Below, piece after piece: positions 1 through 64,000 of a stretch of 64,000 nucleotides of DNA. Both the position numbers and the translations under genes were made by a program. The notes beneath the pieces were generated by a model. It made no database searches, had not been told where the DNA came from, and saw only the letters and a list, made by a program, of their open reading frames with translations. Origin of the DNA: a virus; IMG/VR virus record IMGVR_UViG_3300028423_000356, positions 1-64,000 of that record; one strand, given 5' to 3'. Positions within the stretch are counted from its first letter, which is position 1, and each line of letters opens with the position of its first letter.

Positions 1-16
1 GCTGGATAATATAGAA

Positions 17-250
17 TTAATCACAGATAACTCCTCCTCAATCTGTGATTAAAATGTCACACAATAAACTCCTCCTCATATTGTGTGACACCATATGACA
101 AACAATTTTACTCTCCCTTTGAATTGTTTGTCATAAAATAGGTGAAGATAGAACTCCGTTTTTAATGCTCTCCCTTAACGTTGAGTTCTCTTCATCTCAC
201 AGTGACAGGCATCTTAATATCCTCCCTTGTTAAGATGTCTGTCACTTTTT
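17..250 (+). ncRNA. tandem array of five hairpins with CUCC (anti-SD-like) loops
   Basis: Five consecutive inverted repeats are visible. HP1 is 17-28/41-52 (12 perfect pairs) and HP2 is 55-66/79-90 (12 perfect pairs); both have the identical loop AACTCCTCCTCA. HP3 is 95-107/122-134 (13 perfect pairs, loop TTACTCTCCCTTTG). HP4 is 143-160/177-194 (16 pairs with two small bulges, loop TTTAATGCTCTCCCTT). HP5 is 201-217/230-246 (17 pairs, one G-T, loop TATCCTCCCTTG), followed by TTTTT. Stems differ completely in sequence while every loop keeps CTCC or CTCCC, so the loop is the conserved part. CCUCC is the 16S anti-Shine-Dalgarno core. The organisation recalls alphaproteobacterial 'cuckoo'/CcsR RNAs, which show CUCC motifs in hairpin loops. 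Orientation is inferred from the gene downstream; the array may continue left of the window. Confidence 0.75.
201..250 (+). terminator. possible rho-independent terminator (hairpin 5 of the array)
   Basis: A 17-pair stem with a 12-base loop is followed directly by TTTTT (246-250). It could end a short RNA made of the hairpin array, or act as the leader hairpin of the gene starting at 268. Its loop also carries CCTCCC, so it may have both roles. Confidence 0.45.
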
Positions 251-267
251 ATATAAAGGATTGCGAA

Positions 268-576
268 ATGAAATTTAAAAATATAAATGATGTCCAGATT
301 GAAAATATTAAAAACACTATTAATAGACTCAACCTTGAGGAATTACAATATCTGAAATCATATATAGACTCAACCTTAAAAGATTTTAAAAATAATAAAC
401 AAGACACCATTAATTTAGGTGACACATTAAAGTTTTATGATGAAAATGATAATCTCAAAGTAGGGAAACTCATTAATAGACTCAACCTTCTCTATGTAGT
501 AGAAGATATAATGGGTAGACAATATAAGGTGCACCCTAAAGATACTCAACTTGTTAGAAATGGAAAGAGATACTAA
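268..576 (+). CDS. hypothetical protein (small, repeat-bearing gene 1)
   Basis: A 102-residue protein of unknown function. The start at 268 is chosen because AAAGGA lies seven bases upstream; a longer frame would run into the hairpin array. The C-terminal half (GDTLKFYDENDNLKVGKL..., then VVEDIMGRQYKVHPKDTQLV) looks like a small beta-barrel (SH3/KOW-like), but this is only an impression. The DNA contains four of the CTCAACCTT-like nonamers (328, 369, 481, 545), read in different frames as LNL or DSTL. One TAAGGTGCA element (525-533), also found three times in the gap at 2290-2724, lies inside it. It overlaps the next gene by one base (TAATG), which suggests translational coupling. Confidence 0.7.
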   Translation: MKFKNINDVQIENIKNTINRLNLEELQYLKSYIDSTLKDFKNNKQDTINLGDTLKFYDENDNLKVGKLINRLNLLYVVEDIMGRQYKVHPKDTQLVRNGKRY

Positions 577-1041
577 TGGCAAATGTATTATTTCAAATTA
601 AGAATGATGTGACAGAAAGGCATATAATACTCAACCTTATAGCATCTGAATTGAATTCTAATAAGTATGAAACAGGGTTTTATGCTCAACCTTCTAATAA
701 TATAGAAGAGTTCATTAGAATTAACTCAACCTATACGACACCAGATATAAAGATCAACCTTGGTGCAAAAAAGAAATCTAATTCTAATGACTCAACCTTA
801 AAGAAAACTTTAAAAGAATTAGATCAACCTCCTATGGTTGAGTTCTGGTATAAAATACCCTTTAAGTTATTCAAAAAAATTATAACACACGACTTCAAAA
901 CATTCAACCTTAAGATAGGTAGAGAATTATACTATGAAGTATATAATAAAGAAAAAGTAAGATATTTGTCACATAGGTTGCTTAATAATGAACTCAACCT
1001 GGGTCCAAATTTCATACCCAAGTTTAATGGAGTTCAACCTC
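328..1041 (+). repeat. 13 dispersed copies of nonamer CTCAACCTT inside two genes
   Basis: Copies begin at 328, 369, 481, 545, 630, 685, 725, 753, 791, 823, 903, 993 and 1033. Six are exact (328, 369, 481, 630, 685, 791), four have one change and three have two or more; the core TCAACC is kept in 12 of 13. Spacing varies from 28 to 112 bases. The copies fall in all three reading frames (LNL, DSTL/NST, AQP/DQP), so the nucleotide string, not a peptide, is conserved. One copy (823-831) can pair with GGTTGA just after it (835-840). All copies are on the coding strand, so they would be present in the mRNA. Confidence 0.8.
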
Positions 1042-1139
1042 AACGTGTATACAAAAGACAATCAGGAAAGAATTATTTTATAGAAACTGGAAGCAACTCT
1101 TACTTAAGAAAAGAACCACAAAAATTCTGTTTTAAGTAA
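576..1139 (+). CDS. hypothetical protein, paralogue of the gene at 22582 (repeat-bearing gene 2)
   Basis: A 187-residue protein of unknown function. It aligns along most of its length with the 171-residue protein at 22582-23097: VEFWYKIPFKLFKK here against VEIWYKIPLDLFEN there, and FNLKIGRELYYEV against INIKIGRTIYLQE, with a similar N-terminus (VLFQIKND / ILFNLKNKD). This copy has insertions of about 25 residues around 60-85 (KSNSNDSTLKK) that carry extra nonamer repeats. Nine of the 13 CTCAACCTT-like elements are in this gene; the paralogue has none. It overlaps the preceding gene by one base. It is followed by about 310 bases without a gene. Confidence 0.75.
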   Translation: MANVLFQIKNDVTERHIILNLIASELNSNKYETGFYAQPSNNIEEFIRINSTYTTPDIKINLGAKKKSNSNDSTLKKTLKELDQPPMVEFWYKIPFKLFKKIITHDFKTFNLKIGRELYYEVYNKEKVRYLSHRLLNNELNLGPNFIPKFNGVQPQRVYKRQSGKNYFIETGSNSYLRKEPQKFCFK

Positions 1140-1389
1140 TGTCCCTTGTCCTAGGACTAAGGACACCAATGGGGCAAAAACATTAGCACGGACTCCCTTA
1201 TATATAATATATGCTATAAGAAGTCAATAGTCAAGTGTTTTTCACATTTTTTCTAAAAATTCCTTATGTCCAATAACGATTGATTATCGGACGTGTTACA
1301 TTTTTACAACACAATTATTTTTCACAAATTTATTTTTAACTGCCACATAACTTAATTGGTAGTTATTAATATTTATTTACTCTCACCTA
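1140..1389. other. gene-free, hairpin-rich intergenic region
   Basis: No gene is supported here. Three inverted repeats are visible: 1141-1164 (9 pairs with two single bulges around CTAG), 1191-1225 (GACT and CTTATA pairing with TATAAG and AGTC around an AT-rich loop), and 1268-1292 (GTCC-ATAA against TTAT-GGAC with one mismatch, loop CGATTGA). None has the clean T-run of a terminator, although ATTTTT follows the third. The stretch separates the hairpin/nonamer unit from the promoter at 1390. Confidence 0.5.
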
Positions 1390-1418
1390 TTGACTTTTTA
1401 ACAATTACATACTATATT
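1390..1418 (+). promoter_or_regulatory. sigma70-like promoter
   Basis: TTGACT (1390-1395), 17 bases, TATATT (1413-1418) within ACTATATTAT. It lies 32 bases before the pyrophosphohydrolase-like gene. It is one of nine promoters of this pattern in the window. Confidence 0.8.
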
Positions 1419-1449
1419 ATATGTATAGACTATTAAAAGGAGATTTGTA

Positions 1450-2082
1450 ATGTATGAATACGAATCATACCATAACTACATCAGCAGAATGTATAGAGAA
1501 TATGAAGAAGCATCTTCAGTAGAAAATCAAGACTTAAAAATTAATAATGGAGAAACAAATATGAAATATGATAATGATAAAACACAATTTGCACTCATTC
1601 CACCAGAAGCATTAGAAGAAATTGGAAGAGTGTTAACATTCGGTTCTTCTAAGTATGGACCAAATGATTGGAGACACGATGGAGACTGCACAGAATGGTC
1701 AAGAACATATTCATCCATTCAAAGACATTTAAATGCTTTCTGGAGTGGTGAAGACTTAGACCCCGAAACAGGACTTAATCACTTATCACACGCCGCAACA
1801 CAAATCATTATTCTTATGATGCACCAGAAAGATGGTAACACTCATATGGATGATAGATATGTGCCCCTTGAAGTTCCAACAGAAATTACATGTGATAATT
1901 GTGATTGTGTCACACCTTGCTTTACAGAATATTCTCTTGATGATGATTATTCTTATAGTGTTTCAGATGCTGTGGTAAATACTCCAAATGTAACATTGAA
2001 TGAATCTAATCACCATAAACACAATGATATCAGCACCATAGTTGATAATCTTAGAGAATACCTTTATAACAGGGATAGATAA
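1450..2082 (+). CDS. dATP/dGTP pyrophosphohydrolase-like protein (DUF5664/MazG-like)
   Basis: A 210-residue protein. Residues 38-125 match the phage dATP/dGTP diphosphohydrolase N-terminal family: KYGPNDWR, then the helix with RHLNAFWSGEDLDPETGL and HLSHAATQIIILM. Members hydrolyse purine dNTPs to dNMP and pyrophosphate and shape the nucleotide pool; some work in phages that replace adenine by 2-aminoadenine. No PurZ-like gene is visible here, so that link is unproven. Residues 126-210 hold a Cys-rich stretch (CDNCDCVTPC) of unknown role. AAAGGAG precedes ATG 1450, but ATG 1561 (residue 38) also has GGAGA seven bases upstream and matches the usual family start, so two products are possible. 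Confidence 0.75.
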   Translation: MYEYESYHNYISRMYREYEEASSVENQDLKINNGETNMKYDNDKTQFALIPPEALEEIGRVLTFGSSKYGPNDWRHDGDCTEWSRTYSSIQRHLNAFWSGEDLDPETGLNHLSHAATQIIILMMHQKDGNTHMDDRYVPLEVPTEITCDNCDCVTPCFTEYSLDDDYSYSVSDAVVNTPNVTLNESNHHKHNDISTIVDNLREYLYNRDR

Positions 2083-2089
2083 AAACATT

Positions 2090-2120
2090 AGAGTGGCATC
2101 TTAAAAATGTCACTCTTTTA
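2090..2120 (+). terminator. rho-independent terminator
   Basis: AGAGTGGCAT (2090-2099) pairs with ATGTCACTCT (2107-2116) with one G-T pair, followed by TTTTATT. It ends the transcript of the pyrophosphohydrolase-like gene. Confidence 0.75.
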
Positions 2121-2139
2121 TTATGTAAGGAGTGTTAAT

Positions 2140-2289
2140 ATGTATAATACAATTAAATTACCACAATACAAATGGAAATGTGAATTGACTAATAATACTT
2201 TCTGGTATGTGGAAGATGGAAAGCAACCTAATATGTTCCATAGATTTATGCAGAGAATTATATTAGGATTTAAGTGGACTGAAATTTAA
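2140..2289 (+). CDS. hypothetical small protein
   Basis: A 49-residue basic protein (MYNTIKLPQYKWKCELTNN...). ATG 2140 is preferred over in-frame codons from 2107 because TAAGGAG lies eight bases upstream and the earlier ones fall inside the terminator hairpin. It is rich in Trp and Lys and has no recognisable domain. It sits alone between a terminator and a 435-base gap. Confidence 0.5.
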   Translation: MYNTIKLPQYKWKCELTNNTFWYVEDGKQPNMFHRFMQRIILGFKWTEI

Positions 2290-2663
2290 ATATTATATCC
2301 CCCAGCATAGGGACACTAAAGAGTCTTTAAAGTTAATCTTTAAATTATCTTCAAAGCTTTATGTATACTAATAATTATAAGAGTAATGAGCGGATATGGT
2401 AGGGGTAAAATTAAAATAATAGGCGTGTGTCATTAATACAACATAACTCTAAGGTGCACTGGAAAGTATTAAAATGTTTACATAGTAAGATTAATAATGG
2501 ATAATAACCTTTAAGGTGCACCATAATAGCAACACCCCCCCTAAGGTGCAATTAACGAGATGATCCACGGGTTTTCGTTAAATTTTAAAAAACTGAAAAA
2601 ATTCTAAAATTACATCTTAGCACTCATATTTTTTTAAAAAAAATTTATTTTTTATTTTACCCC
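2290..2663. other. gene-free region with repeated TAAGGTGCA
   Basis: No gene is supported. TAAGGTGCA occurs three times (2450-2458, 2512-2520, 2542-2550), each preceded by a pyrimidine-rich run; a fourth copy is inside the gene at 268-576. TTAACGA (2552-2558) can pair with TCGTTAA (2575-2581), followed by an AT-rich run. The last part leads into the promoter at 2664. Whether the repeats bind a protein or act in RNA cannot be told from the sequence. Confidence 0.5.
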
Positions 2664-2692
2664 TTGAAATACTCTTATTGGCATACTATATT
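2664..2692 (+). promoter_or_regulatory. sigma70-like promoter
   Basis: TTGAAA (2664-2669), 17 bases, TATATT (2687-2692) preceded by ATAC. It drives the methyltransferase-like gene at 2725 and probably the small genes behind it. Confidence 0.7.
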
Positions 2693-2724
2693 GTTAATAA
2701 CAAATATGTATTGGAGACTATATT

Positions 2725-3228
2725 ATGAAAGAAGTATTATACAGTAAAGGTAAAAATGATGAGTGTTATACTCCTGCTTATGGTGTGAAACCTATATTGA
2801 AATATATTCCTAAGGATGCTATTGTATGGTGTCCCTTTGATAAGAAGCATAGTGAATTTGTGAAACAGATTAGTAATACGAATAAAGTTATTAATAGTCA
2901 TATTGATTATGGTCAGGATTTTTTTGAGTATGAACCTGATGAGTGGGATATTATAATAAGTAATCCACCCTTTACTGAAAAGAGAAAATATTTTGAAAGA
3001 GCATTATCGTTTAATAAACCATTTGCTCTTATAATGAGTAATACATGGTTAAATGATTCTGCACCTAAGAAGTTATTTAAGGATAAAGATTTACAACTAT
3101 TAATGTTTGAAAAGAGGATGATATTTGAGACACCTAATAATGAAGTGAATAATAAAATAACATTTTCGAGTAGTTACTACTGTTGGAATTTTTTACCAAA
3201 ACAAATTATAATGGAAAGTTGGATATGA
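2725..3228 (+). CDS. DNA adenine methyltransferase-like protein (NPPF type)
   Basis: A 167-residue protein with the amino-methyltransferase catalytic motif IV as SNPPF (residues about 78-82), preceded by DEWDIII. The N-terminus (NDECYTPAYGVKPILKYIP) is of the DECYTP type also seen in the methylase-like gene at 23658, so the two are distant relatives. Known relatives of this short class act on adenine-N6 in phage DNA; the target is unknown here. The SAM-binding motif is not the standard one: VWCPFDKKHSEF takes its place. GGAG lies eight bases before ATG 2725. It overlaps the next gene by ATGA. Confidence 0.65.
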   Translation: MKEVLYSKGKNDECYTPAYGVKPILKYIPKDAIVWCPFDKKHSEFVKQISNTNKVINSHIDYGQDFFEYEPDEWDIIISNPPFTEKRKYFERALSFNKPFALIMSNTWLNDSAPKKLFKDKDLQLLMFEKRMIFETPNNEVNNKITFSSSYYCWNFLPKQIIMESWI

Positions 3229-3479
3229 TTTATAAGATAAAGAAAAAGATTAAAAGTTTATTTGATGATACTTCAAGTGAGTGTTTTACACTTGAGAAGA
3301 TGAGAATGAAACTTATTGAAGATGGATATGATGTTGAACCTATTAGTATTAACGATATTGAATGTATGTGGTTGAGAGTGAAGATACCTAATGAAGAAAA
3401 TAAAAGTATTAGAGTAACATTTGAATCATATCATGATGATTATTATATGAGAATGTTAAAAGAGATATATGGAAAGTGA
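3225..3479 (+). CDS. hypothetical protein
   Basis: An 84-residue protein of unknown function. ATG 3225 overlaps the stop of the methyltransferase-like gene (ATGA) with GGAAAG upstream; in-frame codons from 3183 lie inside that gene and are not used. The N-terminus is Lys-rich (MIYKIKKKIKSLF). The rest is a mixed alpha/beta sequence ending VTFESYHDDYYMRMLKEIYG. It is part of a coupled cluster of small genes. Confidence 0.6.
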   Translation: MIYKIKKKIKSLFDDTSSECFTLEKMRMKLIEDGYDVEPISINDIECMWLRVKIPNEENKSIRVTFESYHDDYYMRMLKEIYGK

Positions 3480-3481
3480 AA

Positions 3482-3805
3482 ATGGAAATGTATAATGGAT
3501 TAGTGAGAAAAGCATGTGTTGTGTGTAAAAAGGATTGGATGTGGGATGCGGAAAAAGTTGCGGATGAACCTGTCTGTCCTAATTGTATAAAAATGGAAAC
3601 ACGTTATGCTATCAGTTCTTTCGAAGAGATTTGGGTGAAAGTGTGTTATAGGTTTTTTGAAAGAAATGGGTATTATGATTGGTATGAAGTAGATATGAGA
3701 GATGCGTTTAATGAAATGATGGAAGAAAGTAATGGAAATATAAATCCAATCTGGTTAAAAGAAAGAATTAAAAAATTATATGAGAGTGTTGGAATTTATA
3801 CTTGA
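3482..3805 (+). CDS. hypothetical zinc-ribbon protein
   Basis: A 107-residue protein with CVVC near residue 12 and CPNC near residue 32, a likely four-cysteine zinc knuckle. The C-terminal part is helical and acidic (YDWYEVDMRDAFNEMMEES). ATG 3482 is chosen because GGAAAG lies five bases upstream; GTG 3476, overlapping the previous stop, is an alternative that adds two residues. The -35 box of the next promoter begins inside its stop region. Function unknown; nucleic-acid or protein binding is possible. Confidence 0.6.
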   Translation: MEMYNGLVRKACVVCKKDWMWDAEKVADEPVCPNCIKMETRYAISSFEEIWVKVCYRFFERNGYYDWYEVDMRDAFNEMMEESNGNINPIWLKERIKKLYESVGIYT

Positions 3806-3830
3806 CAAAGTGGATTTGATATACTATATT
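3802..3830 (+). promoter_or_regulatory. sigma70-like promoter
   Basis: TTGACA (3802-3807), 17 bases, TATATT (3825-3830) within ATACTATATTAT. The -35 box overlaps the stop codon of the preceding gene. It drives the run of small genes from 3851. Confidence 0.85.
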
Positions 3831-3850
3831 ATTATAAAGGGAGAATGAAT

Positions 3851-4126
3851 ATGAAAGATACATTAACAGTTAGATATTATGCTCGTCCTGATGGTCGTAT
3901 GAGTGAAATTGAAATGAGTAACATCTTTAAAGAAGATGTGGATTTTTTTGTAAAGAATAATATAGTCGTATCAATAGAAGAATTGATGACCGGGGATATT
4001 GTGGTATATGGTTGTCCAAGATATGATGATTCTGAAGAGAGTGAAATTATAGTTTTCTCTGATAATAGAAATTGTCAAGATACTATGAAAAATCTTAGAG
4101 AAAAATGTGAAAAGGAATTTTTATGA
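3851..4126 (+). CDS. hypothetical protein
   Basis: A 91-residue acidic protein of unknown function (MKDTLTVRYYARPDGRMSEIEMS...). ATG 3851 is preferred to ATG 3845 because AAAGGGAG ends at 3843, which leaves a normal spacing only for the later codon. It overlaps the next gene by ATGA. No motif is recognised. Confidence 0.55.
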   Translation: MKDTLTVRYYARPDGRMSEIEMSNIFKEDVDFFVKNNIVVSIEELMTGDIVVYGCPRYDDSEESEIIVFSDNRNCQDTMKNLREKCEKEFL

Positions 4127-4347
4127 AAACAATAATTAAAAATACTCCTGTTGATGTGGATGAAGTGAATAGGTTTCGTAAAAGAGGAACTGAAGAAGAA
4201 ATTCCTTTAATGACTGCAAAGTATAATGCTCAAGTGAGTCGTCTTCTTGATGAATTATATGTTATTCGTAATGAGACGGATGATGTGGATGAAAAAGTGG
4301 ATATGTTGATTGAAATTATGATTCGTGGCATCGAATTTAAAGATTAA
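4123..4347 (+). CDS. hypothetical protein
   Basis: A 74-residue protein (MKTIIKNTPVDVDEVNRFRKRG...) predicted to be mostly helical, with an acidic C-terminal half (NETDDVDEKVDMLIEIM). AAGGAATTTTT precedes the start, which overlaps the upstream stop by ATGA. Function unknown. Confidence 0.55.
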   Translation: MKTIIKNTPVDVDEVNRFRKRGTEEEIPLMTAKYNAQVSRLLDELYVIRNETDDVDEKVDMLIEIMIRGIEFKD

Positions 4348-4365
4348 TAGAATGGAGATTATATT

Positions 4366-4518
4366 ATGTATTTTGATGATGAAATTATAGAAGATTTTGC
4401 ACGCATTATTGCAGCAGAAAAAATGGGATTAATAAAAGATAAAAAAGGTAAAAATTTACCTTATGAACTATGGAGTCAGTGTATTCCAGATGCTCGTAAT
4501 TTTTTAGGAATGGATTAA
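4366..4518 (+). CDS. hypothetical small protein
   Basis: A 50-residue protein (MYFDDEIIEDFARIIAAEKM...) beginning 18 bases after the preceding gene, with GGAG eight bases before ATG 4366. The sequence has an acidic amphipathic N-terminal helix and ends QCIPDARNFLGMD. It is short, but spacing and ribosome site fit the operon. Function unknown. Confidence 0.5.
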   Translation: MYFDDEIIEDFARIIAAEKMGLIKDKKGKNLPYELWSQCIPDARNFLGMD

Positions 4519-4520
4519 TT

Positions 4521-4658
4521 ATGGTAGATATTTTGATATGGGCTTTATTGTTATACCTAATTATAAAGGGTATCGAAATCATCGTTGATAATATCATATA
4601 CTTTACTGTAATTGCAGTAATAACAATAATAATACTAGGTGAAAAGGGAATATTATGA
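4521..4658 (+). CDS. small membrane protein
   Basis: A 45-residue protein starting two bases after the previous stop and overlapping the next start by ATGA. Almost the whole length is hydrophobic (ILIWALLLYLIIKGIEIIV, then FTVIAVITIIIL), so one or two inner-membrane helices are expected. The ribosome site is weak (AGGAATGG). Function unknown. Confidence 0.45.
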   Translation: MVDILIWALLLYLIIKGIEIIVDNIIYFTVIAVITIIILGEKGIL

Positions 4659-5050
4659 ATAAGTTATTAGAAAATATAGAAGCAAAGATGACAGAGAACA
4701 GATATGTTTTCCCAAGTCCTCTTGAAGAAATAAGTTATACTGAAACATATAGTAATCAAGGTCCTATTGATATTAGTTTAAATACACTAAGAGAAATGCG
4801 CATTGAAGTTCGTATTGGTGCTTATCAAATGATTGAAGAAAAGTATATCGGAACTACTACTGGTGAATTTATTATGCAAGAGTTGAAGGAAAAAATGGGG
4901 TATGCTATTGCTGAACACATTTATGGTGATATAAGAAGAAAGTTAATAGAATTGGAATATACCACTCGTCGTGAGGGTATAAGACACAATTCAGATACTT
5001 TAAAGATTATAGATGAATTACATAAGATGGTGACATATGGTAGATACTAA
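4655..5050 (+). CDS. hypothetical protein
   Basis: A 131-residue, mostly helical protein of unknown function (MNKLLENIEAKMTENRYVFPSP...). AAAAGGGA lies upstream of ATG 4655, which overlaps the small membrane protein by ATGA. No catalytic motif is seen. Confidence 0.6.
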   Translation: MNKLLENIEAKMTENRYVFPSPLEEISYTETYSNQGPIDISLNTLREMRIEVRIGAYQMIEEKYIGTTTGEFIMQELKEKMGYAIAEHIYGDIRRKLIELEYTTRREGIRHNSDTLKIIDELHKMVTYGRY

Positions 5051-5074
5051 TATTTACATGTGAAAGGAAATATT

Positions 5075-5257
5075 ATGGATATAGGTAAAGCGATTGATGG
5101 TTTATTCAAAGGATTTGTGTTTGCGTTAATATCAACACTCATTCTCGCACTTTATATTTTATGGGTAACATTTTTTGAATCAAATCCTTGGGATGTTTGT
5201 GGTAAAATGAAAACAGACAGTGCAAAAGTCCAATGTATGGAGACACACTATGATTAA
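5075..5257 (+). CDS. small membrane protein
   Basis: A 60-residue protein with one strong transmembrane segment (residues about 14-34, VFALISTLILALYILWVTFF) followed by a short tail with two cysteines. ATG 5075 has AAAGGAAA upstream; the in-frame GTG at 5060 lacks a site. It overlaps the next gene by eight bases. Function unknown. Confidence 0.55.
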   Translation: MDIGKAIDGLFKGFVFALISTLILALYILWVTFFESNPWDVCGKMKTDSAKVQCMETHYD

Positions 5258-5525
5258 TGAAATAAATGTAGACGATTTTACTTATGATGTGAAAATTGTA
5301 AGTGATAAAGATAATATTAAATTTTCTTATAAAGATAAAGATGATGAATGGTATACTTTAGAGGTAACTTACACACCTGAACTTGTTAGAGATTTAAAAT
5401 CAGTGCATGGAATAAATGTTGAAGAAGAACTTATTAGCATTTTGAAAGAAAATATGAAACTTGAAATAAGTAAAAAGTATGATGGTGAATATTGGAATAA
5501 AAACAAAGGAATTTGGAATGATTAA
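5250..5525 (+). CDS. hypothetical protein
   Basis: A 91-residue acidic protein (MINEINVDDFTYDVKIVS...). ATG 5250 has GGAGA six bases upstream and overlaps the end of the membrane protein; in-frame codons before it lie inside that gene. The sequence alternates short beta-like stretches (IKFSYKDKDDEWYTLEVTY) and a helix. Function unknown. Confidence 0.55.
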   Translation: MINEINVDDFTYDVKIVSDKDNIKFSYKDKDDEWYTLEVTYTPELVRDLKSVHGINVEEELISILKENMKLEISKKYDGEYWNKNKGIWND

Positions 5526-5928
5526 AAAATTTATTAATAGGTTAACCAAATGTGAATGTTTGGAAGAAATGAAAAAAACACCATATGGTGAAATTAAAAT
5601 GAATAATGGTATGCTTAGTTTTATTTTTAATATTATGTGGAGTTATGAACATAGTTTGAGACAAACAGGAAGAACAACAAGACTGTGTAATGAAGCAAAG
5701 AAAAATGGTGGTGTAGTTGTTTGTCACAATCAGGGTATGGTTAAATACATACAAGATATCTATAATATAAAAGCAGTTAACTTGGATACCTATTTGAATC
5801 CAGATTATCATAGAGGTAGAGTTAAACACATTAAATATTATTTTGATAGTCCTGCTGAACAAGAGTTAATAAAAAGAAAATTGTGTGAAGTGAAAGAGAT
5901 AATGGAAGGAAATGTATATGTTAGATAA
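5518..5928 (+). CDS. hypothetical protein with TGRTTR P-loop-like motif
   Basis: A 136-residue protein. Residues about 49-54 read TGRTTR, followed by LCNEAKKNGGVVVCHNQ. This arrangement occurs in a class of small phage proteins thought to have a P-loop NTPase-like fold; the full Walker A (GxxxxGK[S/T]) is absent. ATG 5518 follows AAAGGA and overlaps the previous gene by eight bases. Substrate and role are unknown. Confidence 0.55.
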   Translation: MIKKFINRLTKCECLEEMKKTPYGEIKMNNGMLSFIFNIMWSYEHSLRQTGRTTRLCNEAKKNGGVVVCHNQGMVKYIQDIYNIKAVNLDTYLNPDYHRGRVKHIKYYFDSPAEQELIKRKLCEVKEIMEGNVYVR

Positions 5929-6112
5929 AGATATTTTTTTAGATTTATTAGATATTGAAGATAGTGTCCTTGTATTGGATAATGATATGTGTTTTATAAA
6001 TTATAACTTTGATGAAGATGGTGAATGTGAATCTAAATCATTTTATTACAGTCCAAAAGATATACTATTAATTTTAGGTGAAGAATACAAAATTAAAATG
6101 AAGGATGTATAA
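5918..6112 (+). CDS. hypothetical acidic protein
   Basis: A 64-residue, very acidic protein (MLDKDIFLDLLDIEDSVLVLDND...). ATG 5918 is chosen over ATG 5912 because GGAAGGA (5904-5910) is at a normal distance only from the later codon. It overlaps the preceding gene. Function unknown. Confidence 0.5.
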   Translation: MLDKDIFLDLLDIEDSVLVLDNDMCFINYNFDEDGECESKSFYYSPKDILLILGEEYKIKMKDV

Positions 6113-6114
6113 TG

Positions 6115-6279
6115 ATGGGATTGAATATAATACTTGTTCCTGAAGGATATATAATAGAAAATGAAATAAATGGTGTTCTACACACTGTTTAAAAAGGTAA
6201 CATCGTTCAACCAAATCATAAAGATTTATATATGGTGAAAGAAGATTATGAAATCTTAAGGAAAGAATATGGAATTTAA
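6115..6279 (+). pseudogene. small phage gene interrupted by an in-frame TAA
   Basis: Reading from ATG 6115 gives 25 codons (MGLNIILVPEGYIIENEING...), then TAA at 6190-6192. The same frame continues with sensible protein (KGNIVQPNHKDLYMVKEDYEILRKEYGI) to TAA 6277-6279, where it overlaps the next gene's start. The part after the stop looks like the conserved end of a common type of 50-60 residue phage protein. One substitution (for example CAA or GAA to TAA) would explain it. Alternatives are readthrough or a sequencing error. Confidence 0.55.
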
Positions 6280-7255
6280 TTTTATAGATTTGTGTGCGGG
6301 AATAGGTGGGTTTCGTATTGGTATGGAATCTATTGGTGGTAAATGTATTTTATCTGCTGACATCGATAAAAAAGTATCTGAAATGTATCATGATGTTCAT
6401 AATATAAGTGAAGATGAAGAATACATTTCAGATTTATTTGACATACCTTTAGATGGTGATTATAATATAGATGTGATTTGTGCTGGGTTTCCCTGTCAAC
6501 CATTTTCTTCTGCTGGATTAAAAAGAGGATTTGAAGATCCTCGTGGAAATGTTTTCTTTGGTATTATGAACCTGGTTAAAGCATATGAACCAAAGGTAGT
6601 ATTTCTAGAGAATGTAAAACCATTAATTAATCATGATAATGGTAACACTATGAATACAATTGTGAGTAATCTTGAAAATGAAGGATATTATGTATCTTAT
6701 AAAATACTTAACAATAATAACTTTGGTTTACCCCAAAATAGAGAAAGAGTATTCATAGTTGCATCCAAAAATAAGAAGTTTTATTTTAATAAATTGGGTT
6801 ATAACAAAACTGAACCATTAAAATCAATTCTTTTAGATGAAGAAAGAAAATATATAGATGAAAATGATTATTCAATAAAACCAAAACACTTATGGGGAAA
6901 AAATGTTAAATCGGGATTAAGATATGTTGGTCATGTGAAATTAAATAGAAAAAATCTTAGAAAGGGTTTTACAGATCCCTTAAAAACTGGTGGACACAGT
7001 GAAAATTCGAGAATATATCATATTAATGGTAATATTCATACTGCAACTGCATCTACAAAAACTTATTATGTATATGATGAAAAGGGTGTTTTCTTATTAA
7101 CACCAGAAGATATGTTAGTTTGTCAAGGATTTAAAAGAAATTTTCTTGATGGTGTTGGTAGTTGGAATTCAAAAATGAAAGCAATTGGTAATTCAGTGTG
7201 TCCAGTTATTACTACTGAAATATCAAAGGAAATGAGAAACCAAAACATATTATAA
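6269..7255 (+). CDS. DNA (cytosine-5)-methyltransferase
   Basis: A 328-residue, complete C5-cytosine methyltransferase that moves a methyl group from SAM to cytosine C5. Motif I is FIDLCAGIGGFRIG (residues 4-17), motif IV is AGFPCQPFSSAG with the catalytic Cys (about 75), motif VI is FLENVKPL, motif VIII is QNRERVFIVA, motif IX region is LLTPEDMLVCQGF and motif X is AIGNSVCPVI. The target-recognition region between VIII and IX is short, as in orphan enzymes. No restriction endonuclease is next to it, so protection of phage DNA from host restriction or control of gene expression is likely. Confidence 0.95.
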   Translation: MEFNFIDLCAGIGGFRIGMESIGGKCILSADIDKKVSEMYHDVHNISEDEEYISDLFDIPLDGDYNIDVICAGFPCQPFSSAGLKRGFEDPRGNVFFGIMNLVKAYEPKVVFLENVKPLINHDNGNTMNTIVSNLENEGYYVSYKILNNNNFGLPQNRERVFIVASKNKKFYFNKLGYNKTEPLKSILLDEERKYIDENDYSIKPKHLWGKNVKSGLRYVGHVKLNRKNLRKGFTDPLKTGGHSENSRIYHINGNIHTATASTKTYYVYDEKGVFLLTPEDMLVCQGFKRNFLDGVGSWNSKMKAIGNSVCPVITTEISKEMRNQNIL

Positions 7256-7272
7256 TTATTATGGAGATTGAT

Positions 7273-7644
7273 ATGGAACAAGTGAATATAGAGAAAGAAA
7301 TTGAAATTAAAGAAAGTAATGCTAAAAAATTAGCACAACAATACGCCCAAGAAAGAAAGAGACTTAAAGAAGAACTTTCAGAATTACAAACAGAAGTGGA
7401 AGATTTAACACCCACAACACCAACTGGAACAATAGATTGGTATGTTAAATGGGTAAGTATGTTTCTTGCTGTTGCAGGTGTTTTTCTTATCAGTTCTAAT
7501 ATGGTGTTCTATGGACAGTTGTCTTATGTTTTGAGTTCAATTGGATGGATATTTGTTGGTGCCACTTGGGGTGATAGAGCAATTATGGTGGGTTCGAGTA
7601 TAAGTGGAACCGCAGTTATGATGAATTTAGTTCAGAGTTTATAA
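7273..7644 (+). CDS. membrane protein with N-terminal coiled coil
   Basis: A 123-residue protein. Residues 1-47 are a charged coiled coil (EKEIEIKESNAKKLAQQYAQERKRLKEEL...). Then come two to three hydrophobic segments (WVSMFLAVAGVFLISSNMVF; LSYVLSSIGWIFVGATW; AIMVGSSISGTAVMM). ATG 7273 is preferred because GGAG lies seven bases upstream, whereas ATG 7261 has no site. Topology resembles small phage inner-membrane proteins; function unknown. Confidence 0.6.
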   Translation: MEQVNIEKEIEIKESNAKKLAQQYAQERKRLKEELSELQTEVEDLTPTTPTGTIDWYVKWVSMFLAVAGVFLISSNMVFYGQLSYVLSSIGWIFVGATWGDRAIMVGSSISGTAVMMNLVQSL

Positions 7645-7660
7645 AAAATAGGATACACTA

Positions 7661-7689
7661 TTGACTTTCACCAAGACTGATACTATATT
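7661..7689 (+). promoter_or_regulatory. sigma70-like promoter before the tRNA-like RNA
   Basis: TTGACT (7661-7666), 17 bases, TATATT (7684-7689) within ATACTATATTAT. There is no gene with a ribosome site for about 170 bases downstream, so its first product is the structured RNA with the tRNA-like element. Confidence 0.85.
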
Positions 7690-7697
7690 ATAGAGTA

Positions 7698-7765
7698 AGG
7701 GTAGCGGCAACTACCTTGATTGGGGACTACCATTAGATTGTCTTTGCCGAGATAACAATAGAGTA
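7698..7765 (+). ncRNA. structured RNA leader upstream of the tRNA-like element
   Basis: Between the promoter and the tRNA-like element, GGTAG (7702-7706) can pair with CTACC (7713-7717), and CGGCAA (7707-7712) can pair with TTGCCG (7744-7749); these two pairings exclude each other or form a pseudoknot-like arrangement. No open reading frame with a ribosome site is present. This may be the 5' part of a precursor that is trimmed from the tRNA-like element, or a separate RNA. Confidence 0.35.
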
Positions 7766-7839
7766 GATTGCTTTGTCTAGTTGGATAGGACACCCAGCGG
7801 AATGGTTGGGAGACACAGGTTCGAGTCCTGTAGCAACGT
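7766..7839 (+). tRNA. tRNA-like element with abnormal anticodon loop
   Basis: A 74-base cloverleaf can be drawn. The acceptor is GATTGCT/AGCAACG (five of seven pairs; the two outer pairs mismatch). The D arm is GTCT-AGTTGGATA-GGAC with the canonical AG..GG..A loop. The anticodon stem is CCCAG/TTGGG, the variable loop AGAC, and the T arm ACAGG-TTCGAGT-CCTGT with the canonical T loop. The anticodon loop has eight bases (CGGAATGG) and no T33, so no normal anticodon can be assigned. No CCA is encoded. It could be a decayed tRNA, a mimic, or an unusual tRNA. Confidence 0.45.
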
Positions 7840-7926
7840 TGGTATCCTATGAAACGTGTAGAATATTATGAATGTAGTTGTAGAGAAGAATGAAGATGAA
7901 ACAAATACTATTGAATGGAGAAGAAA

Positions 7927-8424
7927 ATGAGTAATATGTTGAAATGGGCGGAGCAAGAACTTCGTTATGCTGGATATGATATAAATGACCCTGAAAATGG
8001 ACCTAACCGTTGGTTAGCAGAAGGAACACTTGAACTTTTAAAGGTGTTTTCAGAACAAGGTCATAGTGGTAGTTCTGCACCCTATGCAGTAGGACTTTTC
8101 GAGAAACTTGCTTTATGGAAACCTGTTACACCACTCACAGGTGAAGATAGTGAGTGGATGGAAGTTGGTGAGGACACATGGCAGAATATTCGTAACAGTG
8201 CAGTATTCAGAGGTAAAGATGGAAAAGCATATTGGATAGAAGGTAGAATTTTCTGGGAATGGTCTTCATATCCTGATATTGATGACGGTAAACCTTTTAA
8301 GTGTTATTTTACAAGTCGTAACAGTAGAGTTAACATCGATTTCCCTTGGATGCAACCAGAGAAATCAGAATATGTATTCGTTCCAAACGAAGAATTCCCA
8401 AATGAGGTATTAGACAATGAGTAA
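7927..8424 (+). CDS. conserved phage protein of unknown function
   Basis: A 165-residue protein with a pattern common in phage genomes of unknown function (WAEQELRYAGYD, then LLKVFSEQGHSGSSAPYAVGLFEKLALWKPVTPLTGEDSEW). The second half is Trp-rich (AYWIEGRIFWEWSS) and beta-like. ATG 7927 is used because GGAG (7917-7920) lies six bases before it. A 20-codon frame at 7868-7930 precedes it with an ATGA overlap and could be a leader peptide. It overlaps the next gene by eight bases. Confidence 0.65.
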   Translation: MSNMLKWAEQELRYAGYDINDPENGPNRWLAEGTLELLKVFSEQGHSGSSAPYAVGLFEKLALWKPVTPLTGEDSEWMEVGEDTWQNIRNSAVFRGKDGKAYWIEGRIFWEWSSYPDIDDGKPFKCYFTSRNSRVNIDFPWMQPEKSEYVFVPNEEFPNEVLDNE

Positions 8425-8638
8425 CCCAATTTGTTATGTGATGGTAGGTTTACCTGCGACGGGTAAATCTACTTTTATTAATTCAATAATAGATGATGAC
8501 ACTTGGATTTATAGTACTGATATGTATATTGAGTCAGTTGCAGAAGGAAGAATAAAACATGTATGTAATTCAAATGATGATACACCACCAAAGAATTGTG
8601 ATGTAGGCGAAAATACATTAGATAAATTTTTCTCTTGA
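8417..8638 (+). CDS. truncated P-loop kinase-like protein
   Basis: A 73-residue protein. Residues 5-19 hold a perfect Walker A strand and loop (CYVMVGLPATGKSTF), then WIYSTDMYIESVAE, the pattern of phage nucleotide or polynucleotide kinases (T4 PseT kinase domain type). Those proteins usually exceed 140 residues; here the frame leaves the family after about residue 50 and ends NTLDKFFS. The lid and base-binding parts are missing. It looks like a remnant, or a minimal ATP-binding protein. The stop coincides with the -35 box of the next promoter. Confidence 0.6.
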   Translation: MSNPICYVMVGLPATGKSTFINSIIDDDTWIYSTDMYIESVAEGRIKHVCNSNDDTPPKNCDVGENTLDKFFS

Positions 8639-8663
8639 CAAAATGTAATTAACACACTATATT
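8635..8663 (+). promoter_or_regulatory. sigma70-like promoter
   Basis: TTGACA (8635-8640), 17 bases, TATATT (8658-8663) within ACTATATTAT. The -35 box overlaps the end of the truncated kinase gene. It drives the EcoRI-type methyltransferase gene. Confidence 0.85.
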
Positions 8664-8683
8664 ATTAACATGAGGGTATTTAA

Positions 8684-9559
8684 ATGAACATTAATCTTCG
8701 TAAAGCAAAAAGATTAAAGAATGATGAGTTTTACACAAGAATGGAAGACATAGAGAATGAATTGAGTCATTATAAAGAGTGTTTCAAAGGTGAGGTTGTT
8801 TATTGTAATTGTGATAATCCCACTTGGTCAAACTTTGCTAAATATTTTGTAGATAATTTTCAGGATATGGGATTGAAGAAAGTTATTTTAACCCACTATG
8901 ATGAGAGTGGTAGTTCAAAAACTATCTATGATGGTGAATCACTCGTTACCACACCGTTAAAAAGTAACGGTGATTTCAGAAGTGAAGAATGTATAGAATT
9001 ACTAAAAGAAGCAGATATTGTTGTAACCAATCCACCTTTTTCTCTTTTTAGAGAATATATATCACAGTTAATTGATTATGATAAGAAATTTATTATATTG
9101 GGAAATAATAATGCAATAACTTATAAGGAAGTATTTTGTCAAATAAAGTCTAATAATATATGGCTTGGCGTCCAAACAAACAAAACCATGGATTTTCAGA
9201 TTCCAGAGCATTATGAAACTTGGAGTCATATTGATGAAAATGGAAATAAAATTGCGAAAGTTCCCGCAATAAGTTGGTTTACAAATCTTCCCAACAAAAA
9301 GCGTAACGAAAAAATTACCCTTTTCAATAAATATTATGGAAATGAAGATAACTATCCCAAATACGATAATTATGATGCAATTGAAGTAAGTAAAACAAAA
9401 GACATACCAAACGACTATGATGGGTATATGGCAGTTCCTATTACCTTTATGTGTAAATATAATCCAAATCAGTTTATTATTTTGGGGATAATGGATAGAT
9501 CTAATTCTTCTGGATTAAAAACCAAAGTATATAATAAAGATGATGTACCCAAGATTTAA
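8684..9559 (+). CDS. adenine-specific DNA methyltransferase, EcoRI-methylase type
   Basis: A 291-residue protein of the M.EcoRI family, which methylates adenine-N6. Evidence: the family N-terminus (KNDEFYTRMEDIENELSHY), CNCDNPTWSNFAKYF, the catalytic motif IV as VTNPPFSLFREYI (about residues 115-127), and the later WFTNLPNKKR. The protein is somewhat shorter than M.EcoRI and stops soon after FIILGIMDRS. No EcoRI-like nuclease is encoded nearby, so it is an orphan phage methylase. It has its own promoter. Confidence 0.9.
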   Translation: MNINLRKAKRLKNDEFYTRMEDIENELSHYKECFKGEVVYCNCDNPTWSNFAKYFVDNFQDMGLKKVILTHYDESGSSKTIYDGESLVTTPLKSNGDFRSEECIELLKEADIVVTNPPFSLFREYISQLIDYDKKFIILGNNNAITYKEVFCQIKSNNIWLGVQTNKTMDFQIPEHYETWSHIDENGNKIAKVPAISWFTNLPNKKRNEKITLFNKYYGNEDNYPKYDNYDAIEVSKTKDIPNDYDGYMAVPITFMCKYNPNQFIILGIMDRSNSSGLKTKVYNKDDVPKI

Positions 9560-9633
9560 ATGCTAGGGGTGTAATTAAAATAAAAAATGAATACAAAGCA
9601 AAATATGCACGTATAATTATAAAGAGGAAATAA

Positions 9634-10053
9634 ATGAATACAAATTATATTATGTTATTATCATCAGAAAAATCATATGAAAGAACTTCTCGTGAAACTA
9701 TCTCAAAGAAAGCACTCATTGGTTATAAAGATTGTGATGATATTGTTATAGTTAAAAATAGATTACAAGATAAGACTGGAAAAGTATCTGTTAATTATTG
9801 GAATGATTTAGTTAAAGATACAATGAAAGTTTATGGTGAAACAATTGATAGTGTTGATTGTGATTTGGAAAAATATATGCTCTTAAATTCACTTGATAAA
9901 CACGATTTAATTTTAAAGATTTTAAAACTTAATAATGAAGTTAATAGATTAAAAAAACAAAACACAGATATGGGTTGGATATTAAATCCAGACCGTATGG
10001 GTGGTCAATTTAGTGAATGGGAAACCAGTCGTCGTGGTGATGAATGGTCTTAA
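9634..10053 (+). CDS. hypothetical protein
   Basis: A 139-residue protein of unknown function with AGAGG before ATG 9634. Residues about 85-112 form a helix with coiled-coil character (LDKHDLILKILKLNNEVNRLKKQN), followed by a Gly/Arg-containing tail. No enzymatic motif is recognised. Confidence 0.55.
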   Translation: MNTNYIMLLSSEKSYERTSRETISKKALIGYKDCDDIVIVKNRLQDKTGKVSVNYWNDLVKDTMKVYGETIDSVDCDLEKYMLLNSLDKHDLILKILKLNNEVNRLKKQNTDMGWILNPDRMGGQFSEWETSRRGDEWS

Positions 10054-10080
10054 TAACTGATAAAAAATGGAGAATATATT

Positions 10081-10350
10081 ATGAATTACTATGATTGTTT
10101 TGTGAAAAGTATTATAAATGAATTAGGAAGATTAGAAGATACATATCCTGATGATGTGTATAATGTTGTGACAGATAATATGCCACACGATACATTTGCT
10201 ATTATGACTTTATTAGACCATTCTAATGCCTTTGAAGGTAGAGTTATGGAAGAATATGTTGGTCTAAGTTTAAGTGAAATGATGTATAAAATACTATTTG
10301 AAATTACTATGACAGATGTTCTATTTAAGGTTAATGAGAAAAACCCATAA
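10081..10350 (+). CDS. hypothetical protein
   Basis: An 89-residue protein (MNYYDCFVKSIINELGRLED...) that appears all-helical. GGAGA precedes the start. CATAAATA (10346-10353) overlaps its stop codon; it differs from the late box by one base and could feed the next gene. Function unknown. Confidence 0.55.
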   Translation: MNYYDCFVKSIINELGRLEDTYPDDVYNVVTDNMPHDTFAIMTLLDHSNAFEGRVMEEYVGLSLSEMMYKILFEITMTDVLFKVNEKNP

Positions 10351-10385
10351 ATAGTTATAAAAACTATTGTAGGAGATATATTAAA

Positions 10386-11786
10386 ATGGGGTATTTTAAA
10401 AAATCAGACTTAGTTAAAGAAAAGTATATTATGAAAATAATATATGACATTGAAAATGGTAAATTGATTAAAGTTAAGATAAACAATAAAATTAAATCCG
10501 TAAAATTTGAAAATAATGATTTTATTAAAAACACACTTAAACCCATTCAGAACAATTCTTCAAAATACTATAAGAAACTATATTCTAATGATAAACATAA
10601 ATATGTATTTAAAACAACTGACGGTGATTTAATAAGATTTATTGATATCGAAAAAACACAATATTCACAAATTAATAAAAAAATAAATACAAATACATTG
10701 GGTTCTAAATTAACAAATGCTATTGAATTAGCAACAATAGAATCTTTATATAATGATATCAATAGTCCTGAAGATACTAAACAAAAATTATTTATTAATG
10801 GAACCATAAAATTTGATAATTGGGCACAAACATTCAAAAATACTAAAATTATTTTGAAAAAGATAATAAAAGATGATATTAAAAAATATAAAATTATACA
10901 TAGTGCCACAGATAATTCAGAATTTAGTAAAATAATTCGTAAATTTTTATCAAAAATGAATATTTCAAAACAGGACAATTGGAATACATCAGATATTTAT
11001 ATTATTAAAAAAACATCATATAAAAATATAAAAAAACAATTAAAGATAATAATTGATGATAATAATGTGAATAATATTGTTAATAATATGAATAATTATA
11101 TTTATAATTTATTCAAAAATGATGAATTATATCCAATTTCATTAAAACAGATAACAGATGATGGAAAATATGAATATAATAATATACCAAATAATAACCC
11201 AAATTACACAAATTATAATCTAGAAAAAATTAATATATCTTTATTTAATGATACGAATGAAATAGGGTTAATATTAATTAGAGATGATGATAATAACACA
11301 ATTCCATTACAGATAAGGGGGTATCCTCATGGATATAATATTTCACAATTAGAAATTGGTAGTTATCAAGGAGGAAGAGTTGGTAAAATACCAATAAAAA
11401 TTGTAGATGAAGTTTTTAAACATCACGAACATGATAGGATTTCAAGTATAAAATATTTTGGTAAACCCCCTAATTATTTTAGTGAATTTAATGAACAAAA
11501 AATTAAAGACGTTGTTAATTGGTATAACTTTACTATAAAAAATATTAATTATGTTAAAAACTTGGATGATGTGAATAATTTAACCGTTGATTTTTTGTCA
11601 GACTATATTAATGTCATAAAAAAAGATTTAAGGAGTGTTGAAAAAATGTGTCATAAAATTCAAGGATTGAATATTGTATATTTTTTATTAAAAAATGTCG
11701 ATAACATATCAAACATTATTAATACATTTATTAACGCTGCAAAGAAAATTGATACTTCTAATAGTTTTTTTATTAAAATATATTAA
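10386..11786 (+). CDS. large Asn/Lys/Ile-rich protein of unknown function
   Basis: A 466-residue protein with strikingly Asn-, Lys- and Ile-rich composition (for example DDNNVNNIVNNMNNYIYN), and hence AT-richer DNA than its neighbours. Recognisable islands are LGSKLTNAIELATIESLYND (about 105-125), a YPISLKQI segment, and IPLQIRGYPHGY followed by YQGGRVGKIP. These islands look like a folded enzyme or virion protein, but I cannot assign a family. TAGGAG precedes ATG 10386. It is isolated: a promoter follows it directly. The composition may mark a recent arrival or a fast-evolving gene. Confidence 0.6.
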   Translation: MGYFKKSDLVKEKYIMKIIYDIENGKLIKVKINNKIKSVKFENNDFIKNTLKPIQNNSSKYYKKLYSNDKHKYVFKTTDGDLIRFIDIEKTQYSQINKKINTNTLGSKLTNAIELATIESLYNDINSPEDTKQKLFINGTIKFDNWAQTFKNTKIILKKIIKDDIKKYKIIHSATDNSEFSKIIRKFLSKMNISKQDNWNTSDIYIIKKTSYKNIKKQLKIIIDDNNVNNIVNNMNNYIYNLFKNDELYPISLKQITDDGKYEYNNIPNNNPNYTNYNLEKINISLFNDTNEIGLILIRDDDNNTIPLQIRGYPHGYNISQLEIGSYQGGRVGKIPIKIVDEVFKHHEHDRISSIKYFGKPPNYFSEFNEQKIKDVVNWYNFTIKNINYVKNLDDVNNLTVDFLSDYINVIKKDLRSVEKMCHKIQGLNIVYFLLKNVDNISNIINTFINAAKKIDTSNSFFIKIY

Positions 11787-11791
11787 AACAC

Positions 11792-11820
11792 TTGACAAAC
11801 TAATATCCATATACTATATT
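11792..11820 (+). promoter_or_regulatory. sigma70-like promoter
   Basis: TTGACA (11792-11797), 17 bases, TATATT (11815-11820) within ATACTATATTAT. It lies 29 bases before the RNase H gene and probably drives the genes up to the glutaredoxin. Confidence 0.85.
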
Positions 11821-11849
11821 ATATAATAAGACAATAAAAGGTGAACTAA

Positions 11850-12692
11850 ATGATATTAATTGATTATAATGCTATTGCTATTAGTAATGTATTAACACAA
11901 AAAGTGGAATTAGATGAAAATCTTATTCGACACATGATATTAAATTCTATTAGAATATATCGTAAAAAATATAAAAATGAATTTGGTGAGATTGTTATAA
12001 CAAATGATGGTTCAAATAATTGGAGAAGAGAAGTTTTTCCCCAATATAAGTTCAAAAGAAAATCATCAAGAGATGACTCTAAAATAGACTGGGATGAACT
12101 ATTTCGTATCACAAACTTAGTATTTGATGAACTTGTTGAGTATTTTCCATATAAAGTTATAAAACACGATAGATGTGAGGCAGATGATGTTATTGCAACT
12201 TTGTGTGAATACACACAAGAGTTTGGAAATTGGGAGAAAACATTAATAGTTTCTTCTGATAAAGATTTTATACAACTACAAAAGTATGATAATGTATATC
12301 AGTATTCACCAATGAATAAAAGAATGATAAAAGAAAAAAACCCAAGATTACAATTAATGGAACTTATTTTGGGTGGTGACAGTTCTGATGGTGTTCCAAA
12401 TGTGTTATCAAATGATAATGTTTTTGTTGAAGGTATAAGACAGACACCTCTTTCGAAAAAGAAAAAGGAAACTCTTATACAAGATCAGGAATCACTTGGA
12501 GATGAAATATACAGGAATTTTCAAAGAAACAAATTACTTATTGATTTGTCATCTACTCCAGAAAAGTTCAAAAAAGAAATAATAAATAACTATAATTCAC
12601 AAGATAAAAGTGAAAATAAGAAAAAGGTTATGAATTTTTTAATAAATAAAAAATGTAGATTATTACTAGAAGAAACAGGAGATTTTTTATAA
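11850..12692 (+). CDS. rnh: RNase H / 5'-3' exonuclease (T4 rnh type)
   Basis: A 280-residue flap-endonuclease-family protein like T4 RNase H, which removes RNA primers and flaps on the lagging strand. It shows the metal-binding acidic motifs LIDYN (residue 4-6), DRCEADDVIATL (about 109-116), VSSDKDFIQL (about 131-140) and LGGDSSDGVPNVLS (about 172-185, the helix-hairpin region). The C-terminal helices are shorter than in T4. It ends with a one-base overlap (TAATG) with the next gene. Confidence 0.92.
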   Translation: MILIDYNAIAISNVLTQKVELDENLIRHMILNSIRIYRKKYKNEFGEIVITNDGSNNWRREVFPQYKFKRKSSRDDSKIDWDELFRITNLVFDELVEYFPYKVIKHDRCEADDVIATLCEYTQEFGNWEKTLIVSSDKDFIQLQKYDNVYQYSPMNKRMIKEKNPRLQLMELILGGDSSDGVPNVLSNDNVFVEGIRQTPLSKKKKETLIQDQESLGDEIYRNFQRNKLLIDLSSTPEKFKKEIINNYNSQDKSENKKKVMNFLINKKCRLLLEETGDFL

Positions 12693-13123
12693 TGGCTATT
12701 AAACATACATTAAATATCTACGAAGTTTTAGAAAGAGTTGCAAACACTAAAACACGTGATGCGAAAGTTGAAGTTCTAAGAGAACATGAATCAGTTGCAT
12801 TGAAAGACATTTTACGATGTGCTTTTGATGATGTAGTTCAGTTCACTATTCCAAAAGGCACACCACCTTATACACCTGCTGATGAAAGTTCAGTTCCAGC
12901 AAACCTATTAACAAAAAATAAACAATTGACATATTTTGTTAAGGGTGGTCAGGGGGATAAACTACCACAACATAGAAGAGAGAAAATCTTTATTGATTTG
13001 TTGGAAACAATTCACCCTAAGGATGCTGAAATTCTTCTTCTTGTAAAAGATAAGAATCAACCAGCAAAATCAGTTACTAAAAAATTGGTTCAAAAAGCGT
13101 TTCCAAACTTAATCAGAAAATAA
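12692..13123 (+). CDS. conserved T4-like phage protein (DUF6433-like)
   Basis: A 143-residue helical protein. The pattern NIYEVLERVANTKTRDAKVEVLREHESVALKDILRCAFDD, a Pro-rich loop FTIPKGTPPYTPADE, and a C-terminal helix with HPKDAEILLLVKD resembles a family found beside replication genes in marine T4-like phages; I believe it corresponds to DUF6433 but cannot verify this here. Placement after RNase H suggests a role around replication. Function unknown. Confidence 0.65.
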   Translation: MAIKHTLNIYEVLERVANTKTRDAKVEVLREHESVALKDILRCAFDDVVQFTIPKGTPPYTPADESSVPANLLTKNKQLTYFVKGGQGDKLPQHRREKIFIDLLETIHPKDAEILLLVKDKNQPAKSVTKKLVQKAFPNLIRK

Positions 13124-13134
13124 AGGATTTAATT

Positions 13135-13377
13135 ATGCCTAATTACACTTTATTTAACAATGATACTGGGGAAGAAGAAGTTCATTTCTTCCCCTCTTGG
13201 AAAACAAAAGATGAGTTTTTAGAAGAAAACACTAATTATAAACAAAAAATAACTGCACCCAGAATAATTTCTGAATCGGGTGAACCTATCGTTAGGAACA
13301 CATCAAGTGATTGGAAAGACCACCTTAAAAGAATGAAAAAGGGTTCAGGTAGATCAAATACAATTAACACGTTATAA
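13135..13377 (+). CDS. small conserved phage protein (FmdB-like arrangement)
   Basis: An 80-residue protein (MPNYTLFNNDTGEEEVHFFPSW..., then APRIISESGE and a basic tail DHLKRMKKGSGRSNTI). The layout matches small T4-like phage proteins often labelled FmdB-like; the zinc-binding cysteines of true FmdB are absent. AAAGGA precedes the start. Function unknown. Confidence 0.6.
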   Translation: MPNYTLFNNDTGEEEVHFFPSWKTKDEFLEENTNYKQKITAPRIISESGEPIVRNTSSDWKDHLKRMKKGSGRSNTINTL

Positions 13378-13385
13378 GGAATAAA

Positions 13386-13787
13386 ATGATGTTTACTATA
13401 TACGGAAAACTACATTGTCACGCTTGTGACGCCGCAAAAAAACTCTGTGAGGATAATAACATTCCGTTTGAATATATTCAATTGAATGATAGTCAAGGAT
13501 ACGTTGATGAATTCTTTACGAGACTACCTAATGCAACATCAGTTCCCCAAGTATTTGTGGGTGATAAACATATTGGTGGATTAGTTAAATTGAGATATGA
13601 AGTTGATACTATCTTACATTTGAGACAACAAAATCCTTCTGATAGCGATAGTGACCATATTATTAATGCTGTAAATGATTCTGATTTAACATACGAGAGA
13701 TATCAAATTGATCAGATGAGAAAAATGTTGTTTGGTCAAAATTATGATTTGGATGATAATGATAATAATGACAGTGATTATTTTTAA
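13386..13787 (+). CDS. glutaredoxin with acidic C-terminal tail
   Basis: A 133-residue protein. Residues 1-78 are a glutaredoxin: FTIYGKLHCHACDAAKKL with the redox pair CHAC (residues 11-14), the cis-proline strand TSVPQVFVGDKHIGG and the final helix. It would use glutathione or thioredoxin reductase to supply electrons, typically to phage ribonucleotide reductase (T4 nrdC role). The extra 50 residues are acidic with repeated Asp-Ser-Asp (SDSDSDH, NDSDL, DNDNNDSDYF), which is unusual for the family. ATG 13386 is followed at once by a second ATG. Confidence 0.88.
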   Translation: MMFTIYGKLHCHACDAAKKLCEDNNIPFEYIQLNDSQGYVDEFFTRLPNATSVPQVFVGDKHIGGLVKLRYEVDTILHLRQQNPSDSDSDHIINAVNDSDLTYERYQIDQMRKMLFGQNYDLDDNDNNDSDYF

Positions 13788-13802
13788 TTGAGGTAATTTA
13801 AA

Positions 13803-14030
13803 ATGAGAAAATATTTTTTATCCATAGGTATAGCATTTTCTATACTTTTAAATGCTATACTAGGAGGTAGTCCATACCAAACATTTTGTGCAAGGAATTA
13901 TGATGCAAAAAGAATGAAAAGATTAAATATAGTTTGGTTACTAGATTTGTTTTTGGGTAAAGACCATTGTTTAATGGATTGGGTTACTTGGAGATTGAGA
14001 ATAGAAAGTATTTCTCGTTCAAATAGATGA
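13803..14030 (+). CDS. small conserved phage protein with hydrophobic N-terminus
   Basis: A 75-residue protein. The layout, a hydrophobic N-terminus ending LLNAILGGSPYQTFCAR, then a basic stretch, LLDLFLGKDHCLMDWV at the end, matches a family common in tailed phages (LLNALLGGxPxxTLSAR ... DxLFxxxHC). Its function is unknown. AGGTAA precedes ATG 13803. Confidence 0.6.
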   Translation: MRKYFLSIGIAFSILLNAILGGSPYQTFCARNYDAKRMKRLNIVWLLDLFLGKDHCLMDWVTWRLRIESISRSNR

Positions 14031-14045
14031 TAATGGAGTTTTATT

Positions 14046-14255
14046 ATGAATGTGTTTACATTGTTAAACTTGAGAAGTAGATTTGAGAGTGTTGTTAAGG
14101 ATGGTAGATATCGTTATGATTTACCAAATTATGACGGCACAATAGAAACACTCGAATGGTTTGTTAAAAATGGACATAAATCAAATAGGTTTAGAAAACA
14201 TTTTGATGAATTACAGGATATAGCAGAAACTATTTTAAGAGAGTATAAAAAATAA
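14046..14255 (+). CDS. hypothetical protein
   Basis: A 69-residue helical protein (MNVFTLLNLRSRFESVVKDG..., ending ELQDIAETILREYKK). TGGAG precedes the start. It ends one base before the first glycosyltransferase-like gene. Function unknown. Confidence 0.55.
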   Translation: MNVFTLLNLRSRFESVVKDGRYRYDLPNYDGTIETLEWFVKNGHKSNRFRKHFDELQDIAETILREYKK

Positions 14256-14256
14256 A

Positions 14257-14934
14257 ATGAAATCTTTTTGTATAACATACGACAATATAAATTCTAAGAA
14301 TAATTATAAATCTTTGGTGAATTCATCAGAAGTTGTTTTAAATAAATTTTTAGTTGAATCCTTTCCCGCAACAACTTTAAATAATGCGAAAATGTATGTT
14401 AACAAATATGCTCTTGAGTGGGGATGGCCAGAAAATAAAGAAGTTGCTGATATGACGCTGGGTATTATTAAAAAACCCTATGAAAAAAGAACTATAAATG
14501 ATTTAGTTTGCGAATCTTTAACACACTACAGAATATGGGATTATTGTGTCGAAACACAAGAAAGTGTATTGGTATTAGATAATTCTATGAGATTCACGAA
14601 AACTTTTGATCTTGAAGAAAAGACAATAAAGAAATATGATGTTATTGGTATAAATAATCCAAAATATTGTATGGAAGATTGGAGATTGTATTTGAATGAA
14701 ATAATAAAAAATAAAAATGATATCCAAATGGTTCCTTCCATAAATCCAGTTTATATTCCAAGAACTATCGCTTCTCCTAAATCATATATCGTCACACCAA
14801 AAGGTGCTGAAAAACTCTTACAAAATGCAGATGATAATGGATTATGGCCTGTTAACGAATCATTATCCAAACAAGTTTTGGGTAATGTTATGGTTACAAA
14901 GAAATTTTACACTAAACTAGATACGAGAAATTGA
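14257..14934 (+). CDS. glycosyltransferase family 25-like protein
   Basis: A 225-residue protein resembling GT25 (LPS-type galactosyl/glucosyl transferases). It shows ESLTHYRIWDYCVETQESVLVLDNSMRF, which corresponds to the family 'SHxxxW...vLilEDD' block, and the later TIASPKSYIVTPKGAEKLL (family 'gtaaYlvsp.gA..ll'). The canonical EDD is replaced by LDN, so activity is uncertain. It is the first of five neighbouring sugar-transfer-type genes. Confidence 0.65.
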   Translation: MKSFCITYDNINSKNNYKSLVNSSEVVLNKFLVESFPATTLNNAKMYVNKYALEWGWPENKEVADMTLGIIKKPYEKRTINDLVCESLTHYRIWDYCVETQESVLVLDNSMRFTKTFDLEEKTIKKYDVIGINNPKYCMEDWRLYLNEIIKNKNDIQMVPSINPVYIPRTIASPKSYIVTPKGAEKLLQNADDNGLWPVNESLSKQVLGNVMVTKKFYTKLDTRN

Positions 14935-14935
14935 T

Positions 14936-15589
14936 ATGATAAATTATGTTATTACAATATTTGAATTAGAAGAATCAGTTAAAGTTGCTGAAAGATGTAT
15001 TCAATCAGGTAAGAAGTTCAATATTAATATTGATAAATTTGAAGCTTGTACACCTCAAGACAACCCAAGAGAATATTTAGAAAGTGAGGGGATTGATTAT
15101 AATAATATTATGACAAGAGTATCAAGAAGTGATAATGTATTATCTTGTTTTGTGTCACACTATCAATTATGGAAAAAATGTGTGAAATTAAATGAAGAAA
15201 TAACTATATTTGAACATGATGCTGTGATTAAGTCCAATATACCAAATGATTTGGATTATAAAGGTTGTATTAATTTGGGGCAACCATCTTGGGGTAGATT
15301 TAATATACCTAAGCGAATGGGAGTGAATAAATTATCATCAAAAGATTGTTTTCCTGGTGCTCATGCTTATAGAATAAAACCTGAATGTGCCAATGAGATG
15401 ATAGAGAAATCAAAAAAATATGCAAAACCAGTTGATACATTTTTAAATAATGAAAACTTCAATTTCCTTGAAGAATATTATCCTTGGCCTGTAATCGCAG
15501 ATGATTATTTCACTACAGTTCAAAAAAATAATGGAACACGTGGTAAAAATAATTATAGGAAGTTGGGTAATAAATATAGAATAATATAG
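14936..15589 (+). CDS. glycosyltransferase family 25-like protein
   Basis: A 217-residue GT25-like protein: NYVITIFELEESVKVAERC at the N-terminus, SCFVSHYQLWKKCVKLNEEITIFEHDAVI (SH..LW..., with the acidic EHDA at the nucleotide-sugar/metal site) and FPGAHAYRIKPECANEMI. It is a close paralogue of the next gene and a distant one of the previous. A virion, LPS or modified-base target is possible; nothing in the sequence decides. Confidence 0.75.
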   Translation: MINYVITIFELEESVKVAERCIQSGKKFNINIDKFEACTPQDNPREYLESEGIDYNNIMTRVSRSDNVLSCFVSHYQLWKKCVKLNEEITIFEHDAVIKSNIPNDLDYKGCINLGQPSWGRFNIPKRMGVNKLSSKDCFPGAHAYRIKPECANEMIEKSKKYAKPVDTFLNNENFNFLEEYYPWPVIADDYFTTVQKNNGTRGKNNYRKLGNKYRII

Positions 15590-15598
15590 GTATATGAT

Positions 15599-16249
15599 AT
15601 GAAAAACTATGTGATAACAATTTTAAGTAATGAAAAATCTGTTAAAGTTGCTGAAAGATGTATTGAATCGGGTAATAAATTCGATATTGATATTAAAAAG
15701 TTTAAAGCAATAACACCCAAGGACAATCCACATGCAATGATGATGCAGGAATCCATTAATCCCTATGATTTTAATAATGACAAATATTCACGTATAGAGA
15801 ATATGCAATCTTGCTTTTTATCACACTATTTTTTATGGAAAAGGTCTGTTGAATTAAATGAAGAAATAACTATATTTGAACATGATGCTGTTATAGTTGA
15901 TAACATACCCAATATCGAATTTAAAGGGTGTGTGAATTTCGGTAGACCATCTTATGGTAAATTTGTCACACCTAAAAACGGAATTCAAAAATTGGTATCG
16001 AAACAATATTTTCCTGGTGCACACGCTTATCGTGTAAATCCTGAAGGTGCAAAAAAGTTAATTGAGAGGTCTAAAATAAAATCTGGTCCTGCGGATGTCT
16101 TTTTACATAATATGAACTTTAATTTCCTTGAAGAGTATTATCCTTGGCCAGTGATAGCAGATGATAGTTTCACAACTATACAAAAAGAGACAGGTTGTCT
16201 TGCTAAACACAATTATCAGAAAGATAAAAACAGTTTTCAAATATTATAG
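15599..16249 (+). CDS. glycosyltransferase family 25-like protein (paralogue)
   Basis: A 216-residue protein aligning end to end with the preceding gene: VAERCIESGNKFDIDIKKFKA, SCFLSHYFLWKRSVELNEEITIFEHDAVI, FPGAHAYRVNPEGA and NFNFLEEYYPWPVIADDSFTT. The pair is a tandem duplication that has diverged. The EHDA motif is kept, so it is probably active. It starts nine bases after the previous stop. Confidence 0.75.
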   Translation: MKNYVITILSNEKSVKVAERCIESGNKFDIDIKKFKAITPKDNPHAMMMQESINPYDFNNDKYSRIENMQSCFLSHYFLWKRSVELNEEITIFEHDAVIVDNIPNIEFKGCVNFGRPSYGKFVTPKNGIQKLVSKQYFPGAHAYRVNPEGAKKLIERSKIKSGPADVFLHNMNFNFLEEYYPWPVIADDSFTTIQKETGCLAKHNYQKDKNSFQIL

Positions 16250-16260
16250 GAGAATAGATT

Positions 16261-16959
16261 ATGAAAGTATCAGTAGTATGTGTATTCTGGGGTGATAAAT
16301 TTTCCTTAGATTACGTTTACAATCTTAAATCTATGGTGGAGAGGAATACCACTGTAGAACATGAATTTGTATGTTTTACCGACAGAGATGATATTCCTGG
16401 TGTTAAAACTAAAAAACTTGTAAATGGTTTAAAGGGGTGGTGGAACAAATTACAAATATTTGATAGAAGACATAATTTAAATGAAAGAGTTGTGTTTTTT
16501 GATTTAGACACTGTTATAGTTAACAACATTGATTGGTTAATGGAATGGAATGGTTTGTTTATGGGTATTGAAGACTTAGGTGCAACAAATCCACACCAAC
16601 CACATCTAAAAAATAGACTACAATCACCCATTTTAGCATTTGATTATAATAAAAATCATGATATATGGTCACATTTTATTAAAAACTTAGATAAAATATT
16701 GATAACATATAGAGGTGATGGTGAGTATCTTCATGGTGTTATACCACAGAGTCGTAGGGTTCTTTTACAGAATGTTTTTCCAGATAAAATAAAGTCTTAT
16801 AAGTATCATGTATATCCTAACAAACCAAATGAAAAAACATCCATTGTTTGTTTTCATGGTAGACCCAGTATTATACAAGCAATGAGTGAAACTGTTAGAA
16901 CTCCTATGAGAATATATGAACCACAAAAATGGATAAAGGATTATTGGAAAAATGAGTAA
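16261..16959 (+). CDS. GT-A type glycosyltransferase-like protein
   Basis: A 232-residue protein. VSVVCVFWGDKFSLDYVYNLKSMVERN starts a GT-A Rossmann-like domain; the DxD metal site is FFDLDTVIV (about residues 78-86), followed by a late CFHGRPSI that would contact the sugar nucleotide. AGGAG precedes the start. It overlaps the next gene by eight bases, so the two are translated together. Confidence 0.7.
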   Translation: MKVSVVCVFWGDKFSLDYVYNLKSMVERNTTVEHEFVCFTDRDDIPGVKTKKLVNGLKGWWNKLQIFDRRHNLNERVVFFDLDTVIVNNIDWLMEWNGLFMGIEDLGATNPHQPHLKNRLQSPILAFDYNKNHDIWSHFIKNLDKILITYRGDGEYLHGVIPQSRRVLLQNVFPDKIKSYKYHVYPNKPNEKTSIVCFHGRPSIIQAMSETVRTPMRIYEPQKWIKDYWKNE

Positions 16960-17557
16960 GAAAGTAGCACATATAATTGGAAATGGAGACCAATCTGTAC
17001 TTTATAAAAACTCTCCAGGTATTAAGTTAACTTGTAATTTACCACCATTTGATATTAAAGATGTGTTTGCAACATTTATTGTAGATTTTAAAATGTGTCG
17101 CGCACTTGCAGAAGGTAGTGTAAATTTAGATAGTTACAATTGGATTATGGGATTTAGACCAAAAACATATTGTGAAAAGGTTAACCATCCTTTCTATGTG
17201 AAAAACGCACATAGAATAAGAGGTTTTTATCTAGATTTACCACAGTATGCTGGAAATTACACTAACTTTAACTGTGGTATGATGGCCACACATTTTGCGG
17301 CAAATAAACTAAAAATAGATGAAATACATTTATATGGATTCGATTCTCTTTTTGATAAACAGATGAGAAGTTATACTGATTTGGTCTTAAACTCTGATAG
17401 AAGTGTTAGTAACAACAAAAGATTATTTGATAATTGGGCACCAATATGGGAAAATATATTCAAAGAGTTTCCTACAACTAAATTTGTTTTACACCATATA
17501 CATAAAAATATTAAAATAGACTTACCTGAAAATGCAACTGTGAAAGTTCATAAATAA
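16952..17557 (+). CDS. conserved protein of the sugar-transfer cluster, possibly sialyltransferase/DUF115-like
   Basis: A 201-residue protein starting KKVAHIIGNGDQSVLYKNSPGIK, a nucleotide-binding-like loop, with NCGMMATHFAANKLKIDEIHLYGFDSLF in the second half. That layout (GxGxS..., then an 'xxAxxLGxxxIxLxGxD' helix-strand) resembles the GT42 sialyltransferase and DUF115 groups. No catalytic residues can be confirmed. It closes the cluster; a terminator follows. Confidence 0.5.
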   Translation: MSKKVAHIIGNGDQSVLYKNSPGIKLTCNLPPFDIKDVFATFIVDFKMCRALAEGSVNLDSYNWIMGFRPKTYCEKVNHPFYVKNAHRIRGFYLDLPQYAGNYTNFNCGMMATHFAANKLKIDEIHLYGFDSLFDKQMRSYTDLVLNSDRSVSNNKRLFDNWAPIWENIFKEFPTTKFVLHHIHKNIKIDLPENATVKVHK

Positions 17558-17583
17558 AATTAAAAAAAAGTTAATAATATTAC

Positions 17584-17610
17584 AAAGGGGGTTGAATACT
17601 CCCTTTTTTT
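17584..17610 (+). terminator. rho-independent terminator
   Basis: AAAGGGGG (17584-17591) pairs with CTCCCTTT (17599-17606, one G-T) around TTGAATA, and the stem runs into TTTTTTT. It ends the sugar-transfer cluster transcript. Confidence 0.85.
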
Positions 17611-17643
17611 ATTCTATATATCATTTATTAGAAGGAATATAAA

Positions 17644-17847
17644 ATGATTATAAATGCAAATGACAGTGATAGTTTGAATAACCCTTGTGATGATATAAGT
17701 GATAAAATAGGAGAATGGTTGAATGTCAAAGAAAAGAAAAACAAGTCAGAAAACGATGAATTTAAATTGGATACAAATAGACCAAATGATATGGAACCAA
17801 ATACAATATTGGGATGGATCTTTGGGAAAAAAGATGGAAATCAATAA
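17644..17847 (+). CDS. hypothetical protein
   Basis: A 67-residue acidic, probably flexible protein (MIINANDSDSLNNPCDDISDKIG...). AAGGAATATAAA precedes the start. It carries one Asp-Ser-Asp. It overlaps the next gene by 14 bases. Function unknown. Confidence 0.5.
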   Translation: MIINANDSDSLNNPCDDISDKIGEWLNVKEKKNKSENDEFKLDTNRPNDMEPNTILGWIFGKKDGNQ

Positions 17848-18010
17848 TATTATAATGGATACCTTTGGGTGGGATGAAAGACAAACTAAGGTTGCAACTG
17901 AACCATTATTCAAAAGATATATGAAATTTAATAATATTGAAGTGAAAAAACCTATAAAGGAACAATGTGAACAAAGTAATGATGGGACATTAGATGTGTT
18001 TTTTCAATGA
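17834..18010 (+). CDS. hypothetical small protein
   Basis: A 58-residue protein (MEINNIIMDTFGWDERQTKVATEPLF...) ending GTLDVFFQ. ATG 17834 is preferred because the in-frame region before it is a shadow of the previous gene. GGAAAAAAG lies upstream. The Trp/Phe-rich middle and KRYMKFNNIEVKKPIKEQC suggest a folded small protein, but no family is recognised. Confidence 0.5.
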   Translation: MEINNIIMDTFGWDERQTKVATEPLFKRYMKFNNIEVKKPIKEQCEQSNDGTLDVFFQ

Positions 18011-18016
18011 TTACTA

Positions 18017-18045
18017 TTGACTTTTAAGTGAAATGATACTATATT
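18017..18045 (+). promoter_or_regulatory. sigma70-like promoter
   Basis: TTGACT (18017-18022), 17 bases, TATATT (18040-18045) within ATACTATATTAT, 25 bases before the next gene. Confidence 0.85.
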
Positions 18046-18070
18046 ATATAATAGAACAGGAGAAATAGTA

Positions 18071-18634
18071 ATGAATATTTTTATATTAGATGAGAATCCA
18101 ATCAAAGCAGCACAGTTACAATGTGATAAACATATAGTTAAAATGATTGTAGAATCTGCTCAAATGTTATCAACTGCACATAGGATGTTAGATGGTAGAA
18201 TGGTAAAGAGACCTTCCAAATCAGGTAAAACTTGGGTGAAATACTATTTACATCCAAATGAACATATGGAAACAAATTTATATAAAGCAGTTCATTTCGG
18301 TCATCCTTGCACTGTGTGGACTATGGAATCTAATATGAACTATAAGTGGCATTATGAACACTTTAAAGCATTGTTACAAGAATATACTTATAGATATAAT
18401 AAGGTTCATAAATCTTCTGAATTACTACCCATTTTAAAGAAAATACCAGTAAACATACCAAAGACAAGTAATTTAACACCTTTTAAACTGGCAATGGGTT
18501 CAAATCCAGAATGTATGTTAGAAAACCCAGTTGAATCGTACAGGGCATTCTACCAAACAAAACAAAAAAGATTTAAAATGGTTTGGTCAAAAAGATCTGT
18601 TCCTAATTGGTTTAATCAGTTAGAGTTAGTATAA
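18071..18634 (+). CDS. conserved marine-phage protein, possible pyrimidine-dimer glycosylase-like
   Basis: A 187-residue protein: MNIFILDENPIKAAQLQCDKHIVKMIVESAQMLSTAHRML, then HPCTVWTMESNMNYKWHYEHFKALLQEYTYRYNKVHK, and VESYRAFYQTKQKRFKMVW...RSVPNWF at the end. This is a well-conserved family in T4-like marine phages, sometimes annotated with pyrimidine-dimer DNA glycosylases; the conserved His/Lys cluster near the N-terminus (CDKHIVKM) would suit such chemistry. I cannot confirm it from sequence alone. GGAGA precedes the start and a promoter drives it. Confidence 0.65.
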   Translation: MNIFILDENPIKAAQLQCDKHIVKMIVESAQMLSTAHRMLDGRMVKRPSKSGKTWVKYYLHPNEHMETNLYKAVHFGHPCTVWTMESNMNYKWHYEHFKALLQEYTYRYNKVHKSSELLPILKKIPVNIPKTSNLTPFKLAMGSNPECMLENPVESYRAFYQTKQKRFKMVWSKRSVPNWFNQLELV

Positions 18635-18644
18635 GGAGAATATA

Positions 18645-18905
18645 ATGTTGTTAGCAATAGATATGTTAAAAGACTTTAATGATTCTTTGTCAAATGAAGA
18701 TAATTGGAATGAAAATGGTCCTATAATATGGGACAAAGTATATGAAGAATTAAAAGAAAAGTATAAAGATAAAAATGAAAAAGAAGTAAAAGAAGTATTC
18801 AACTCCTTTAAAGAAGTTACAGACAGTATATTGGGTATAGGTGTATTCAATGATATTACATATGAAGACTATGTTTGTTTTATAAAAGGTGAAGATACAA
18901 TATAA
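18645..18905 (+). CDS. hypothetical protein
   Basis: An 86-residue acidic helical protein (MLLAIDMLKDFNDSLSNEDN..., ELKEKYKDKNEKEVKEVFNSF). AAGGAG precedes the start. It ends 12 bases before the next gene. Function unknown. Confidence 0.55.
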   Translation: MLLAIDMLKDFNDSLSNEDNWNENGPIIWDKVYEELKEKYKDKNEKEVKEVFNSFKEVTDSILGIGVFNDITYEDYVCFIKGEDTI

Positions 18906-18917
18906 TATTGGAGAATA

Positions 18918-19178
18918 ATGATGTTTAGAATATATTTCACACCTAGATTTTATGGATTAAGTTTGTTTTACTTGATAATTCAAAATCAATGGCACTTACC
19001 ATTTATAGAGGGTAAACCAAATATAAGTCGAATAGAAGACATGTTAACAATAGAAAGTTTAAGAAATAACATTTATCCAGTTTCAAAAGAAGATTATGAA
19101 TATGCAATAAACATGATAGAATGTTTAGGTGAAGATGGACTAGATGAAGATAGTGATGGTTTCAGATACTTTGAATAA
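18918..19178 (+). CDS. hypothetical protein
   Basis: An 86-residue protein (MMFRIYFTPRFYGLSLFYLIIQ...), with a hydrophobic N-terminal third and an acidic end (DGLDEDSDGFRYFE). GGAG lies seven bases before ATG 18918; the next codon is also ATG. Function unknown. Confidence 0.55.
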   Translation: MMFRIYFTPRFYGLSLFYLIIQNQWHLPFIEGKPNISRIEDMLTIESLRNNIYPVSKEDYEYAINMIECLGEDGLDEDSDGFRYFE

Positions 19179-19193
19179 CATAGGAGTTTTACA

Positions 19194-19595
19194 ATGTTTA
19201 AAAGAAAATATCAATGGCCCTATAATGATAAATTGGGTACGGTTAGTGTAAATTATGAAGATGGGGTAATAGAAGAAATTGATTTAATAGTATCTTCTAA
19301 AAAACCTAAAAAAGCAATGTATAAACACACCCATTATAATAATGATGGCACTAAAATAATGGAATTCACAACTGACATAGAAAATAATTTGAGACCAGTT
19401 ATTAAAAACCCATCCGAAAAGGAACACCTTGCTGGTGTAACTTATGGGTATAATAACAATGTTGTATCAGAGACATTTATGTGTAATGTATGGAGTGGAT
19501 TACTTAAAAGAGAATGGATTGTTTCTAAAATAAATTATTATGATGAACAGGGTAATTTTATAGAATCAGAAAATAACATAAGCTCACTGTTTTAA
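19194..19595 (+). CDS. hypothetical protein
   Basis: A 133-residue, beta-rich sequence (KLGTVSVNYEDGVIEEIDLIVSSKKP...) of unknown function. AGGAG precedes the start. No known domain is recognised. Confidence 0.55.
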   Translation: MFKRKYQWPYNDKLGTVSVNYEDGVIEEIDLIVSSKKPKKAMYKHTHYNNDGTKIMEFTTDIENNLRPVIKNPSEKEHLAGVTYGYNNNVVSETFMCNVWSGLLKREWIVSKINYYDEQGNFIESENNISSLF

Positions 19596-19610
19596 AATAA
19601 GGTATTGAAA

Positions 19611-19934
19611 ATGTATAATAGAAAAATAGAAATTGAAATTGAAAGTTTTCTTCAACCAAATAATATTGTTAAATATGAATTATATGGTCTTGTGGGACAT
19701 TCATCTTTAAAATCAGTAGAAAAACACCCAGTTGAGTATGGAACTGTTAGAATGATAGGAGAAAATCCAATATATGTTTATCATATCAATAAAATAAGAT
19801 ATGGTTTTTTAAATTTAAAAGTCAGATATGAAATACACTGGAAATATTTAATGGCGGAATATTATTATAATAGAAGAGAAGAATATCCAGATTTTAATTA
19901 TGTCGATTATATCGACTCTATTAAATGGAAATAA
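19611..19934 (+). CDS. hypothetical protein
   Basis: A 107-residue protein rich in Tyr and Glu (MYNRKIEIEIESFLQPNNIVK..., YHINKIRYGFLNLKVRYEIHW). ATG 19611 is used; an in-frame TTG at 19605 is less likely. TAAGGTATT lies upstream. Function unknown. Confidence 0.55.
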   Translation: MYNRKIEIEIESFLQPNNIVKYELYGLVGHSSLKSVEKHPVEYGTVRMIGENPIYVYHINKIRYGFLNLKVRYEIHWKYLMAEYYYNRREEYPDFNYVDYIDSIKWK

Positions 19935-19937
19935 TAT

Positions 19938-19945
19938 TATAAATA
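19938..19945 (+). promoter_or_regulatory. T4-type late promoter
   Basis: TATAAATA at 19938-19945, 20 bases before the aldolase-like gene. It is the first clear plus-strand late box in the window and suggests late expression of the aldolase-like, secreted and M15 peptidase genes. Confidence 0.7.
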
Positions 19946-19964
19946 ATACTAAAAGGAATGTAAA

Positions 19965-20777
19965 ATGTCACTATTCATTTTAAATTTAGACCACCAAAAT
20001 GAAGAACAAGAAAAGTTAATCAATAACTATGGTATTAAATCATATACTGAAAAAACTCTTAAAACACATACACACAATTTCAAATCACGTATAGTCGATT
20101 CTGGTGTTTTATCAAAAACAGGTGTTAACTATGTAACATTGGATAAAGATTCTGTTCATAAAGGACTACATGAAAAATTAAAGGAACAGAAGATATTATC
20201 ATTTTTAAGAATTGATAACAAACACTTACCATCAGGTATCCCTGAAAAGATTAATTATGAAGATGAGATAAGGTTTGCTAAAAATAATGGTATTGTTGGT
20301 ATTAAAGTAACTTTTTACATAGATAACATTGATGCGATTGATATGATTACAAATATCGCCAATTTCTATGGTAATATGGCTCGAAGAGAGAAAATAATTC
20401 CAATTTTAGAATTTAACGTAAGAAAAGAGTTTGAAGACAAATCTTATAGAGAAGAAGAATTATTCAAAAATTTGTTTAATAAACTTTATTATGTATTGTT
20501 TGACTCAATTATAATTTTCTCATTACCAGAAAATAAAGGTGTTTATGATGACATTAACAGATATAAAAGAGTTAAATGTGTTTTTGGAAATGATTTCGAA
20601 CAAGAAAAATCATCATATGTTGAAAACATCAACGGTAACAAGATGGAAGTATCAGTAAAAAATACTGTATTAGAAAACTTAAAAGTGAATTTGACAGATG
20701 AACAATTTGCAAGAACACTTGAAAACAATATTCTTCATATAAAAAACAATAAAGAAGATGTTTATTTTGAAGATTAA
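19965..20777 (+). CDS. class I fructose-bisphosphate aldolase-like protein, probably catalytically inactive
   Basis: A 270-residue protein that, from memory of the family, follows bacterial single-chain class I FBP aldolase: ILSFLRIDNKHL for the 'vPFLKvDKGL' strand, RFAKNNGIVGIKVTF for 'A.e.GifGtKmR', YGNMARREKIIPILEFNV for 'ii..gl.PIiEPEV', then FSLPENKGVYDDI and an Asn/Asp-rich loop before the terminal helices (DEQFARTLENNILHI). The Schiff-base lysine strand 'lKLTiP' reads IIIFSLP, so the catalytic Lys is missing; the DKG lysine is Asn. The phosphate-binding Ser/Gly loop is replaced. A structural or regulatory role is more likely than catalysis. Confidence 0.6.
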   Translation: MSLFILNLDHQNEEQEKLINNYGIKSYTEKTLKTHTHNFKSRIVDSGVLSKTGVNYVTLDKDSVHKGLHEKLKEQKILSFLRIDNKHLPSGIPEKINYEDEIRFAKNNGIVGIKVTFYIDNIDAIDMITNIANFYGNMARREKIIPILEFNVRKEFEDKSYREEELFKNLFNKLYYVLFDSIIIFSLPENKGVYDDINRYKRVKCVFGNDFEQEKSSYVENINGNKMEVSVKNTVLENLKVNLTDEQFARTLENNILHIKNNKEDVYFED

Positions 20778-20819
20778 TTGATTTTATATCATTTATATTA
20801 TGAAAAAGGTGAAGATATT

Positions 20820-21233
20820 ATGAAAATATTAAGTTTTATAATTGTTTTTATGTTGTTCGCAAAACCAACATACTCAAACGATTTTAATTTGTCAATAAAT
20901 GTGAATGTGACCGATCACTTGTTTTTTAAAAAGGATTATAATGAAAAACACATATCATTAGAATATGAAAATGATAATTTAATGATGGGTATTTACAACA
21001 ATTCATTTAATGATTTGACTTATTATTTTGGTAAAAGATATATTATAAATGATACAAATAATATTGATTTTATAGGATTAATTGGATACAATGATGGTAT
21101 TTTACCAACTATTAAATACAATATGAAATACAAAAATAATACGTTTTTCATTTCACCTGCAGTTGAAAGAGTAGACGAAAAATATAAACTTGGTGTGTTA
21201 GTTGGTTTGGGTATAAATATATTTAAATATTAA
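20820..21233 (+). CDS. exported beta-rich protein
   Basis: A 137-residue protein with a signal peptide (MKILSFIIVFMLFAKPTYS, likely cut after TYS). The mature part alternates aromatic and polar residues (HISLEYENDNLMMGIYN, LTYYFGKRYII, FFISPAVERV) and ends GVLVGLGINIFKY with a C-terminal aromatic residue, as in small outer-membrane beta-barrels. ATG 20820 is chosen because GGTGAAG lies just upstream and the signal begins there. Being next to the M15 peptidase gene, it may act at the host envelope late in infection. Identity unknown. Confidence 0.6.
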   Translation: MKILSFIIVFMLFAKPTYSNDFNLSINVNVTDHLFFKKDYNEKHISLEYENDNLMMGIYNNSFNDLTYYFGKRYIINDTNNIDFIGLIGYNDGILPTIKYNMKYKNNTFFISPAVERVDEKYKLGVLVGLGINIFKY

Positions 21234-21244
21234 GGAGAAGAAAA

Positions 21245-21715
21245 ATGTCATTCGTATTTTCACAAAATTCATTAGATAATTTGGAAGGTGTGCATCCAGA
21301 TTTAGTAAAAGTAGCACATAGAGCACTTGAATTGACTAAAGTTGATTTTGGTGTAACTTGTGGTTTAAGAACAATTGAAGAACAAAGAGAGTTATATAAA
21401 ACTGGGGCTTCCAAAACAATGAAATCTAATCATTTAAAACAAGAGGATGGATATTCTCATGCGGTTGATGTATTAGCTTATATTGGTTCAAGACACTCTT
21501 GGGAATTAAACTTATATGATAACATTGCAGACGCATTCGCTCAATCGGCAAGAGAATATGGTGTTCCTATTCGTTGGGGTGCAGCATGGAATGTTCCTGA
21601 TATTACTAAATGGAATAGTAGTATGGAAGATGCTATGATGCATTACATTGATACTAGACGTTCACAGGGTAGAAGACCCTTTATTGATGGACCACACTTT
21701 GAATTGAGATATTGA
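21245..21715 (+). CDS. M15-family peptidase, likely endolysin (L-Ala-D-Glu / VanY type)
   Basis: A 156-residue protein of the M15 peptidase family that cuts peptidoglycan stem peptides. It has CGLRTIEEQRELYKTGASKTMKSNHL (RT..EQ..LY, SxH with H63), HAVDV (Asp75) and IRWGAAW, and the terminal DGPHFEL with the third zinc ligand H151. Between H63 and Asp75 there are about five extra residues (KQEDGY) relative to the common SRHLTGHAVD form. No signal peptide is present, so release would need a holin. AAGGAG precedes the start. Confidence 0.88.
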   Translation: MSFVFSQNSLDNLEGVHPDLVKVAHRALELTKVDFGVTCGLRTIEEQRELYKTGASKTMKSNHLKQEDGYSHAVDVLAYIGSRHSWELNLYDNIADAFAQSAREYGVPIRWGAAWNVPDITKWNSSMEDAMMHYIDTRRSQGRRPFIDGPHFELRY

Positions 21716-21729
21716 TTAAAGGATATATT

Positions 21730-22143
21730 ATGAAAAAATTTATTAACTTTATTGAACAAAAAGAAATGAGTTGTCCCTTGGCAACACAGGATTTAGAATT
21801 AAACACAAAAAATAGAAACAAATCTATTAAATCTGACCATATACAATATGGTCCATTAAATGTAGATGAACCTGGTGACTTCTGGGAAGATATTGCTGAA
21901 TTTTGGGATACTACGGTATCTGCTGCAAAAAAATCTAAATGCTCTAACTGTGTTGCCTTTGACATATCTGAAAGAATGAAGGAATGTTTACCTGGTGAAA
22001 CTTCTGATGATGATGGAAAATTGGGATATTGTTGGATGCACCACTTTAAATGTCATTCAGAAAGATCTTGTAGAACATGGGCAAAAGGTGGTCCAATAAA
22101 AGATGATGAAGTATCATACAATTGGCAAAAGAAGAATAAGTGA
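21730..22143 (+). CDS. conserved Cys/His-rich T4-like phage protein
   Basis: A 137-residue protein conserved in marine T4-like phages. After a short helix come MSCPLATQDLELNTKNRN, IQYGPLNVDEPGDFWEDIAEFW, then a Cys/His cluster: CSNCVAFDIS, MKECLPG, GYCWMHHFKCHSERSCRTWAKGG. About seven cysteines and three histidines could bind zinc or an iron-sulfur cluster. The role is unknown. ATG 21730 is used; the in-frame TTG at 21712 overlaps the peptidase stop. Confidence 0.7.
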   Translation: MKKFINFIEQKEMSCPLATQDLELNTKNRNKSIKSDHIQYGPLNVDEPGDFWEDIAEFWDTTVSAAKKSKCSNCVAFDISERMKECLPGETSDDDGKLGYCWMHHFKCHSERSCRTWAKGGPIKDDEVSYNWQKKNK

Positions 22144-22153
22144 GGATTATATT

Positions 22154-22318
22154 ATGAACTTAGATAAAATAGCAAAAGAATTAGTTAACACTGGTGTAAT
22201 GGAAACAGAAATAAAAAACACTGAAAAATTAGAAGATGGTATTAGAGTAACAACTTACACCATTAAATTTTCTAAGAATGATTATCAGTGGTATACTTCA
22301 TCAAAGGTGTACAAATGA
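22154..22318 (+). CDS. hypothetical small protein
   Basis: A 54-residue protein (MNLDKIAKELVNTGVMETEIKN...). TGAGGA precedes ATG 22154; in-frame codons from 22103 are inside the previous gene. It overlaps the next gene by ATGA. Function unknown. Confidence 0.55.
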   Translation: MNLDKIAKELVNTGVMETEIKNTEKLEDGIRVTTYTIKFSKNDYQWYTSSKVYK

Positions 22319-22581
22319 GTGGTGATATTTTCGATTTTGGTTTCACTGCTGTAACAGAAGATGAATTAGCATCTGTTGAAGTATCAAAAAAGATAGCAGA
22401 AGAAAGTCAAACAGAAGTTGAAATACTTCAAGATAAATTAGATAACCTATATAATTCAATAACACCACTGTTAGAGAATTTGAAGAAAAATCCAGATAAA
22501 GAATATATATTGTGGCCAAACAGGTTATCTAAAGTAAATGAATTCCAAGATCATATAAGGAATATTTACGAAGGTAATTAA
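22315..22581 (+). CDS. conserved small T4-like phage protein
   Basis: An 88-residue protein: SGDIFDFGFTAVTEDEL, a coiled-coil middle (SQTEVEILQDKLDNLYNSITPLLENLKKNPDKEYILWPNR) and a terminal helix. The same layout occurs in many marine T4-like phages, where the function is unknown. It overlaps the upstream gene by ATGA and ends directly before the next start. Confidence 0.65.
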   Translation: MSGDIFDFGFTAVTEDELASVEVSKKIAEESQTEVEILQDKLDNLYNSITPLLENLKKNPDKEYILWPNRLSKVNEFQDHIRNIYEGN

Positions 22582-23097
22582 ATGAAAAATATTTTATTTA
22601 ACCTTAAGAATAAAGACTTTGATACGAGGGTAATTGTTTTAGATTACCTTCGTAAACAACTATCTACTGGTAAATATTATTCTGGTAGATACGAAAACCC
22701 TAAAGAAAATGTTGAAGAGTATTTTAGGTTTGAGCAAGGTGTTGTGGAAATATGGTATAAAATACCACTTGATTTATTTGAAAACTTCACTAAACAAGTT
22801 TTTAAAGATAAAAACGGTTCTAATATTAATATAAAAATAGGAAGAACTATCTATCTACAAGAAGATGCACACACAGATAATCCAAAATATTACAAGTCAT
22901 TCATTGATAATTACTCTATAACATTGAATCCGAATTTATCAATCAATTATAACAGAGATAAAAAACAAGTTTGGAAAATGCTAAGAGCAGATTCATTGTT
23001 GGGATTTAACAGAATTAAAAACAATAGAATTGACAACAACATTGTGTTCGATTTTACATCTGTGGATAAATTCATAGATACGAATCAACATATTTAA
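22582..23097 (+). CDS. hypothetical protein, paralogue of the gene at 576
   Basis: A 171-residue protein (MKNILFNLKNKDFDTRVIVLDYLRKQ...) with GVVEIWYKIPLDLFENF and INIKIGRTIYLQE matching the repeat-bearing gene at 576-1139. It is a natural comparison copy: it has none of the CTCAACCTT elements (only TTTAACCTTAAG near its start). Function unknown. Confidence 0.7.
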   Translation: MKNILFNLKNKDFDTRVIVLDYLRKQLSTGKYYSGRYENPKENVEEYFRFEQGVVEIWYKIPLDLFENFTKQVFKDKNGSNINIKIGRTIYLQEDAHTDNPKYYKSFIDNYSITLNPNLSINYNRDKKQVWKMLRADSLLGFNRIKNNRIDNNIVFDFTSVDKFIDTNQHI

Positions 23098-23117
23098 TAC
23101 TTTTTTCAAAAAAACTA

Positions 23118-23146
23118 TTGACATTCAATTAAACCTATACTATATT
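23118..23146 (+). promoter_or_regulatory. sigma70-like promoter
   Basis: TTGACA (23118-23123), 17 bases, TATATT (23141-23146) preceded by ATAC. It drives the genes from 23184. Confidence 0.85.
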
Positions 23147-23183
23147 AGTAGTATAGTAATAATTTATATTAAGGAGATACATT

Positions 23184-23438
23184 ATGACAAAAGAAGAAAT
23201 GGTAAATAAACTTTCAAATAAGTTCTGCACAGTAAAATTCACAAAAGTAAATGGTGACACAAGATTGATGAAGTGTACTTTAATGAGTGAATACCTACCC
23301 GAAACAAAAACAAACAACAAAAAAGAAAATGACAGTGTTGTTACTGTATATGATGTAGAAGTAAATGGATGGCGTTCTTTTAAAGTTGACAGTGTGGTAG
23401 ATTTTAAAACTTGTTGTGAATCAGAAAAGGAAATATAA
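23184..23438 (+). CDS. DUF2693/WYL_2-like small beta-barrel protein
   Basis: An 84-residue protein. NKFCTVKFTKVNGDTRLMKCTLMSEYLPETK is the signature of a small Sm/SH3-like phage family (DUF2693, also called WYL_2), followed by VVTVYDVEVNGWRSFKVDSVV. Members are common near phage regulatory genes; function unknown. AAGGAG precedes the start. It overlaps the next gene by one base. Confidence 0.7.
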   Translation: MTKEEMVNKLSNKFCTVKFTKVNGDTRLMKCTLMSEYLPETKTNNKKENDSVVTVYDVEVNGWRSFKVDSVVDFKTCCESEKEI

Positions 23439-23644
23439 TGATTTTCGAAATATCAGAAAATATAATTATGTGGATACTTTTACTGTCCGCATCTTTCTGT
23501 TCATTTATGATTGGTTATAAATTTATGAAAATGAAATCAGATGAATATGTAGATGCTATGTTAGAGTGGTTAATTCTCAATAACTATGTAAAAGGTAAAA
23601 GAAATTCAAATGGTGAAATAGAATTGTTTAAATACGATGAATAA
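23438..23644 (+). CDS. small membrane protein
   Basis: A 68-residue protein with one transmembrane helix (residues about 8-28, NIIMWILLLSASFCSFMIGYKF) and a soluble tail (NNYVKGKRNSNGEIELFKYDE). It is coupled to the previous gene (TAATG). Function unknown. Confidence 0.55.
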   Translation: MIFEISENIIMWILLLSASFCSFMIGYKFMKMKSDEYVDAMLEWLILNNYVKGKRNSNGEIELFKYDE

Positions 23645-23657
23645 GTGAGATAAAACA

Positions 23658-24215
23658 ATGGGAAATTATACAGATTTAGTAAACAGGTTAAGTAGAACAC
23701 CAGAGTCTGATGAATGTTATACACCAGAAGACCAAGTTTTACCTTTACTTCCATATCTCAATCAAAATAAAACATACTATGAGGCAACAAGTGGCATTTC
23801 AAGTCAAATTGTGAATGGTTTTAAGAAATATAATTATAAAATAGAACCAAGTAATGGTAAAGATTTTTTCGAATGTGAAACTTCAGATGTTTATGATGGT
23901 GTTATTACTAACCCACCATACAGTCTTAAGGATAAATTTATAGAACATTGTTATAATCTCAAAAAACCATTTGCCCTATTTCTACCTGTTGCCTCATTTC
24001 AGGGTGGAAAACGTGGAAAGATGTTTATGGAATATGGTATGTCAGCACTCTTATATAACAATCGTGTTGATTTTACTGGTAAAGGTTCACCACCATTTGG
24101 TAATGCTTGGTTTATGTGGGGTATATTACCACCAAACACTATTCATTGGGTTGATAATCCTAAAAGGGATGAAAAAATGACTTTAGAAAATGTTAAAAAA
24201 TATTTCAATAATTGA
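23658..24215 (+). CDS. DNA adenine methyltransferase-like protein (NPPY type)
   Basis: A 185-residue protein with the amino-methyltransferase motif IV TNPPYSLKDKFIEHC (NPPY at about residues 80-83). The N-terminal SDECYTPEDQVLPLL matches the DECYTP start of the gene at 2725, and YYEATSGISSQIV stands in place of the SAM loop. VDFTGKGSPPFGNAWFMWG follows, a pattern seen in short phage N6-adenine methylases. It is the fourth methyltransferase-type gene in the window. Confidence 0.7.
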   Translation: MGNYTDLVNRLSRTPESDECYTPEDQVLPLLPYLNQNKTYYEATSGISSQIVNGFKKYNYKIEPSNGKDFFECETSDVYDGVITNPPYSLKDKFIEHCYNLKKPFALFLPVASFQGGKRGKMFMEYGMSALLYNNRVDFTGKGSPPFGNAWFMWGILPPNTIHWVDNPKRDEKMTLENVKKYFNN

Positions 24216-24224
24216 TACAAACAC

Positions 24225-24253
24225 TTGACTTTTGGATAATGATAACATATATT
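24225..24253 (+). promoter_or_regulatory. sigma70-like promoter
   Basis: TTGACT (24225-24230), 17 bases, TATATT (24248-24253). The context (CATATATTATG) lacks the ACTATATTAT form. It lies before the gene at 24275. Confidence 0.7.
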
Positions 24254-24274
24254 ATGATAAGAATGGGGTTTAAA

Positions 24275-24709
24275 ATGCCAAAAAAGAAAATGACAGAAAA
24301 ACAAAAGAAAGCAGCATCACAAAATCTAAAAAAAGCAAGAGCTGCTAAAAAACCATCAGAAAATAAATCAATACACGAGTCAGTTAGAAATTTACCTGAA
24401 TCGAACCCACTGTGTTATAAAAATGTAAAGGAATGGATAAAAACACAAAAGGATTTATTACAATCCATAAAGCATTATAAAAACTCTAAGAATAGTAAAG
24501 AAGTGGCAAGATATTATAAAGTTGAAACATATATCACAAATCTCAATAACTATCTTAGAACTGGTGTTTATAATGATTTGTTCTATGGTAATAATATGCA
24601 ACATAAAATAAAGTATTATTGTGAATACCCATCATATGATAAAGATGGTAATATAAAAAGATCATATGGAGTTTTTTATGATGATATCGGACTATATACA
24701 GGAGAATGA
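24275..24709 (+). CDS. hypothetical basic protein
   Basis: A 144-residue protein. The first 30 residues are Lys/Ala-rich (MPKKKMTEKQKKAASQNLKKARAAKK), which suggests nucleic-acid binding; the rest holds a helix (WIKTQKDLLQSIKHYKN) and ends GVFYDDIGLYTGE. ATG 24275 follows the promoter; earlier in-frame codons overlap it. It overlaps the next gene's ribosome site. Such proteins precede gp33 in several marine T4-like phages; function unknown. Confidence 0.6.
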   Translation: MPKKKMTEKQKKAASQNLKKARAAKKPSENKSIHESVRNLPESNPLCYKNVKEWIKTQKDLLQSIKHYKNSKNSKEVARYYKVETYITNLNNYLRTGVYNDLFYGNNMQHKIKYYCEYPSYDKDGNIKRSYGVFYDDIGLYTGE

Positions 24710-24710
24710 A

Positions 24711-24935
24711 ATGGAAATAGAAGAGTTTTTAACCAAATCTAAATTCAGTAAAATGATTGAAAAAACTGTAATGGATTTAAAAGTATCACATATGGAAGCA
24801 ATAGTTCATATATGTGAAGAGAACGATCTTGAAGTAGAAGATTGTGCAAAATATATTAACAGTAATGTTAAAGAAAAAATTGAAGCAGAAGCTACAAAAC
24901 TTAGATTACTTCCACAAAAAAGTACTCTATTTTAA
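24711..24935 (+). CDS. gp33: late transcription coactivator gp33-like
   Basis: A 74-residue acidic helical protein: MEIEEFLTKSKFSKMIEKTVMDLKVSHMEAIVHICEENDLEVEDCAKYINSNVKEKIEAEATKL, ending in LLPQKSTLF. Length, helical pattern, the 'EAIxHxCEExxIE' block and the position just before gp32 match gp33 of marine T4-like phages, which bridges RNA polymerase and the sliding clamp at late promoters. The TATAAATA late boxes in the window support this. GGAG lies six bases before ATG 24711. Confidence 0.65.
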   Translation: MEIEEFLTKSKFSKMIEKTVMDLKVSHMEAIVHICEENDLEVEDCAKYINSNVKEKIEAEATKLRLLPQKSTLF

Positions 24936-24941
24936 TTATTA

Positions 24942-24970
24942 TTTAACTTTTATGTTATATATAATATACT
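24942..24970 (+). promoter_or_regulatory. possible promoter before gp32
   Basis: TTTAAC (24942-24947), 17 bases, TATACT (24965-24970). It is weaker than the other promoters but has the same spacing and lies in the 113-base leader of gp32. Confidence 0.4.
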
Positions 24971-25048
24971 ATACAAAAATATATTATGATTAACATTGGA
25001 CAAAAAATATACACAAAAATACATATAAAATATACAGGAGAAATACAT

Positions 25049-25993
25049 ATGTCATTTGCAAACTTAAAAAATCGTAGACAAGACTTATCTAAATTAGTAG
25101 AAGCAGCACAAGAAACACAGAATAAATCAAGAGCAGGTGATCCACGTTTTTGGACACCAACAAGAGATAAAGCAGGTAATGGTTTTGCTGTTATCAGATT
25201 CTTACCTGGTTTAGATCCTGATTCTACACCTTGGGTTAAATACTGGGAACATATGTTCAAAGGTCCAACTGGACAGTGGTATAATGAAAAATCATTAACA
25301 ACATTTAAAGAACAGGATCCAGTATCTGAAATGAATTCTAAACTATGGAATGAAGATGGTTCTAATCAAGCAAAAGCAATCGCAAGAGAGAGAAAAAGGT
25401 TACTAAGACACGTTTCCAATATTCTTGTTATTTCAGACCCATCAAATCCTGAAAATGAAGGTAAGGTATTCCTATATCGTTATGGTAAAAAAGTAATGGA
25501 TAAAGTAATGGATAAAATGCAACCACAGTTTCCTGATGAACAACCATTAAATCCATTTGACTTATGGGAGGGTGCTGATTTCGTAATTAAAATCAGAACT
25601 GTTGACGGATACCCTAACTACGATGCATCTTCATTTAAAGAACAGTCTTCACTATTTAATGGTGATGATGAGATGTTGGAAAAACTATATAACCAACAGC
25701 ACGACATGAGTGAATGGTCAAATCGTGATAATTATAAGTCTTATGAAGATTTAAAGGATAGGTTGATGACTGTATTGGGTGAGAAAACACCAAAGGCAGA
25801 AAAGAGTTTTGCACAGTCAGTTCAAAATGAAGTATCTTTAGAGAAAGACGAAGCATTAGATATGAGTCATGTTATGGATGCACCAATTCCATCACAAAAT
25901 ACAGAATCTGAACCTGATATTCCTACTGCGGAATCATCTATGGAAGAAGAAGATGATATTATGGCAAAGTTTGCGGCACTTGCTAAAGACTAA
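25049..25993 (+). CDS. gp32: single-stranded DNA-binding protein gp32
   Basis: A 314-residue gp32-like protein that coats single-stranded DNA in replication, recombination and repair. The basic N-terminus (FANLKNRRQDLSKLVEAAQ) corresponds to the cooperative domain. The OB-fold core has FWTPTRDKAGNGFAVIRFLPG, WVKYWEHMFKGPTGQWYNEKSLTTF, and NILVISDPSNPENEGKVFLYRYGKKV. The C-terminal 60 residues are acidic (ESEPDIPTAESSMEEEDDI) and end FAALAKD, the protein-docking tail. The T4 zinc-binding cysteines are absent. ATG 25049 has AGGAG upstream; a terminator follows. Confidence 0.93.
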   Translation: MSFANLKNRRQDLSKLVEAAQETQNKSRAGDPRFWTPTRDKAGNGFAVIRFLPGLDPDSTPWVKYWEHMFKGPTGQWYNEKSLTTFKEQDPVSEMNSKLWNEDGSNQAKAIARERKRLLRHVSNILVISDPSNPENEGKVFLYRYGKKVMDKVMDKMQPQFPDEQPLNPFDLWEGADFVIKIRTVDGYPNYDASSFKEQSSLFNGDDEMLEKLYNQQHDMSEWSNRDNYKSYEDLKDRLMTVLGEKTPKAEKSFAQSVQNEVSLEKDEALDMSHVMDAPIPSQNTESEPDIPTAESSMEEEDDIMAKFAALAKD

Positions 25994-26017
25994 TAATATT
26001 TAAAATTGAAAAAAAAT

Positions 26018-26042
26018 AAAGGAGCCTTTTGGCTCCTTTTTT
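26018..26042. terminator. bidirectional rho-independent terminator
   Basis: AAAGGAGCC (26018-26026) pairs with GGCTCCTTT (26031-26039) around TTTT; T-runs flank it on the right for the plus strand and, as complementary A-runs, on the left for the minus strand. It separates gp32 from the convergent minus-strand tail genes. Confidence 0.9.
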
Positions 26043-28011
26043 ATTGTGTCATAGATTGTATTTGTGGGTCTACCGTGGACTGTTTAGTTGGTGTATTTAT
26101 TGTAGTATTATTAACATTTGTGTTATTAGAATTATTGGTACTACCATCACTCAAAACTATAGTCTGTTTATCTTCCAAATCTGATAACGATTTTTCTTGC
26201 ATAATTATTACTCTATCAAATGGTGGATTATTTTGTATCATATTTTGTTTTTTTGAATAGTCACTAAAAATATTGTTAGGAAAAAGATAGTTAAATGTAT
26301 TAGGTATAAATTCATATCCAGTTTTGTATAAATCATTTTCTTTCAGAAACTTTTTATTTTGTGATTTTAAATATTCATCAATATATTCAGTTCGGTTTTT
26401 GTTTGCAAGATTACCGAATAAAGAATCTATTTCTTTTTGTTTAATTTGTGATTCAGTTAATGGAACTTTTGGTATTTCTTTTTCTATTCCTTCTAGTACG
26501 ACCAAATCTTCTTTATCTATCATCATACGACCACCTTTCCCTAACTCATCTGAATACATTTCTATTTTGTCAGTATATACACCTATATCTTTTTTTGTAT
26601 CATTTATATTCCATTTTGGATTATTTTGTTTCTTTATAATTGTATATTGTTGTAGGAGTCTGGCACCCGTTTCTATTTTTTCATCTTTGTTTAAATCTGT
26701 TCTATCAAACAATCCTAAAAATGAACCTATTATATTTTTTTCAAGTTTTTTTAATTGGTTATCAGGTTTATCTTTTAATTTTTCAGTAAAATATTTATTT
26801 TGTTCATCTTTACTCATTTTTCTAAAGTTTTCAATTTCTTCTTCACTCTTCAACCCAACAGAACCAAGAACCACACTCTCACCAATTTTTGCTGCTTTAC
26901 CATATTGTCCTGTTTTTTCATAATTTTTCATAAGTTGATTTTTTATGGCATAAGAATTTGCATAATCACCCTCTTTATTTGATTCAGACAATTCAATTTC
27001 TAACTCAGTGATGTTTTTTTTCGCCTCTTTCTCAATTTTTTTAATTGTTTCTTCTATTTCTTTTTGATTTTGATTTCTCAAATATAAAGCAGATGCTGCT
27101 GCAATTGCAGCAGCAGCAGCAGCTGCTAAAGGACCAGCACCTATCGCACCTATCGCCATAGGTATTAAAGAAGTGACTAATTTTGTTGTTAATAGTCCAG
27201 CAAATCCTCCTATCGCCATTTGTATATCTGGATTAGATAAATCTATATTAACATCTTCTTCTCTAAATGGAATATAATCGGATGAAATGTTTAACATTTT
27301 ATCACCATTTTTATCCAATTTATTAACGTAATTCATTATTTCATCAGTAAAATAGGTTCCCAAAGATAGACCCAATGCGTTCCGAGTTTTTACTCCAAAT
27401 AATTTGGCGACTAAACCAACATTCATTGAACTTCTAACTTTTTTAGCAATTTCCCTTTGAGTGTTTTCATCACCATTAAATAAAGTTGTTTCCTCAAAAA
27501 CAAAATTTACAGTATCATCTATATAACTACCTAAAACAGAACCGATTAAACCATATTTTATTCCTCTCCCAGCAAATTTACCAACTGAACCCGCCAACTT
27601 CGGCACACTTAAAAATCCAATTGCACCAGTTAAAACACTCCCTAACAAACCAGATAATCTATCGCCAAAAAAACCAGAACCCAATCCAGAAGTAAATGAA
27701 GTTGGTTCTTTCACTTTTTTGGTAGTTTTTTTATTTTTTCCCTCTCTTTCTTTTTCTAAAATGTCACCACGAGTGGACTGAAATCTATTCTCTCTTGTTG
27801 TTTCAATTAACAATAAAGATTTGAAATGAGATTCTATTTTTTCAAGAATTTCATTAGTTTTAACTTGATTGATTAAAAGTTCTACATTACTTGGTTCATT
27901 AATATTGAGTTTTATATCACTAGATTTTATAGGATTAATTTTGGTGTTTTTATTCACTACACCATTAGATTTCATTTTTTCTGTTATATTTTTTAATCTA
28001 GACATTTTCAT
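26041..28011 (-). CDS. probable tape measure protein (gp29-like)
   Basis: A 656-residue protein with charged helical ends and two hydrophobic Gly/Ala-rich regions: about 115-165 (LSGLLGSVLTGAIGFLSVPKLAG...) and about 270-310 (IGGFAGLLTTKLVTSLIPMA..., then a run of alanines). A coiled coil follows (KEIEETIKKIEKEAKKNITELEIELSES). This layout is usual for tape measure proteins, and the position after gp26 and gp51 matches T4 gene order. The C-terminus is Asn/Thr-rich. No direct sequence match to T4 gp29 can be claimed. It overlaps the upstream gp51-like gene by ATGA. Confidence 0.6.
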   Translation of the reverse strand: MKMSRLKNITEKMKSNGVVNKNTKINPIKSSDIKLNINEPSNVELLINQVKTNEILEKIESHFKSLLLIETTRENRFQSTRGDILEKEREGKNKKTTKKVKEPTSFTSGLGSGFFGDRLSGLLGSVLTGAIGFLSVPKLAGSVGKFAGRGIKYGLIGSVLGSYIDDTVNFVFEETTLFNGDENTQREIAKKVRSSMNVGLVAKLFGVKTRNALGLSLGTYFTDEIMNYVNKLDKNGDKMLNISSDYIPFREEDVNIDLSNPDIQMAIGGFAGLLTTKLVTSLIPMAIGAIGAGPLAAAAAAAIAAASALYLRNQNQKEIEETIKKIEKEAKKNITELEIELSESNKEGDYANSYAIKNQLMKNYEKTGQYGKAAKIGESVVLGSVGLKSEEEIENFRKMSKDEQNKYFTEKLKDKPDNQLKKLEKNIIGSFLGLFDRTDLNKDEKIETGARLLQQYTIIKKQNNPKWNINDTKKDIGVYTDKIEMYSDELGKGGRMMIDKEDLVVLEGIEKEIPKVPLTESQIKQKEIDSLFGNLANKNRTEYIDEYLKSQNKKFLKENDLYKTGYEFIPNTFNYLFPNNIFSDYSKKQNMIQNNPPFDRVIIMQEKSLSDLEDKQTIVLSDGSTNNSNNTNVNNTTINTPTKQSTVDPQIQSMTQ

Positions 28012-28175
28012 ACTCGATTTTTATTTTGCTCTTTAATTTTTTGAATTTCTTCTATCTCATTTATCAATAAAGTTAAATATACTTCCCTTTCCCATGGTAT
28101 CATATTTTCTAATTCAGTTAAAGAGTATTTATGATTCTGCATTAATTGATAATTAGTGTTAAAATAATTAGTCAT
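28008..28175 (-). CDS. gp51: baseplate hub assembly protein gp51-like (small)
   Basis: A 55-residue protein, MTNYFNTNYQLMQNHKYSL followed by TELENMIPWEREVYLTLLINEIEE. The 'NHxYSLTELExMIPWEREVY' pattern is typical of the small protein that follows gp26 in marine T4-like phages, comparable to gp51 and to tail chaperones of the hub. It lies 20 bases after gp26 and overlaps the tape-measure-like gene by ATGA (28008-28011), so the three are one unit. GGGAAAGG lies upstream of the start. Confidence 0.65.
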   Translation of the reverse strand: MTNYFNTNYQLMQNHKYSLTELENMIPWEREVYLTLLINEIEEIQKIKEQNKNRV

Positions 28176-28195
28176 ATTATCATGGGAAAGGTTTA

Positions 28196-28900
28196 TTAAA
28201 AAAAATCTTTGATTCCACTTAATGTTGTTTTATTGTTATTGGAACATTTTTTACAAATATATGAAACTTCACTTTTAATTGATGGTATTTGAGAAACAAA
28301 CTCCATAACCTTTTCAAATTGTTCTGTTGTTAATCCATCTAAAAATTCAACTATATCTTCTTGTTTTTCATCATCAAATTTAATTATTTCGTCTTTTGAT
28401 AACAATTCATACATACATGAAATTGACATGTTATATATTATGTTAGATAAATTGTCTTCTTCATTATCAAGTAAAAGCAAGTTTTCATAAGAAGGGTGTC
28501 TTAAAACAAGTGTATAATCATCATTCAATTTTACTTTTTTCGTATTATCGACTTTATCAACTTTTATAGTTTCTAAATCGACAGAAACTTCATTATTTTC
28601 TCCACATTCTTCACAATTTATGAGAATATTAGATACTTCACCAACAGACTTTGCTCTTATTTTAGTAAAAATATATTCAATGTCATAAGTTGGAAGATTA
28701 GATATATTTTCTTCGTCATAAACACACGCTTCAACTGTATCTAGTATCGCTCTTAAAACATTATCATTGTTACCTGCTTCTAATGCAGTTAAAAGTACTT
28801 TTTGTTCTTTCACCAAAAAGGGTCTAAAAGTTATCTTTTTATTATTTGATGGAACAATTAATGAGTATTTCATTTGTTCATTTATTTTAGGTAATGCCAT
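28196..28900 (-). CDS. gp26: baseplate hub subunit gp26
   Basis: A 234-residue protein of the T4 gp26 baseplate family: MALPKINEQMKYSLIVPSN, then ITFRPFLVKEQKVLLTALEAGN, YDIEYIFTKIRAKSVGEVSNILINCEECGENNEV (with a CxxC) and VSYICKKCSNNNKTTL (second CxxC). The two CxxC pairs can bind zinc. It acts in baseplate hub assembly. GAAAGGAATT precedes the start, and a late box lies about 30 bases upstream. Confidence 0.85.
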   Translation of the reverse strand: MALPKINEQMKYSLIVPSNNKKITFRPFLVKEQKVLLTALEAGNNDNVLRAILDTVEACVYDEENISNLPTYDIEYIFTKIRAKSVGEVSNILINCEECGENNEVSVDLETIKVDKVDNTKKVKLNDDYTLVLRHPSYENLLLLDNEEDNLSNIIYNMSISCMYELLSKDEIIKFDDEKQEDIVEFLDGLTTEQFEKVMEFVSQIPSIKSEVSYICKKCSNNNKTTLSGIKDFF

Positions 28901-28931
28901 ATTATAATTCCTTTCATAACATTGTTAACAT

Positions 28932-28939
28932 TATTTATA
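28932..28939 (-). promoter_or_regulatory. T4-type late promoter
   Basis: TATAAATA on the minus strand, 32 bases before gp26 and overlapping the last codons of the gp54-like gene. It drives gp26, gp51 and the tape-measure-like gene. Confidence 0.7.
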
Positions 28940-29522
28940 GACTATTTTGATTTATTTTAGTGGTTTTATTTTTGTATAAAGTGTCGTCTTTTTCTTCCCA
29001 ATCTCTGTATGAAAACTGAACCTGTATTCTAACTAGTTCGTCTGGATTGTTATTTAAATCAATTTGTGAAACATTTGTGGGGTAAGCATCTTTCAAAACA
29101 CAAGAGTATATTATTTCATTTCCACCATCTTTATTTCCACCATCTTTTTTAAATCCGTCATTTAATTGATTTATGGTTATATCTCTAACATAATTTTTGT
29201 AATATCCAACTTCGTATGTGTCCAAATTTACAACTGAGGATTGCCAATAATCAAAATATTTTTTTATCAAATAATCATTAGTGACTAAAAATGTCATTGT
29301 TACATCATCAGTAATTCTACCATAACCTGTTTTAATTGGTTTAGGTCCAATCATTCTGTCTTTAGTTGCTATTTGTAAAAAAGGTAACGTGGCACTCTCA
29401 CATAATAAATTCAAATCATTTGTATCAACAGTGTCACTGCTAGGTAGAATAACTTGGTATTTATTAGTTCTAGCAACACCACCTCTCCCACTTATATATT
29501 TTGAGAATTCTGATATTTTCAT
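28935..29522 (-). CDS. tail tube-fold protein, probable gp54 (tube initiator)
   Basis: A 195-residue protein: MKISEFSKYISGRGGVARTNKYQVILPS, an early strand typical of T4-like tail tube-fold proteins, then ESATLPFLQIATKDRMIGPKPIKTGYGRITDDVTMTFLVTNDYLIKKYFDYWQ and DAYPTNVSQIDLNNNPDELVRIQVQFSYRDWE. This 'C.s..lP...' and 'ayP..i..l.ld......v..~v.f~y' layout is shared by gp19 and gp54. A complete gp19 start lies at 63973, so this copy is more likely gp54. ATG 29522 overlaps the upstream stop by ATGA with GAGGG before it. Confidence 0.65.
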   Translation of the reverse strand: MKISEFSKYISGRGGVARTNKYQVILPSSDTVDTNDLNLLCESATLPFLQIATKDRMIGPKPIKTGYGRITDDVTMTFLVTNDYLIKKYFDYWQSSVVNLDTYEVGYYKNYVRDITINQLNDGFKKDGGNKDGGNEIIYSCVLKDAYPTNVSQIDLNNNPDELVRIQVQFSYRDWEEKDDTLYKNKTTKINQNSL

Positions 29523-30103
29523 AACATCCCTCTTGATTTTCTGTAAACTTCTGTTTTTGAAGATTTTTGGAAATTGGCGGTAGGTAAAAATGTTGCAATT
29601 TCCCATTCTTTTGGTTTAACTACAGCAAATTGACTTCTTACATGTTTATTAAGATAGTGTTTAAAACATGGTTTGAAGTAATTATTTCCTGACACTTTTT
29701 GTAACAATTCATAAGACAATTGAAACCTTGTTCTTGTGTTGAATTTATCATTGTTGGTATATTCTAATAATTCATTTAGAAATTTTGCTCTTAAAAGTGG
29801 TGGTAGATAATGTAAATTGAGACCATAAAAACCCTTTGGTGCTTTATCTACCATTATTGCTAATGGGAAAGTGTCATAATATGGCAATGTGTTTTTAAAC
29901 TTTGGGTCATAAGAAAACATTACCATAGAACCCGGTCCTATAGTTTTCTGCAGTTTTATCTGCTCATCTCTCATTATTCTATTCTCTGAAATTCTTCCCA
30001 TTTGTTGTGCTTTTTTTCTGAACCAAGAAATTGATTCTTTTGTTCTTGGTGTAACACCAGAACGGAAAGCTTCCAGTTCTAATTCTTTAAATAAATTACT
30101 CAT
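29519..30103 (-). CDS. probable DNA end protector gp2-like protein
   Basis: A 194-residue protein: FKELELEAFRSGVTPRTKESISWFRKKAQ, IGPGSMVMFSYDPKFKNTLPYYDTFPLAIMVDKAPKGFYGLNLHYLPPLLRAKFL, and FKPCFKHYLNKHVRSQF. It is a strongly conserved T4-like virion protein, usually beside gp4 in marine T4-like phages, and often named the DNA end protector gp2; I am not certain of that name. In T4, gp2 guards DNA ends from host RecBCD. Late boxes overlap its start codon. Confidence 0.55.
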   Translation of the reverse strand: MSNLFKELELEAFRSGVTPRTKESISWFRKKAQQMGRISENRIMRDEQIKLQKTIGPGSMVMFSYDPKFKNTLPYYDTFPLAIMVDKAPKGFYGLNLHYLPPLLRAKFLNELLEYTNNDKFNTRTRFQLSYELLQKVSGNNYFKPCFKHYLNKHVRSQFAVVKPKEWEIATFLPTANFQKSSKTEVYRKSRGML

Positions 30104-30116
30104 ATTTATATTTATA
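30101..30116 (-). promoter_or_regulatory. tandem late boxes at the start codon
   Basis: Two overlapping TATAAATA boxes on the minus strand (30103-30110 and 30109-30116). The inner one runs into the ATG of the gp2-like gene (30101-30103). A transcript starting a few bases downstream would begin at or inside the gene, so it may serve the gp54-like gene or a shorter product. Confidence 0.45.
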
Positions 30117-30121
30117 CCTTA

Positions 30122-30622
30122 TTATTTCTTTTTCTTTATTTTTAATGGTGGCATTTTTTTCAATGGTTTAATTTTCTTTTTTGATTGAGATTTTAAAAGT
30201 CCCATTTGTTTCAATGTATTCTCAGTCCATATTTGAAATTCCCATCCACGGTCTTTAGCATATTCCTCTGCCGCTTTCCATTTATTTTGATTTTTCACAA
30301 AAACAACAGCTTCTTCAAAATATCTTTTTGTTTTTCTTTTTTGTTTAGGTGGTTGTGTATCCTTTTCAGGTTTTATTTCAACTAAAACAACATTACCCCC
30401 TTTATAAGTAATTTTAAAATCCATGTAATATCTATGATATTTTTTATCTACTTCATAAAGGTAAGGTATAATAACTTCTTCAGAACTGTATTCAATAACA
30501 TCAGGATTAGTATCACACCATTTCATAACTTGAAGTTCCCAAGAACTTCTATAAACTATGTTGTTAACATCACCTTTATACTTTTTAGGGTTTTTTGGTT
30601 TAAAATAACCTTGATAATACAT
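30122..30622 (-). CDS. gp4: head completion protein gp4 (gp50-type)
   Basis: A 166-residue protein of the T4 gp4/gp50 head completion family, with a TnsA-like nuclease-fold core: YYQGYFKPKNPKKYKGDVNNIVYRSSWELQVMKWCD, then EEVIIPYLYEVDKKYHRYYMDFKITYKGGNVVLVEIKPEKDT (Asp..Glu-x-Lys active-site-like residues) and AAEEYAKDRGWEFQIWTE. It finishes the DNA-filled head before the tail joins. The C-terminus is very basic. AAGGAAT precedes ATG 30622. Confidence 0.85.
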   Translation of the reverse strand: MYYQGYFKPKNPKKYKGDVNNIVYRSSWELQVMKWCDTNPDVIEYSSEEVIIPYLYEVDKKYHRYYMDFKITYKGGNVVLVEIKPEKDTQPPKQKRKTKRYFEEAVVFVKNQNKWKAAEEYAKDRGWEFQIWTENTLKQMGLLKSQSKKKIKPLKKMPPLKIKKKK

Positions 30623-30632
30623 GTTAATTCCT

Positions 30633-30640
30633 TATAAATA
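30633..30640 (+). promoter_or_regulatory. T4-type late promoter (plus)
   Basis: TATAAATA at 30633-30640, 42 bases before gp48. It partly faces the minus-strand late box at 30664-30671. Confidence 0.75.
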
Positions 30641-30663
30641 ATATAAACATTTACATTTTTAAA

Positions 30664-30671
30664 TATTTATA
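30664..30671 (-). promoter_or_regulatory. T4-type late promoter (minus)
   Basis: TATAAATA on the minus strand, 42 bases before gp4. With the plus box at 30633 it gives divergent late transcription from one 60-base gap; the two starts would be only about 10 bases apart and the transcripts would overlap. Confidence 0.7.
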
Positions 30672-30681
30672 GAGGTAAATT

Positions 30682-31692
30682 ATGGTAAAACAACCTGAAG
30701 ATCGTGGATTTGGTAAAAACGGTGATGAATTATTGGAATTTCCTAAAAATAAGGAATATTCAAAATATAAAGCCTACATAAAATTCGATATCCAAAAAGG
30801 TCCAGCACCCTTATCTGCAGAAAATTTATTAAGAATACTTGATAAATATATACCAAATCAAAACAGTCCAACAGCGGGTCCAGATGATGGATTTAGAGGG
30901 GGAAATGTTAAACAAAAAAGACCTAATCCACAAGCTAATATGGGTCCTAGTATAAAATTGTACATGCCAAGTGGTGTTCAAATATCTGACGGTATAACTA
31001 CTGGCAATGTGAACTTAGGTGTAATTTCAGGTGCTGGAATTAATGCTGTTGCTAGTGGACAGAATGTTGGCGAATCTATGATGAATGAAGCGGGAAACTT
31101 AATTGGTTCAGCTTGGAATGCAATAAATAATCCATCTCAAACGGTAACAAATCCTGCAGCAACTGTTATGGCATTAAGATCCGCCAATAAAGCAGGTTTA
31201 AACCAATTAGAAAAGGTAGGATCCTTTGCGACAGGTGTTGCAATTAATCCAAACACAAGGGTTCATTTTCAAGATGTGAAATTAAGAACATTTAATTTTT
31301 CTTTTAAGATTATTCCAACATCTAAAGAAGAATCAGATGAAATAGAAAAAATAATTAAAAAGTTTAGAACTGAATTATATCCAACTAAAATTGGTTTTGG
31401 TGGTGAGGGTGCAAACAGTAAAGTTGAAGAAACTGTGGCAGAAAGTATAAAAAACTATTCTACAGGATTTGTGTATCCCAATGTTTTTCAGATTGGGTTC
31501 TTTTATGAGAATGAAGAAACACCAATAGCAACTAAACTCAAACAATGCTACTTAACAGACTTTTCAGCAAACTATAACCCAGGTTCAATGTCATTTCATA
31601 AAGAAGGTAAATTCACTGAGATAGATATATCAATGTCGTTTCAAGAGATTGAAACTGTTGATAAAAACGATGTTAAAGAAGGTAGAGCATAA
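30682..31692 (+). CDS. gp48: baseplate tail tube cap gp48
   Basis: A 336-residue protein of the T4 gp48 family. Evidence: N-terminal FPKNKEYSKYKAYIKFDI, a Gly/Asn-rich linker (NPQANMGPSIKLYMPSGVQIS), and the tube-fold C-terminal half (FNFSFKIIPTSKEESDEIEKIIKKFRTELYP, FQIGFFYENE...IATKLKQCYLTDFSANYNPGSMSFHKEGKFTEIDISMSFQE). It caps the central hub and nucleates the tube. It overlaps gp53 by one base (TAATG). Confidence 0.88.
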   Translation: MVKQPEDRGFGKNGDELLEFPKNKEYSKYKAYIKFDIQKGPAPLSAENLLRILDKYIPNQNSPTAGPDDGFRGGNVKQKRPNPQANMGPSIKLYMPSGVQISDGITTGNVNLGVISGAGINAVASGQNVGESMMNEAGNLIGSAWNAINNPSQTVTNPAATVMALRSANKAGLNQLEKVGSFATGVAINPNTRVHFQDVKLRTFNFSFKIIPTSKEESDEIEKIIKKFRTELYPTKIGFGGEGANSKVEETVAESIKNYSTGFVYPNVFQIGFFYENEETPIATKLKQCYLTDFSANYNPGSMSFHKEGKFTEIDISMSFQEIETVDKNDVKEGRA

Positions 31693-32522
31693 TGTCAAGT
31701 TTTTTTATTGATTTTCCAACAACAAATTATACATTTGGTAACGAATCAAATAATGTAGTTTTTGATAATTTGACTGTTTATGTTGATTTGATAGATCAAA
31801 TAAAGGATAATATTCAATATTATCAAACATACACTATAAAAGATGAAGATAGACCTGACACCCTATCACAAGATTTTTATGACACAACTGACTATCATTG
31901 GTCTTTCTTTTTATCCAATGGCAGTTTAAGAGAATCGGGATGGCCATTATCATCTAATGAGATATATAGTTTTATAAAAGAAAGATATCCAAATAGAGTT
32001 GTAATAACTGATGATAATATATCTAAATTTAATATTGGTGATAGAGTTATAGATACTGAAACTAGAGTTTATGGTGAAGTAATACTTAAAAACTATGAAT
32101 TGGGTCAAATAGTAATAAAAACCCAATTAGACGAAAATGGTATTCAAAAACAATTATACGGTGGTAGGAGAATATCATCAAGAGTTTTAGTTAAACAAAA
32201 ACCACAAAGAGATTCTGATGGAAGTGTAAATTGGGTAGATACTGATGTATTTATATCTTATAAAAGTGATTTAGAACAATACAATGCACCTCATCATTAT
32301 GAAAATAAAAATGGTGAAATATTAAATATTGAAATATTATACAATATAGAAAATAGATACTTCTATTTTAATTATGACCAAACTCAGGGTGCAGAAGTTT
32401 ATGAAGTGACAAATATGGATTATTTCGTAAGTAAAAATGAAGAATTAAAAAGAATAAAAGTGATAAAAAGAGAAGTTATAGAATCTGTTGTGCAGGAATA
32501 TAAAAATCTTTTACAAGGATAA
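31692..32522 (+). CDS. gp53: baseplate wedge gp53
   Basis: A 276-residue protein; T4 gp53 is about 196. The N-terminal DRPDTLSQDFYDTTDYHWSFFLSNGS and GWPLSSNEIYSFIKERYPN match the gp53 wedge family, and the C-terminus (SKNEELKRIKVIKREVIESVVQEYKNL) matches its 'NE.....iki....i..i' end. The extra length is in a beta-rich middle domain (IGDRVIDTETRVYGEVILKN). Wedge assembly component. Coupled to gp48. Confidence 0.82.
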   Translation: MSSFFIDFPTTNYTFGNESNNVVFDNLTVYVDLIDQIKDNIQYYQTYTIKDEDRPDTLSQDFYDTTDYHWSFFLSNGSLRESGWPLSSNEIYSFIKERYPNRVVITDDNISKFNIGDRVIDTETRVYGEVILKNYELGQIVIKTQLDENGIQKQLYGGRRISSRVLVKQKPQRDSDGSVNWVDTDVFISYKSDLEQYNAPHHYENKNGEILNIEILYNIENRYFYFNYDQTQGAEVYEVTNMDYFVSKNEELKRIKVIKREVIESVVQEYKNLLQG

Positions 32523-32527
32523 ATTGA

Positions 32528-34000
32528 ATGTCTGTTAATAGTCAAATCAGTGAATACTTTATTGAAACTGCCACGTTGTATGCCGATAGGTATTTAAACA
32601 ACCCATCTCTTCCATCTGAAGGGAGTTTTGAAAGAAAAAACAAAACTTTAGAATTGAAAAATTCTATTGTTGAATTCAACGTTTATGAGAACATAGAGTT
32701 ACCATATTTAACAAGTAAAATGGTAGTAACTGATTTTATTAATTTTAAGGATTATTTTAAAATTAAAGGAACAGAAAAATTAAAAATAACTCTTTTTTCA
32801 CCCTATGCCGCAAAAGGTTCTGAAAAAATAACTTTAGATTTTATAATAACAGGAATAGAAGGTAATGATGTAACTAATAATGTTAACACATATGTTTTTA
32901 ATTTAGTTGAAGAGTATGCATACTATGCATCATTAATTAAAAAAAGTAAAACATATAAAGGTAAACCACATAAAATAATTGAAAACATTATAGAAAATGA
33001 AATTCTTGATAAAATTAAAGATGATAATAAAAAATTCACAATAGATAAATCTAAACTAAATGAAACAAAGTTGGGTGATAGTATAAAATACATATCACCA
33101 AATATAAATTTATTGGATATAATAGAAAGAATTAAAGAAAGAAGTTTGACCAATGATGGTGCACCTGTTTTTGTTAGTAAATCAATGACAGATAATAAAA
33201 TACATTTTTCTGATTTAAAAACCTTACTAGAACAAGAACCGTTAACTGGTTCAGATTCAAAAGTTGGATTTTTTTACTCACAAACATCTTCAAGTTATTT
33301 GACTAATACTGGTTCAGTTAATAAAGATGATATTAGAGTATTACACGTAAAATCTTTCACTGAAAATGATGATTTGATAAACACTTTTAAACTAGCAAAA
33401 GAAGGTGTAATTTCATCTAATACACAAATATTCGATACAACAACTGGTGGCAATTTTAAATTTAAACACAATGTTAAAAAGGATGTAAGTAATATATTAG
33501 GTAAAGATGAGTATTTGATTAACCCTCATAACATTTTTGATGACAATTTATCCATTTTTGAAAACGAAGATGAAAAAATCGATGATATACAAACAAGAAA
33601 TTTTTCATATATTGTATCAAGTAAAGCATTTGATGATGGAAATTTATCCTACTATGAAGAAAGAAATAACGAAGAAAGATATGCACTTAATACAAAAAAG
33701 CAATCTATAAAATCTTTAATGTTTAATAGTAGATATACTATTACTGTCCCAGGTGCTTTGTTTTTTTCTAAAAAGTTAAATAATTCAGTTGGTTCTTTGA
33801 TAAACTTAAAATTCTTTGACAATAAATACGATGAAAAAGATGGCAATTTGGAGAATAAAGAGAGGTCAGGAGTTTATTTGATATATCGTTTAAGACATAG
33901 TTTCACACTTGAAAATCAATATATTGTAGATTTAGATATTGTGAAATTAAATGATAATTACCCCAATCTTAATGCTTCATCTGGTGGAGGTGGTAAGTAA
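32528..34000 (+). CDS. probable baseplate hub protein (gp27-like)
   Basis: A 490-residue protein. The N-terminal half has beta-rich gp27/GpD-like features (LKNSIVEFNVYENIELPYLTSKMVVTDFINFKDYFKIKGTEKLKITL) and a middle HKIIENIIENEIL...LLDIIERIKERSLTNDGAPVFVSKS, as in hub proteins that anchor the needle. The position between gp53 and gp5 also points to the hub. Direct homology to T4 gp27 cannot be shown here. It ends in SSGGGGK and overlaps gp5 by one base. Confidence 0.7.
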   Translation: MSVNSQISEYFIETATLYADRYLNNPSLPSEGSFERKNKTLELKNSIVEFNVYENIELPYLTSKMVVTDFINFKDYFKIKGTEKLKITLFSPYAAKGSEKITLDFIITGIEGNDVTNNVNTYVFNLVEEYAYYASLIKKSKTYKGKPHKIIENIIENEILDKIKDDNKKFTIDKSKLNETKLGDSIKYISPNINLLDIIERIKERSLTNDGAPVFVSKSMTDNKIHFSDLKTLLEQEPLTGSDSKVGFFYSQTSSSYLTNTGSVNKDDIRVLHVKSFTENDDLINTFKLAKEGVISSNTQIFDTTTGGNFKFKHNVKKDVSNILGKDEYLINPHNIFDDNLSIFENEDEKIDDIQTRNFSYIVSSKAFDDGNLSYYEERNNEERYALNTKKQSIKSLMFNSRYTITVPGALFFSKKLNNSVGSLINLKFFDNKYDEKDGNLENKERSGVYLIYRLRHSFTLENQYIVDLDIVKLNDNYPNLNASSGGGGK

Positions 34001-35064
34001 TGAAAATATTACAATCTGAATATTATGGTGACACTACAAGATGGTTTATAGGTAAAGCAAAAACAACTACTCTTGATCCACTTGGGTTAGGTAGAATAAG
34101 GGTTCGTGTATTTGGTCTACATACCGAAAACACAAACGATATCGAAGACAAAGACTTACCTTGGGCACCCGTTGCTATGGCAACTAATATACCTAGTGGT
34201 AATGGTATATACCAAACTTTTGGTATAAATGATAATGATACGGTATTTGGAATATTTTTAGACGGAAAACATTCACAAAACCCATTGGTTTTAGGAGTTA
34301 TTCCACACGCTGGTGAGATACAAAATCAATTTACAAATGTGCCAATTGATCCTACTATACCATTCACCACAAATATCAATCCAAATGGGAATTTAAAACA
34401 AACTGAGACTATTAACAACTCCAATATTGAATTAGATAACATACCAGGTAAAATTATAGATGAAGAATTGGACATCTCTACCTTTACGGAAAATGGTGTT
34501 ATACAAGAAACAGAGCTAAGTACAGAAGATGGTGATAATTTTACAAAAATAGCATTTGATTTTTTTAATCAAGAACTATCAAATTATGGTTCTAGAAATC
34601 CTGCTGAACAAGCAGCTGGTTTAGTTGGGAATTTTATTGCTGAATCATCTATGAATCCAACAGCAAAATCACCTGCACCTGAAAACTCTCGTGGTATTGC
34701 TCAGTGGAATGCATCAGCCAATAGATTGGGAAAATTGATAGATTTTGCTTCTGTAAAGGGTGTTGATCCTTACACTTTAGATGTTCAATTACAATACACA
34801 ATGTTTGAATTAAAAAATGATGACATAGTAATCGCATCTAGAGTTGGTGTAATAACTATAGATTCTCTAATTGAGAAAGACACAGTTGAAAATGCTACTA
34901 GACATATACTTGATATATATGAAAATCCAAAGGTGGCATTGGATTACTATGCATTTAATGAAAATAGTGTTCCGAGTGATATAAGAAAAAAATATGAAGC
35001 TGAATTAGATAAAAGAATTGGGTATGCATTAGATGTTTATAATGCATTTACTAAAGGTGAATAA
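34000..35064 (+). CDS. gp5: baseplate hub with tail lysozyme (gp5 N-terminal part)
   Basis: A 354-residue protein. Residues 1-105 are the gp5 OB-fold (WFIGKAKTTTLDPLGLGRIRVRVFGLHTENTNDIEDKDLPWAPVAMA, then VFGIFLDGKHSQNPLVLGVIPH). Residues about 183-300 are a phage tail lysozyme (Phage_lysozyme2-like) with AAGLVGNFIAESSMNP (catalytic Glu about 215) and RGIAQWNASANRLGKL. In T4 the same chain also carries the beta-helix needle; here the needle is a separate gene (36207). It opens the peptidoglycan on injection. Confidence 0.85.
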   Translation: MKILQSEYYGDTTRWFIGKAKTTTLDPLGLGRIRVRVFGLHTENTNDIEDKDLPWAPVAMATNIPSGNGIYQTFGINDNDTVFGIFLDGKHSQNPLVLGVIPHAGEIQNQFTNVPIDPTIPFTTNINPNGNLKQTETINNSNIELDNIPGKIIDEELDISTFTENGVIQETELSTEDGDNFTKIAFDFFNQELSNYGSRNPAEQAAGLVGNFIAESSMNPTAKSPAPENSRGIAQWNASANRLGKLIDFASVKGVDPYTLDVQLQYTMFELKNDDIVIASRVGVITIDSLIEKDTVENATRHILDIYENPKVALDYYAFNENSVPSDIRKKYEAELDKRIGYALDVYNAFTKGE

Positions 35065-36210
35065 ATGTTAGATATTAGAAAATTAAATACCAATTTAAAT
35101 AGAGTTATAAATGGTTCCAATTTTAAAGATGTTCAATCAAGAACAAATGATAACAGTAAAGTATTAAAAGCTTTAACTGAAAACAAGAAAGTTAAAACTG
35201 GTTCATCAGAAAATGGTATTAAATTTATAACTACTGAAACTGGGAAACAAGGTCTTAGTATATTAAACAAAGATGTTCCTAATATTTCTGACCAATTAGT
35301 TAAAAAACTGGAAGGTGATAAAACAGAATTATCAAAAATAGTCTCTGATATCGATGATGGATTTTTAGATTTGAGTATTAATTCACCAACTATCGAGTCA
35401 CTAAAAATCAGTTTAAATAACATAGCAAACGTGTCGAATAGTGATTTAGAAAATATATGTTATCCACTGTTGGATGATAGTATTAATGATAAAATCACTG
35501 AAGCAGTTAAACTTGATTATAGTCAATTATCAAAAAGGATTAAAGATACAATTAAATCTTGTAGTGTAACCAAGGATAAAGTAGATATATCTTCTAATTC
35601 AATAAAAAAACAAATAAATGATACATCATTAATTTTTGATAACAAATTTAATTTAAATAAGTGGAATGGTTCTAATACTAGTGATGATATTTTCACTGAA
35701 GTGACAAGTATGGAAGAACTTATGATAGATTTAAATAGATGTGAAAGAGAGATAACACAACTTATATTTGTTGCTTATGAGTGTGATGTAGGTCGTTCTT
35801 ATAGTTCCAGTGATATCCATGAAATAGAAAATAGATTTGAACGTGATGGAATTAGTGCTAATTATATAATAAGAACAGATGGTGTGGTTCAAAGGGGTAG
35901 ACCAGTCGATGTTTCACCTAATTTTGACGACAATCATAATAAAAATTCTATTTTAGTTGGGGTGGTTTTAATTGGCAATAATATTAATGTAACTCAAGGT
36001 AAAACAGTAAAAACTTTCTTAGAATCTTATTATAACAGTTGGCCTGGTGGATCAGTTTATGGTGCTAATTACATAGACCCCGAATATAACCCACCCGGTT
36101 TCAATCCTATTGAATATGTTGAATTATATGGAAAAACAAATTATTCGAGTGCAGAAAAAACACTAAATACTATTGAAATGATATCCAATGCAAAAAATAG
36201 GAATATATGA
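35065..36210 (+). CDS. baseplate-associated protein with degenerate amidase domain
   Basis: A 381-residue protein. Residues about 230-370 follow the N-acetylmuramoyl-L-alanine amidase (Amidase_2/AmpD) layout: LIFVAYECD, IHEIENRFERDGISANYIIRTDGVVQRGRPVDVSP, NSILVGVVLIG, and GANYIDPEYNPPGFNP. All three zinc histidines seem lost: the first (family 'HHT') reads AYE, the 'YH' reads NY, and the 'gHrd' reads GANY. The N-terminal 220 residues are helical and unknown. Next to the tail lysozyme, it is best read as a structural hub part derived from an amidase. Confidence 0.6.
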   Translation: MLDIRKLNTNLNRVINGSNFKDVQSRTNDNSKVLKALTENKKVKTGSSENGIKFITTETGKQGLSILNKDVPNISDQLVKKLEGDKTELSKIVSDIDDGFLDLSINSPTIESLKISLNNIANVSNSDLENICYPLLDDSINDKITEAVKLDYSQLSKRIKDTIKSCSVTKDKVDISSNSIKKQINDTSLIFDNKFNLNKWNGSNTSDDIFTEVTSMEELMIDLNRCEREITQLIFVAYECDVGRSYSSSDIHEIENRFERDGISANYIIRTDGVVQRGRPVDVSPNFDDNHNKNSILVGVVLIGNNINVTQGKTVKTFLESYYNSWPGGSVYGANYIDPEYNPPGFNPIEYVELYGKTNYSSAEKTLNTIEMISNAKNRNI

Positions 36211-37649
36211 TGAGTACTTTGAAAGAAATAGTAAAAAGAAGTAGTAGAAGAAATTTAAATGGTGGGGAGAGTGTTGACGACACGATAGGTAAGTCATCAA
36301 ATGGATATTATGACTATAATAATGTGAATCCAAGTAAAAAGGTTCAAGCGAGATCAACTGCAACACCACCAGTAGATGCTAATTTAAAGTATTTTGGAAT
36401 GGAAGTTCCTAAAAATATTAAAAGTGGTAATAAATCGGTAAAGGGTCAGAATTATAGATATGTGACTCCAAGTGGTCACATTATAGAATATAATGACACA
36501 CCAGAACAAGAAAGAATATTAGTAAAACACAATTCGGGTACTGGAATAAATATGGGACCTGACGGTTCTGTGATTGTTTCATCCAAAGAAAGAGTTGATG
36601 TAATATCAGAAAATCACACTTTAACTGTTGGTAATGACGGTGTTTTAAATTATGATGGCAATTTAACTTTAAAGGTTGCTGGTGATTTTAATGTAGAAGT
36701 GGGTGGTGAATATAACGTAAAATCTTCTAAATCTAATATTATCACTAATGGTGATTTTAAACATACAACTTATGGTAATTTTACAAATATAATTGATGGT
36801 GATAAAACTGAATCTATTGATGGTATCAACACTCAGACTACAATAAATGAAAGTTATATACAGTCTAAAGGAAACTACACATTATCGTCTGAAGGTAGTT
36901 TCACATTTGGAAGTAAAAATAACATCCATTTTACTTCTCAATCAGAAATTGATATTTCTTCACCAAAAATTAACATAGGAGCATTAAAACTTAATGTTAT
37001 TGGTGATGAAGGGACTATTGGTGGTGAAAACATAATAATGTATAATTATAATTCTTATACAGGACACACAATATATGCTGAAGATAATGTGAAAGCACCA
37101 CATGGTTACTTTAATAGATTGAGTGGTGTATCTGCGCATTATGTAACATTCCATGGTGATTTAAATGGTGTAGCATCTGGTGCCATATCATCTAATGTTG
37201 CTGCTGCTCCAGGTGGTGGTGGAAATAGTGGTACATTTAATGGAAATGGTGAAGAAGTTCCCCTAGACCCCAAAAAGACATCAGAACCAAATCAAGGTTT
37301 GTTAAATTCTTACCTCGATAAAGGATCGAAAGGTGTTTTAAAAGTTCAAATTGATCCTGATGATATATATAAACAAAGTATAGATTTCACAGAAAAAAAT
37401 GGTAATGTTTCAAATAGAATTTTAAATGAAAATGAAGTAAGACAACAATTAAGAGATCCATCCAATAGGGAAAATGAAAAGTTCTTAGGACAAATATTTA
37501 CAAATGAAATAATCTCTACTGATTTTGCAAAAGAAATACCACAAAAAGTTAGTTATGTTAACTCATCTAAGAATCCTGTGATAAAAGGTCAAATACCTTT
37601 AGGTAACATTGAACCTTATAAAGTTTCAAAGAAAATTAAAGGTGAGTAG
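36207..37649 (+). CDS. baseplate spike/needle protein (gp5 C-terminal beta-helix type)
   Basis: A 480-residue protein. Residues about 90-275 are the repeated, Gly/Asn-rich short strands of a trimeric beta-helix (NYRYVTPSGHIIEYNDTPEQERILVKHNSGTGINMGPDGSVIV, then LKVAGDFNVEVGGEYNVKSSKSNI), as in T4 gp5C and VgrG. The C-terminal part is Gly-rich and then charged. It would form the needle, but as a separate chain. ATG 36207 overlaps the previous stop; ATG 36210 follows at once. Confidence 0.75.
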   Translation: MMSTLKEIVKRSSRRNLNGGESVDDTIGKSSNGYYDYNNVNPSKKVQARSTATPPVDANLKYFGMEVPKNIKSGNKSVKGQNYRYVTPSGHIIEYNDTPEQERILVKHNSGTGINMGPDGSVIVSSKERVDVISENHTLTVGNDGVLNYDGNLTLKVAGDFNVEVGGEYNVKSSKSNIITNGDFKHTTYGNFTNIIDGDKTESIDGINTQTTINESYIQSKGNYTLSSEGSFTFGSKNNIHFTSQSEIDISSPKINIGALKLNVIGDEGTIGGENIIMYNYNSYTGHTIYAEDNVKAPHGYFNRLSGVSAHYVTFHGDLNGVASGAISSNVAAAPGGGGNSGTFNGNGEEVPLDPKKTSEPNQGLLNSYLDKGSKGVLKVQIDPDDIYKQSIDFTEKNGNVSNRILNENEVRQQLRDPSNRENEKFLGQIFTNEIISTDFAKEIPQKVSYVNSSKNPVIKGQIPLGNIEPYKVSKKIKGE

Positions 37650-37651
37650 AA

Positions 37652-38236
37652 ATGAGTAAAAAATATTTACCAGATTTAAATTATATACCTGATAATCTAA
37701 CCGAAATAACACCAAAAACACTTTTAAACAAAGGTGTTTCTCTGGGTGTGTTTTTACCAAACACAGATATAAATCACATTACGAGTTTAGAAGAGAGAAA
37801 ACAAATATGTCGTAACTTGTTACCACAAGCACACATTTTAAAATACATGAGAAATCATGGTTTGAATTTTTCTAACTATAGAATAAATGTTGTCGAAGGT
37901 TTATACAAAAAGTATGAATCACAACAAATAACTAACAACAGTATACTTGATTTACAAACAAAAGGTAGAGTGGTAGTATATGAACTTAAATATGATGGAA
38001 AACCAAACATAGATAAGACTGTAGAATTGGCAAATAATATATCAATTTTTCAAAAACATTATGATAAAGTGATATTAGATTATGATAACTATTCTAAGAG
38101 TGGTGAATTAAATGTTCAAATAATAATAACAATGCCACAAATACCGTCTGATTATAATGTTAGATTTAAAAGAGAATATGAAACACTATACAATAACGTT
38201 TCTTATGGAGATGATTTAATTAAATTAAAAATGTAA
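37652..38236 (+). CDS. hub-region protein with possible degenerate M15-like fold
   Basis: A 194-residue protein. LLPQAHILKYMRNHGLNFSNYRINVVEGLYKKYE, then NNSILDLQTKGRVVVYELKYDG, DYDNYSKS..LNVQIIITMP follows M15/DUF882 peptidases (R.....SxHxxGRAVDi, later WiHisf). The residues expected for SxH, Asp and the last His read NSI..L, E and Q, so zinc ligands are missing. It is likely a virion structural part that has lost peptidase activity. I give moderate weight to this reading. Confidence 0.45.
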   Translation: MSKKYLPDLNYIPDNLTEITPKTLLNKGVSLGVFLPNTDINHITSLEERKQICRNLLPQAHILKYMRNHGLNFSNYRINVVEGLYKKYESQQITNNSILDLQTKGRVVVYELKYDGKPNIDKTVELANNISIFQKHYDKVILDYDNYSKSGELNVQIIITMPQIPSDYNVRFKREYETLYNNVSYGDDLIKLKM

Positions 38237-38245
38237 TAAAATCAT

Positions 38246-38253
38246 TATAAATA
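38246..38253 (+). promoter_or_regulatory. T4-type late promoter
   Basis: TATAAATA at 38246-38253, 29 bases before gp25. Confidence 0.75.
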
Positions 38254-38281
38254 ATATAAAACATGTTAACGGAAAATAAAA

Positions 38282-38728
38282 ATGGCTATAAGAAAAGTTA
38301 TATCAATAGAAGATGGCAATTCATCAACAAGTATAATAAAAGCAAATAAAGATAGATCATATATAGACATTGATTTATCTTTTAATAAAAAACCATCTGG
38401 TGATATTTACAAAAAAAGTGATATACAATCCGTTAGACAAGCAGTTAAAAATTTGTTACTAACTAACTATTACGAAAAACCATTTGATTTATTTTTTGGT
38501 GCAAATGTTTCTGGTATGTTATTTGAACTCGCAGATAATAACACAAGTAGAGATATTAGAAAAAATATTCAAGATGCTATTGAGTTTTATGAACCACGTG
38601 TTACCATAAGGGATATTGAAGTTAATATAGTGGGAGAAAGAAATTCAATAAATGTAACAGTTACATTTGCTATTAGAAACACATTAGAAGAAACATCAGT
38701 TTCTGCAAACTTATCGAGGTTAAGATAA
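38282..38728 (+). CDS. gp25: baseplate wedge gp25
   Basis: A 148-residue GPW_gp25-type baseplate protein: DIYKKSDIQSVRQAVKNLLLTNYYEKPFDLFFGANVSGMLFEL, AIEFYEPRVTIRDIEVNIV and INVTVTFAIRNT match the lysozyme-related wedge protein. It starts wedge/sheath assembly. It overlaps gp6 by one base. Confidence 0.92.
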   Translation: MAIRKVISIEDGNSSTSIIKANKDRSYIDIDLSFNKKPSGDIYKKSDIQSVRQAVKNLLLTNYYEKPFDLFFGANVSGMLFELADNNTSRDIRKNIQDAIEFYEPRVTIRDIEVNIVGERNSINVTVTFAIRNTLEETSVSANLSRLR

Positions 38729-40563
38729 TGTCTACTACAATTAAATCTACATCATTAGATTTTGAAAATATTAAAGAAAATCTTAAAACCTTTTTAAAAC
38801 AAAAGGAAGAATTTAAAGATTATGATTTTGAGGCATCAGGATTAAACAACATTCTTGATGTTTTAGCTTGGAACACTCACTATAATGCATTAACTACAAA
38901 TTTTGCACTTAATGAATCCTTTTTAAATACTGCACAACTGAGAAGTTCTATTATATCACTTGCTGAAAGTGTTGGTTATATCCCAAAATCAAAGTCCTCT
39001 TCTATGGCAGTTCTTAATCTTTCTATCGATTTAAGACAATCAAACAATAAACCTTCAAGGATATCTATACCACGTTACACGGCGTTCCAATCAAATGTTG
39101 ATGGAAATAGTTTTACATTTTATACAAAAGATAATTTAATTGGTTTGAATGATGGTAACGACATTTATAACTTAACATTGGGTGATGGAAATAGAGATAT
39201 TCCTGTATTTGAAGGAACTATAAAAAGAAAATCCTTTATTGCTGATGAAGAATCAAGAAATGCGATATACATAATATCTGACACTGATATTGATATAGAA
39301 AGTGTTGTTGTTAAGGTTTACGATTCTGTTACAACTGATTTATTTACAACATACAAAGACATTAAAGATGTTTCAACAATAGATGAAAACACTGCTTTCT
39401 ATATCCTTAAAGAATCCCCTAATGGTTATTATGAACTGACTTTTAGTGGTGGTAGCACTTTAGGAAAATATCCTTTACCAGGATATAAGATAGAAGTTGA
39501 ATATTTCTCCACTAAAGGTTCAGAAGCTAACAGAGCAACAACATTTACACCATTATTAGATTACGTAAATCCATTAGAACCTGAAAGAGCATATGAAATC
39601 AAAACTATAACTAAATCAGAATCATCTGGTGGTTCTGACATTGAAAATATTGAATCAATAAGAAAAAATGCACCTTTTCAATATGCAGCACAAAATAGAA
39701 TGGTTACATCTGTGGACTATTCATCTTTAATTTTGAGAAAATTTGGAAATTACATTGAGGATATTCAGTCATATGGTGGTGAAGATGCATTAGAAAAAGA
39801 ATTTGGAACAGTGTTCATTTCAATTGTATTTAAAGATGATGAAATCATCAATGAATCTTTTAAAGAATCTATAAAATCACAAATTGTAGATTTGGTAGGT
39901 GATTTGGCAGTCGTTTCGTTTAATGTTAAGTTTGTCGATCCAATTGAAACATATATTCAAACGAATGTATACTATCAATTTAATCCTAAATTCACAACAT
40001 TATCAACAAGTGGTGTTAACAATGAAATTGACGAAGTTGTTAAAAATTATTTTGAAACTAATTTAGGTAAATTCAACTCATCATTTAGAAGATCACAACT
40101 ATTAACTGAAGTCGATGAAGTTAATGAAGCAGTTTTATCTTCAAGAGCAGAAGTTCTAATGAGTCAAAAAACTGATTTAGATTTTGATAGGTCTAAAAAT
40201 TATTCGTTTAGATTCCCAGTAAGAATTGCTAACCCTGATGATAAAAATTATATAATAAAATCATCCACTTTTGGTTATGGTAATAGTAGGGTTTATATTA
40301 GAAATAGATTGAACACTAACATTTTAGAACTATATAGAATTGATGATAAAAAAGTTATAGTTGATAATATAGGTTCATATGATTCTTTAAAGGGTAATGT
40401 AAATATAATAGCACTCAATCCTTCTACTTTTGGTGGATTAACAAATAGTTTTAAAATATCTGCTGTTCCATTTAACCAATCTGCTATATCACCCACAAGA
40501 GAGGATATATTATTGTATGACAAAGAATCGTTTGCAAAAGCAGTTATAGTAACTAGTGAATAA
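38728..40563 (+). CDS. gp6: baseplate wedge gp6
   Basis: A 611-residue gp6/gpJ-like wedge protein: LKTFLKQKEEFKDYDFEASGLNNILDVLAWNTHYNALTTNFALNESFLNTAQLRSSIISLAESVGYIPKSKSSS is diagnostic of T4-like gp6, with PFQYAAQNRMVTSVDYSSLILRKFGNYIEDIQSYGGEDALEKEFG in the middle. It dimerises to form the inner baseplate ring. Coupled to gp25. Confidence 0.92.
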   Translation: MSTTIKSTSLDFENIKENLKTFLKQKEEFKDYDFEASGLNNILDVLAWNTHYNALTTNFALNESFLNTAQLRSSIISLAESVGYIPKSKSSSMAVLNLSIDLRQSNNKPSRISIPRYTAFQSNVDGNSFTFYTKDNLIGLNDGNDIYNLTLGDGNRDIPVFEGTIKRKSFIADEESRNAIYIISDTDIDIESVVVKVYDSVTTDLFTTYKDIKDVSTIDENTAFYILKESPNGYYELTFSGGSTLGKYPLPGYKIEVEYFSTKGSEANRATTFTPLLDYVNPLEPERAYEIKTITKSESSGGSDIENIESIRKNAPFQYAAQNRMVTSVDYSSLILRKFGNYIEDIQSYGGEDALEKEFGTVFISIVFKDDEIINESFKESIKSQIVDLVGDLAVVSFNVKFVDPIETYIQTNVYYQFNPKFTTLSTSGVNNEIDEVVKNYFETNLGKFNSSFRRSQLLTEVDEVNEAVLSSRAEVLMSQKTDLDFDRSKNYSFRFPVRIANPDDKNYIIKSSTFGYGNSRVYIRNRLNTNILELYRIDDKKVIVDNIGSYDSLKGNVNIIALNPSTFGGLTNSFKISAVPFNQSAISPTREDILLYDKESFAKAVIVTSE

Positions 40564-40580
40564 AAATAGGGTTATTAAAA

Positions 40581-41594
40581 ATGACTACTGAAGACTATAC
40601 ATTGAAAGACACTGGAAGAAGAAACTTTACGGTATCAAATTACCATAGAGTTAAAGAAGTGTTGCCACAACACATAGTTCAAAATTATCCACTGTTAGTA
40701 GGTCTTTTAGAATCCTATTTTGAATTTGAAGACTTAGAAAAATTCACTTTTACTGATTCTGACGGAACTCACACAATACCTGCTTCACCAACAAGATTAA
40801 TTCATGAAGTTTTAAAAGTGAGAGATATCAATGAAACTGATGAAACGTTATTAAACAATATTGAAGATGAATTGCTTTTAGGAACACAGTATTTTAGAGG
40901 TTTTATAGATAAAAGAACATCTGCAAAGTTTTCCAATAATTTGTATCGTGCAAAAGGAACTTTATATTCCATACAACAATTTTTTAAAATGTTTTTCGAT
41001 GAAGTTCCTGAAGTTAGATACACAAAACAAGATGTTTTTATCGTGGGCGAATCTAAAATAGGATGGGAAAGTCAAAAGTTTTTAACTAATGATAAACTAT
41101 ATCAAACATTAGCCATATTAATAAAAACAAGTATACCTATTAATGTGTGGAATGAAGTTTACAAACTATTTGTTCACCCTGCTGGTGTATACCTTGGTGC
41201 TAGAGTTCTTATAGAAGGGGTGGGAGATTTTGACTTAAACTTTATGCCTGATTATAAAGAAGATGAACAGTTGACCTTAATGAAAAGTCAAGGTAATATT
41301 AACACAGATGCAATCCCAGATTTGACATATCTAATTAAAGATGATAACCCAGAACTTAAAGTTAGAACTACCATACCTGGTGATATCAACACACTTGGCG
41401 ATATAACACTTGACCAACTTGATAAAACTTACAACAATTTAAAAGAATTTATTCAGGCATCATCACCAACTCTTGATAATGACTTCACAGATAGTGATTT
41501 AAAAGCAATGACCTTAGACCAAGATTGGATTACCTTGGATACTATGGATGAGGTTTCTTATCCAGTATTCTATGATTCTGACGAAAATGGTTAA
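40581..41594 (+). CDS. virion structural protein, probable baseplate wedge component
   Basis: A 337-residue protein located between gp6 and gp8, where marine T4-like phages carry a conserved structural gene. Sequence islands: FTVSNYHRVKEVLPQHIVQNYPLLVGLLESYFEF, LYRAKGTLYSIQQFFKMFFDEVPEVRYTKQDVF and LFVHPAGVYLGARVLIEG. Its C-terminus has DSD repeats (TDSDLK, YDSDENG). Role in the wedge is inferred from position. Confidence 0.6.
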   Translation: MTTEDYTLKDTGRRNFTVSNYHRVKEVLPQHIVQNYPLLVGLLESYFEFEDLEKFTFTDSDGTHTIPASPTRLIHEVLKVRDINETDETLLNNIEDELLLGTQYFRGFIDKRTSAKFSNNLYRAKGTLYSIQQFFKMFFDEVPEVRYTKQDVFIVGESKIGWESQKFLTNDKLYQTLAILIKTSIPINVWNEVYKLFVHPAGVYLGARVLIEGVGDFDLNFMPDYKEDEQLTLMKSQGNINTDAIPDLTYLIKDDNPELKVRTTIPGDINTLGDITLDQLDKTYNNLKEFIQASSPTLDNDFTDSDLKAMTLDQDWITLDTMDEVSYPVFYDSDENG

Positions 41595-41601
41595 AAATTT
41601 A

Positions 41602-41609
41602 TATAAATA
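41602..41609 (+). promoter_or_regulatory. T4-type late promoter
   Basis: TATAAATA at 41602-41609, 28 bases before the next gene. Confidence 0.7.
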
Positions 41610-41636
41610 ATATAAAAAGACAATTGGAAAATAATT

Positions 41637-42665
41637 ATGGCAAGAGAAATAATTAATATAGGACTACAACCAAATGATGGTAAAGGTGACACTCTAAGGC
41701 AACTTGGTATAAAGGTAAACAATAACTTTACTCAGTTGTTTGACGCTGTTTTTCATGATTCAGATTCAGCAGGAATGTCTGACTCTGATATTCAGTATAT
41801 TTCTAAACAGATAAATTTTGTTGGTATATCCTTTGATAATATTTTAAATTTTGAAGAAGGTAGTGAAGAAGTAACAAATACATTACCCTCCACAACAGGT
41901 GTTATATTAAACAATAATTCTGTTTCATTTATAAAAAATAAAACATTCAATAATTTGATGTTATCTGATTCAGAAAATGGTAATAAGTATATCTTAACAC
42001 CATCAATTATTGATAGTGACACTATCATAAATTTACCACCAGTATTAGATAGTGATACATTTCTTTTTGCTGAAACGTATCAAGATGTTTTTAATAAAAC
42101 TTATTATGCACCAAGAATCGCTGATTATCTTGCTGACAGTAATGGTGCACCAATAATTTCTATAAATAGAGTTCTTTCAGCAGCTAACAATGTATCAATA
42201 AGTAATGCACAAAAGGGTAACAGTCCAACAATCTCTGTTATAGGAAATCCAGATTACCAACCTTTAGATAGTGATATAGATTTAACAATAGAGACTAAAG
42301 GTTTAGGTGTGTTAAAAATAAACAATCCATTAGTTAAAGAAAATGATATTGTCGATTTTACATCTGGTGTATCATCAGATTCTGATTTATCACTTGATAA
42401 AGAAATAACACATTTCACAGGTGATAGTGATGGTCAAATTATTTTACCAACTCCAATTAAAGAAAACTTTGTGAAAAAACTTATAAATATTTCCAATAAC
42501 AATGTAGAAGTTATTCCAGAAGTATTTACGAACGGTTCTTCTATAGTAATGAAACCAAATTCTGTTGTAAAACTACACTACACTTCACTTGTTGGATGGA
42601 TGTTAGAAGAAAATATTATTTACGATTCAACAGAAACAAATGCCCTTTGGTATGTAAAACAATAA
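41637..42665 (+). CDS. virion structural / fiber-type protein rich in DSD motifs
   Basis: A 342-residue protein. The N-terminus, INIGLQPNDGKGDTLRQLGIKVNNNFTQLF, is a signature found in structural and fiber proteins of marine T4-like phages. It contains about seven Asp-Ser-Asp tripeptides (DSDSAGMSDSD, IDSDTI, LDSDTF, LDSDID, SDSDLS, GDSDGQ) encoded by varied codons. The C-terminus (VVKLHYTSLVGWMLEENIIYD) resembles the end of decoration or fiber proteins. Function unknown. Confidence 0.6.
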   Translation: MAREIINIGLQPNDGKGDTLRQLGIKVNNNFTQLFDAVFHDSDSAGMSDSDIQYISKQINFVGISFDNILNFEEGSEEVTNTLPSTTGVILNNNSVSFIKNKTFNNLMLSDSENGNKYILTPSIIDSDTIINLPPVLDSDTFLFAETYQDVFNKTYYAPRIADYLADSNGAPIISINRVLSAANNVSISNAQKGNSPTISVIGNPDYQPLDSDIDLTIETKGLGVLKINNPLVKENDIVDFTSGVSSDSDLSLDKEITHFTGDSDGQIILPTPIKENFVKKLINISNNNVEVIPEVFTNGSSIVMKPNSVVKLHYTSLVGWMLEENIIYDSTETNALWYVKQ

Positions 42666-42678
42666 ATGAGAGAATAAA

Positions 42679-44094
42679 ATGGCAGCTATTATAACAGACG
42701 ATTTTAAAAAGAGAGTTTTAACTGATATTTATTCTGATTTTTTAGATTCAGAAAATAAATTCTATCTTGGTATAGGTAAACCAATAGTTTGGAACGATTC
42801 AGATATCCCTGTAACACCTCTAAACACTGAAAGAGAAATCAGAAACGCTAAATTAAACACAATATCAGTAAAGTTAATAAAAGACGCATCACGTGTAGCA
42901 AAAAGATATAATTGGTCAAGAGGCACTATATATAACACATATAATGATGATGTGAGAGAAGAAGACAATAATAACTATTATGTTATAACTGATGAAAATG
43001 AAGTTTTTGTGTGTATTGCTAATGGTAAAGATAATTTAGGTAACCCACAACCTTCAAGAATTAAACCAACATATGCAGACAGAGATACACCATTTTTATT
43101 AGAAGATGGATATATTTGGAAATTCTTATTCACAGTTGGAACACTAGAATCTTTAAAGTTTATGGGTGCAAACTATTTTCCAATTAGAGTTATTGATACA
43201 GAAACAGGAACAGACTCTGATAAATCAAGTGGATATGAATTAAAACAATATTACATACAACAAATAGCAACTCCTGGTGAGATATTAGGATATGAAGTTA
43301 TTGAAGGTGGTACAGAATACGATAATACTGTAGAACTTCAAATTGTGGGTGATGGTTTAGTAGAAGCAAAAGCAACAGCAAATGTTAACAATGGGACAAT
43401 AACTCATGTAGATGTAGCATTTGAAGATGAAAATAATGTTGATAGTGACAATTTAAACCTAGCATTTGGACAAGGTTATTCGTATGCAAGTGTTAATGTG
43501 ATACCAAATAATATTCGTTCCGAATCAGCAATTGATGCTGAAATTAGACCTATATTTGGTCCAAAAGATGGTTTGGGTGCAAATTCTTATGATGACTTAC
43601 GCTCTAATGCAATTATGTTTTACACAAATGCAGATGGTGATGTAAATGGAGATTGGATTGTTGGTAATGACTTTAGACAAGTCACACTCATGAATATTCC
43701 ATATATAAATGACCAAGAGGGTATAACATTAAAATCATTTGAAGTTGAATATGATAATGAATTTAATCCATTTACTGTGGATAATAAAATATTTTCTGAA
43801 ACTTCAGGGGCAGAAGCTTATGTTGTTAAAACAGAAGAAACCGTTGAAGAGACAACAAATAAAATAATAAATACAATATGGTATTTACAAAATGAAACTA
43901 CTGGTTTTAACAATTTCCAAGTTGAAGATGAAGTAAGTGAATTAAAAGGAACTGGTAATGGTACAATAACCAAATTAAATGATACACCAGATATTAATGT
44001 TATGGATGCTGAAGTTTTATATATAGACAATAGATACCCAGTAATGAGAACAATCAATCAAGAAGAAGATTTTAAAATAATTATAAAAATATAA
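42679..44094 (+). CDS. gp8: baseplate wedge gp8
   Basis: A 471-residue gp8-type wedge protein: KKRVLTDIYSDFLDSENKFYLGIGKPIVWND, KRYNWSRGTIYNTYNDDVREEDNNNYYVITDENEVFVCI and LEDGYIWKFLFTV are diagnostic. It links the wedge core to the outer fiber proteins. The middle is longer than in T4, with Asp-rich loops. Confidence 0.88.
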   Translation: MAAIITDDFKKRVLTDIYSDFLDSENKFYLGIGKPIVWNDSDIPVTPLNTEREIRNAKLNTISVKLIKDASRVAKRYNWSRGTIYNTYNDDVREEDNNNYYVITDENEVFVCIANGKDNLGNPQPSRIKPTYADRDTPFLLEDGYIWKFLFTVGTLESLKFMGANYFPIRVIDTETGTDSDKSSGYELKQYYIQQIATPGEILGYEVIEGGTEYDNTVELQIVGDGLVEAKATANVNNGTITHVDVAFEDENNVDSDNLNLAFGQGYSYASVNVIPNNIRSESAIDAEIRPIFGPKDGLGANSYDDLRSNAIMFYTNADGDVNGDWIVGNDFRQVTLMNIPYINDQEGITLKSFEVEYDNEFNPFTVDNKIFSETSGAEAYVVKTEETVEETTNKIINTIWYLQNETTGFNNFQVEDEVSELKGTGNGTITKLNDTPDINVMDAEVLYIDNRYPVMRTINQEEDFKIIIKI

Positions 44095-44106
44095 TGGAAG
44101 AGAATT

Positions 44107-47100
44107 ATGGCTGAAAAATTTACATCAAATACATTCAATGAAGTATATAAAGATGATTTCAATGCAGATGATAACTATCATAGAATATTATTCAATTCTG
44201 GTAGACCACTACAAGCAAGAGAACTAACACAATTACAAACTATAATTCAAGAGGAATTGTATAGATTTGGTAGTCACATTTTTAGAGAAGGTGCATCTGT
44301 AAATGCTGGTAATGTCACCTGTACAAATGTTGAATATATTAGATTAAACACAGAATTTTATCCTCTTCCTGAAAACATTTCGGATATAATAGGAGACACT
44401 TTTATCTCTGATACAACTCAATTCGAGTTCGTTGTAAATGATGTTTTAGAAGAAGTGTATGATAGTGATGGTGTAACATTATCAGAACCAGCAACACTCA
44501 TAATCTCATATACTGGTAGTAATTTAGACTCAGATGTGACAGTGAGAGATAGTGACGGTGAATACATAACTCCAAAAAGAATTATTTCAGAGGAAGTGTT
44601 GAATCAAGAAAGTGGTGATGTAACTTTAAAGGTTGAAACTCTTATTGAAAACGCTCAGTATCCAGTTGCAGGACAAGGAACTAAGTTGGCAGTTGAGACA
44701 GGGGACTTTTTTGCTGCTAAACACTTTGTTGAATCTAATGAACAATCTATTTATCTATCAAAGTATGTATCATTAGTTAACACAACTGTAGGATTTAAAG
44801 TTATTCAAGATATTGTAACAGTTGATGATACTGTTGACTTATACGATAATCAAGGTGATACACCAAATTTAACATCACCTGGAGCTGACCGATATAGAAT
44901 ACGTCTTGTATTAGAAGAAGAAAAAAATGTAAATTCAGAAGATAATTTTATTCCAATTGCCACTGTTGAAAACAGTATAGTTGTTTCTCAAATAAATCAA
45001 GGTGTAAATGAAATATACAATAAACTTGGTGATAATATTGCAAGAAGAACTTATGAAGAATCTGGAGATTATATTGCTGACAGATTTACTCTTAGATTTG
45101 AAGAAGGTGATAGTGATAACGCAGTTAATTTTGTAGTATCTCCTGGAATTGCGTATATAAATGGATATCGTGCAGAAATTAATAGAGATGAAGTTATATC
45201 TGTAAATAAACCAAGAAAAACACAGTTATTCACAGAAGAAACAGTTCCAGTTGAATATGGAAACTATTTATTGATGGAAACTAATGGTTCCAAAGGTCTA
45301 CCAGACATATCAACTTTTGAAGAATTAACACTAAAAAAGGGTAGAGACTTCTTAGATAGTGATATGGGGACAGTTCGTGTTCGTTCTATTGAAAAAGATG
45401 GAGATGATTTAAGATTTTATTTATTTGATTTTAACATTTTACCTGGTCAAAGAGAATCAGAAATATCTTCAATTGGTTCATCAACTAATAATTATTTTAA
45501 TGTAAATAAAGATTTCAATAATACAAGAACAATTCGTAAAGATGTATCTGGAAATGATTTATTATTCAATTTCCCTAATGCATATGTTGCCAATATATTA
45601 GAACAACCAACATCATTTGTCGCACAAAGACAATTTAATGAAACAACAAATAGCAGTGGTGAAGTTACAATTGGAACAAGTGGTTCATCTGACAAGTTCA
45701 CAGATTCAACTCTTTGGATTGCTTCCAAAGAAAATGGAGAATTGGTAAACATAACTAATAACCCAACTTTAAATCAAAGTACCACTACTTTGGTTCTTGA
45801 AGATGATCTTGGACTAGTTACTAACCAAAATGTGACAATATTAACATATGTATTTAAAGAAGATGCACAACCAAGAGCAAAAAGTAAAAATGAAATAACT
45901 GAAACTTTGACCCCTGATTTAAATGGAAACATCACACTGTCAAATGCAGATATTATTAACGTGATAGATATTTTAGATTCAGATGAAAACGGTTCTGATT
46001 TATCAGGAAGATATTCAGTTGATAACGGTCAAAGAGATAATTATTATGGATTAGGTAAATTAAATCTTATACCGGGTTCTACACCACCATCTAATAATGT
46101 TTATATAAAATATGAATATTATAGTCATGGTAATGGAGACTTTTTCTGTATAAACTCATATCCTGAGAAGGATAATGTTGAAACATATGGTGATATCCCA
46201 GTTTATACAAGTGAAACAGGTGATGAAATACCTCTAAGAGATGTGGTAGATTTTAGACCAACACAATCTTCTGATGGTTCGTTTTCAAATATAAATATCA
46301 ACGAATTACCAAGAAACACAGATTTATTCCAAACTGATGTTAACTACTATATGCCAAAAAATGCAAAGGTGGTTATAAATGAAAGTGGTGTAGTTGATGT
46401 AATTGAGGGTAAGGATGCTATGGATCCTAAAATGCCCACAACACCACCAACAGCTTTAGATTTGTATCTTGTTGAAATGGCACCATTTATGATTACACCC
46501 AAAGATTTAGGTGTAACAGCTGTAGAAGCAAAAAGATATACAATGAAAGATATTGGTGATTTAGAAGAAAGACTTGCCAATTTAGAAGAAACAACTGCTC
46601 TATCTATGTTAGAATTGTCAACTTCATCATTTCAGGTCTTAGATAATGATGGTAACATAAGAACTAAATCAGGTTTCTATGTAGATAATTTTGTGGATCA
46701 ATCAAGAGCAAAGGTTGATGATGTAGAATATCGTGCTTCAATAGACCCCTCACGCCAAATTATGAGACCATCATTTAGGGCAAGTGCAATCAAACTTGTT
46801 CCATTTGAACAGTCAAATAACAATGTAAATGCAGAAATATCTGGTGACTTTATTCATCTTAAAATAAAAGATCGTGAAGTTGTTTACCAAGAACAACCTT
46901 TTGCAACAGGAACTGAAAATGTTAACCCATTCTCAGTTGTGAGTAAACGTGGTGTTGTTACATTATCACCATCAAAAGATACTTGGATGGAAACAAGGTA
47001 TTTGACTGATAAAATCACATATGGAGATGACAAATTTAACGTAGATCAAAATCAACTTTGGGATAACTGGAGTTGGAATTGGACTGGTAATGAAAAAGTT

Positions 47101-49515
47101 GGAACAGTCTTAGGAACTCAAGATTTAAATTCAAGGGTTGAATGGGGTAGAACTACACGTGGTAGATTGTTAAACACCACAACCAGAAGGGGTGGAAATA
47201 CAAGAACTACTACTAGAACATTTGAAACGATTCAATCTGGTAGAAGAATAACAGATACTGCAGCGGCTGTGGTAACTGGTTTCTCCACAATAAGAGAAGT
47301 TGTAGGTGATAAATTAATTTCAAGAACCTTAATACCTAAAATGCGTTCACAAAAAATATTCTTTAGGGGTGGAGGATTAAGACCTAACACAAGATTATTC
47401 CCATTCTTTGGTGGAGAAGACATTTCAGAGTGGTGTATTGGTTATGGATCTGAATCTGAATATAATTCTAATAGATTACAATCAAGAGATTCAGATTATT
47501 CCTCAGGTTTTGAAAGTGTAGAACAACATCCAGATGTCCCAACACCTTTATACACTAATGATAGGGGTGAAGTTTATGGTTCTTTCTTCTTACCATCAAC
47601 AGAAGTTGAATCATATCAAACAGGAACTAAAGAATTTAGACTTCTTGATATTTCATCTTATGAAAATAGAGATGATTCTATAACTTGGGCATCAACAAAC
47701 TATAGTTCAATAGGATACTTAAATACAAGACAAAGAACAATTTTATCAACACGTATTGTAAACATTGATACAAGAAGATCAACAAGAGTCGATACTATAT
47801 CAAGAAGAGACACTACAACTAATGTTACCACAAGACAAGTTGGTGGTGGTGGCGACGGTGGTGGCGGAGGTGGTCCTGATGATCCCTTGGCACAAACATT
47901 TACGGTCGATGAAGAATATGGTGTATACCTTACTGGTGTTAAATTGTATTTCGATACAGTTGCAACATCAAATGAAGTTCCTGTATTTGTTCAGATAAGA
48001 CCAACCGTAAACGGTTATCCTTCTGCTGATAGTGTTATTCCTGGAACAACAGTAATTAAAGGACCAAATGATATTAACTTACCTGGTCCAAATCAAGGTC
48101 CAGTAGAAACTTATTTTGAATTTGAAGCACCAGCTTATTTAAGTGGTAATGGTACTGAATATGCAATATGTGTGTTAAGTAATTCAAATGAGTATAATGT
48201 TCATGTTGGTGAAGCAGGTGAGTTTTTAATAGACTCAAATGGCAATATATCAACCGAAAGAAGATTAAGAAGACAACCAACCCTTGGTTCATTGTTCAAG
48301 TCACAAAATTCAAGAACTTGGGAACCTGACCAAACAAAGGACTTAATGTATACCTTGACAAGAGCACAATTTGAAACAAGTGGTTCTTATGTTGTTAAAG
48401 GAACATCAACTCCAACAATTATGTATAATACAAATGAACTATATACTGAACTAGGACAATCAACAATTTATGTTGTAGATCCTTCACATGGTTTTAATGT
48501 TCATGACAAAATCAATGTTTCAATTCCGAATATATCACAAAACATATCATTTAATGATATTAATGGTATTACAACTTCTCAAATGGAAGGTTTGAGAACT
48601 GTGGAATATGTTGATGCGAATGGTTATAAGTTTTTAACAAGTGGTGTAGCAAATGCATCAGCATTTGGACCTTCAAATGGTGTTGTTAGTCTCGAAACAC
48701 AAAACAAATATAATGTTGGTATGTTAAAAGCAATCACACTTGATTTAGAAGGAACTGTTTTAACATCTGAAGCAAGATTTACAAAGGTTGGTATAAATGA
48801 AGGTTCAAATGAACCAAACTACATTAAATATAATGAGTTTACGCCTATAAGCACCAATAAAAACATTTACTTCGATGAAGAAATGTGTAACATAACAAAA
48901 ACTAATGAGCAATATTTAACAGATGAAAATGGGTTTATAAGTGACGGGACAAATTCAATTGATGTGAAGTTTAATTTTGAATCTATATCAGATTTTGTTT
49001 CACCATTAGTTGACTTAGAAGGGTTGAACTTCGCAACTATCCATAATGTAATTGATAATCACACTGATGGTGATGATTTGGGTGACATAATGTTCCAACG
49101 TTCTGAAACTTATCCTAATATAGGAACTGGTGTTGCCAAACATGTTACAAAAGTGACATCATTAGCACAAACAGCAACAGGATTGAAGATATTACTATCT
49201 GCTCATAAACCATCTGAAGCATCGTTTGATGTGTATTATAGAACTAATAGTAACAAATCAATTGATAATGGAAATATCTTAAGTCAAGATTGGATACTCG
49301 TTGAACCTGAAGTTATACCACCAAGTGATGAAAACCCAAATGTTTATCGTGAGTATAGATATCTTCCAACTGAACTTGATGTTGGTGACGAAAACTATGA
49401 AGTTGGTTATATGAAGGATTTCGACCAATACCAAATTAAAATCGTTATGAAATCATCAAATACAAGTAAAGTTCCTATGTTTAAAGATTTGAGAACAATA
49501 GCACTATATGACTAA
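44107..49515 (+). CDS. giant virion structural protein (DUF4815)
   Basis: A 1802-residue protein. The N-terminus (KFTSNTFNEVYKDDFNADDNYHRILFNSGRPLQARELTQLQTIIQEELYRFGSHIFREGASVNAG) is the DUF4815 signature of marine T4-like phages. A Gly-rich linker (about residues 1245-1260) precedes DDPLAQTFTVDEEYGVYLTGVKLYFDT, a second domain common in these proteins. The middle has an Arg/Thr-rich region (TTRRGGNTRTTTRTFE). Likely an outer baseplate or fiber-attachment component. Confidence 0.8.
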   Translation: MAEKFTSNTFNEVYKDDFNADDNYHRILFNSGRPLQARELTQLQTIIQEELYRFGSHIFREGASVNAGNVTCTNVEYIRLNTEFYPLPENISDIIGDTFISDTTQFEFVVNDVLEEVYDSDGVTLSEPATLIISYTGSNLDSDVTVRDSDGEYITPKRIISEEVLNQESGDVTLKVETLIENAQYPVAGQGTKLAVETGDFFAAKHFVESNEQSIYLSKYVSLVNTTVGFKVIQDIVTVDDTVDLYDNQGDTPNLTSPGADRYRIRLVLEEEKNVNSEDNFIPIATVENSIVVSQINQGVNEIYNKLGDNIARRTYEESGDYIADRFTLRFEEGDSDNAVNFVVSPGIAYINGYRAEINRDEVISVNKPRKTQLFTEETVPVEYGNYLLMETNGSKGLPDISTFEELTLKKGRDFLDSDMGTVRVRSIEKDGDDLRFYLFDFNILPGQRESEISSIGSSTNNYFNVNKDFNNTRTIRKDVSGNDLLFNFPNAYVANILEQPTSFVAQRQFNETTNSSGEVTIGTSGSSDKFTDSTLWIASKENGELVNITNNPTLNQSTTTLVLEDDLGLVTNQNVTILTYVFKEDAQPRAKSKNEITETLTPDLNGNITLSNADIINVIDILDSDENGSDLSGRYSVDNGQRDNYYGLGKLNLIPGSTPPSNNVYIKYEYYSHGNGDFFCINSYPEKDNVETYGDIPVYTSETGDEIPLRDVVDFRPTQSSDGSFSNININELPRNTDLFQTDVNYYMPKNAKVVINESGVVDVIEGKDAMDPKMPTTPPTALDLYLVEMAPFMITPKDLGVTAVEAKRYTMKDIGDLEERLANLEETTALSMLELSTSSFQVLDNDGNIRTKSGFYVDNFVDQSRAKVDDVEYRASIDPSRQIMRPSFRASAIKLVPFEQSNNNVNAEISGDFIHLKIKDREVVYQEQPFATGTENVNPFSVVSKRGVVTLSPSKDTWMETRYLTDKITYGDDKFNVDQNQLWDNWSWNWTGNEKVGTVLGTQDLNSRVEWGRTTRGRLLNTTTRRGGNTRTTTRTFETIQSGRRITDTAAAVVTGFSTIREVVGDKLISRTLIPKMRSQKIFFRGGGLRPNTRLFPFFGGEDISEWCIGYGSESEYNSNRLQSRDSDYSSGFESVEQHPDVPTPLYTNDRGEVYGSFFLPSTEVESYQTGTKEFRLLDISSYENRDDSITWASTNYSSIGYLNTRQRTILSTRIVNIDTRRSTRVDTISRRDTTTNVTTRQVGGGGDGGGGGGPDDPLAQTFTVDEEYGVYLTGVKLYFDTVATSNEVPVFVQIRPTVNGYPSADSVIPGTTVIKGPNDINLPGPNQGPVETYFEFEAPAYLSGNGTEYAICVLSNSNEYNVHVGEAGEFLIDSNGNISTERRLRRQPTLGSLFKSQNSRTWEPDQTKDLMYTLTRAQFETSGSYVVKGTSTPTIMYNTNELYTELGQSTIYVVDPSHGFNVHDKINVSIPNISQNISFNDINGITTSQMEGLRTVEYVDANGYKFLTSGVANASAFGPSNGVVSLETQNKYNVGMLKAITLDLEGTVLTSEARFTKVGINEGSNEPNYIKYNEFTPISTNKNIYFDEEMCNITKTNEQYLTDENGFISDGTNSIDVKFNFESISDFVSPLVDLEGLNFATIHNVIDNHTDGDDLGDIMFQRSETYPNIGTGVAKHVTKVTSLAQTATGLKILLSAHKPSEASFDVYYRTNSNKSIDNGNILSQDWILVEPEVIPPSDENPNVYREYRYLPTELDVGDENYEVGYMKDFDQYQIKIVMKSSNTSKVPMFKDLRTIALYD

Positions 49516-49526
49516 AGAGTGAAATT

Positions 49527-49745
49527 ATGAATTATAAAAAAGTTGAAAATAAAGATAATATGGTACGCGACCCAGAGTCGGGTGCCATACTTTATATAAA
49601 TAATAGTGAAAACACACGTGAAATCAAAAGACGTAAAAGAATTGAACGAAAAGAACAAGAACAATTAAAAAATGATTTTAACGATTTAAAAAATGAAGTT
49701 GGTGAAATAAAGGAATTGTTACTACAACTAATAGAAAAGAGATGA
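49527..49745 (+). CDS. small coiled-coil protein of the fiber cluster
   Basis: A 72-residue protein: DNMVRDPESGAILYINNSENTREIKRRKRIERKEQEQLKNDFNDLKNEVGEIKELLLQL. The conserved start (MVRD..SGAIL) and a heptad-type helix match a small family beside tail fiber genes of T4-like phages; a role in fiber attachment is possible but unproven. Confidence 0.6.
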   Translation: MNYKKVENKDNMVRDPESGAILYINNSENTREIKRRKRIERKEQEQLKNDFNDLKNEVGEIKELLLQLIEKR

Positions 49746-49749
49746 ATCA

Positions 49750-51693
49750 ATGACAAATGAATTTGATGGATACAGAGAAAAACAATATTCTATATTAGCT
49801 GACACTATTAATGAGTTTAGAATAAAACTAAATAAAGTTGCTCATTCTGTTGGAAGTTTGAGTGATTTAAATCCTGAATTTGTTAACGATTCAGATGTTG
49901 TGGATGCATTAAATAACCTTTTTTCTCAAGATTCAGATTTACAAAAACAAATAGATGATTTAAAATTAGCTGATTCTGATTTACTACAACTAATCAACAA
50001 TATTGATGCAGGTGGTGGAACAGGTGCTGATAGTGATTGGGTTTTACAACAAGATTCAGATATATACGCCACTATTTCAAACTTGAAGTTAAAAGATTTA
50101 TTTGATGTTGATGATTATACAGGAAATGTTACGGTCGGAGATATAATTAGATGGGATGGTAATTCTTGGTATACGACAGAATTAAATGATTCAGATACAC
50201 TTGATGATGTTAACCAAAGAGGTAATGTAACAACAAGAGAAATAATATTACCAAAAATTAAAATTAATAAATCGGGTGTTAACAGTGGTATAGAATTAAA
50301 TGATAGTGATAATCCAAATAATGGAAAACTTAATGTATTTTTAGATTCTGATGATAGTAATGTTATCATTAATACAGATGGTATAGATGAAATTAAAACA
50401 AAAGGTGAAGGTGATTCAGATTTAAATAGGTTATTAACTAATAGTCCAATAGGATTAGATGGTGGTTATTACACTAAAGGTTCTCAAATAAATTCAGGAG
50501 TAACTAAAACACCAGGATTAGTTATAGGTAATAACGCAAATATAACTCTTGATAGATATCAAAAAATAGAATATACACCATCTTTCCTAACTCAATGGTC
50601 TAATGATTTTGGGGGGACTTTTTATACTGGACATCCTGGAACTTATTTAAAACAAGATGGACTTGTAATTGTAACTGGTCATGTTGTAAATGGTTCCTTT
50701 AATATCACATTTGATACCACTGGGTTTGACGGCACTGCTGCACTTGGATCTGGAACAATTTATATTGATTGTATAGATTCAAATTTCAAACCTATATCAC
50801 AAGATGGATTAATTACACATATAGATCCAACATCAAGATTTATAGTTGGTAATGAACAATTATATCTAACAGCAGTTGAAGAAGGTGAAGATAGCCCCGG
50901 TTTTAACACACCACCTAAATATTGTTTAAAATTAATTCGTAGTGATGGTTCATCTGTTAGTTTTGGAGACCCAGAAATAGTAAATGGTGTAGGTGATTTA
51001 TCATTTTCATATAGTTACATAAGTGATACAATCAATTTACAAGATCCAGTTTTCAGATTATCTTCGAATGCTGGTGAGGATAGAACCGTTTATGAGGGTA
51101 GACAAGTTATTCTTGATGGTAGTGAATCTAAAACAATTACAGAATTTGACACATATCTTTGGGAACAATTATCTGGAGAACTTGTCACTTTAAGTGACAT
51201 TAATGCTGTTCAACCAACTTTCACTGCACCATTATTAGACTCTTCTGGTGAAGATAAAATATTAGATTTTAGATTAACTTTAAGTTATAATAACGGAGAA
51301 ATCGTTGATAGTGATAGAGTTAAAATAATAGTATCTTCTGCACAACTTGGAACTATTATAATGTGGTCTGATACAATTGACACTATACCAGATGGTTGGG
51401 TTATTTGTGATGGTAATAACGGGACTCCTGATTTAAGAGATAGATTTATTGTTGGTGCAGGTAGTAATTATTCCGTTGGTGATATTGGTGGTGCTAATGA
51501 AGTTACATTAAGTGTCAATCAAATTCCACCACATACCCATGAAGTTCCTGATGGGACAACAGGTGGGGGTTCTGGAGCACAAAATGGTCCTTTAACTGGT
51601 GACACACTTTCATCACAATCAACTGGTGGTGGACAACCACATGAAAATAGACCACCATATTATGCATTAGCATATATAATGAGAGTTGGTTAA
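49750..51693 (+). CDS. tail fiber protein with C-terminal collar domain
   Basis: A 647-residue protein. The first 230 residues hold about nine DSD motifs (NDSDV, QDSDL, ADSDLL, ADSDWV, QDSDIY, NDSDT, NDSDN, LDSDDS, GDSDL). A PKD-like domain follows at about 435-530 (AGEDRTVYEGRQVILDGSESKTITEFDTYLWEQLSGELVTL). Residues about 535-647 are a Phage Tail Collar domain (IIMWSDTIDTIPDGWVICDGNNGTPDLRDRFIVGAG...PPHTHEV...NRPPYYALAYIMRVG). Likely host receptor recognition. The collar module is repeated twice in the next gene. Confidence 0.78.
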   Translation: MTNEFDGYREKQYSILADTINEFRIKLNKVAHSVGSLSDLNPEFVNDSDVVDALNNLFSQDSDLQKQIDDLKLADSDLLQLINNIDAGGGTGADSDWVLQQDSDIYATISNLKLKDLFDVDDYTGNVTVGDIIRWDGNSWYTTELNDSDTLDDVNQRGNVTTREIILPKIKINKSGVNSGIELNDSDNPNNGKLNVFLDSDDSNVIINTDGIDEIKTKGEGDSDLNRLLTNSPIGLDGGYYTKGSQINSGVTKTPGLVIGNNANITLDRYQKIEYTPSFLTQWSNDFGGTFYTGHPGTYLKQDGLVIVTGHVVNGSFNITFDTTGFDGTAALGSGTIYIDCIDSNFKPISQDGLITHIDPTSRFIVGNEQLYLTAVEEGEDSPGFNTPPKYCLKLIRSDGSSVSFGDPEIVNGVGDLSFSYSYISDTINLQDPVFRLSSNAGEDRTVYEGRQVILDGSESKTITEFDTYLWEQLSGELVTLSDINAVQPTFTAPLLDSSGEDKILDFRLTLSYNNGEIVDSDRVKIIVSSAQLGTIIMWSDTIDTIPDGWVICDGNNGTPDLRDRFIVGAGSNYSVGDIGGANEVTLSVNQIPPHTHEVPDGTTGGGSGAQNGPLTGDTLSSQSTGGGQPHENRPPYYALAYIMRVG

Positions 51694-52460
51694 TTTATAT
51701 AAATATATAAAAGGTATAGGAAATAATTATGGCGGAAACAACAACTTCAAATGTCCCTTTAGGTGGTATTATAATATGGTCTGGATCATTTGAAACTATC
51801 CCAGATGGTTGGGGAGTTTGTGATGGTGCTAATGGAACACCTGATTTAAGGGATAGATTTGTTCAAAGTAATGGTAATATATACAATGTTGGAGACATTG
51901 GTGGCGCCAATGAAGTAACACTAAATATAAATCAAATTCCACCACATTCTCACGATGTCCCTAAAGGTAATACTGGTGGTGGAATAGGTGTACAAAATGG
52001 ACCTTTAACTGGCGGAACACTTACAACACAATCAACTGGTGGTGGACAACCACATGAAAATAGACCACCATATTATGCATTATATTATATAATGAAACTA
52101 TTTGATTCCGAAATTGATATAGTTATAATACCTTCAAATGGAATAATTCTTTGGCCCAACACAATTGGATCAATCCCTAGTGGTTGGGTATTTTGTGATG
52201 GTAATAACGGAACACCCGATTTAAGAGACAGGTTTGTTGTTGGTGCAGGTAATAATTATTTTGTAGGTAACACGGGTGGTGTAAGTGAAGTAACACTAAA
52301 CATAAATCAAATTCCACCACATTCTCACGATGTCCCTAAAGGAACAGTAGATGGTGGTGAAGGGGTACAAAATGGACCTTTAACTGCTGGTGTTGTAACA
52401 TCACAATCAACTGGTGGTGGACAACCACATGAAAATAGACCACCATATTACTGTTTAGTT
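51340..52460 (+). repeat. three near-identical collar-domain DNA modules
   Basis: Three copies of the tail collar coding module run from about 51340-51690, 51750-52100 and 52130-52460. A 50-base core (starting TCACAATCAACTGGTGGTGG) is almost identical at about 51613, 52026 and 52401; another shared stretch (starting AATCAAATTCCACCACATTC) is identical at about 51930 and 52309. The near-identity shows recent duplication, probably by recombination, and the copies could exchange sequence. Confidence 0.75.
51698..51705 (+). promoter_or_regulatory. T4-type late promoter
   Basis: TATAAATA at 51698-51705 before the second collar/adhesin gene at 51729. Confidence 0.7.
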
Positions 52461-54638
52461 CATATGATGAGGGTGAATGTTACACCCACAGCAGATGCTG
52501 GAACAAATCAATCAGTTGATGAAAATACCACAGTTACATTAGATGGTTCTGGTTCAACTGATCCAAACACTTCTGAAGGTGACGTATTATCATATTCTTG
52601 GACACAAACTGGTGGGACAAGTGTAACACTATCAGATCCAACTTCTGTATCACCCACATTTACAGCACCAAATTTATCTGAAGGTTCTGTAAGTGAAACA
52701 TTAACATTTAGTTTAACAGTTACAGATTTGGAAAATGAATCATCAACAGACACAACACAAGTTGTTGTAAATGAAGTGACTGACGTTGGTCCAACTGCAC
52801 TATACAATATTTCAATTACTGATCCAGATAGTAATACAACAACTTTCAACAATCAAGATAATTCAACCTTTAACGATAGTGATGGTGTATTTGCCGAAAC
52901 ATCTACAAATTCAGGTTCAACTATTATTCTTAATGGTTCCCCATCTTCAGATGCTGATGGTGATTTAATTTCATATGAATGGACACAAATAAGTGGAACA
53001 TCAACATTAATCAGTGGAACATTAACAACAGAAGAAATCACATTTGATATACCAACTGGTTCTGAAGGTGAAAATATTGATATACAATTAACAGTATCTT
53101 CAACAAATGAACAATCTCAAGAAACTAAATCTGATACATCAACTGCAACATTCATTGTAGGTGATTATACAACTTTTAATGGTAGTAGTTCACCAACTGG
53201 TGAGAATCAAGCGCCTATTGCAAATGCAGGTGTGGATCAATCTATCACATATACACCTAATACAAGTTTTACAATTGATTTAAATGGAACGTCTTCAACT
53301 GACTCTGATTTAGGAACATTATCATATCAATGGGATGAAATAACAGGAATATTAACAAGTAATGGTATAAGTATTTCAGATGCAAATACATCAACACCAT
53401 TTGTGTTCTTTGACGGTGGTTTACCAGCGGAAGAATCACCTATAAATTTGGAATTTAGATTAATTGTAACAGATAATGGTGGATTAACAGATTCGGATAG
53501 AAGTTTAGTATCATTAACTGCTGACAATACCCAAAACCAACCACCAATTGCAAATGCAGGTGTGGACGAAACTGTAACTGAAGGAAGCACTGTCACATTA
53601 GATGGTTCAGGTTCCAGTGATTCAGATATTTCAACACTATCTTATCAATGGACACAAATAAATGGTATATCAGTAACTTTAAATAATTCAAATACATCTG
53701 TTGCTTCATTCACTGCACCTCAAGTAACTCAAAATGAAACATTAACATTCAGATTAACTGTTACAGATAGTGGTGGATTATCTTCAACTGATGATGTTGT
53801 AATAACAGTTCAAGAACAAGCGGAAGTGTTGGTTACTAACCAAATAGAATTGACTTCAAAATATAATAGTACGGGTAACCCCAGAATAGTTAATTCTGAC
53901 ACTGTGGGTATTTTATCTAGAGACACATCCATACTAAGAGATTTTTCATCTGTATCTAATGGTTCAATAGAATCAAGACTTTGGGAAATAACAAGTGATG
54001 GTGGAACTGGTGCTTCATTTTTAAATGGTGATGATACATCAGAAATTGTTTACATTTCAATACCAGATGTTACAGGAAGTGGTACACCTATTGATATTAA
54101 ATTAACATTAACTGATGACCAAGGTGGACAACATGTAGGAACAACAACTTTAGTAGCAACAGATTTCCAAGCGTATGCAACTGTTAACACACAAGGTACA
54201 CCAGATCCGAATGAAAATGAACCAGTTAATCTTCTGGCAACAACAACAATATTCTCAGCAGCAGGTTCATTATACTCATTATCAGCTAATTTACCTAATA
54301 TTGAGGTGACTAATGTTGATTGGACACAAACTCAAGGGACTACTGTTACATTAACTAAAATAACACCATCAAATCAAGATACAGTTGACCCATTCTATGA
54401 TCCCCAAGAACCTATATACCCATCTGGTTACGATGAAACTCAAACTTTAAGTAGTGCTTATCCACCAACTTCTGGAGAAGGTGGTGCAGTAACACTCACA
54501 ACACCAAACATACCAGGAACGGAAACACAACAGGAGATTATAGATTTTAATGTGTCAATGACAACTCCTTATGGCGAATTAACTGCAACAACATCAGATA
54601 TAACTGTTATAAATCCTGATTATATACCCCCAGAATAA
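51729..54638 (+). CDS. adhesin with two collar domains and PKD-like repeats
   Basis: A 969-residue protein. Residues about 8-125 and 135-245 are two tail-collar domains (TIPDGWGVCDGANGTPDLRDRFVQ; SIPSGWVFCDGNNGTPDLRDRFVV). From about 250 on come four or five Ig/PKD-like beta domains: ADAGTNQSVDENTTVTLDGSGSTDPNTSEGDVLSYSWTQ..., NAGVDQSITYTPNTS..., NAGVDETVTEGSTVTLDGSGSSDSDISTLSYQWTQ.... It is a probable receptor-binding or carbohydrate-binding fiber. PKD-type repeats occur in bacterial surface proteins, so transfer from a host is possible. Confidence 0.75.
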   Translation: MAETTTSNVPLGGIIIWSGSFETIPDGWGVCDGANGTPDLRDRFVQSNGNIYNVGDIGGANEVTLNINQIPPHSHDVPKGNTGGGIGVQNGPLTGGTLTTQSTGGGQPHENRPPYYALYYIMKLFDSEIDIVIIPSNGIILWPNTIGSIPSGWVFCDGNNGTPDLRDRFVVGAGNNYFVGNTGGVSEVTLNINQIPPHSHDVPKGTVDGGEGVQNGPLTAGVVTSQSTGGGQPHENRPPYYCLVHMMRVNVTPTADAGTNQSVDENTTVTLDGSGSTDPNTSEGDVLSYSWTQTGGTSVTLSDPTSVSPTFTAPNLSEGSVSETLTFSLTVTDLENESSTDTTQVVVNEVTDVGPTALYNISITDPDSNTTTFNNQDNSTFNDSDGVFAETSTNSGSTIILNGSPSSDADGDLISYEWTQISGTSTLISGTLTTEEITFDIPTGSEGENIDIQLTVSSTNEQSQETKSDTSTATFIVGDYTTFNGSSSPTGENQAPIANAGVDQSITYTPNTSFTIDLNGTSSTDSDLGTLSYQWDEITGILTSNGISISDANTSTPFVFFDGGLPAEESPINLEFRLIVTDNGGLTDSDRSLVSLTADNTQNQPPIANAGVDETVTEGSTVTLDGSGSSDSDISTLSYQWTQINGISVTLNNSNTSVASFTAPQVTQNETLTFRLTVTDSGGLSSTDDVVITVQEQAEVLVTNQIELTSKYNSTGNPRIVNSDTVGILSRDTSILRDFSSVSNGSIESRLWEITSDGGTGASFLNGDDTSEIVYISIPDVTGSGTPIDIKLTLTDDQGGQHVGTTTLVATDFQAYATVNTQGTPDPNENEPVNLLATTTIFSAAGSLYSLSANLPNIEVTNVDWTQTQGTTVTLTKITPSNQDTVDPFYDPQEPIYPSGYDETQTLSSAYPPTSGEGGAVTLTTPNIPGTETQQEIIDFNVSMTTPYGELTATTSDITVINPDYIPPE

Positions 54639-54646
54639 TATAAATA
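54639..54646 (+). promoter_or_regulatory. T4-type late promoter
   Basis: TATAAATA at 54639-54646, 13 bases before the next start codon, which leaves a very short leader. Confidence 0.6.
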
Positions 54647-54658
54647 AAGAGAAAAACA

Positions 54659-55012
54659 ATGGCTAAATACGACGAATTTGAAATAGATCAAGGAGCAGAC
54701 TTCGCAATGGAAATTCATCTTGAAGAACAAGATGGAACCGTTAAAGATTTATCAAATTATTTCGTGGAGGCAAAAGTTAAAAGAACATACAATTCTGATA
54801 GTGATAATACATTTAATTTTAATGCTATAATTGCTGAACCTGAAACAGATGGTATTATTACATTGGAGTTAAACAATCAACAAACAGATACTATGAAAAA
54901 AGGTAGATATGTTTTTGATGTAGAAATATCATTCATAGACAGTGATAACAACACAATTATAGAACGTGTGTTAGAAGGTGTGATGAATGTAAAACCATCA
55001 GCAACGAGGTAG
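54659..55012 (+). CDS. virion-type protein of the fiber cluster
   Basis: A 117-residue beta-rich protein (YDEFEIDQGADFAMEIHLEEQDGTVKDLSNYFVEAKVKRTYNSDSD..., GRYVFDVEISFIDSDNNTIIERVLEGVMNV). 'qGadf...i.l.......dlt.y...~qir' is the pattern of small baseplate/fiber-base proteins (BppU N-terminal-like). It carries two DSD motifs. Role inferred from position. Confidence 0.6.
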   Translation: MAKYDEFEIDQGADFAMEIHLEEQDGTVKDLSNYFVEAKVKRTYNSDSDNTFNFNAIIAEPETDGIITLELNNQQTDTMKKGRYVFDVEISFIDSDNNTIIERVLEGVMNVKPSATR

Positions 55013-55016
55013 AAAA

Positions 55017-55241
55017 ATGAGTTCAAGAAGAATATCTAAACCAGTTGTTAGAAAAGTTGTTGTTGGTACACCAGTTAGAAGAGTGAAATCAGTTCAGGGT
55101 GTTGAAAATCTTAACGAATTAAAAGATGTAAATTCAAACACTCTTACAGATAATGCTGTTCTAATATGGGATGAAGAAACAGAAAAATGGATACCCAAAA
55201 CTGAACTAAATGGCCAAATAATCAGTGGTGGGGAATATTAA
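55017..55241 (+). CDS. small structural protein of the fiber cluster
   Basis: A 74-residue protein with a basic N-terminus (SSRRISKPVVRKVVVGTPVRRV) and an acidic second half (LNELKDVNSNTLTDNAVLIWDEETEKWIP). 'LtDV......dgdvLvWDe.t.kWvP' is a recurring fiber-protein motif, so it may link to a fiber. Function unknown. Confidence 0.6.
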   Translation: MSSRRISKPVVRKVVVGTPVRRVKSVQGVENLNELKDVNSNTLTDNAVLIWDEETEKWIPKTELNGQIISGGEY

Positions 55242-55271
55242 TATATTAATAAAAATTTATAGGAGAATATT

Positions 55272-56819
55272 ATGGCTTCAACAATTCTAATTAAGCGTTC
55301 CCAGTCAGCAGTTGCACCAAGTGTACTGAATTATGGTGAAATGGCTTACTCATTTGGATTAGAAAGACTTTATGTCGGTGATTCAGATGGAACAATAAAA
55401 ATTATTGGTGGTAAATCATTTACAGACTTACTAGACCACACACCAGGAACCCTTACAGCAAGTTCTGCATTGTTAGTAGACGCACAAGGTAAAATAGATA
55501 CATTACTTGTAGATGACTTAACACTGGATAGTAACGAAATTTCTACTCCAAATGGTGTAGATCTTGTTCTTAATTCAGGTAACAATGTTGATGTTAAAAA
55601 CACCAAAATTGTAAATCTAATTGACCCAACTAACAATCAAGATGCAGCAACCAAAGCATATGTAGATAATAGTGTAGGTGGATTATCAGCATCTTTAACA
55701 ATTACAGATGGAACTAATTCAGATACAGTTTCATTAGCAGATTCAGATTTATCACTTGTTGGTGGTACAGGATTAACTTCAAATGTTTCAGATAATACTG
55801 TAACATTCAATCTTGAAGACACTTCAGTTACAGCAGGAACTTACGGTAACTCAACAACAGTAGAAATTCCAATTATCACTGTTGATGCACAAGGTCGTAT
55901 CACATCCGCTTCAACTTATAATATTCCACCACTAACAATTAATGTTAATGATGGAACCGATTCAGATACCATTGATTTAATCGATTCTGATTTATCATTT
56001 GTTGGTGGAACTGGTATAGATGTTACATTAAACTCTGGAACAAACACTTTTAACATTTCAGGTAATGATGCAACAACTACTACAAAAGGTATTGCATCAT
56101 TTAACTCTTCAGATTTCTCTGTTGTTGCAGGTGCAGTATCAATTGCAGATGGTGGCGTATCAAATACACAACTACAAAACTCATCATTCACATTAGGAAC
56201 AGATGTAGTTAATCTTGGTGATACAATCACTGATATTAATGGTCTAACAAGTTTAGATGTTGATAATCTAACTCTTGATGGCGCAACAATAACTTCATCA
56301 ACAGGAACAGTAACAGTAGGTGATAATTTAATTGTTAATGGTGATTTACAAGTTAATGGAACACAAACTGTTGTGAATTCAACTGTAGTAGAAGTTGAAG
56401 ATATCAATATCGAGATTGCAAGTAACGTTTCTGCAGATTCAGATTCATTAGCAGATGGTGCTGGAATTACAGTTGGTGATAATGTTGCAAATGTGACTTG
56501 GAATTATGGTTCAGGTAATTCATTCTGGGATATTTCCAACCCACTAATGGTAACATTAAATGGTGCAACTAATCAAGATGCAATAAATGTTAGAGATTCT
56601 GCTGGTGACACATCACCAACTTCATTCTTTGAAATTATATTAACAGAAGGTTTCTTAGCAGGTGAAGGTATTGATTTATCTTATTCAGCAAACCAGTTAA
56701 CAGTTTCAGCTGAAGTAGCATCAACAACAAATCTTGGTGTTGCGTCTTTCGATTCTGATGATTTCAATGTTAATAGTGGTGTAGTTACACTCAACACAAT
56801 TGATGGTGGAACTTACTAA
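55272..56819 (+). CDS. tail fiber-like structural protein
   Basis: A 515-residue repetitive, Asn/Thr/Asp-rich protein. The N-terminus ILIKRSQSAVAPSVLNYGEMAYSFGLERLYVGDSDG is the attachment signature shared with the next fiber gene. It contains DPTNNQDAATKAYVDNSV, a common fiber coiled/beta motif, and duplicated units TITDGTNSDTVSLADSDLSLVGGTGL and NVNDGTDSDTIDLIDSDLSFVGGTGI (DSD in each). Likely trimeric fiber. A terminator and a late box follow. Confidence 0.72.
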   Translation: MASTILIKRSQSAVAPSVLNYGEMAYSFGLERLYVGDSDGTIKIIGGKSFTDLLDHTPGTLTASSALLVDAQGKIDTLLVDDLTLDSNEISTPNGVDLVLNSGNNVDVKNTKIVNLIDPTNNQDAATKAYVDNSVGGLSASLTITDGTNSDTVSLADSDLSLVGGTGLTSNVSDNTVTFNLEDTSVTAGTYGNSTTVEIPIITVDAQGRITSASTYNIPPLTINVNDGTDSDTIDLIDSDLSFVGGTGIDVTLNSGTNTFNISGNDATTTTKGIASFNSSDFSVVAGAVSIADGGVSNTQLQNSSFTLGTDVVNLGDTITDINGLTSLDVDNLTLDGATITSSTGTVTVGDNLIVNGDLQVNGTQTVVNSTVVEVEDINIEIASNVSADSDSLADGAGITVGDNVANVTWNYGSGNSFWDISNPLMVTLNGATNQDAINVRDSAGDTSPTSFFEIILTEGFLAGEGIDLSYSANQLTVSAEVASTTNLGVASFDSDDFNVNSGVVTLNTIDGGTY

Positions 56820-56826
56820 TTTCGGT

Positions 56827-56834
56827 TATAAATA
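56827..56834 (+). promoter_or_regulatory. T4-type late promoter box next to a hairpin
   Basis: TATAAATA at 56827-56834, directly after the fiber gene and 13 bases before the terminator-like hairpin. Confidence 0.45.
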
Positions 56835-56846
56835 GTAATATAACTT

Positions 56847-56871
56847 AAGGGGAGTTTTTACTCCCCTTTTT
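56847..56871 (+). terminator. rho-independent terminator
   Basis: AAGGGGAGT (56847-56855) pairs with ACTCCCCTT (56860-56868) around TTTT and is followed by TTT. It ends the fiber transcript. If the late box at 56827 is used, this hairpin would lie at the very 5' end of the new RNA. Confidence 0.8.
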
Positions 56872-56900
56872 AGAATTAACCTTTTTTAAGGAGTTAGATA

Positions 56901-57515
56901 ATGTCAAATATAATATTAAAAAAATCTTCAGTTACAGGTAAAATACCAGGTATTGATGATTTGAACTATGGTGAATTAGCAATAAACTATCAAGATGGTA
57001 AAATATTTTATAAAACCGCTTCAAATGAAATAAAATCTTTTTTAGATTCAGATAACATTGAACAATTAGTTAATTACGCCAATGTTAATTTTGGTATAAA
57101 TTTAGGAAGTGATTCAAATCAACCTTTAGACTACTATGATGAAAATACTTTTACACCTGAAATTGTAAATAATAGCATATCTTACAACGTCCAAAATGGT
57201 GAATACACAAGAATAGGTAATATGGTTCACGTTGATATTACAATTGATGTATCATCATTAGATAAAACTGATACTTCAACATTTAAAATTAACGCTTTAC
57301 CATTTTTACCAAAATCAGATATAAACCCTTTAATGTATACAGTGAATGCTGGTAGGAGTAATTTATTAAATGGTCCACTAGAGTTAGAATTTGAATCTGA
57401 TAATAGTAGTTATTTACTAGGAACATCACAAAGTGGGGTTTTTGTGAGTTATGATGAATCGACTTTCAATTCTTCTGGTCAAATTTTTCTATCCCTTTCA
57501 TATAGAACTTCGTGA
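56901..57515 (+). CDS. tail fiber/attachment protein
   Basis: A 204-residue protein. The N-terminal IILKKSSVTGKIPGIDDLNYGELAINYQDGKIFYKTASNEIKSFLDSDN is the same attachment module as in the previous fiber gene (KRSQS...LNYGEMAYS). The C-terminal part (GEYTRIGNMVHVDITIDVS) resembles the receptor-type domain found in phage fibers. AAGGAG precedes ATG 56901. Confidence 0.7.
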   Translation: MSNIILKKSSVTGKIPGIDDLNYGELAINYQDGKIFYKTASNEIKSFLDSDNIEQLVNYANVNFGINLGSDSNQPLDYYDENTFTPEIVNNSISYNVQNGEYTRIGNMVHVDITIDVSSLDKTDTSTFKINALPFLPKSDINPLMYTVNAGRSNLLNGPLELEFESDNSSYLLGTSQSGVFVSYDESTFNSSGQIFLSLSYRTS

Positions 57516-57527
57516 TTAATTTTTAAT

Positions 57528-57535
57528 TATAAATA
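57528..57535 (+). promoter_or_regulatory. T4-type late promoter
   Basis: TATAAATA at 57528-57535, 29 bases before gp13. Confidence 0.75.
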
Positions 57536-57563
57536 ATTTAAAACAACTTAATAGGAATAAAAT

Positions 57564-58322
57564 ATGGCACAACCAACATCAAGAGATACATTGATAGAAT
57601 ATTGTTTAAGAAGACTTGGTGCTCCAGTATTGGAAATTAATGTCGATCCCGATCAAATTGATGATAAAGTTGATGATGCTCTACAAACATATAGACGTTT
57701 CCATTCTGAAGGAACATATAGAACTTATATATCTACTGAATTAACAGATAGTGATGTTGATAATAGATATATTGAACTACCTTCAGATGTGATGTATGTA
57801 ACAAGAGTGTTCCCAATGTCCGTAACGGGTGGTTCACAATCAAGAAACTTTTTTGATGTTAAATATCAAATTATGTTGAATGATATAACATCAATGCATT
57901 CTTATATAGGTGACTTGGCGTATTATGAACAAGTTATGCAATATCTTTCATTGATAGATATGAAACTATCTGGTTCTATTCAAGCTGATTATTCAAGAGT
58001 TCAGAATAGATTGTATATTTATGGTGAATTCGCTAATAAAGATATGGAAGCAGGAGATTATGTAGTTGTTGAGGTGTTTAGGGCACAAGATCCACAAGAA
58101 GCAACTAAGATATGGTCTGATTCTTTTATAAAGGATTATACAACCGCACTTATAAAACAACAGTGGGGTATGAATATGATGAAATTTGAAGGTATGCAAC
58201 TTCCAGGTGGTGTACAATTCAGTGGTCGTCAATATTATGAAGATGCAACTGAAGAACTACAAATGTTAAGACAAAGAATGCGTGATGAATATGAGTTACC
58301 ACCTGATTTCTTGGTTGGATAA
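57564..58322 (+). CDS. gp13: neck protein gp13
   Basis: A 252-residue head completion/neck protein: PTSRDTLIEYCLRRLGAPVLEINVDPDQIDDKVDDALQTYRRFHSEGTYRTYIS, FFDVKYQIMLNDITSMHSYIGDLAYYEQVMQYLSLIDMKL, and TTALIKQQWGMNMMKFEGMQLPGGVQFSGRQYYEDATEEL are strongly conserved gp13 segments. It forms the ring that joins head and tail with gp14. Confidence 0.92.
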   Translation: MAQPTSRDTLIEYCLRRLGAPVLEINVDPDQIDDKVDDALQTYRRFHSEGTYRTYISTELTDSDVDNRYIELPSDVMYVTRVFPMSVTGGSQSRNFFDVKYQIMLNDITSMHSYIGDLAYYEQVMQYLSLIDMKLSGSIQADYSRVQNRLYIYGEFANKDMEAGDYVVVEVFRAQDPQEATKIWSDSFIKDYTTALIKQQWGMNMMKFEGMQLPGGVQFSGRQYYEDATEELQMLRQRMRDEYELPPDFLVG

Positions 58323-58333
58323 AGGAATAGATT

Positions 58334-59194
58334 ATGGCAAGAAATTTTTATTTTTCACAAGGTGTAAAATCTGAACAAAATCTTTATGAAGATTTAATTA
58401 TAGAATCTCTTAAGATTTATGGTCAGGATGTATATTATTTACCACGTGAAATTGTTGATGAAGATAAACTTTTGGGTGAAGACGATCCATCAAGATTTGA
58501 AGAATCTTATAAAATTGAAATGTATATCGAAAACACAGAAGGTTTTGAAGGTGAAGGTGATTTGTTTACTAAGTTTGGTATAGAGATAAGAGATCAAGCA
58601 TCATTTATAGTTTCACGTAAAAGATGGAGAAATACTGTTGGTGATAACAGTAATACCATAGAGATAGATAGACCAAGAGAGGGTGATTTAATATATTTAG
58701 AATTATCACAATCATTATTTGAAATAAAACATGTTGAAAATGAAACACCATTCTACCAGTTAAAAAACCTACCAACATTCAGAATGCAATGTGAACTATT
58801 TGAGTATACAAATGAAGACTTTGATACAAATATTGAAGAAATAGATGATATAGATAATAGATATGCATATGAATATGTATTGGAAATGGAAACTAATGAT
58901 TATGAATTCCAAGTAGGCGAAGATATTAATCAGTTTTTACCATCTGGTATAACAATGTCTGGTGAAGTATCTCACTGGAATCCAGAAACAAGAATATTAA
59001 GAGTTATACACGTTGGTGCTGATGATGGTGATTATCACGAATTGGTATCACAAGTTCCTATTAATGGTATTAATGTATTGAATGTATCAGAAGATTTACA
59101 ACAAACCGATACAGAACAAAACCAAATAATATCTGATGATGCAATAAATATTTTAGATTTCAGTGAAACAAATCCGTTTGGAGAACCAGAATAA
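58334..59194 (+). CDS. gp14: neck protein gp14
   Basis: A 286-residue protein of the gp14 neck family: FSQGVKSEQNLYEDLIIESLKIYGQDVYYLPREIVDEDKLLGEDDPSRFEESYKIEMYIENTEGFEGEGDLFTKFG is diagnostic. It continues with ASFIVSRKRW and HVENETPFYQLKNLPTFRMQCELFEY. Works with gp13 in the neck. It overlaps gp15 by one base. Confidence 0.9.
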   Translation: MARNFYFSQGVKSEQNLYEDLIIESLKIYGQDVYYLPREIVDEDKLLGEDDPSRFEESYKIEMYIENTEGFEGEGDLFTKFGIEIRDQASFIVSRKRWRNTVGDNSNTIEIDRPREGDLIYLELSQSLFEIKHVENETPFYQLKNLPTFRMQCELFEYTNEDFDTNIEEIDDIDNRYAYEYVLEMETNDYEFQVGEDINQFLPSGITMSGEVSHWNPETRILRVIHVGADDGDYHELVSQVPINGINVLNVSEDLQQTDTEQNQIISDDAINILDFSETNPFGEPE

Positions 59195-59949
59195 TGTTAG
59201 GCACTTATTTTTATCATAAAAGAATACGAAAATCAGTTGCAGTGTTTGGTTCACTGTTCAACAATATATACGTGTTGCGTTCAGGAGCAAATGGTGAAGT
59301 ATTCAACCAACAAAAAGTTCCTTTATCTTATGCTCCTCGTGAAAAATTCTTAGATAGAATTAGAGAAAATGAAGATTTACAATCAGACACTAAAGTTGCA
59401 GTAAAATTGCCCAGAATGTCCTTTGAAATGTTGGCAATTGATTATGACCCTCAAAGACAACTACCAAAAACAAATAAATTTAAAAGATTAAATGAAGAAT
59501 ATGGTCCAGCAAATATATACACACCAGTTCCATATAATATAACATTTCAATTAAATATATTAGCAAAACAACAAGAAGATGCTTTACAAATTGTGGAACA
59601 AATAATACCATTTTTTAATCCACAGTATTCTGTTTCTATTAAACCCATTGATGAATATCCAGAATTAATTGAGGATACACCAATTATATTGAATGGTGTT
59701 ACATTTTTAGATGATTATGAGGGAAGTTTAGAAGATAGAAGAACTATTTTATACACTTTAGATTTTACTATGAAAATTAATTTCTATGGTAGTATTGATA
59801 CTAATGAAACATTGATTACTAAGTCAATAGTTGATATACAAGATACAAGAGATGGTAGTGGTTCAAGGATAACAGTAGTTCCAGACCCTGCAGATGCTTC
59901 ACCTGACAGTGACTACGGATTTAATGTTACAATCGATCCTATTGAATAA
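59194..59949 (+). CDS. gp15: tail completion/sheath stabiliser gp15
   Basis: A 251-residue protein of the gp15 family: LGTYFYHKRIRKSVAVFGSLFNNIYVLR, then LPRMSFEMLAIDYDPQRQLPKTNKF, NIYTPVPYNITFQLNILAKQQEDALQIVEQIIPFFNPQYSVSI. It caps the tail at the neck. Coupled to gp14. Confidence 0.9.
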   Translation: MLGTYFYHKRIRKSVAVFGSLFNNIYVLRSGANGEVFNQQKVPLSYAPREKFLDRIRENEDLQSDTKVAVKLPRMSFEMLAIDYDPQRQLPKTNKFKRLNEEYGPANIYTPVPYNITFQLNILAKQQEDALQIVEQIIPFFNPQYSVSIKPIDEYPELIEDTPIILNGVTFLDDYEGSLEDRRTILYTLDFTMKINFYGSIDTNETLITKSIVDIQDTRDGSGSRITVVPDPADASPDSDYGFNVTIDPIE

Positions 59950-59964
59950 ATAAAGGAGAATGAT

Positions 59965-60144
59965 ATGATTGATAAAGAATTAAGAGAAGAAAGACTAAGA
60001 GTATGTGAAACTTGTGAATTTTATAATGATAAAAGAACTATAGCAGGATTAAGAGATGTTAGATGTGATGCTTGTGGATGTAATCTAAAATTAAAAGCAT
60101 ACATAAAAATGTCTAAATGTCCAAAAGATAAATGGAAAAGATAA
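59965..60144 (+). CDS. small zinc-ribbon protein
   Basis: A 59-residue protein with two Cys pairs, CETC (residues 14-17) and CDACGC (residues 34-39), plus a third CP near the end (SKCPKDKW). It matches a small T4-like phage protein beside gp15/gp16 (CxxCxxY...CxxCgCf...CPxxKW). AAGGAG precedes ATG 59965, and it ends directly before the small terminase start. Function unknown. Confidence 0.65.
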   Translation: MIDKELREERLRVCETCEFYNDKRTIAGLRDVRCDACGCNLKLKAYIKMSKCPKDKWKR

Positions 60145-60555
60145 ATGACTAAAGATTCTGATAATACTCAAGTTACATTAATTGAAGAGGATAAAACTGC
60201 TCAAGAAGATATTGAGTTTGTTAGAAATTCATATTACAATCTCATAAACTATGGAAATGAAGCACTTGAAGAAATGATAGAAGTTGCCAAATCAACAGAA
60301 CATCCTCGTGCTTATGAAGTGTTATCAAATATGTTGAAACATGTTTCAGAACTTAATGGAAATCTACTAGATTTACATAAAAAGAAAAAAGAAATAAATA
60401 AAGAAGAACAAGAAAAAATATTAGAAAATAATAAAACAACCAATAATTTATTCGTAGGTTCAACAACCGAACTACAAAAAATGTTATCAAAGGTGAATGA
60501 TGATAACAATAATTCTCAAGAAGATATTATTGATGTAACACCAGAAGAAGATTAA
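60145..60555 (+). CDS. gp16: small terminase subunit gp16
   Basis: A 136-residue protein with the DIEFVRNSYYNLINYGNEALEEMIEVAKSTEHPRAYEVLSNMLKHVSELNGNLLDLHKKKKEI core of gp16, a helical oligomer that recognises DNA for packaging. The C-terminus is acidic. It starts right after the zinc-ribbon gene and ends two bases before gp17. Confidence 0.88.
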   Translation: MTKDSDNTQVTLIEEDKTAQEDIEFVRNSYYNLINYGNEALEEMIEVAKSTEHPRAYEVLSNMLKHVSELNGNLLDLHKKKKEINKEEQEKILENNKTTNNLFVGSTTELQKMLSKVNDDNNNSQEDIIDVTPEED

Positions 60556-60556
60556 T

Positions 60557-62179
60557 ATGAATGAAAGAAGTGATTCATACTTAGGTAATCCAAATGTTAA
60601 ACGTGATGGTGTGTCAACACCATTTACCCAAGAACAAATCTTGGAATACAAAAAATGTATGGATGACCCAGTATATTTTGCAAAAAAATATTGTAAAGTT
60701 GTTTCTCTTGATGAAGGTCTCATAGATTTTGATCTATATCCTTATCAAGAAAAAATGTTTAATCAATTTAATGAAAATAGATTTAATATTGTATTAGCTT
60801 GTCGTCAGTCAGGTAAATCAATTTCTTCAGTTGCATATCTCTTGTGGTTTGGTATTTTTCATTCTGAAAAAACAATCGTAATTCTTGCCAACAAAGGTGC
60901 AACTGCAAAGGAAATGTTAGCAAGAATTACCATAATGCTTGAAAATTTACCTTTTTTCATTCAACCTGGATGTAAAGCATTAAACAAACACACAATAGAA
61001 TTTTCCAATAATTCAAGGATAGTTGCTGCAGCAACATCAGCATCATCAATTCGTGGTATGTCCGCTTCATTACTTTATTTGGACGAATTTGCTTTCGTTG
61101 AAAATGCATCTGAATTCTATACATCCACTTATCCAGTTATCACGTCAGGTAAAAGCACAAAGGTTATTATAACATCAACGGCAAATGGTGTAGGCAACAT
61201 GTTCCATAAATTATGGGAAGGTGCTGTTCAGGGTGTTAATGAATACATACCATTTAGAGTAGATTGGTGGGATGTTCCTGGGAGAGATGAAAAATGGAAA
61301 GAACAAACTATTAATAATACATCTGAAATACAATTCGACCAAGAATTTGGAAATACATTCTTTGGAACAGGTGATACCCTTATTGAGTCATCCGCTCTTT
61401 TAGAACAAAAAAGGATGCATTATAAACACCTATTGGAAAATAATTGTTTAAGAATATATGAAGAACCAGAAATAGGACATGAATATATAATGACAGTTGA
61501 TGTATCAAAGGGTGTTGGGGGTGACTATTCAACATTTAATATAATAGATGTTACATCAAGACCATTTAGACAAGTTGCAGTATATAGAAATAATAAAATA
61601 TCACCTGTGTTATTCCCAAATATAATTGTTAAGTATGCTGAAAAATATAATAAATGTTATGTTGTAGTTGAAAACAATGATCAGGGTGCTGTTGTATGTA
61701 ATGGTATATATTTTGATTTAGAATACGAAAATTTCTATATGGAATCATCAACAAAATCAACAGGTTTGGGTGTAACTATGAATAAAAAAGTGAAAAGACT
61801 TGGTTGTTCAGCGATTAAAGATATTGTTGAAAATCGCAAAATAAATATTGTTGACGATGAAACCATCATAGAAATGTCAACCTTTGTCTCGAAAGGACAT
61901 TCATTTGAGGCATCTCAAGGTAATCACGATGATTTAATGATGAATCTTGTATTGTTTGGGTATTTTACTAACACACAGTTTTTTGGTGATTTAATAGGTG
62001 TTAATATGAAATCGGTATTATTTGATAAAGAAGTTAATGAAATAGATGAAAACATAGTTCCCTTTGGTTTTATTGATGATGGATTAGATGATGCACTAAC
62101 AGCTGAAGAACATTTGGAAAGAACATATGATTGGTCATTAAATACGGTTTATGAGACTGAAGAATGGGGTAATTTTTAA
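60557..62179 (+). CDS. gp17: large terminase subunit gp17
   Basis: A 540-residue packaging motor: the ATPase has Walker A CRQSGKS (residues 82-88), Walker B LLYLDE (172-177) and motif III STAN (207-210). The C-terminal RNase-H-fold nuclease starts with MTVDVSKGVGGDYS (about 312-325, first catalytic Asp) and continues with VVVENNDQG and GNHDDLMMN (acidic residues). It cuts concatemers and pumps DNA into the head. Confidence 0.95.
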   Translation: MNERSDSYLGNPNVKRDGVSTPFTQEQILEYKKCMDDPVYFAKKYCKVVSLDEGLIDFDLYPYQEKMFNQFNENRFNIVLACRQSGKSISSVAYLLWFGIFHSEKTIVILANKGATAKEMLARITIMLENLPFFIQPGCKALNKHTIEFSNNSRIVAAATSASSIRGMSASLLYLDEFAFVENASEFYTSTYPVITSGKSTKVIITSTANGVGNMFHKLWEGAVQGVNEYIPFRVDWWDVPGRDEKWKEQTINNTSEIQFDQEFGNTFFGTGDTLIESSALLEQKRMHYKHLLENNCLRIYEEPEIGHEYIMTVDVSKGVGGDYSTFNIIDVTSRPFRQVAVYRNNKISPVLFPNIIVKYAEKYNKCYVVVENNDQGAVVCNGIYFDLEYENFYMESSTKSTGLGVTMNKKVKRLGCSAIKDIVENRKINIVDDETIIEMSTFVSKGHSFEASQGNHDDLMMNLVLFGYFTNTQFFGDLIGVNMKSVLFDKEVNEIDENIVPFGFIDDGLDDALTAEEHLERTYDWSLNTVYETEEWGNF

Positions 62180-62196
62180 TTGTATTTTCTTAAAAA

Positions 62197-62210
62197 TATA
62201 AATATAAATA
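62197..62210 (+). promoter_or_regulatory. tandem T4-type late promoter boxes
   Basis: TATAAATA twice, overlapping (62197-62204 and 62203-62210), about 68 bases before the sheath gene, as expected for a strongly expressed gene. Confidence 0.8.
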
Positions 62211-62277
62211 TGAAAAACGAAATTGAATTCCTTATAATGATAAAACTTATAATTAAAACTCTAGAGAGGTAAAAACA

Positions 62278-63957
62278 ATGGCTTTATTTAACCCTTCCGC
62301 TTCTCCTGCAGTTGTTGTTCGTGAAGTAGACTTAACAGGTGGTGTACCTAATGTCCAATCTTCAACAGGTGTATTCGTAGGTAACTTTAACTGGGGTCCA
62401 GTATTACAAAGAACATTAATAGGTTCTGAATCTGGTCTAGCAGAAACTTTCACAACACCAAATAAAACAAATGCAAGAGACTTTATTTCAGCTGCGAAAT
62501 TTTTGACTTATTCGCAAGCTCTATATGTAACAAGAATCATAGATGAAAATGCTTCTAATGCTTATACTGATATCAATGAACTAATTGATTCGGACAACAT
62601 TTCATCAGCATTTGATTCAGCAGATTATAAAAAAATAACAATAAGAAACGAAGAAGAATTTGAAATACTTAAAATGTCCTTAGATGTGATTTCAGCAAAT
62701 TGGATTGCTAGATTTCCGGGTGCTTTAGGTAATTCATTAAAAGTATCATACCATTCTGGTGGAACTGGATTTGAAAATTGGGAATATTCTGATTTTTTCG
62801 ATGCTGCACCAAATAATGACGAAGTTCATGTTGTGGTAGTAGATGAAAATGGTTTATTCACTGGTAGTGAAAACACAGTTCTTGAAACTTATCAATTTGT
62901 TTCAAAAGACCCAATTGCTAAAAACCCAAATGGTACTACAAATTATATTAATGATGTGATAAATAACAAATCACAATATGTGTATTTCACAGGTTCAGCA
63001 GATTCATTTTCAGGATCTGAATCAAAATCATTTGATATGGGTAACGATTCATCATCTATAGGTGTTGATGAATACCAAATAGGATTTGATTTATATAATG
63101 ATATAGAAACAGTAACTATCGATTTTTTAATTTCACCAAGTATGGTTAACAGAACTGACCATGTTACTATGGTTAATTATTTGGTAAGTATTGCAGAAGG
63201 TGAACGTAAAGATTGTGTTGTAATAACATCACCAGCAGTTTCAGATATGGATGAATTCAATCCTGACAATATAAACACTAATATTATCGAAACATCAAAG
63301 GGATACACACGTTCATCATATTTAGTTGCTGAAAACAACTTTTTAAAGGTATATGATAAATATAACGATCAATATATCGATATTCCTGCTGCTTCTTCAA
63401 CTGCTGGTATTATGGCAGCAACTGACTTAAATGCAGCACCTTGGTTTTCCCCAGCAGGAACAAGACGTGGAAACTACTTGGGTGTAACAACTCTTAAATA
63501 CAATCCAACAAAAAAACATAGAGATGAACTTTATAAAGTTGGTGTAAACCCAATTGCTAATATTCCGGGTCAAGGTATTCTTCTATATGGAGATAAAACT
63601 TTCCTCGCAAGACCTTCAGCATTTGATAGAATTAATGTTCGTCGTCTATTTTTAGTTCTTGAAAGAGCAATTTCAAGAGCAGCAAAAAATGTAATTTTTG
63701 AACTTAACGATGAGTTCACTCGTGCCGAATTTGTTAACATTGTGGAACCTGTTCTACGTGAAGTACAAGGTCGTCGTGGACTAACAGACTATAAAGTTGT
63801 TTGTGATGAAACAAATAACACTCCAGCTGTTGTAGATCGCAATGAGTTCGTAGCAAACATCTTCATCAAACCAACACGTTCAATCAACTTTGTAACACTA
63901 AACTTTGTTGCAGTTAGATCTGGTGTGTCATTTGAAGAAGTTGTTGGAACAGTATAA
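62278..63957 (+). CDS. gp18: tail sheath protein gp18
   Basis: A 559-residue contractile sheath protein: NPSASPAVVVREVDLTGGVPNVQSSTGVFVGNFNWGP at the N-terminus, a variable middle, and a conserved C-terminal domain (ILLYGDKTFLARPSAFDRINVRRLFLVLERAISRAAKNVIFELND..., LTDYKVVCDETNNTP, NEFVANIFIKPTRSINFVTLNFVAVRSGVSFEEVV) that forms the sheath mesh. AGAGG precedes the start. Confidence 0.95.
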   Translation: MALFNPSASPAVVVREVDLTGGVPNVQSSTGVFVGNFNWGPVLQRTLIGSESGLAETFTTPNKTNARDFISAAKFLTYSQALYVTRIIDENASNAYTDINELIDSDNISSAFDSADYKKITIRNEEEFEILKMSLDVISANWIARFPGALGNSLKVSYHSGGTGFENWEYSDFFDAAPNNDEVHVVVVDENGLFTGSENTVLETYQFVSKDPIAKNPNGTTNYINDVINNKSQYVYFTGSADSFSGSESKSFDMGNDSSSIGVDEYQIGFDLYNDIETVTIDFLISPSMVNRTDHVTMVNYLVSIAEGERKDCVVITSPAVSDMDEFNPDNINTNIIETSKGYTRSSYLVAENNFLKVYDKYNDQYIDIPAASSTAGIMAATDLNAAPWFSPAGTRRGNYLGVTTLKYNPTKKHRDELYKVGVNPIANIPGQGILLYGDKTFLARPSAFDRINVRRLFLVLERAISRAAKNVIFELNDEFTRAEFVNIVEPVLREVQGRRGLTDYKVVCDETNNTPAVVDRNEFVANIFIKPTRSINFVTLNFVAVRSGVSFEEVVGTV

Positions 63958-63972
63958 TAAGGAGATATAACA

Positions 63973-64000
63973 ATGGCTTTTAGAATTAATGAATTTAAAG
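63973..64000 (+). CDS. gp19: tail tube protein gp19 (start only)
   Basis: Nine codons (MAFRINEFK) are visible before the window ends. AAGGAGATAT precedes ATG 63973. Position after gp18 and the start residues fit the tail tube protein. Only the 5' end is present. Confidence 0.65.

Follow-up and report, generated by a model that had tools for sequence, protein, structure and literature searches.

An ar14-like array of five hairpins with anti-Shine-Dalgarno loops at the end of a T4-like phage contig

Anti-Shine-Dalgarno (anti-SD) "cuckoo" RNAs are stress and symbiosis regulators in alphaproteobacteria. The first 250 nucleotides of virus record IMGVR_UViG_3300028423_000356 raise the question of whether a phage carries an RNA of this type and, if so, which mRNAs it would act upon. 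The record is a 135.5-kb viral contig (135,502 nucleotides) with a G+C content of 30%; the window, by which we mean the whole stretch of DNA analysed, is its first 64 kb, and the genes of the window are of the T4-like myovirus type. Among annotated phages, the nearest large terminase is that of Phage C48C1 (68.6%), which is listed under Kyanoviridae, and the class II ribonucleotide reductase shares 66% identity with that of Rhizobium phage RHph_I1_18. The host may be an alphaproteobacterium. Host assignment by way of HsdM was rejected, as this mobile gene indicates no host. No strong ar14 match was found in the class of genome G099, and no AT-rich host was found.

Five consecutive hairpins occupy positions 17 to 246 of the plus strand:

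17 to 52, plus strand: H1, 12 perfect pairs, loop AACUCCUCCUCA at 29-40, z = -7.6; first hairpin of the RF02344 match at 13-135
55 to 90, plus strand: H2, 12 perfect pairs, loop AACUCCUCCUCA at 67-78, z = -6.5; second hairpin of the RF02344 match
94 to 135, plus strand: H3, 15 pairs, loop UACUCUCCCUUU at 109-120, z = -8.4; third hairpin of the RF02344 match
140 to 197, plus strand: H4, imperfect stem with two small bulges, loop UUUAAUGCUCUCCCUU at 161-176, z = -5.1; outside the RF02344 alignment
201 to 246, plus strand: H5, 19 pairs, loop UCCUCCCU at 220-227, z = -9.7; followed by a T-run to 250, a probable terminator

The array is real and far beyond chance. Positions 1-300 fold at -102 kcal/mol (z = -12.5), and none of 200 shuffles is equally stable; folded singly, the hairpins have z values of -5.1 to -9.7. 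The five hairpins of the preliminary description are present where it placed them, with stems of 12-19 bp rather than 12-17 pairs. The sequence AACTCCTCCTCA occurs twice (expected 0.00), and the expectation for a pattern of three spaced CTCYYCC loops in the window is likewise 0.00. The plus strand of the whole 135.5-kb record has 78 stems of 10 bp or longer, and within this set CTCC, TCCC or CCTC loops are confined to members of the array. The loops of H1 and H2 hold CUCCUCCUC, those of H3 and H4 hold CUCUCCCUU, and that of H5 holds UCCUCCCU. The stems had been called unrelated, and they do differ among the five hairpins, but H1 and H2 match at 77% over 26 nt, differ in ways that preserve pairing, and constitute a diverged duplication. 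The contig ends 17 nt before the array and cuts off what lies upstream, so that the record does not fix the array's upstream limit, its promoter or its full number of hairpins; five are those in the record.

We compared the array with known RNA families. At curated cut-offs, an Rfam search of the window returned no match. In a search of 1450 b, however, the alphaproteobacterial ar14 model, RF02344, aligns its positions 1-123 to 13-135 at 43.0 bits (E = 3e-6), short of the curated gathering cut-off of 58.8 bits, and in a search of the whole record it scores 38.2 bits (E = 7.9e-7). This is by far the best Rfam match, with the next families at E > 1, and it supports the likeness to cuckoo/CcsR RNAs that had been suggested from the letters. 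The model lies end to end on H1-H3, reproducing the ar14 architecture of three consecutive hairpins, with H4 and H5 as extras. RNAs of ar14 and its kin comprise three, four or more hairpins, in which the stems are hypervariable and every loop carries the anti-SD motif CCUCCUCCC (PMC10746234, PMC3927594, PMC7143759), and in S. meliloti the member NfeR1 uses its anti-SD loops to pair with the translation initiation regions of mRNAs, which are thereby silenced (PMC10746234). Like these trans-acting small RNAs, the phage array has tandem hairpins, anti-SD loops and hypervariable stems, of which H1 and H2 keep pairing as they diverge, and its H1 and H2 loops share ACUCCUCCUC with ar14 loops. It differs from ar14 in having five rather than three hairpins, stems that are AT-rich, a T4-like phage as carrier, and loops altered to CUCUCCCUU/UCCUCCCUU in H3-H5. 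Because the score lies below the cut-off and none of the five loops holds the complete 9-mer CCUCCUCCC, we describe the array, by its sequence, as ar14-like and not as a certified ar14 member.

The same evidence bears on the idea that the hairpins are palindromes with a DNA-level or structural function (replication, recombination, or processing by RNase III) and that their loops play no regulatory role. The array does lie at a contig end, repeats being places at which assemblies are prone to break, and perfect stems are generally good RNase III substrates. Nevertheless, loops conserved on one strand while the stems diverge, together with the fit to a known RNA family, make this very improbable, and the structured RNA with anti-SD loops that had been proposed for this phage is supported.

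Arrays of anti-SD-loop hairpins are also formed by CcsR1-4 of Rhodobacter and the cuckoo RNAs, in which the number of modules varies (PMC3927594). The CcsR RNAs are processed from the 3' UTR of ccaF1, a DUF1127 gene (PMC8625941), whereas no ccaF1-like gene was seen here; the contig lacks the sequence upstream of the array, and at its other end it breaks off within an ORF (MNIGGVSAGMGPVNTETVA...). Conceivably, if the contig ends join, the phage array too would sit beside or behind a small ORF. Bacterial anti-SD arrays reach about 16 tandem hairpins (L444 and L445, from genomes G345 and G319, and L448), and by eye the end of the ORF upstream of these arrays resembles a DUF1127/CcaF1-type protein. 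As G345, a genome in the Pseudomonadota sample, carries about 16 such hairpins, the view of the phage array as a larger version of the bacterial RNAs fails. C-rich loops are shared as well with Gram-positive small RNAs such as S. aureus RNAIII, which pair with SD sequences (PMC3927594), but the phage array has no sequence or family match to them. A CsrB/RsmZ-type RNA was rejected, since it requires a repeated GGA loop and GGA occurs in none of the five loops; nothing in the array particularly favours the CsrA/GGA binding raised earlier.

We put at roughly 0.6 the probability that the array is a phage anti-SD small RNA that works like ar14/NfeR1 and the CcsR/cuckoo RNAs, with a split in its targets that we infer from loop complements. 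The virus would probably employ this RNA to block translation of selected genes. The array would be transcribed and act in trans: stable, freely diverging stems would present C-rich loops, these would base-pair with mRNAs at their ribosome-binding sites and so block the initiation of translation, and H5 would terminate the RNA near 250. The anti-SD reading draws on the structure, the common loops, the similarity to RF02344 and the presence of some loop complements at phage start sites; against it stand the sub-threshold RF02344 score and the failure to find an array homologue in the relatives searched. RF02344 was not found at E <= 1 in any of 46 other records, mostly terminase (terL) relatives together with C48C1 and RHph_I1_18, many of them fragments. 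A blastn search of the array against phages gave short chance matches only, two collection patterns for close array homologues gave chance matches without such hairpins, and all 34 matches to GTTCAACCTCAACCTT in viral contigs were due to chance. Likewise, CTCAACCT arrays were absent from 18 other records, and searches with P0002 and with the neighbouring dATP/dGTP diphosphohydrolase did not find a homologous locus.

Complements of the loops are unevenly distributed in the phage genome. GAGGAGG, which is complementary to the H1/H2 loop core, and GGAGGAG are absent from the whole record outside the array. The phage's own leaders are of the AAGGA and AAGGAG type; compared with relatives, its GGAG-bearing leaders less often hold GGAGG (p = 0.02) and never hold GAGGAG (p = 0.003). 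Low G+C may contribute to the scarcity of GGAGG. The complement of the H3 loop, AAAGGGAG, has seven copies beyond the array; six of the seven are at start sites, as are all four copies of AAGGGAGA outside the array. The ORFs with AAAGGGAG at the start site are short ORFs and hsdM:

3836 to 4126, plus strand: 93-aa ORF with its start at 3845 and the leader AAAGGGAGA, complementary to the H3 loop; a candidate target inside the window
131248, plus strand: start site with AAAGGGAG
131776, plus strand: start site with AAAGGGAG, hsdM
130263, minus strand: start site with AAAGGGAG
128824, minus strand: start site with AAAGGGAG
128448, minus strand: start site with AAAGGGAG

These copies lie toward both contig ends, and would be near the array if the ends join. 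Since the phage lacks GAGGAGG elsewhere, the H1 and H2 loops (CUCCUCCUC) would be aimed at host mRNAs, while the H3 loop, and H4 and H5 more weakly, may damp phage genes with AAAGGGAG leaders, hsdM included. This split, with the host as target for H1/H2 and phage genes for H3, is put forward less firmly than the type of RNA: AAAGGGAG is used more than in relatives only at p ~0.03, and SD-like sequences are expected at start sites in any case. The fit of the loops to the leader type of the phage itself makes a specific rewiring hypothesis directly testable.

The region that follows the hairpins bears on other possible roles for them. It contains the following features:

268 to 576, plus strand: P0001, a 102-aa ORF just past the array, without known relatives, with three TCAACCT copies
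576 to 1139, plus strand: P0002, a 187-aa ORF without known relatives, with nine TCAACCT copies
329 to 1040, plus strand only: TCAACCT array of 12 copies in all three reading frames of P0001/P0002, tied to the hairpins by position only

P0001 begins 22 nt past H5, and H5, the only one of the five scored as terminator-like, with a T-run behind it, in keeping with the earlier remark that the last stem may be a terminator, is the sole such site on the plus strand within 1-1500. In addition, its loop AUCCU is complementary over 5 bp to the P0001 ribosome-binding site, AGGAU. The array might thus be a cis-acting leader of the P0001-P0002 mRNA that works through termination and readthrough at H5, mRNA stabilisation, or formation of this 5-bp duplex. 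We regard this as unlikely, given that H1-H4 have no T-run and that five loops of the same type and the RF02344 match would be left unexplained.

No other heptamer of the record clusters as strongly on a single strand as TCAACCT. When P0001 and P0002 were recoded synonymously with phage codon usage in 3000 trials, the mean number of TCAACCT copies was 0.58 and the maximum 4, against the 12 observed; the array is selected at the nucleotide level. By eye, many copies resemble 9-base insertions that keep the frame, and without the motif codons P0001 and P0002 still have no relatives among the phages searched. TCAACCT triples in viral contigs are nearly all spaced in multiples of three, unlike those of P0001/P0002, and on account of this spacing they are taken to be coding repeats. 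Four more copies lie at the other contig end (135,368-135,400), behind a TTGACA/TATAAT-like promoter.

Such a density of sites on one strand would suit a decoy, in which a protein or G-rich small RNA, from either host or phage, is bound and titrated by the C-rich loops and perhaps also by the 12 CUCAACCU sites. The array loops resemble CUCNNCCU, the selected TCAACCT array follows the hairpins directly, and the four further copies are in a leader. Set against this, no ligand is known, the TCAACCT copies show no excess of unpairedness (p = 0.28), and the array's relationship to an RNA family that acts by base-pairing speaks for mRNAs as targets; we consider a decoy rather improbable. We would give similarly little credence to a combined scheme in which hairpins and TCAACCT array form one transcript, the anti-SD loops shutting off translation starts of the host but leaving most phage genes unaffected, and the CUCAACCU sites, lodged in two otherwise dispensable genes, capturing a second ligand. 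If it were true, this would be a new kind of phage takeover RNA.

For the preferred reading, an anti-SD small RNA acting on mRNAs, other phages provide a comparison. A pattern search of viral contigs followed by folding yielded at least the arrays named here among the matches listed. Those with CACTCCTCCTCCCAG loops among these matches are above-threshold ar14 (RF02344) members in phage records of up to 65 kb, and phage-borne ar14 above threshold includes at least L161, L166, L212, L215, L217, L220, L225 and L234. In the cases examined, the ar14 of 60-65-kb phages is flanked on one side by a phage helicase gene and on the other by a phage exonuclease gene; another contig, with a T7-type RNA polymerase, carries two tandem copies. 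Among 8 distinct sequences of the helicase/exonuclease group, 98.8% of stem cells pair and six pairs change on both sides while the loops stay constant, and the covariation score exceeds those of all shuffles and all slid controls. Because the stems covary around constant loops, the alignments indicate that anti-SD hairpin RNAs are maintained in phages, and, since above-threshold ar14 occurs in unrelated phages, that phages have held this type of RNA more than once. The T4-like array resembles these loci in being a set of anti-SD hairpins on a phage contig. It differs from them in that they exceed the cut-off, have three hairpins each at a GC content of 52-60%, and sit with the helicase/exonuclease module or a T7-type RNA polymerase. 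That anti-SD RNAs occur on three or more dissimilar kinds of phage suggests that phages repeatedly use an RNA design by which the host itself silences translation. Neither alphaproteobacteria nor rhizobia are mentioned in a review of small RNAs derived from phages (PMC12197685). A different repeat was seen at 3870-4300 of L336, where ten 25-bp repeats (CCTGTAACTCAACCTAAAGTCTGAC) are separated by 17-18 nt of unique sequence, an arrangement that is CRISPR-like with very short spacers.

Some further observations concern the other end of the phage contig. Near it, 131776-135330 of the record (16274-19828 of locus L002) holds the type I genes hsdM and hsdS and then an ORF of 82 aa, possibly a remnant of hsdR, in which Pfam finds nothing. 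Within L002, the hsdM promoter and its AAAGGGAG leader (131690-131790 of the record) are near-exactly duplicated at 131160-131260, before an upstream 59-aa ORF. A cluster of short ORFs occupies the minus strand at 128200-130600 of the record, also in L002; several of these have promoter-like sequences of their own and AAAGGGAG-type leaders, and they are perhaps early genes.
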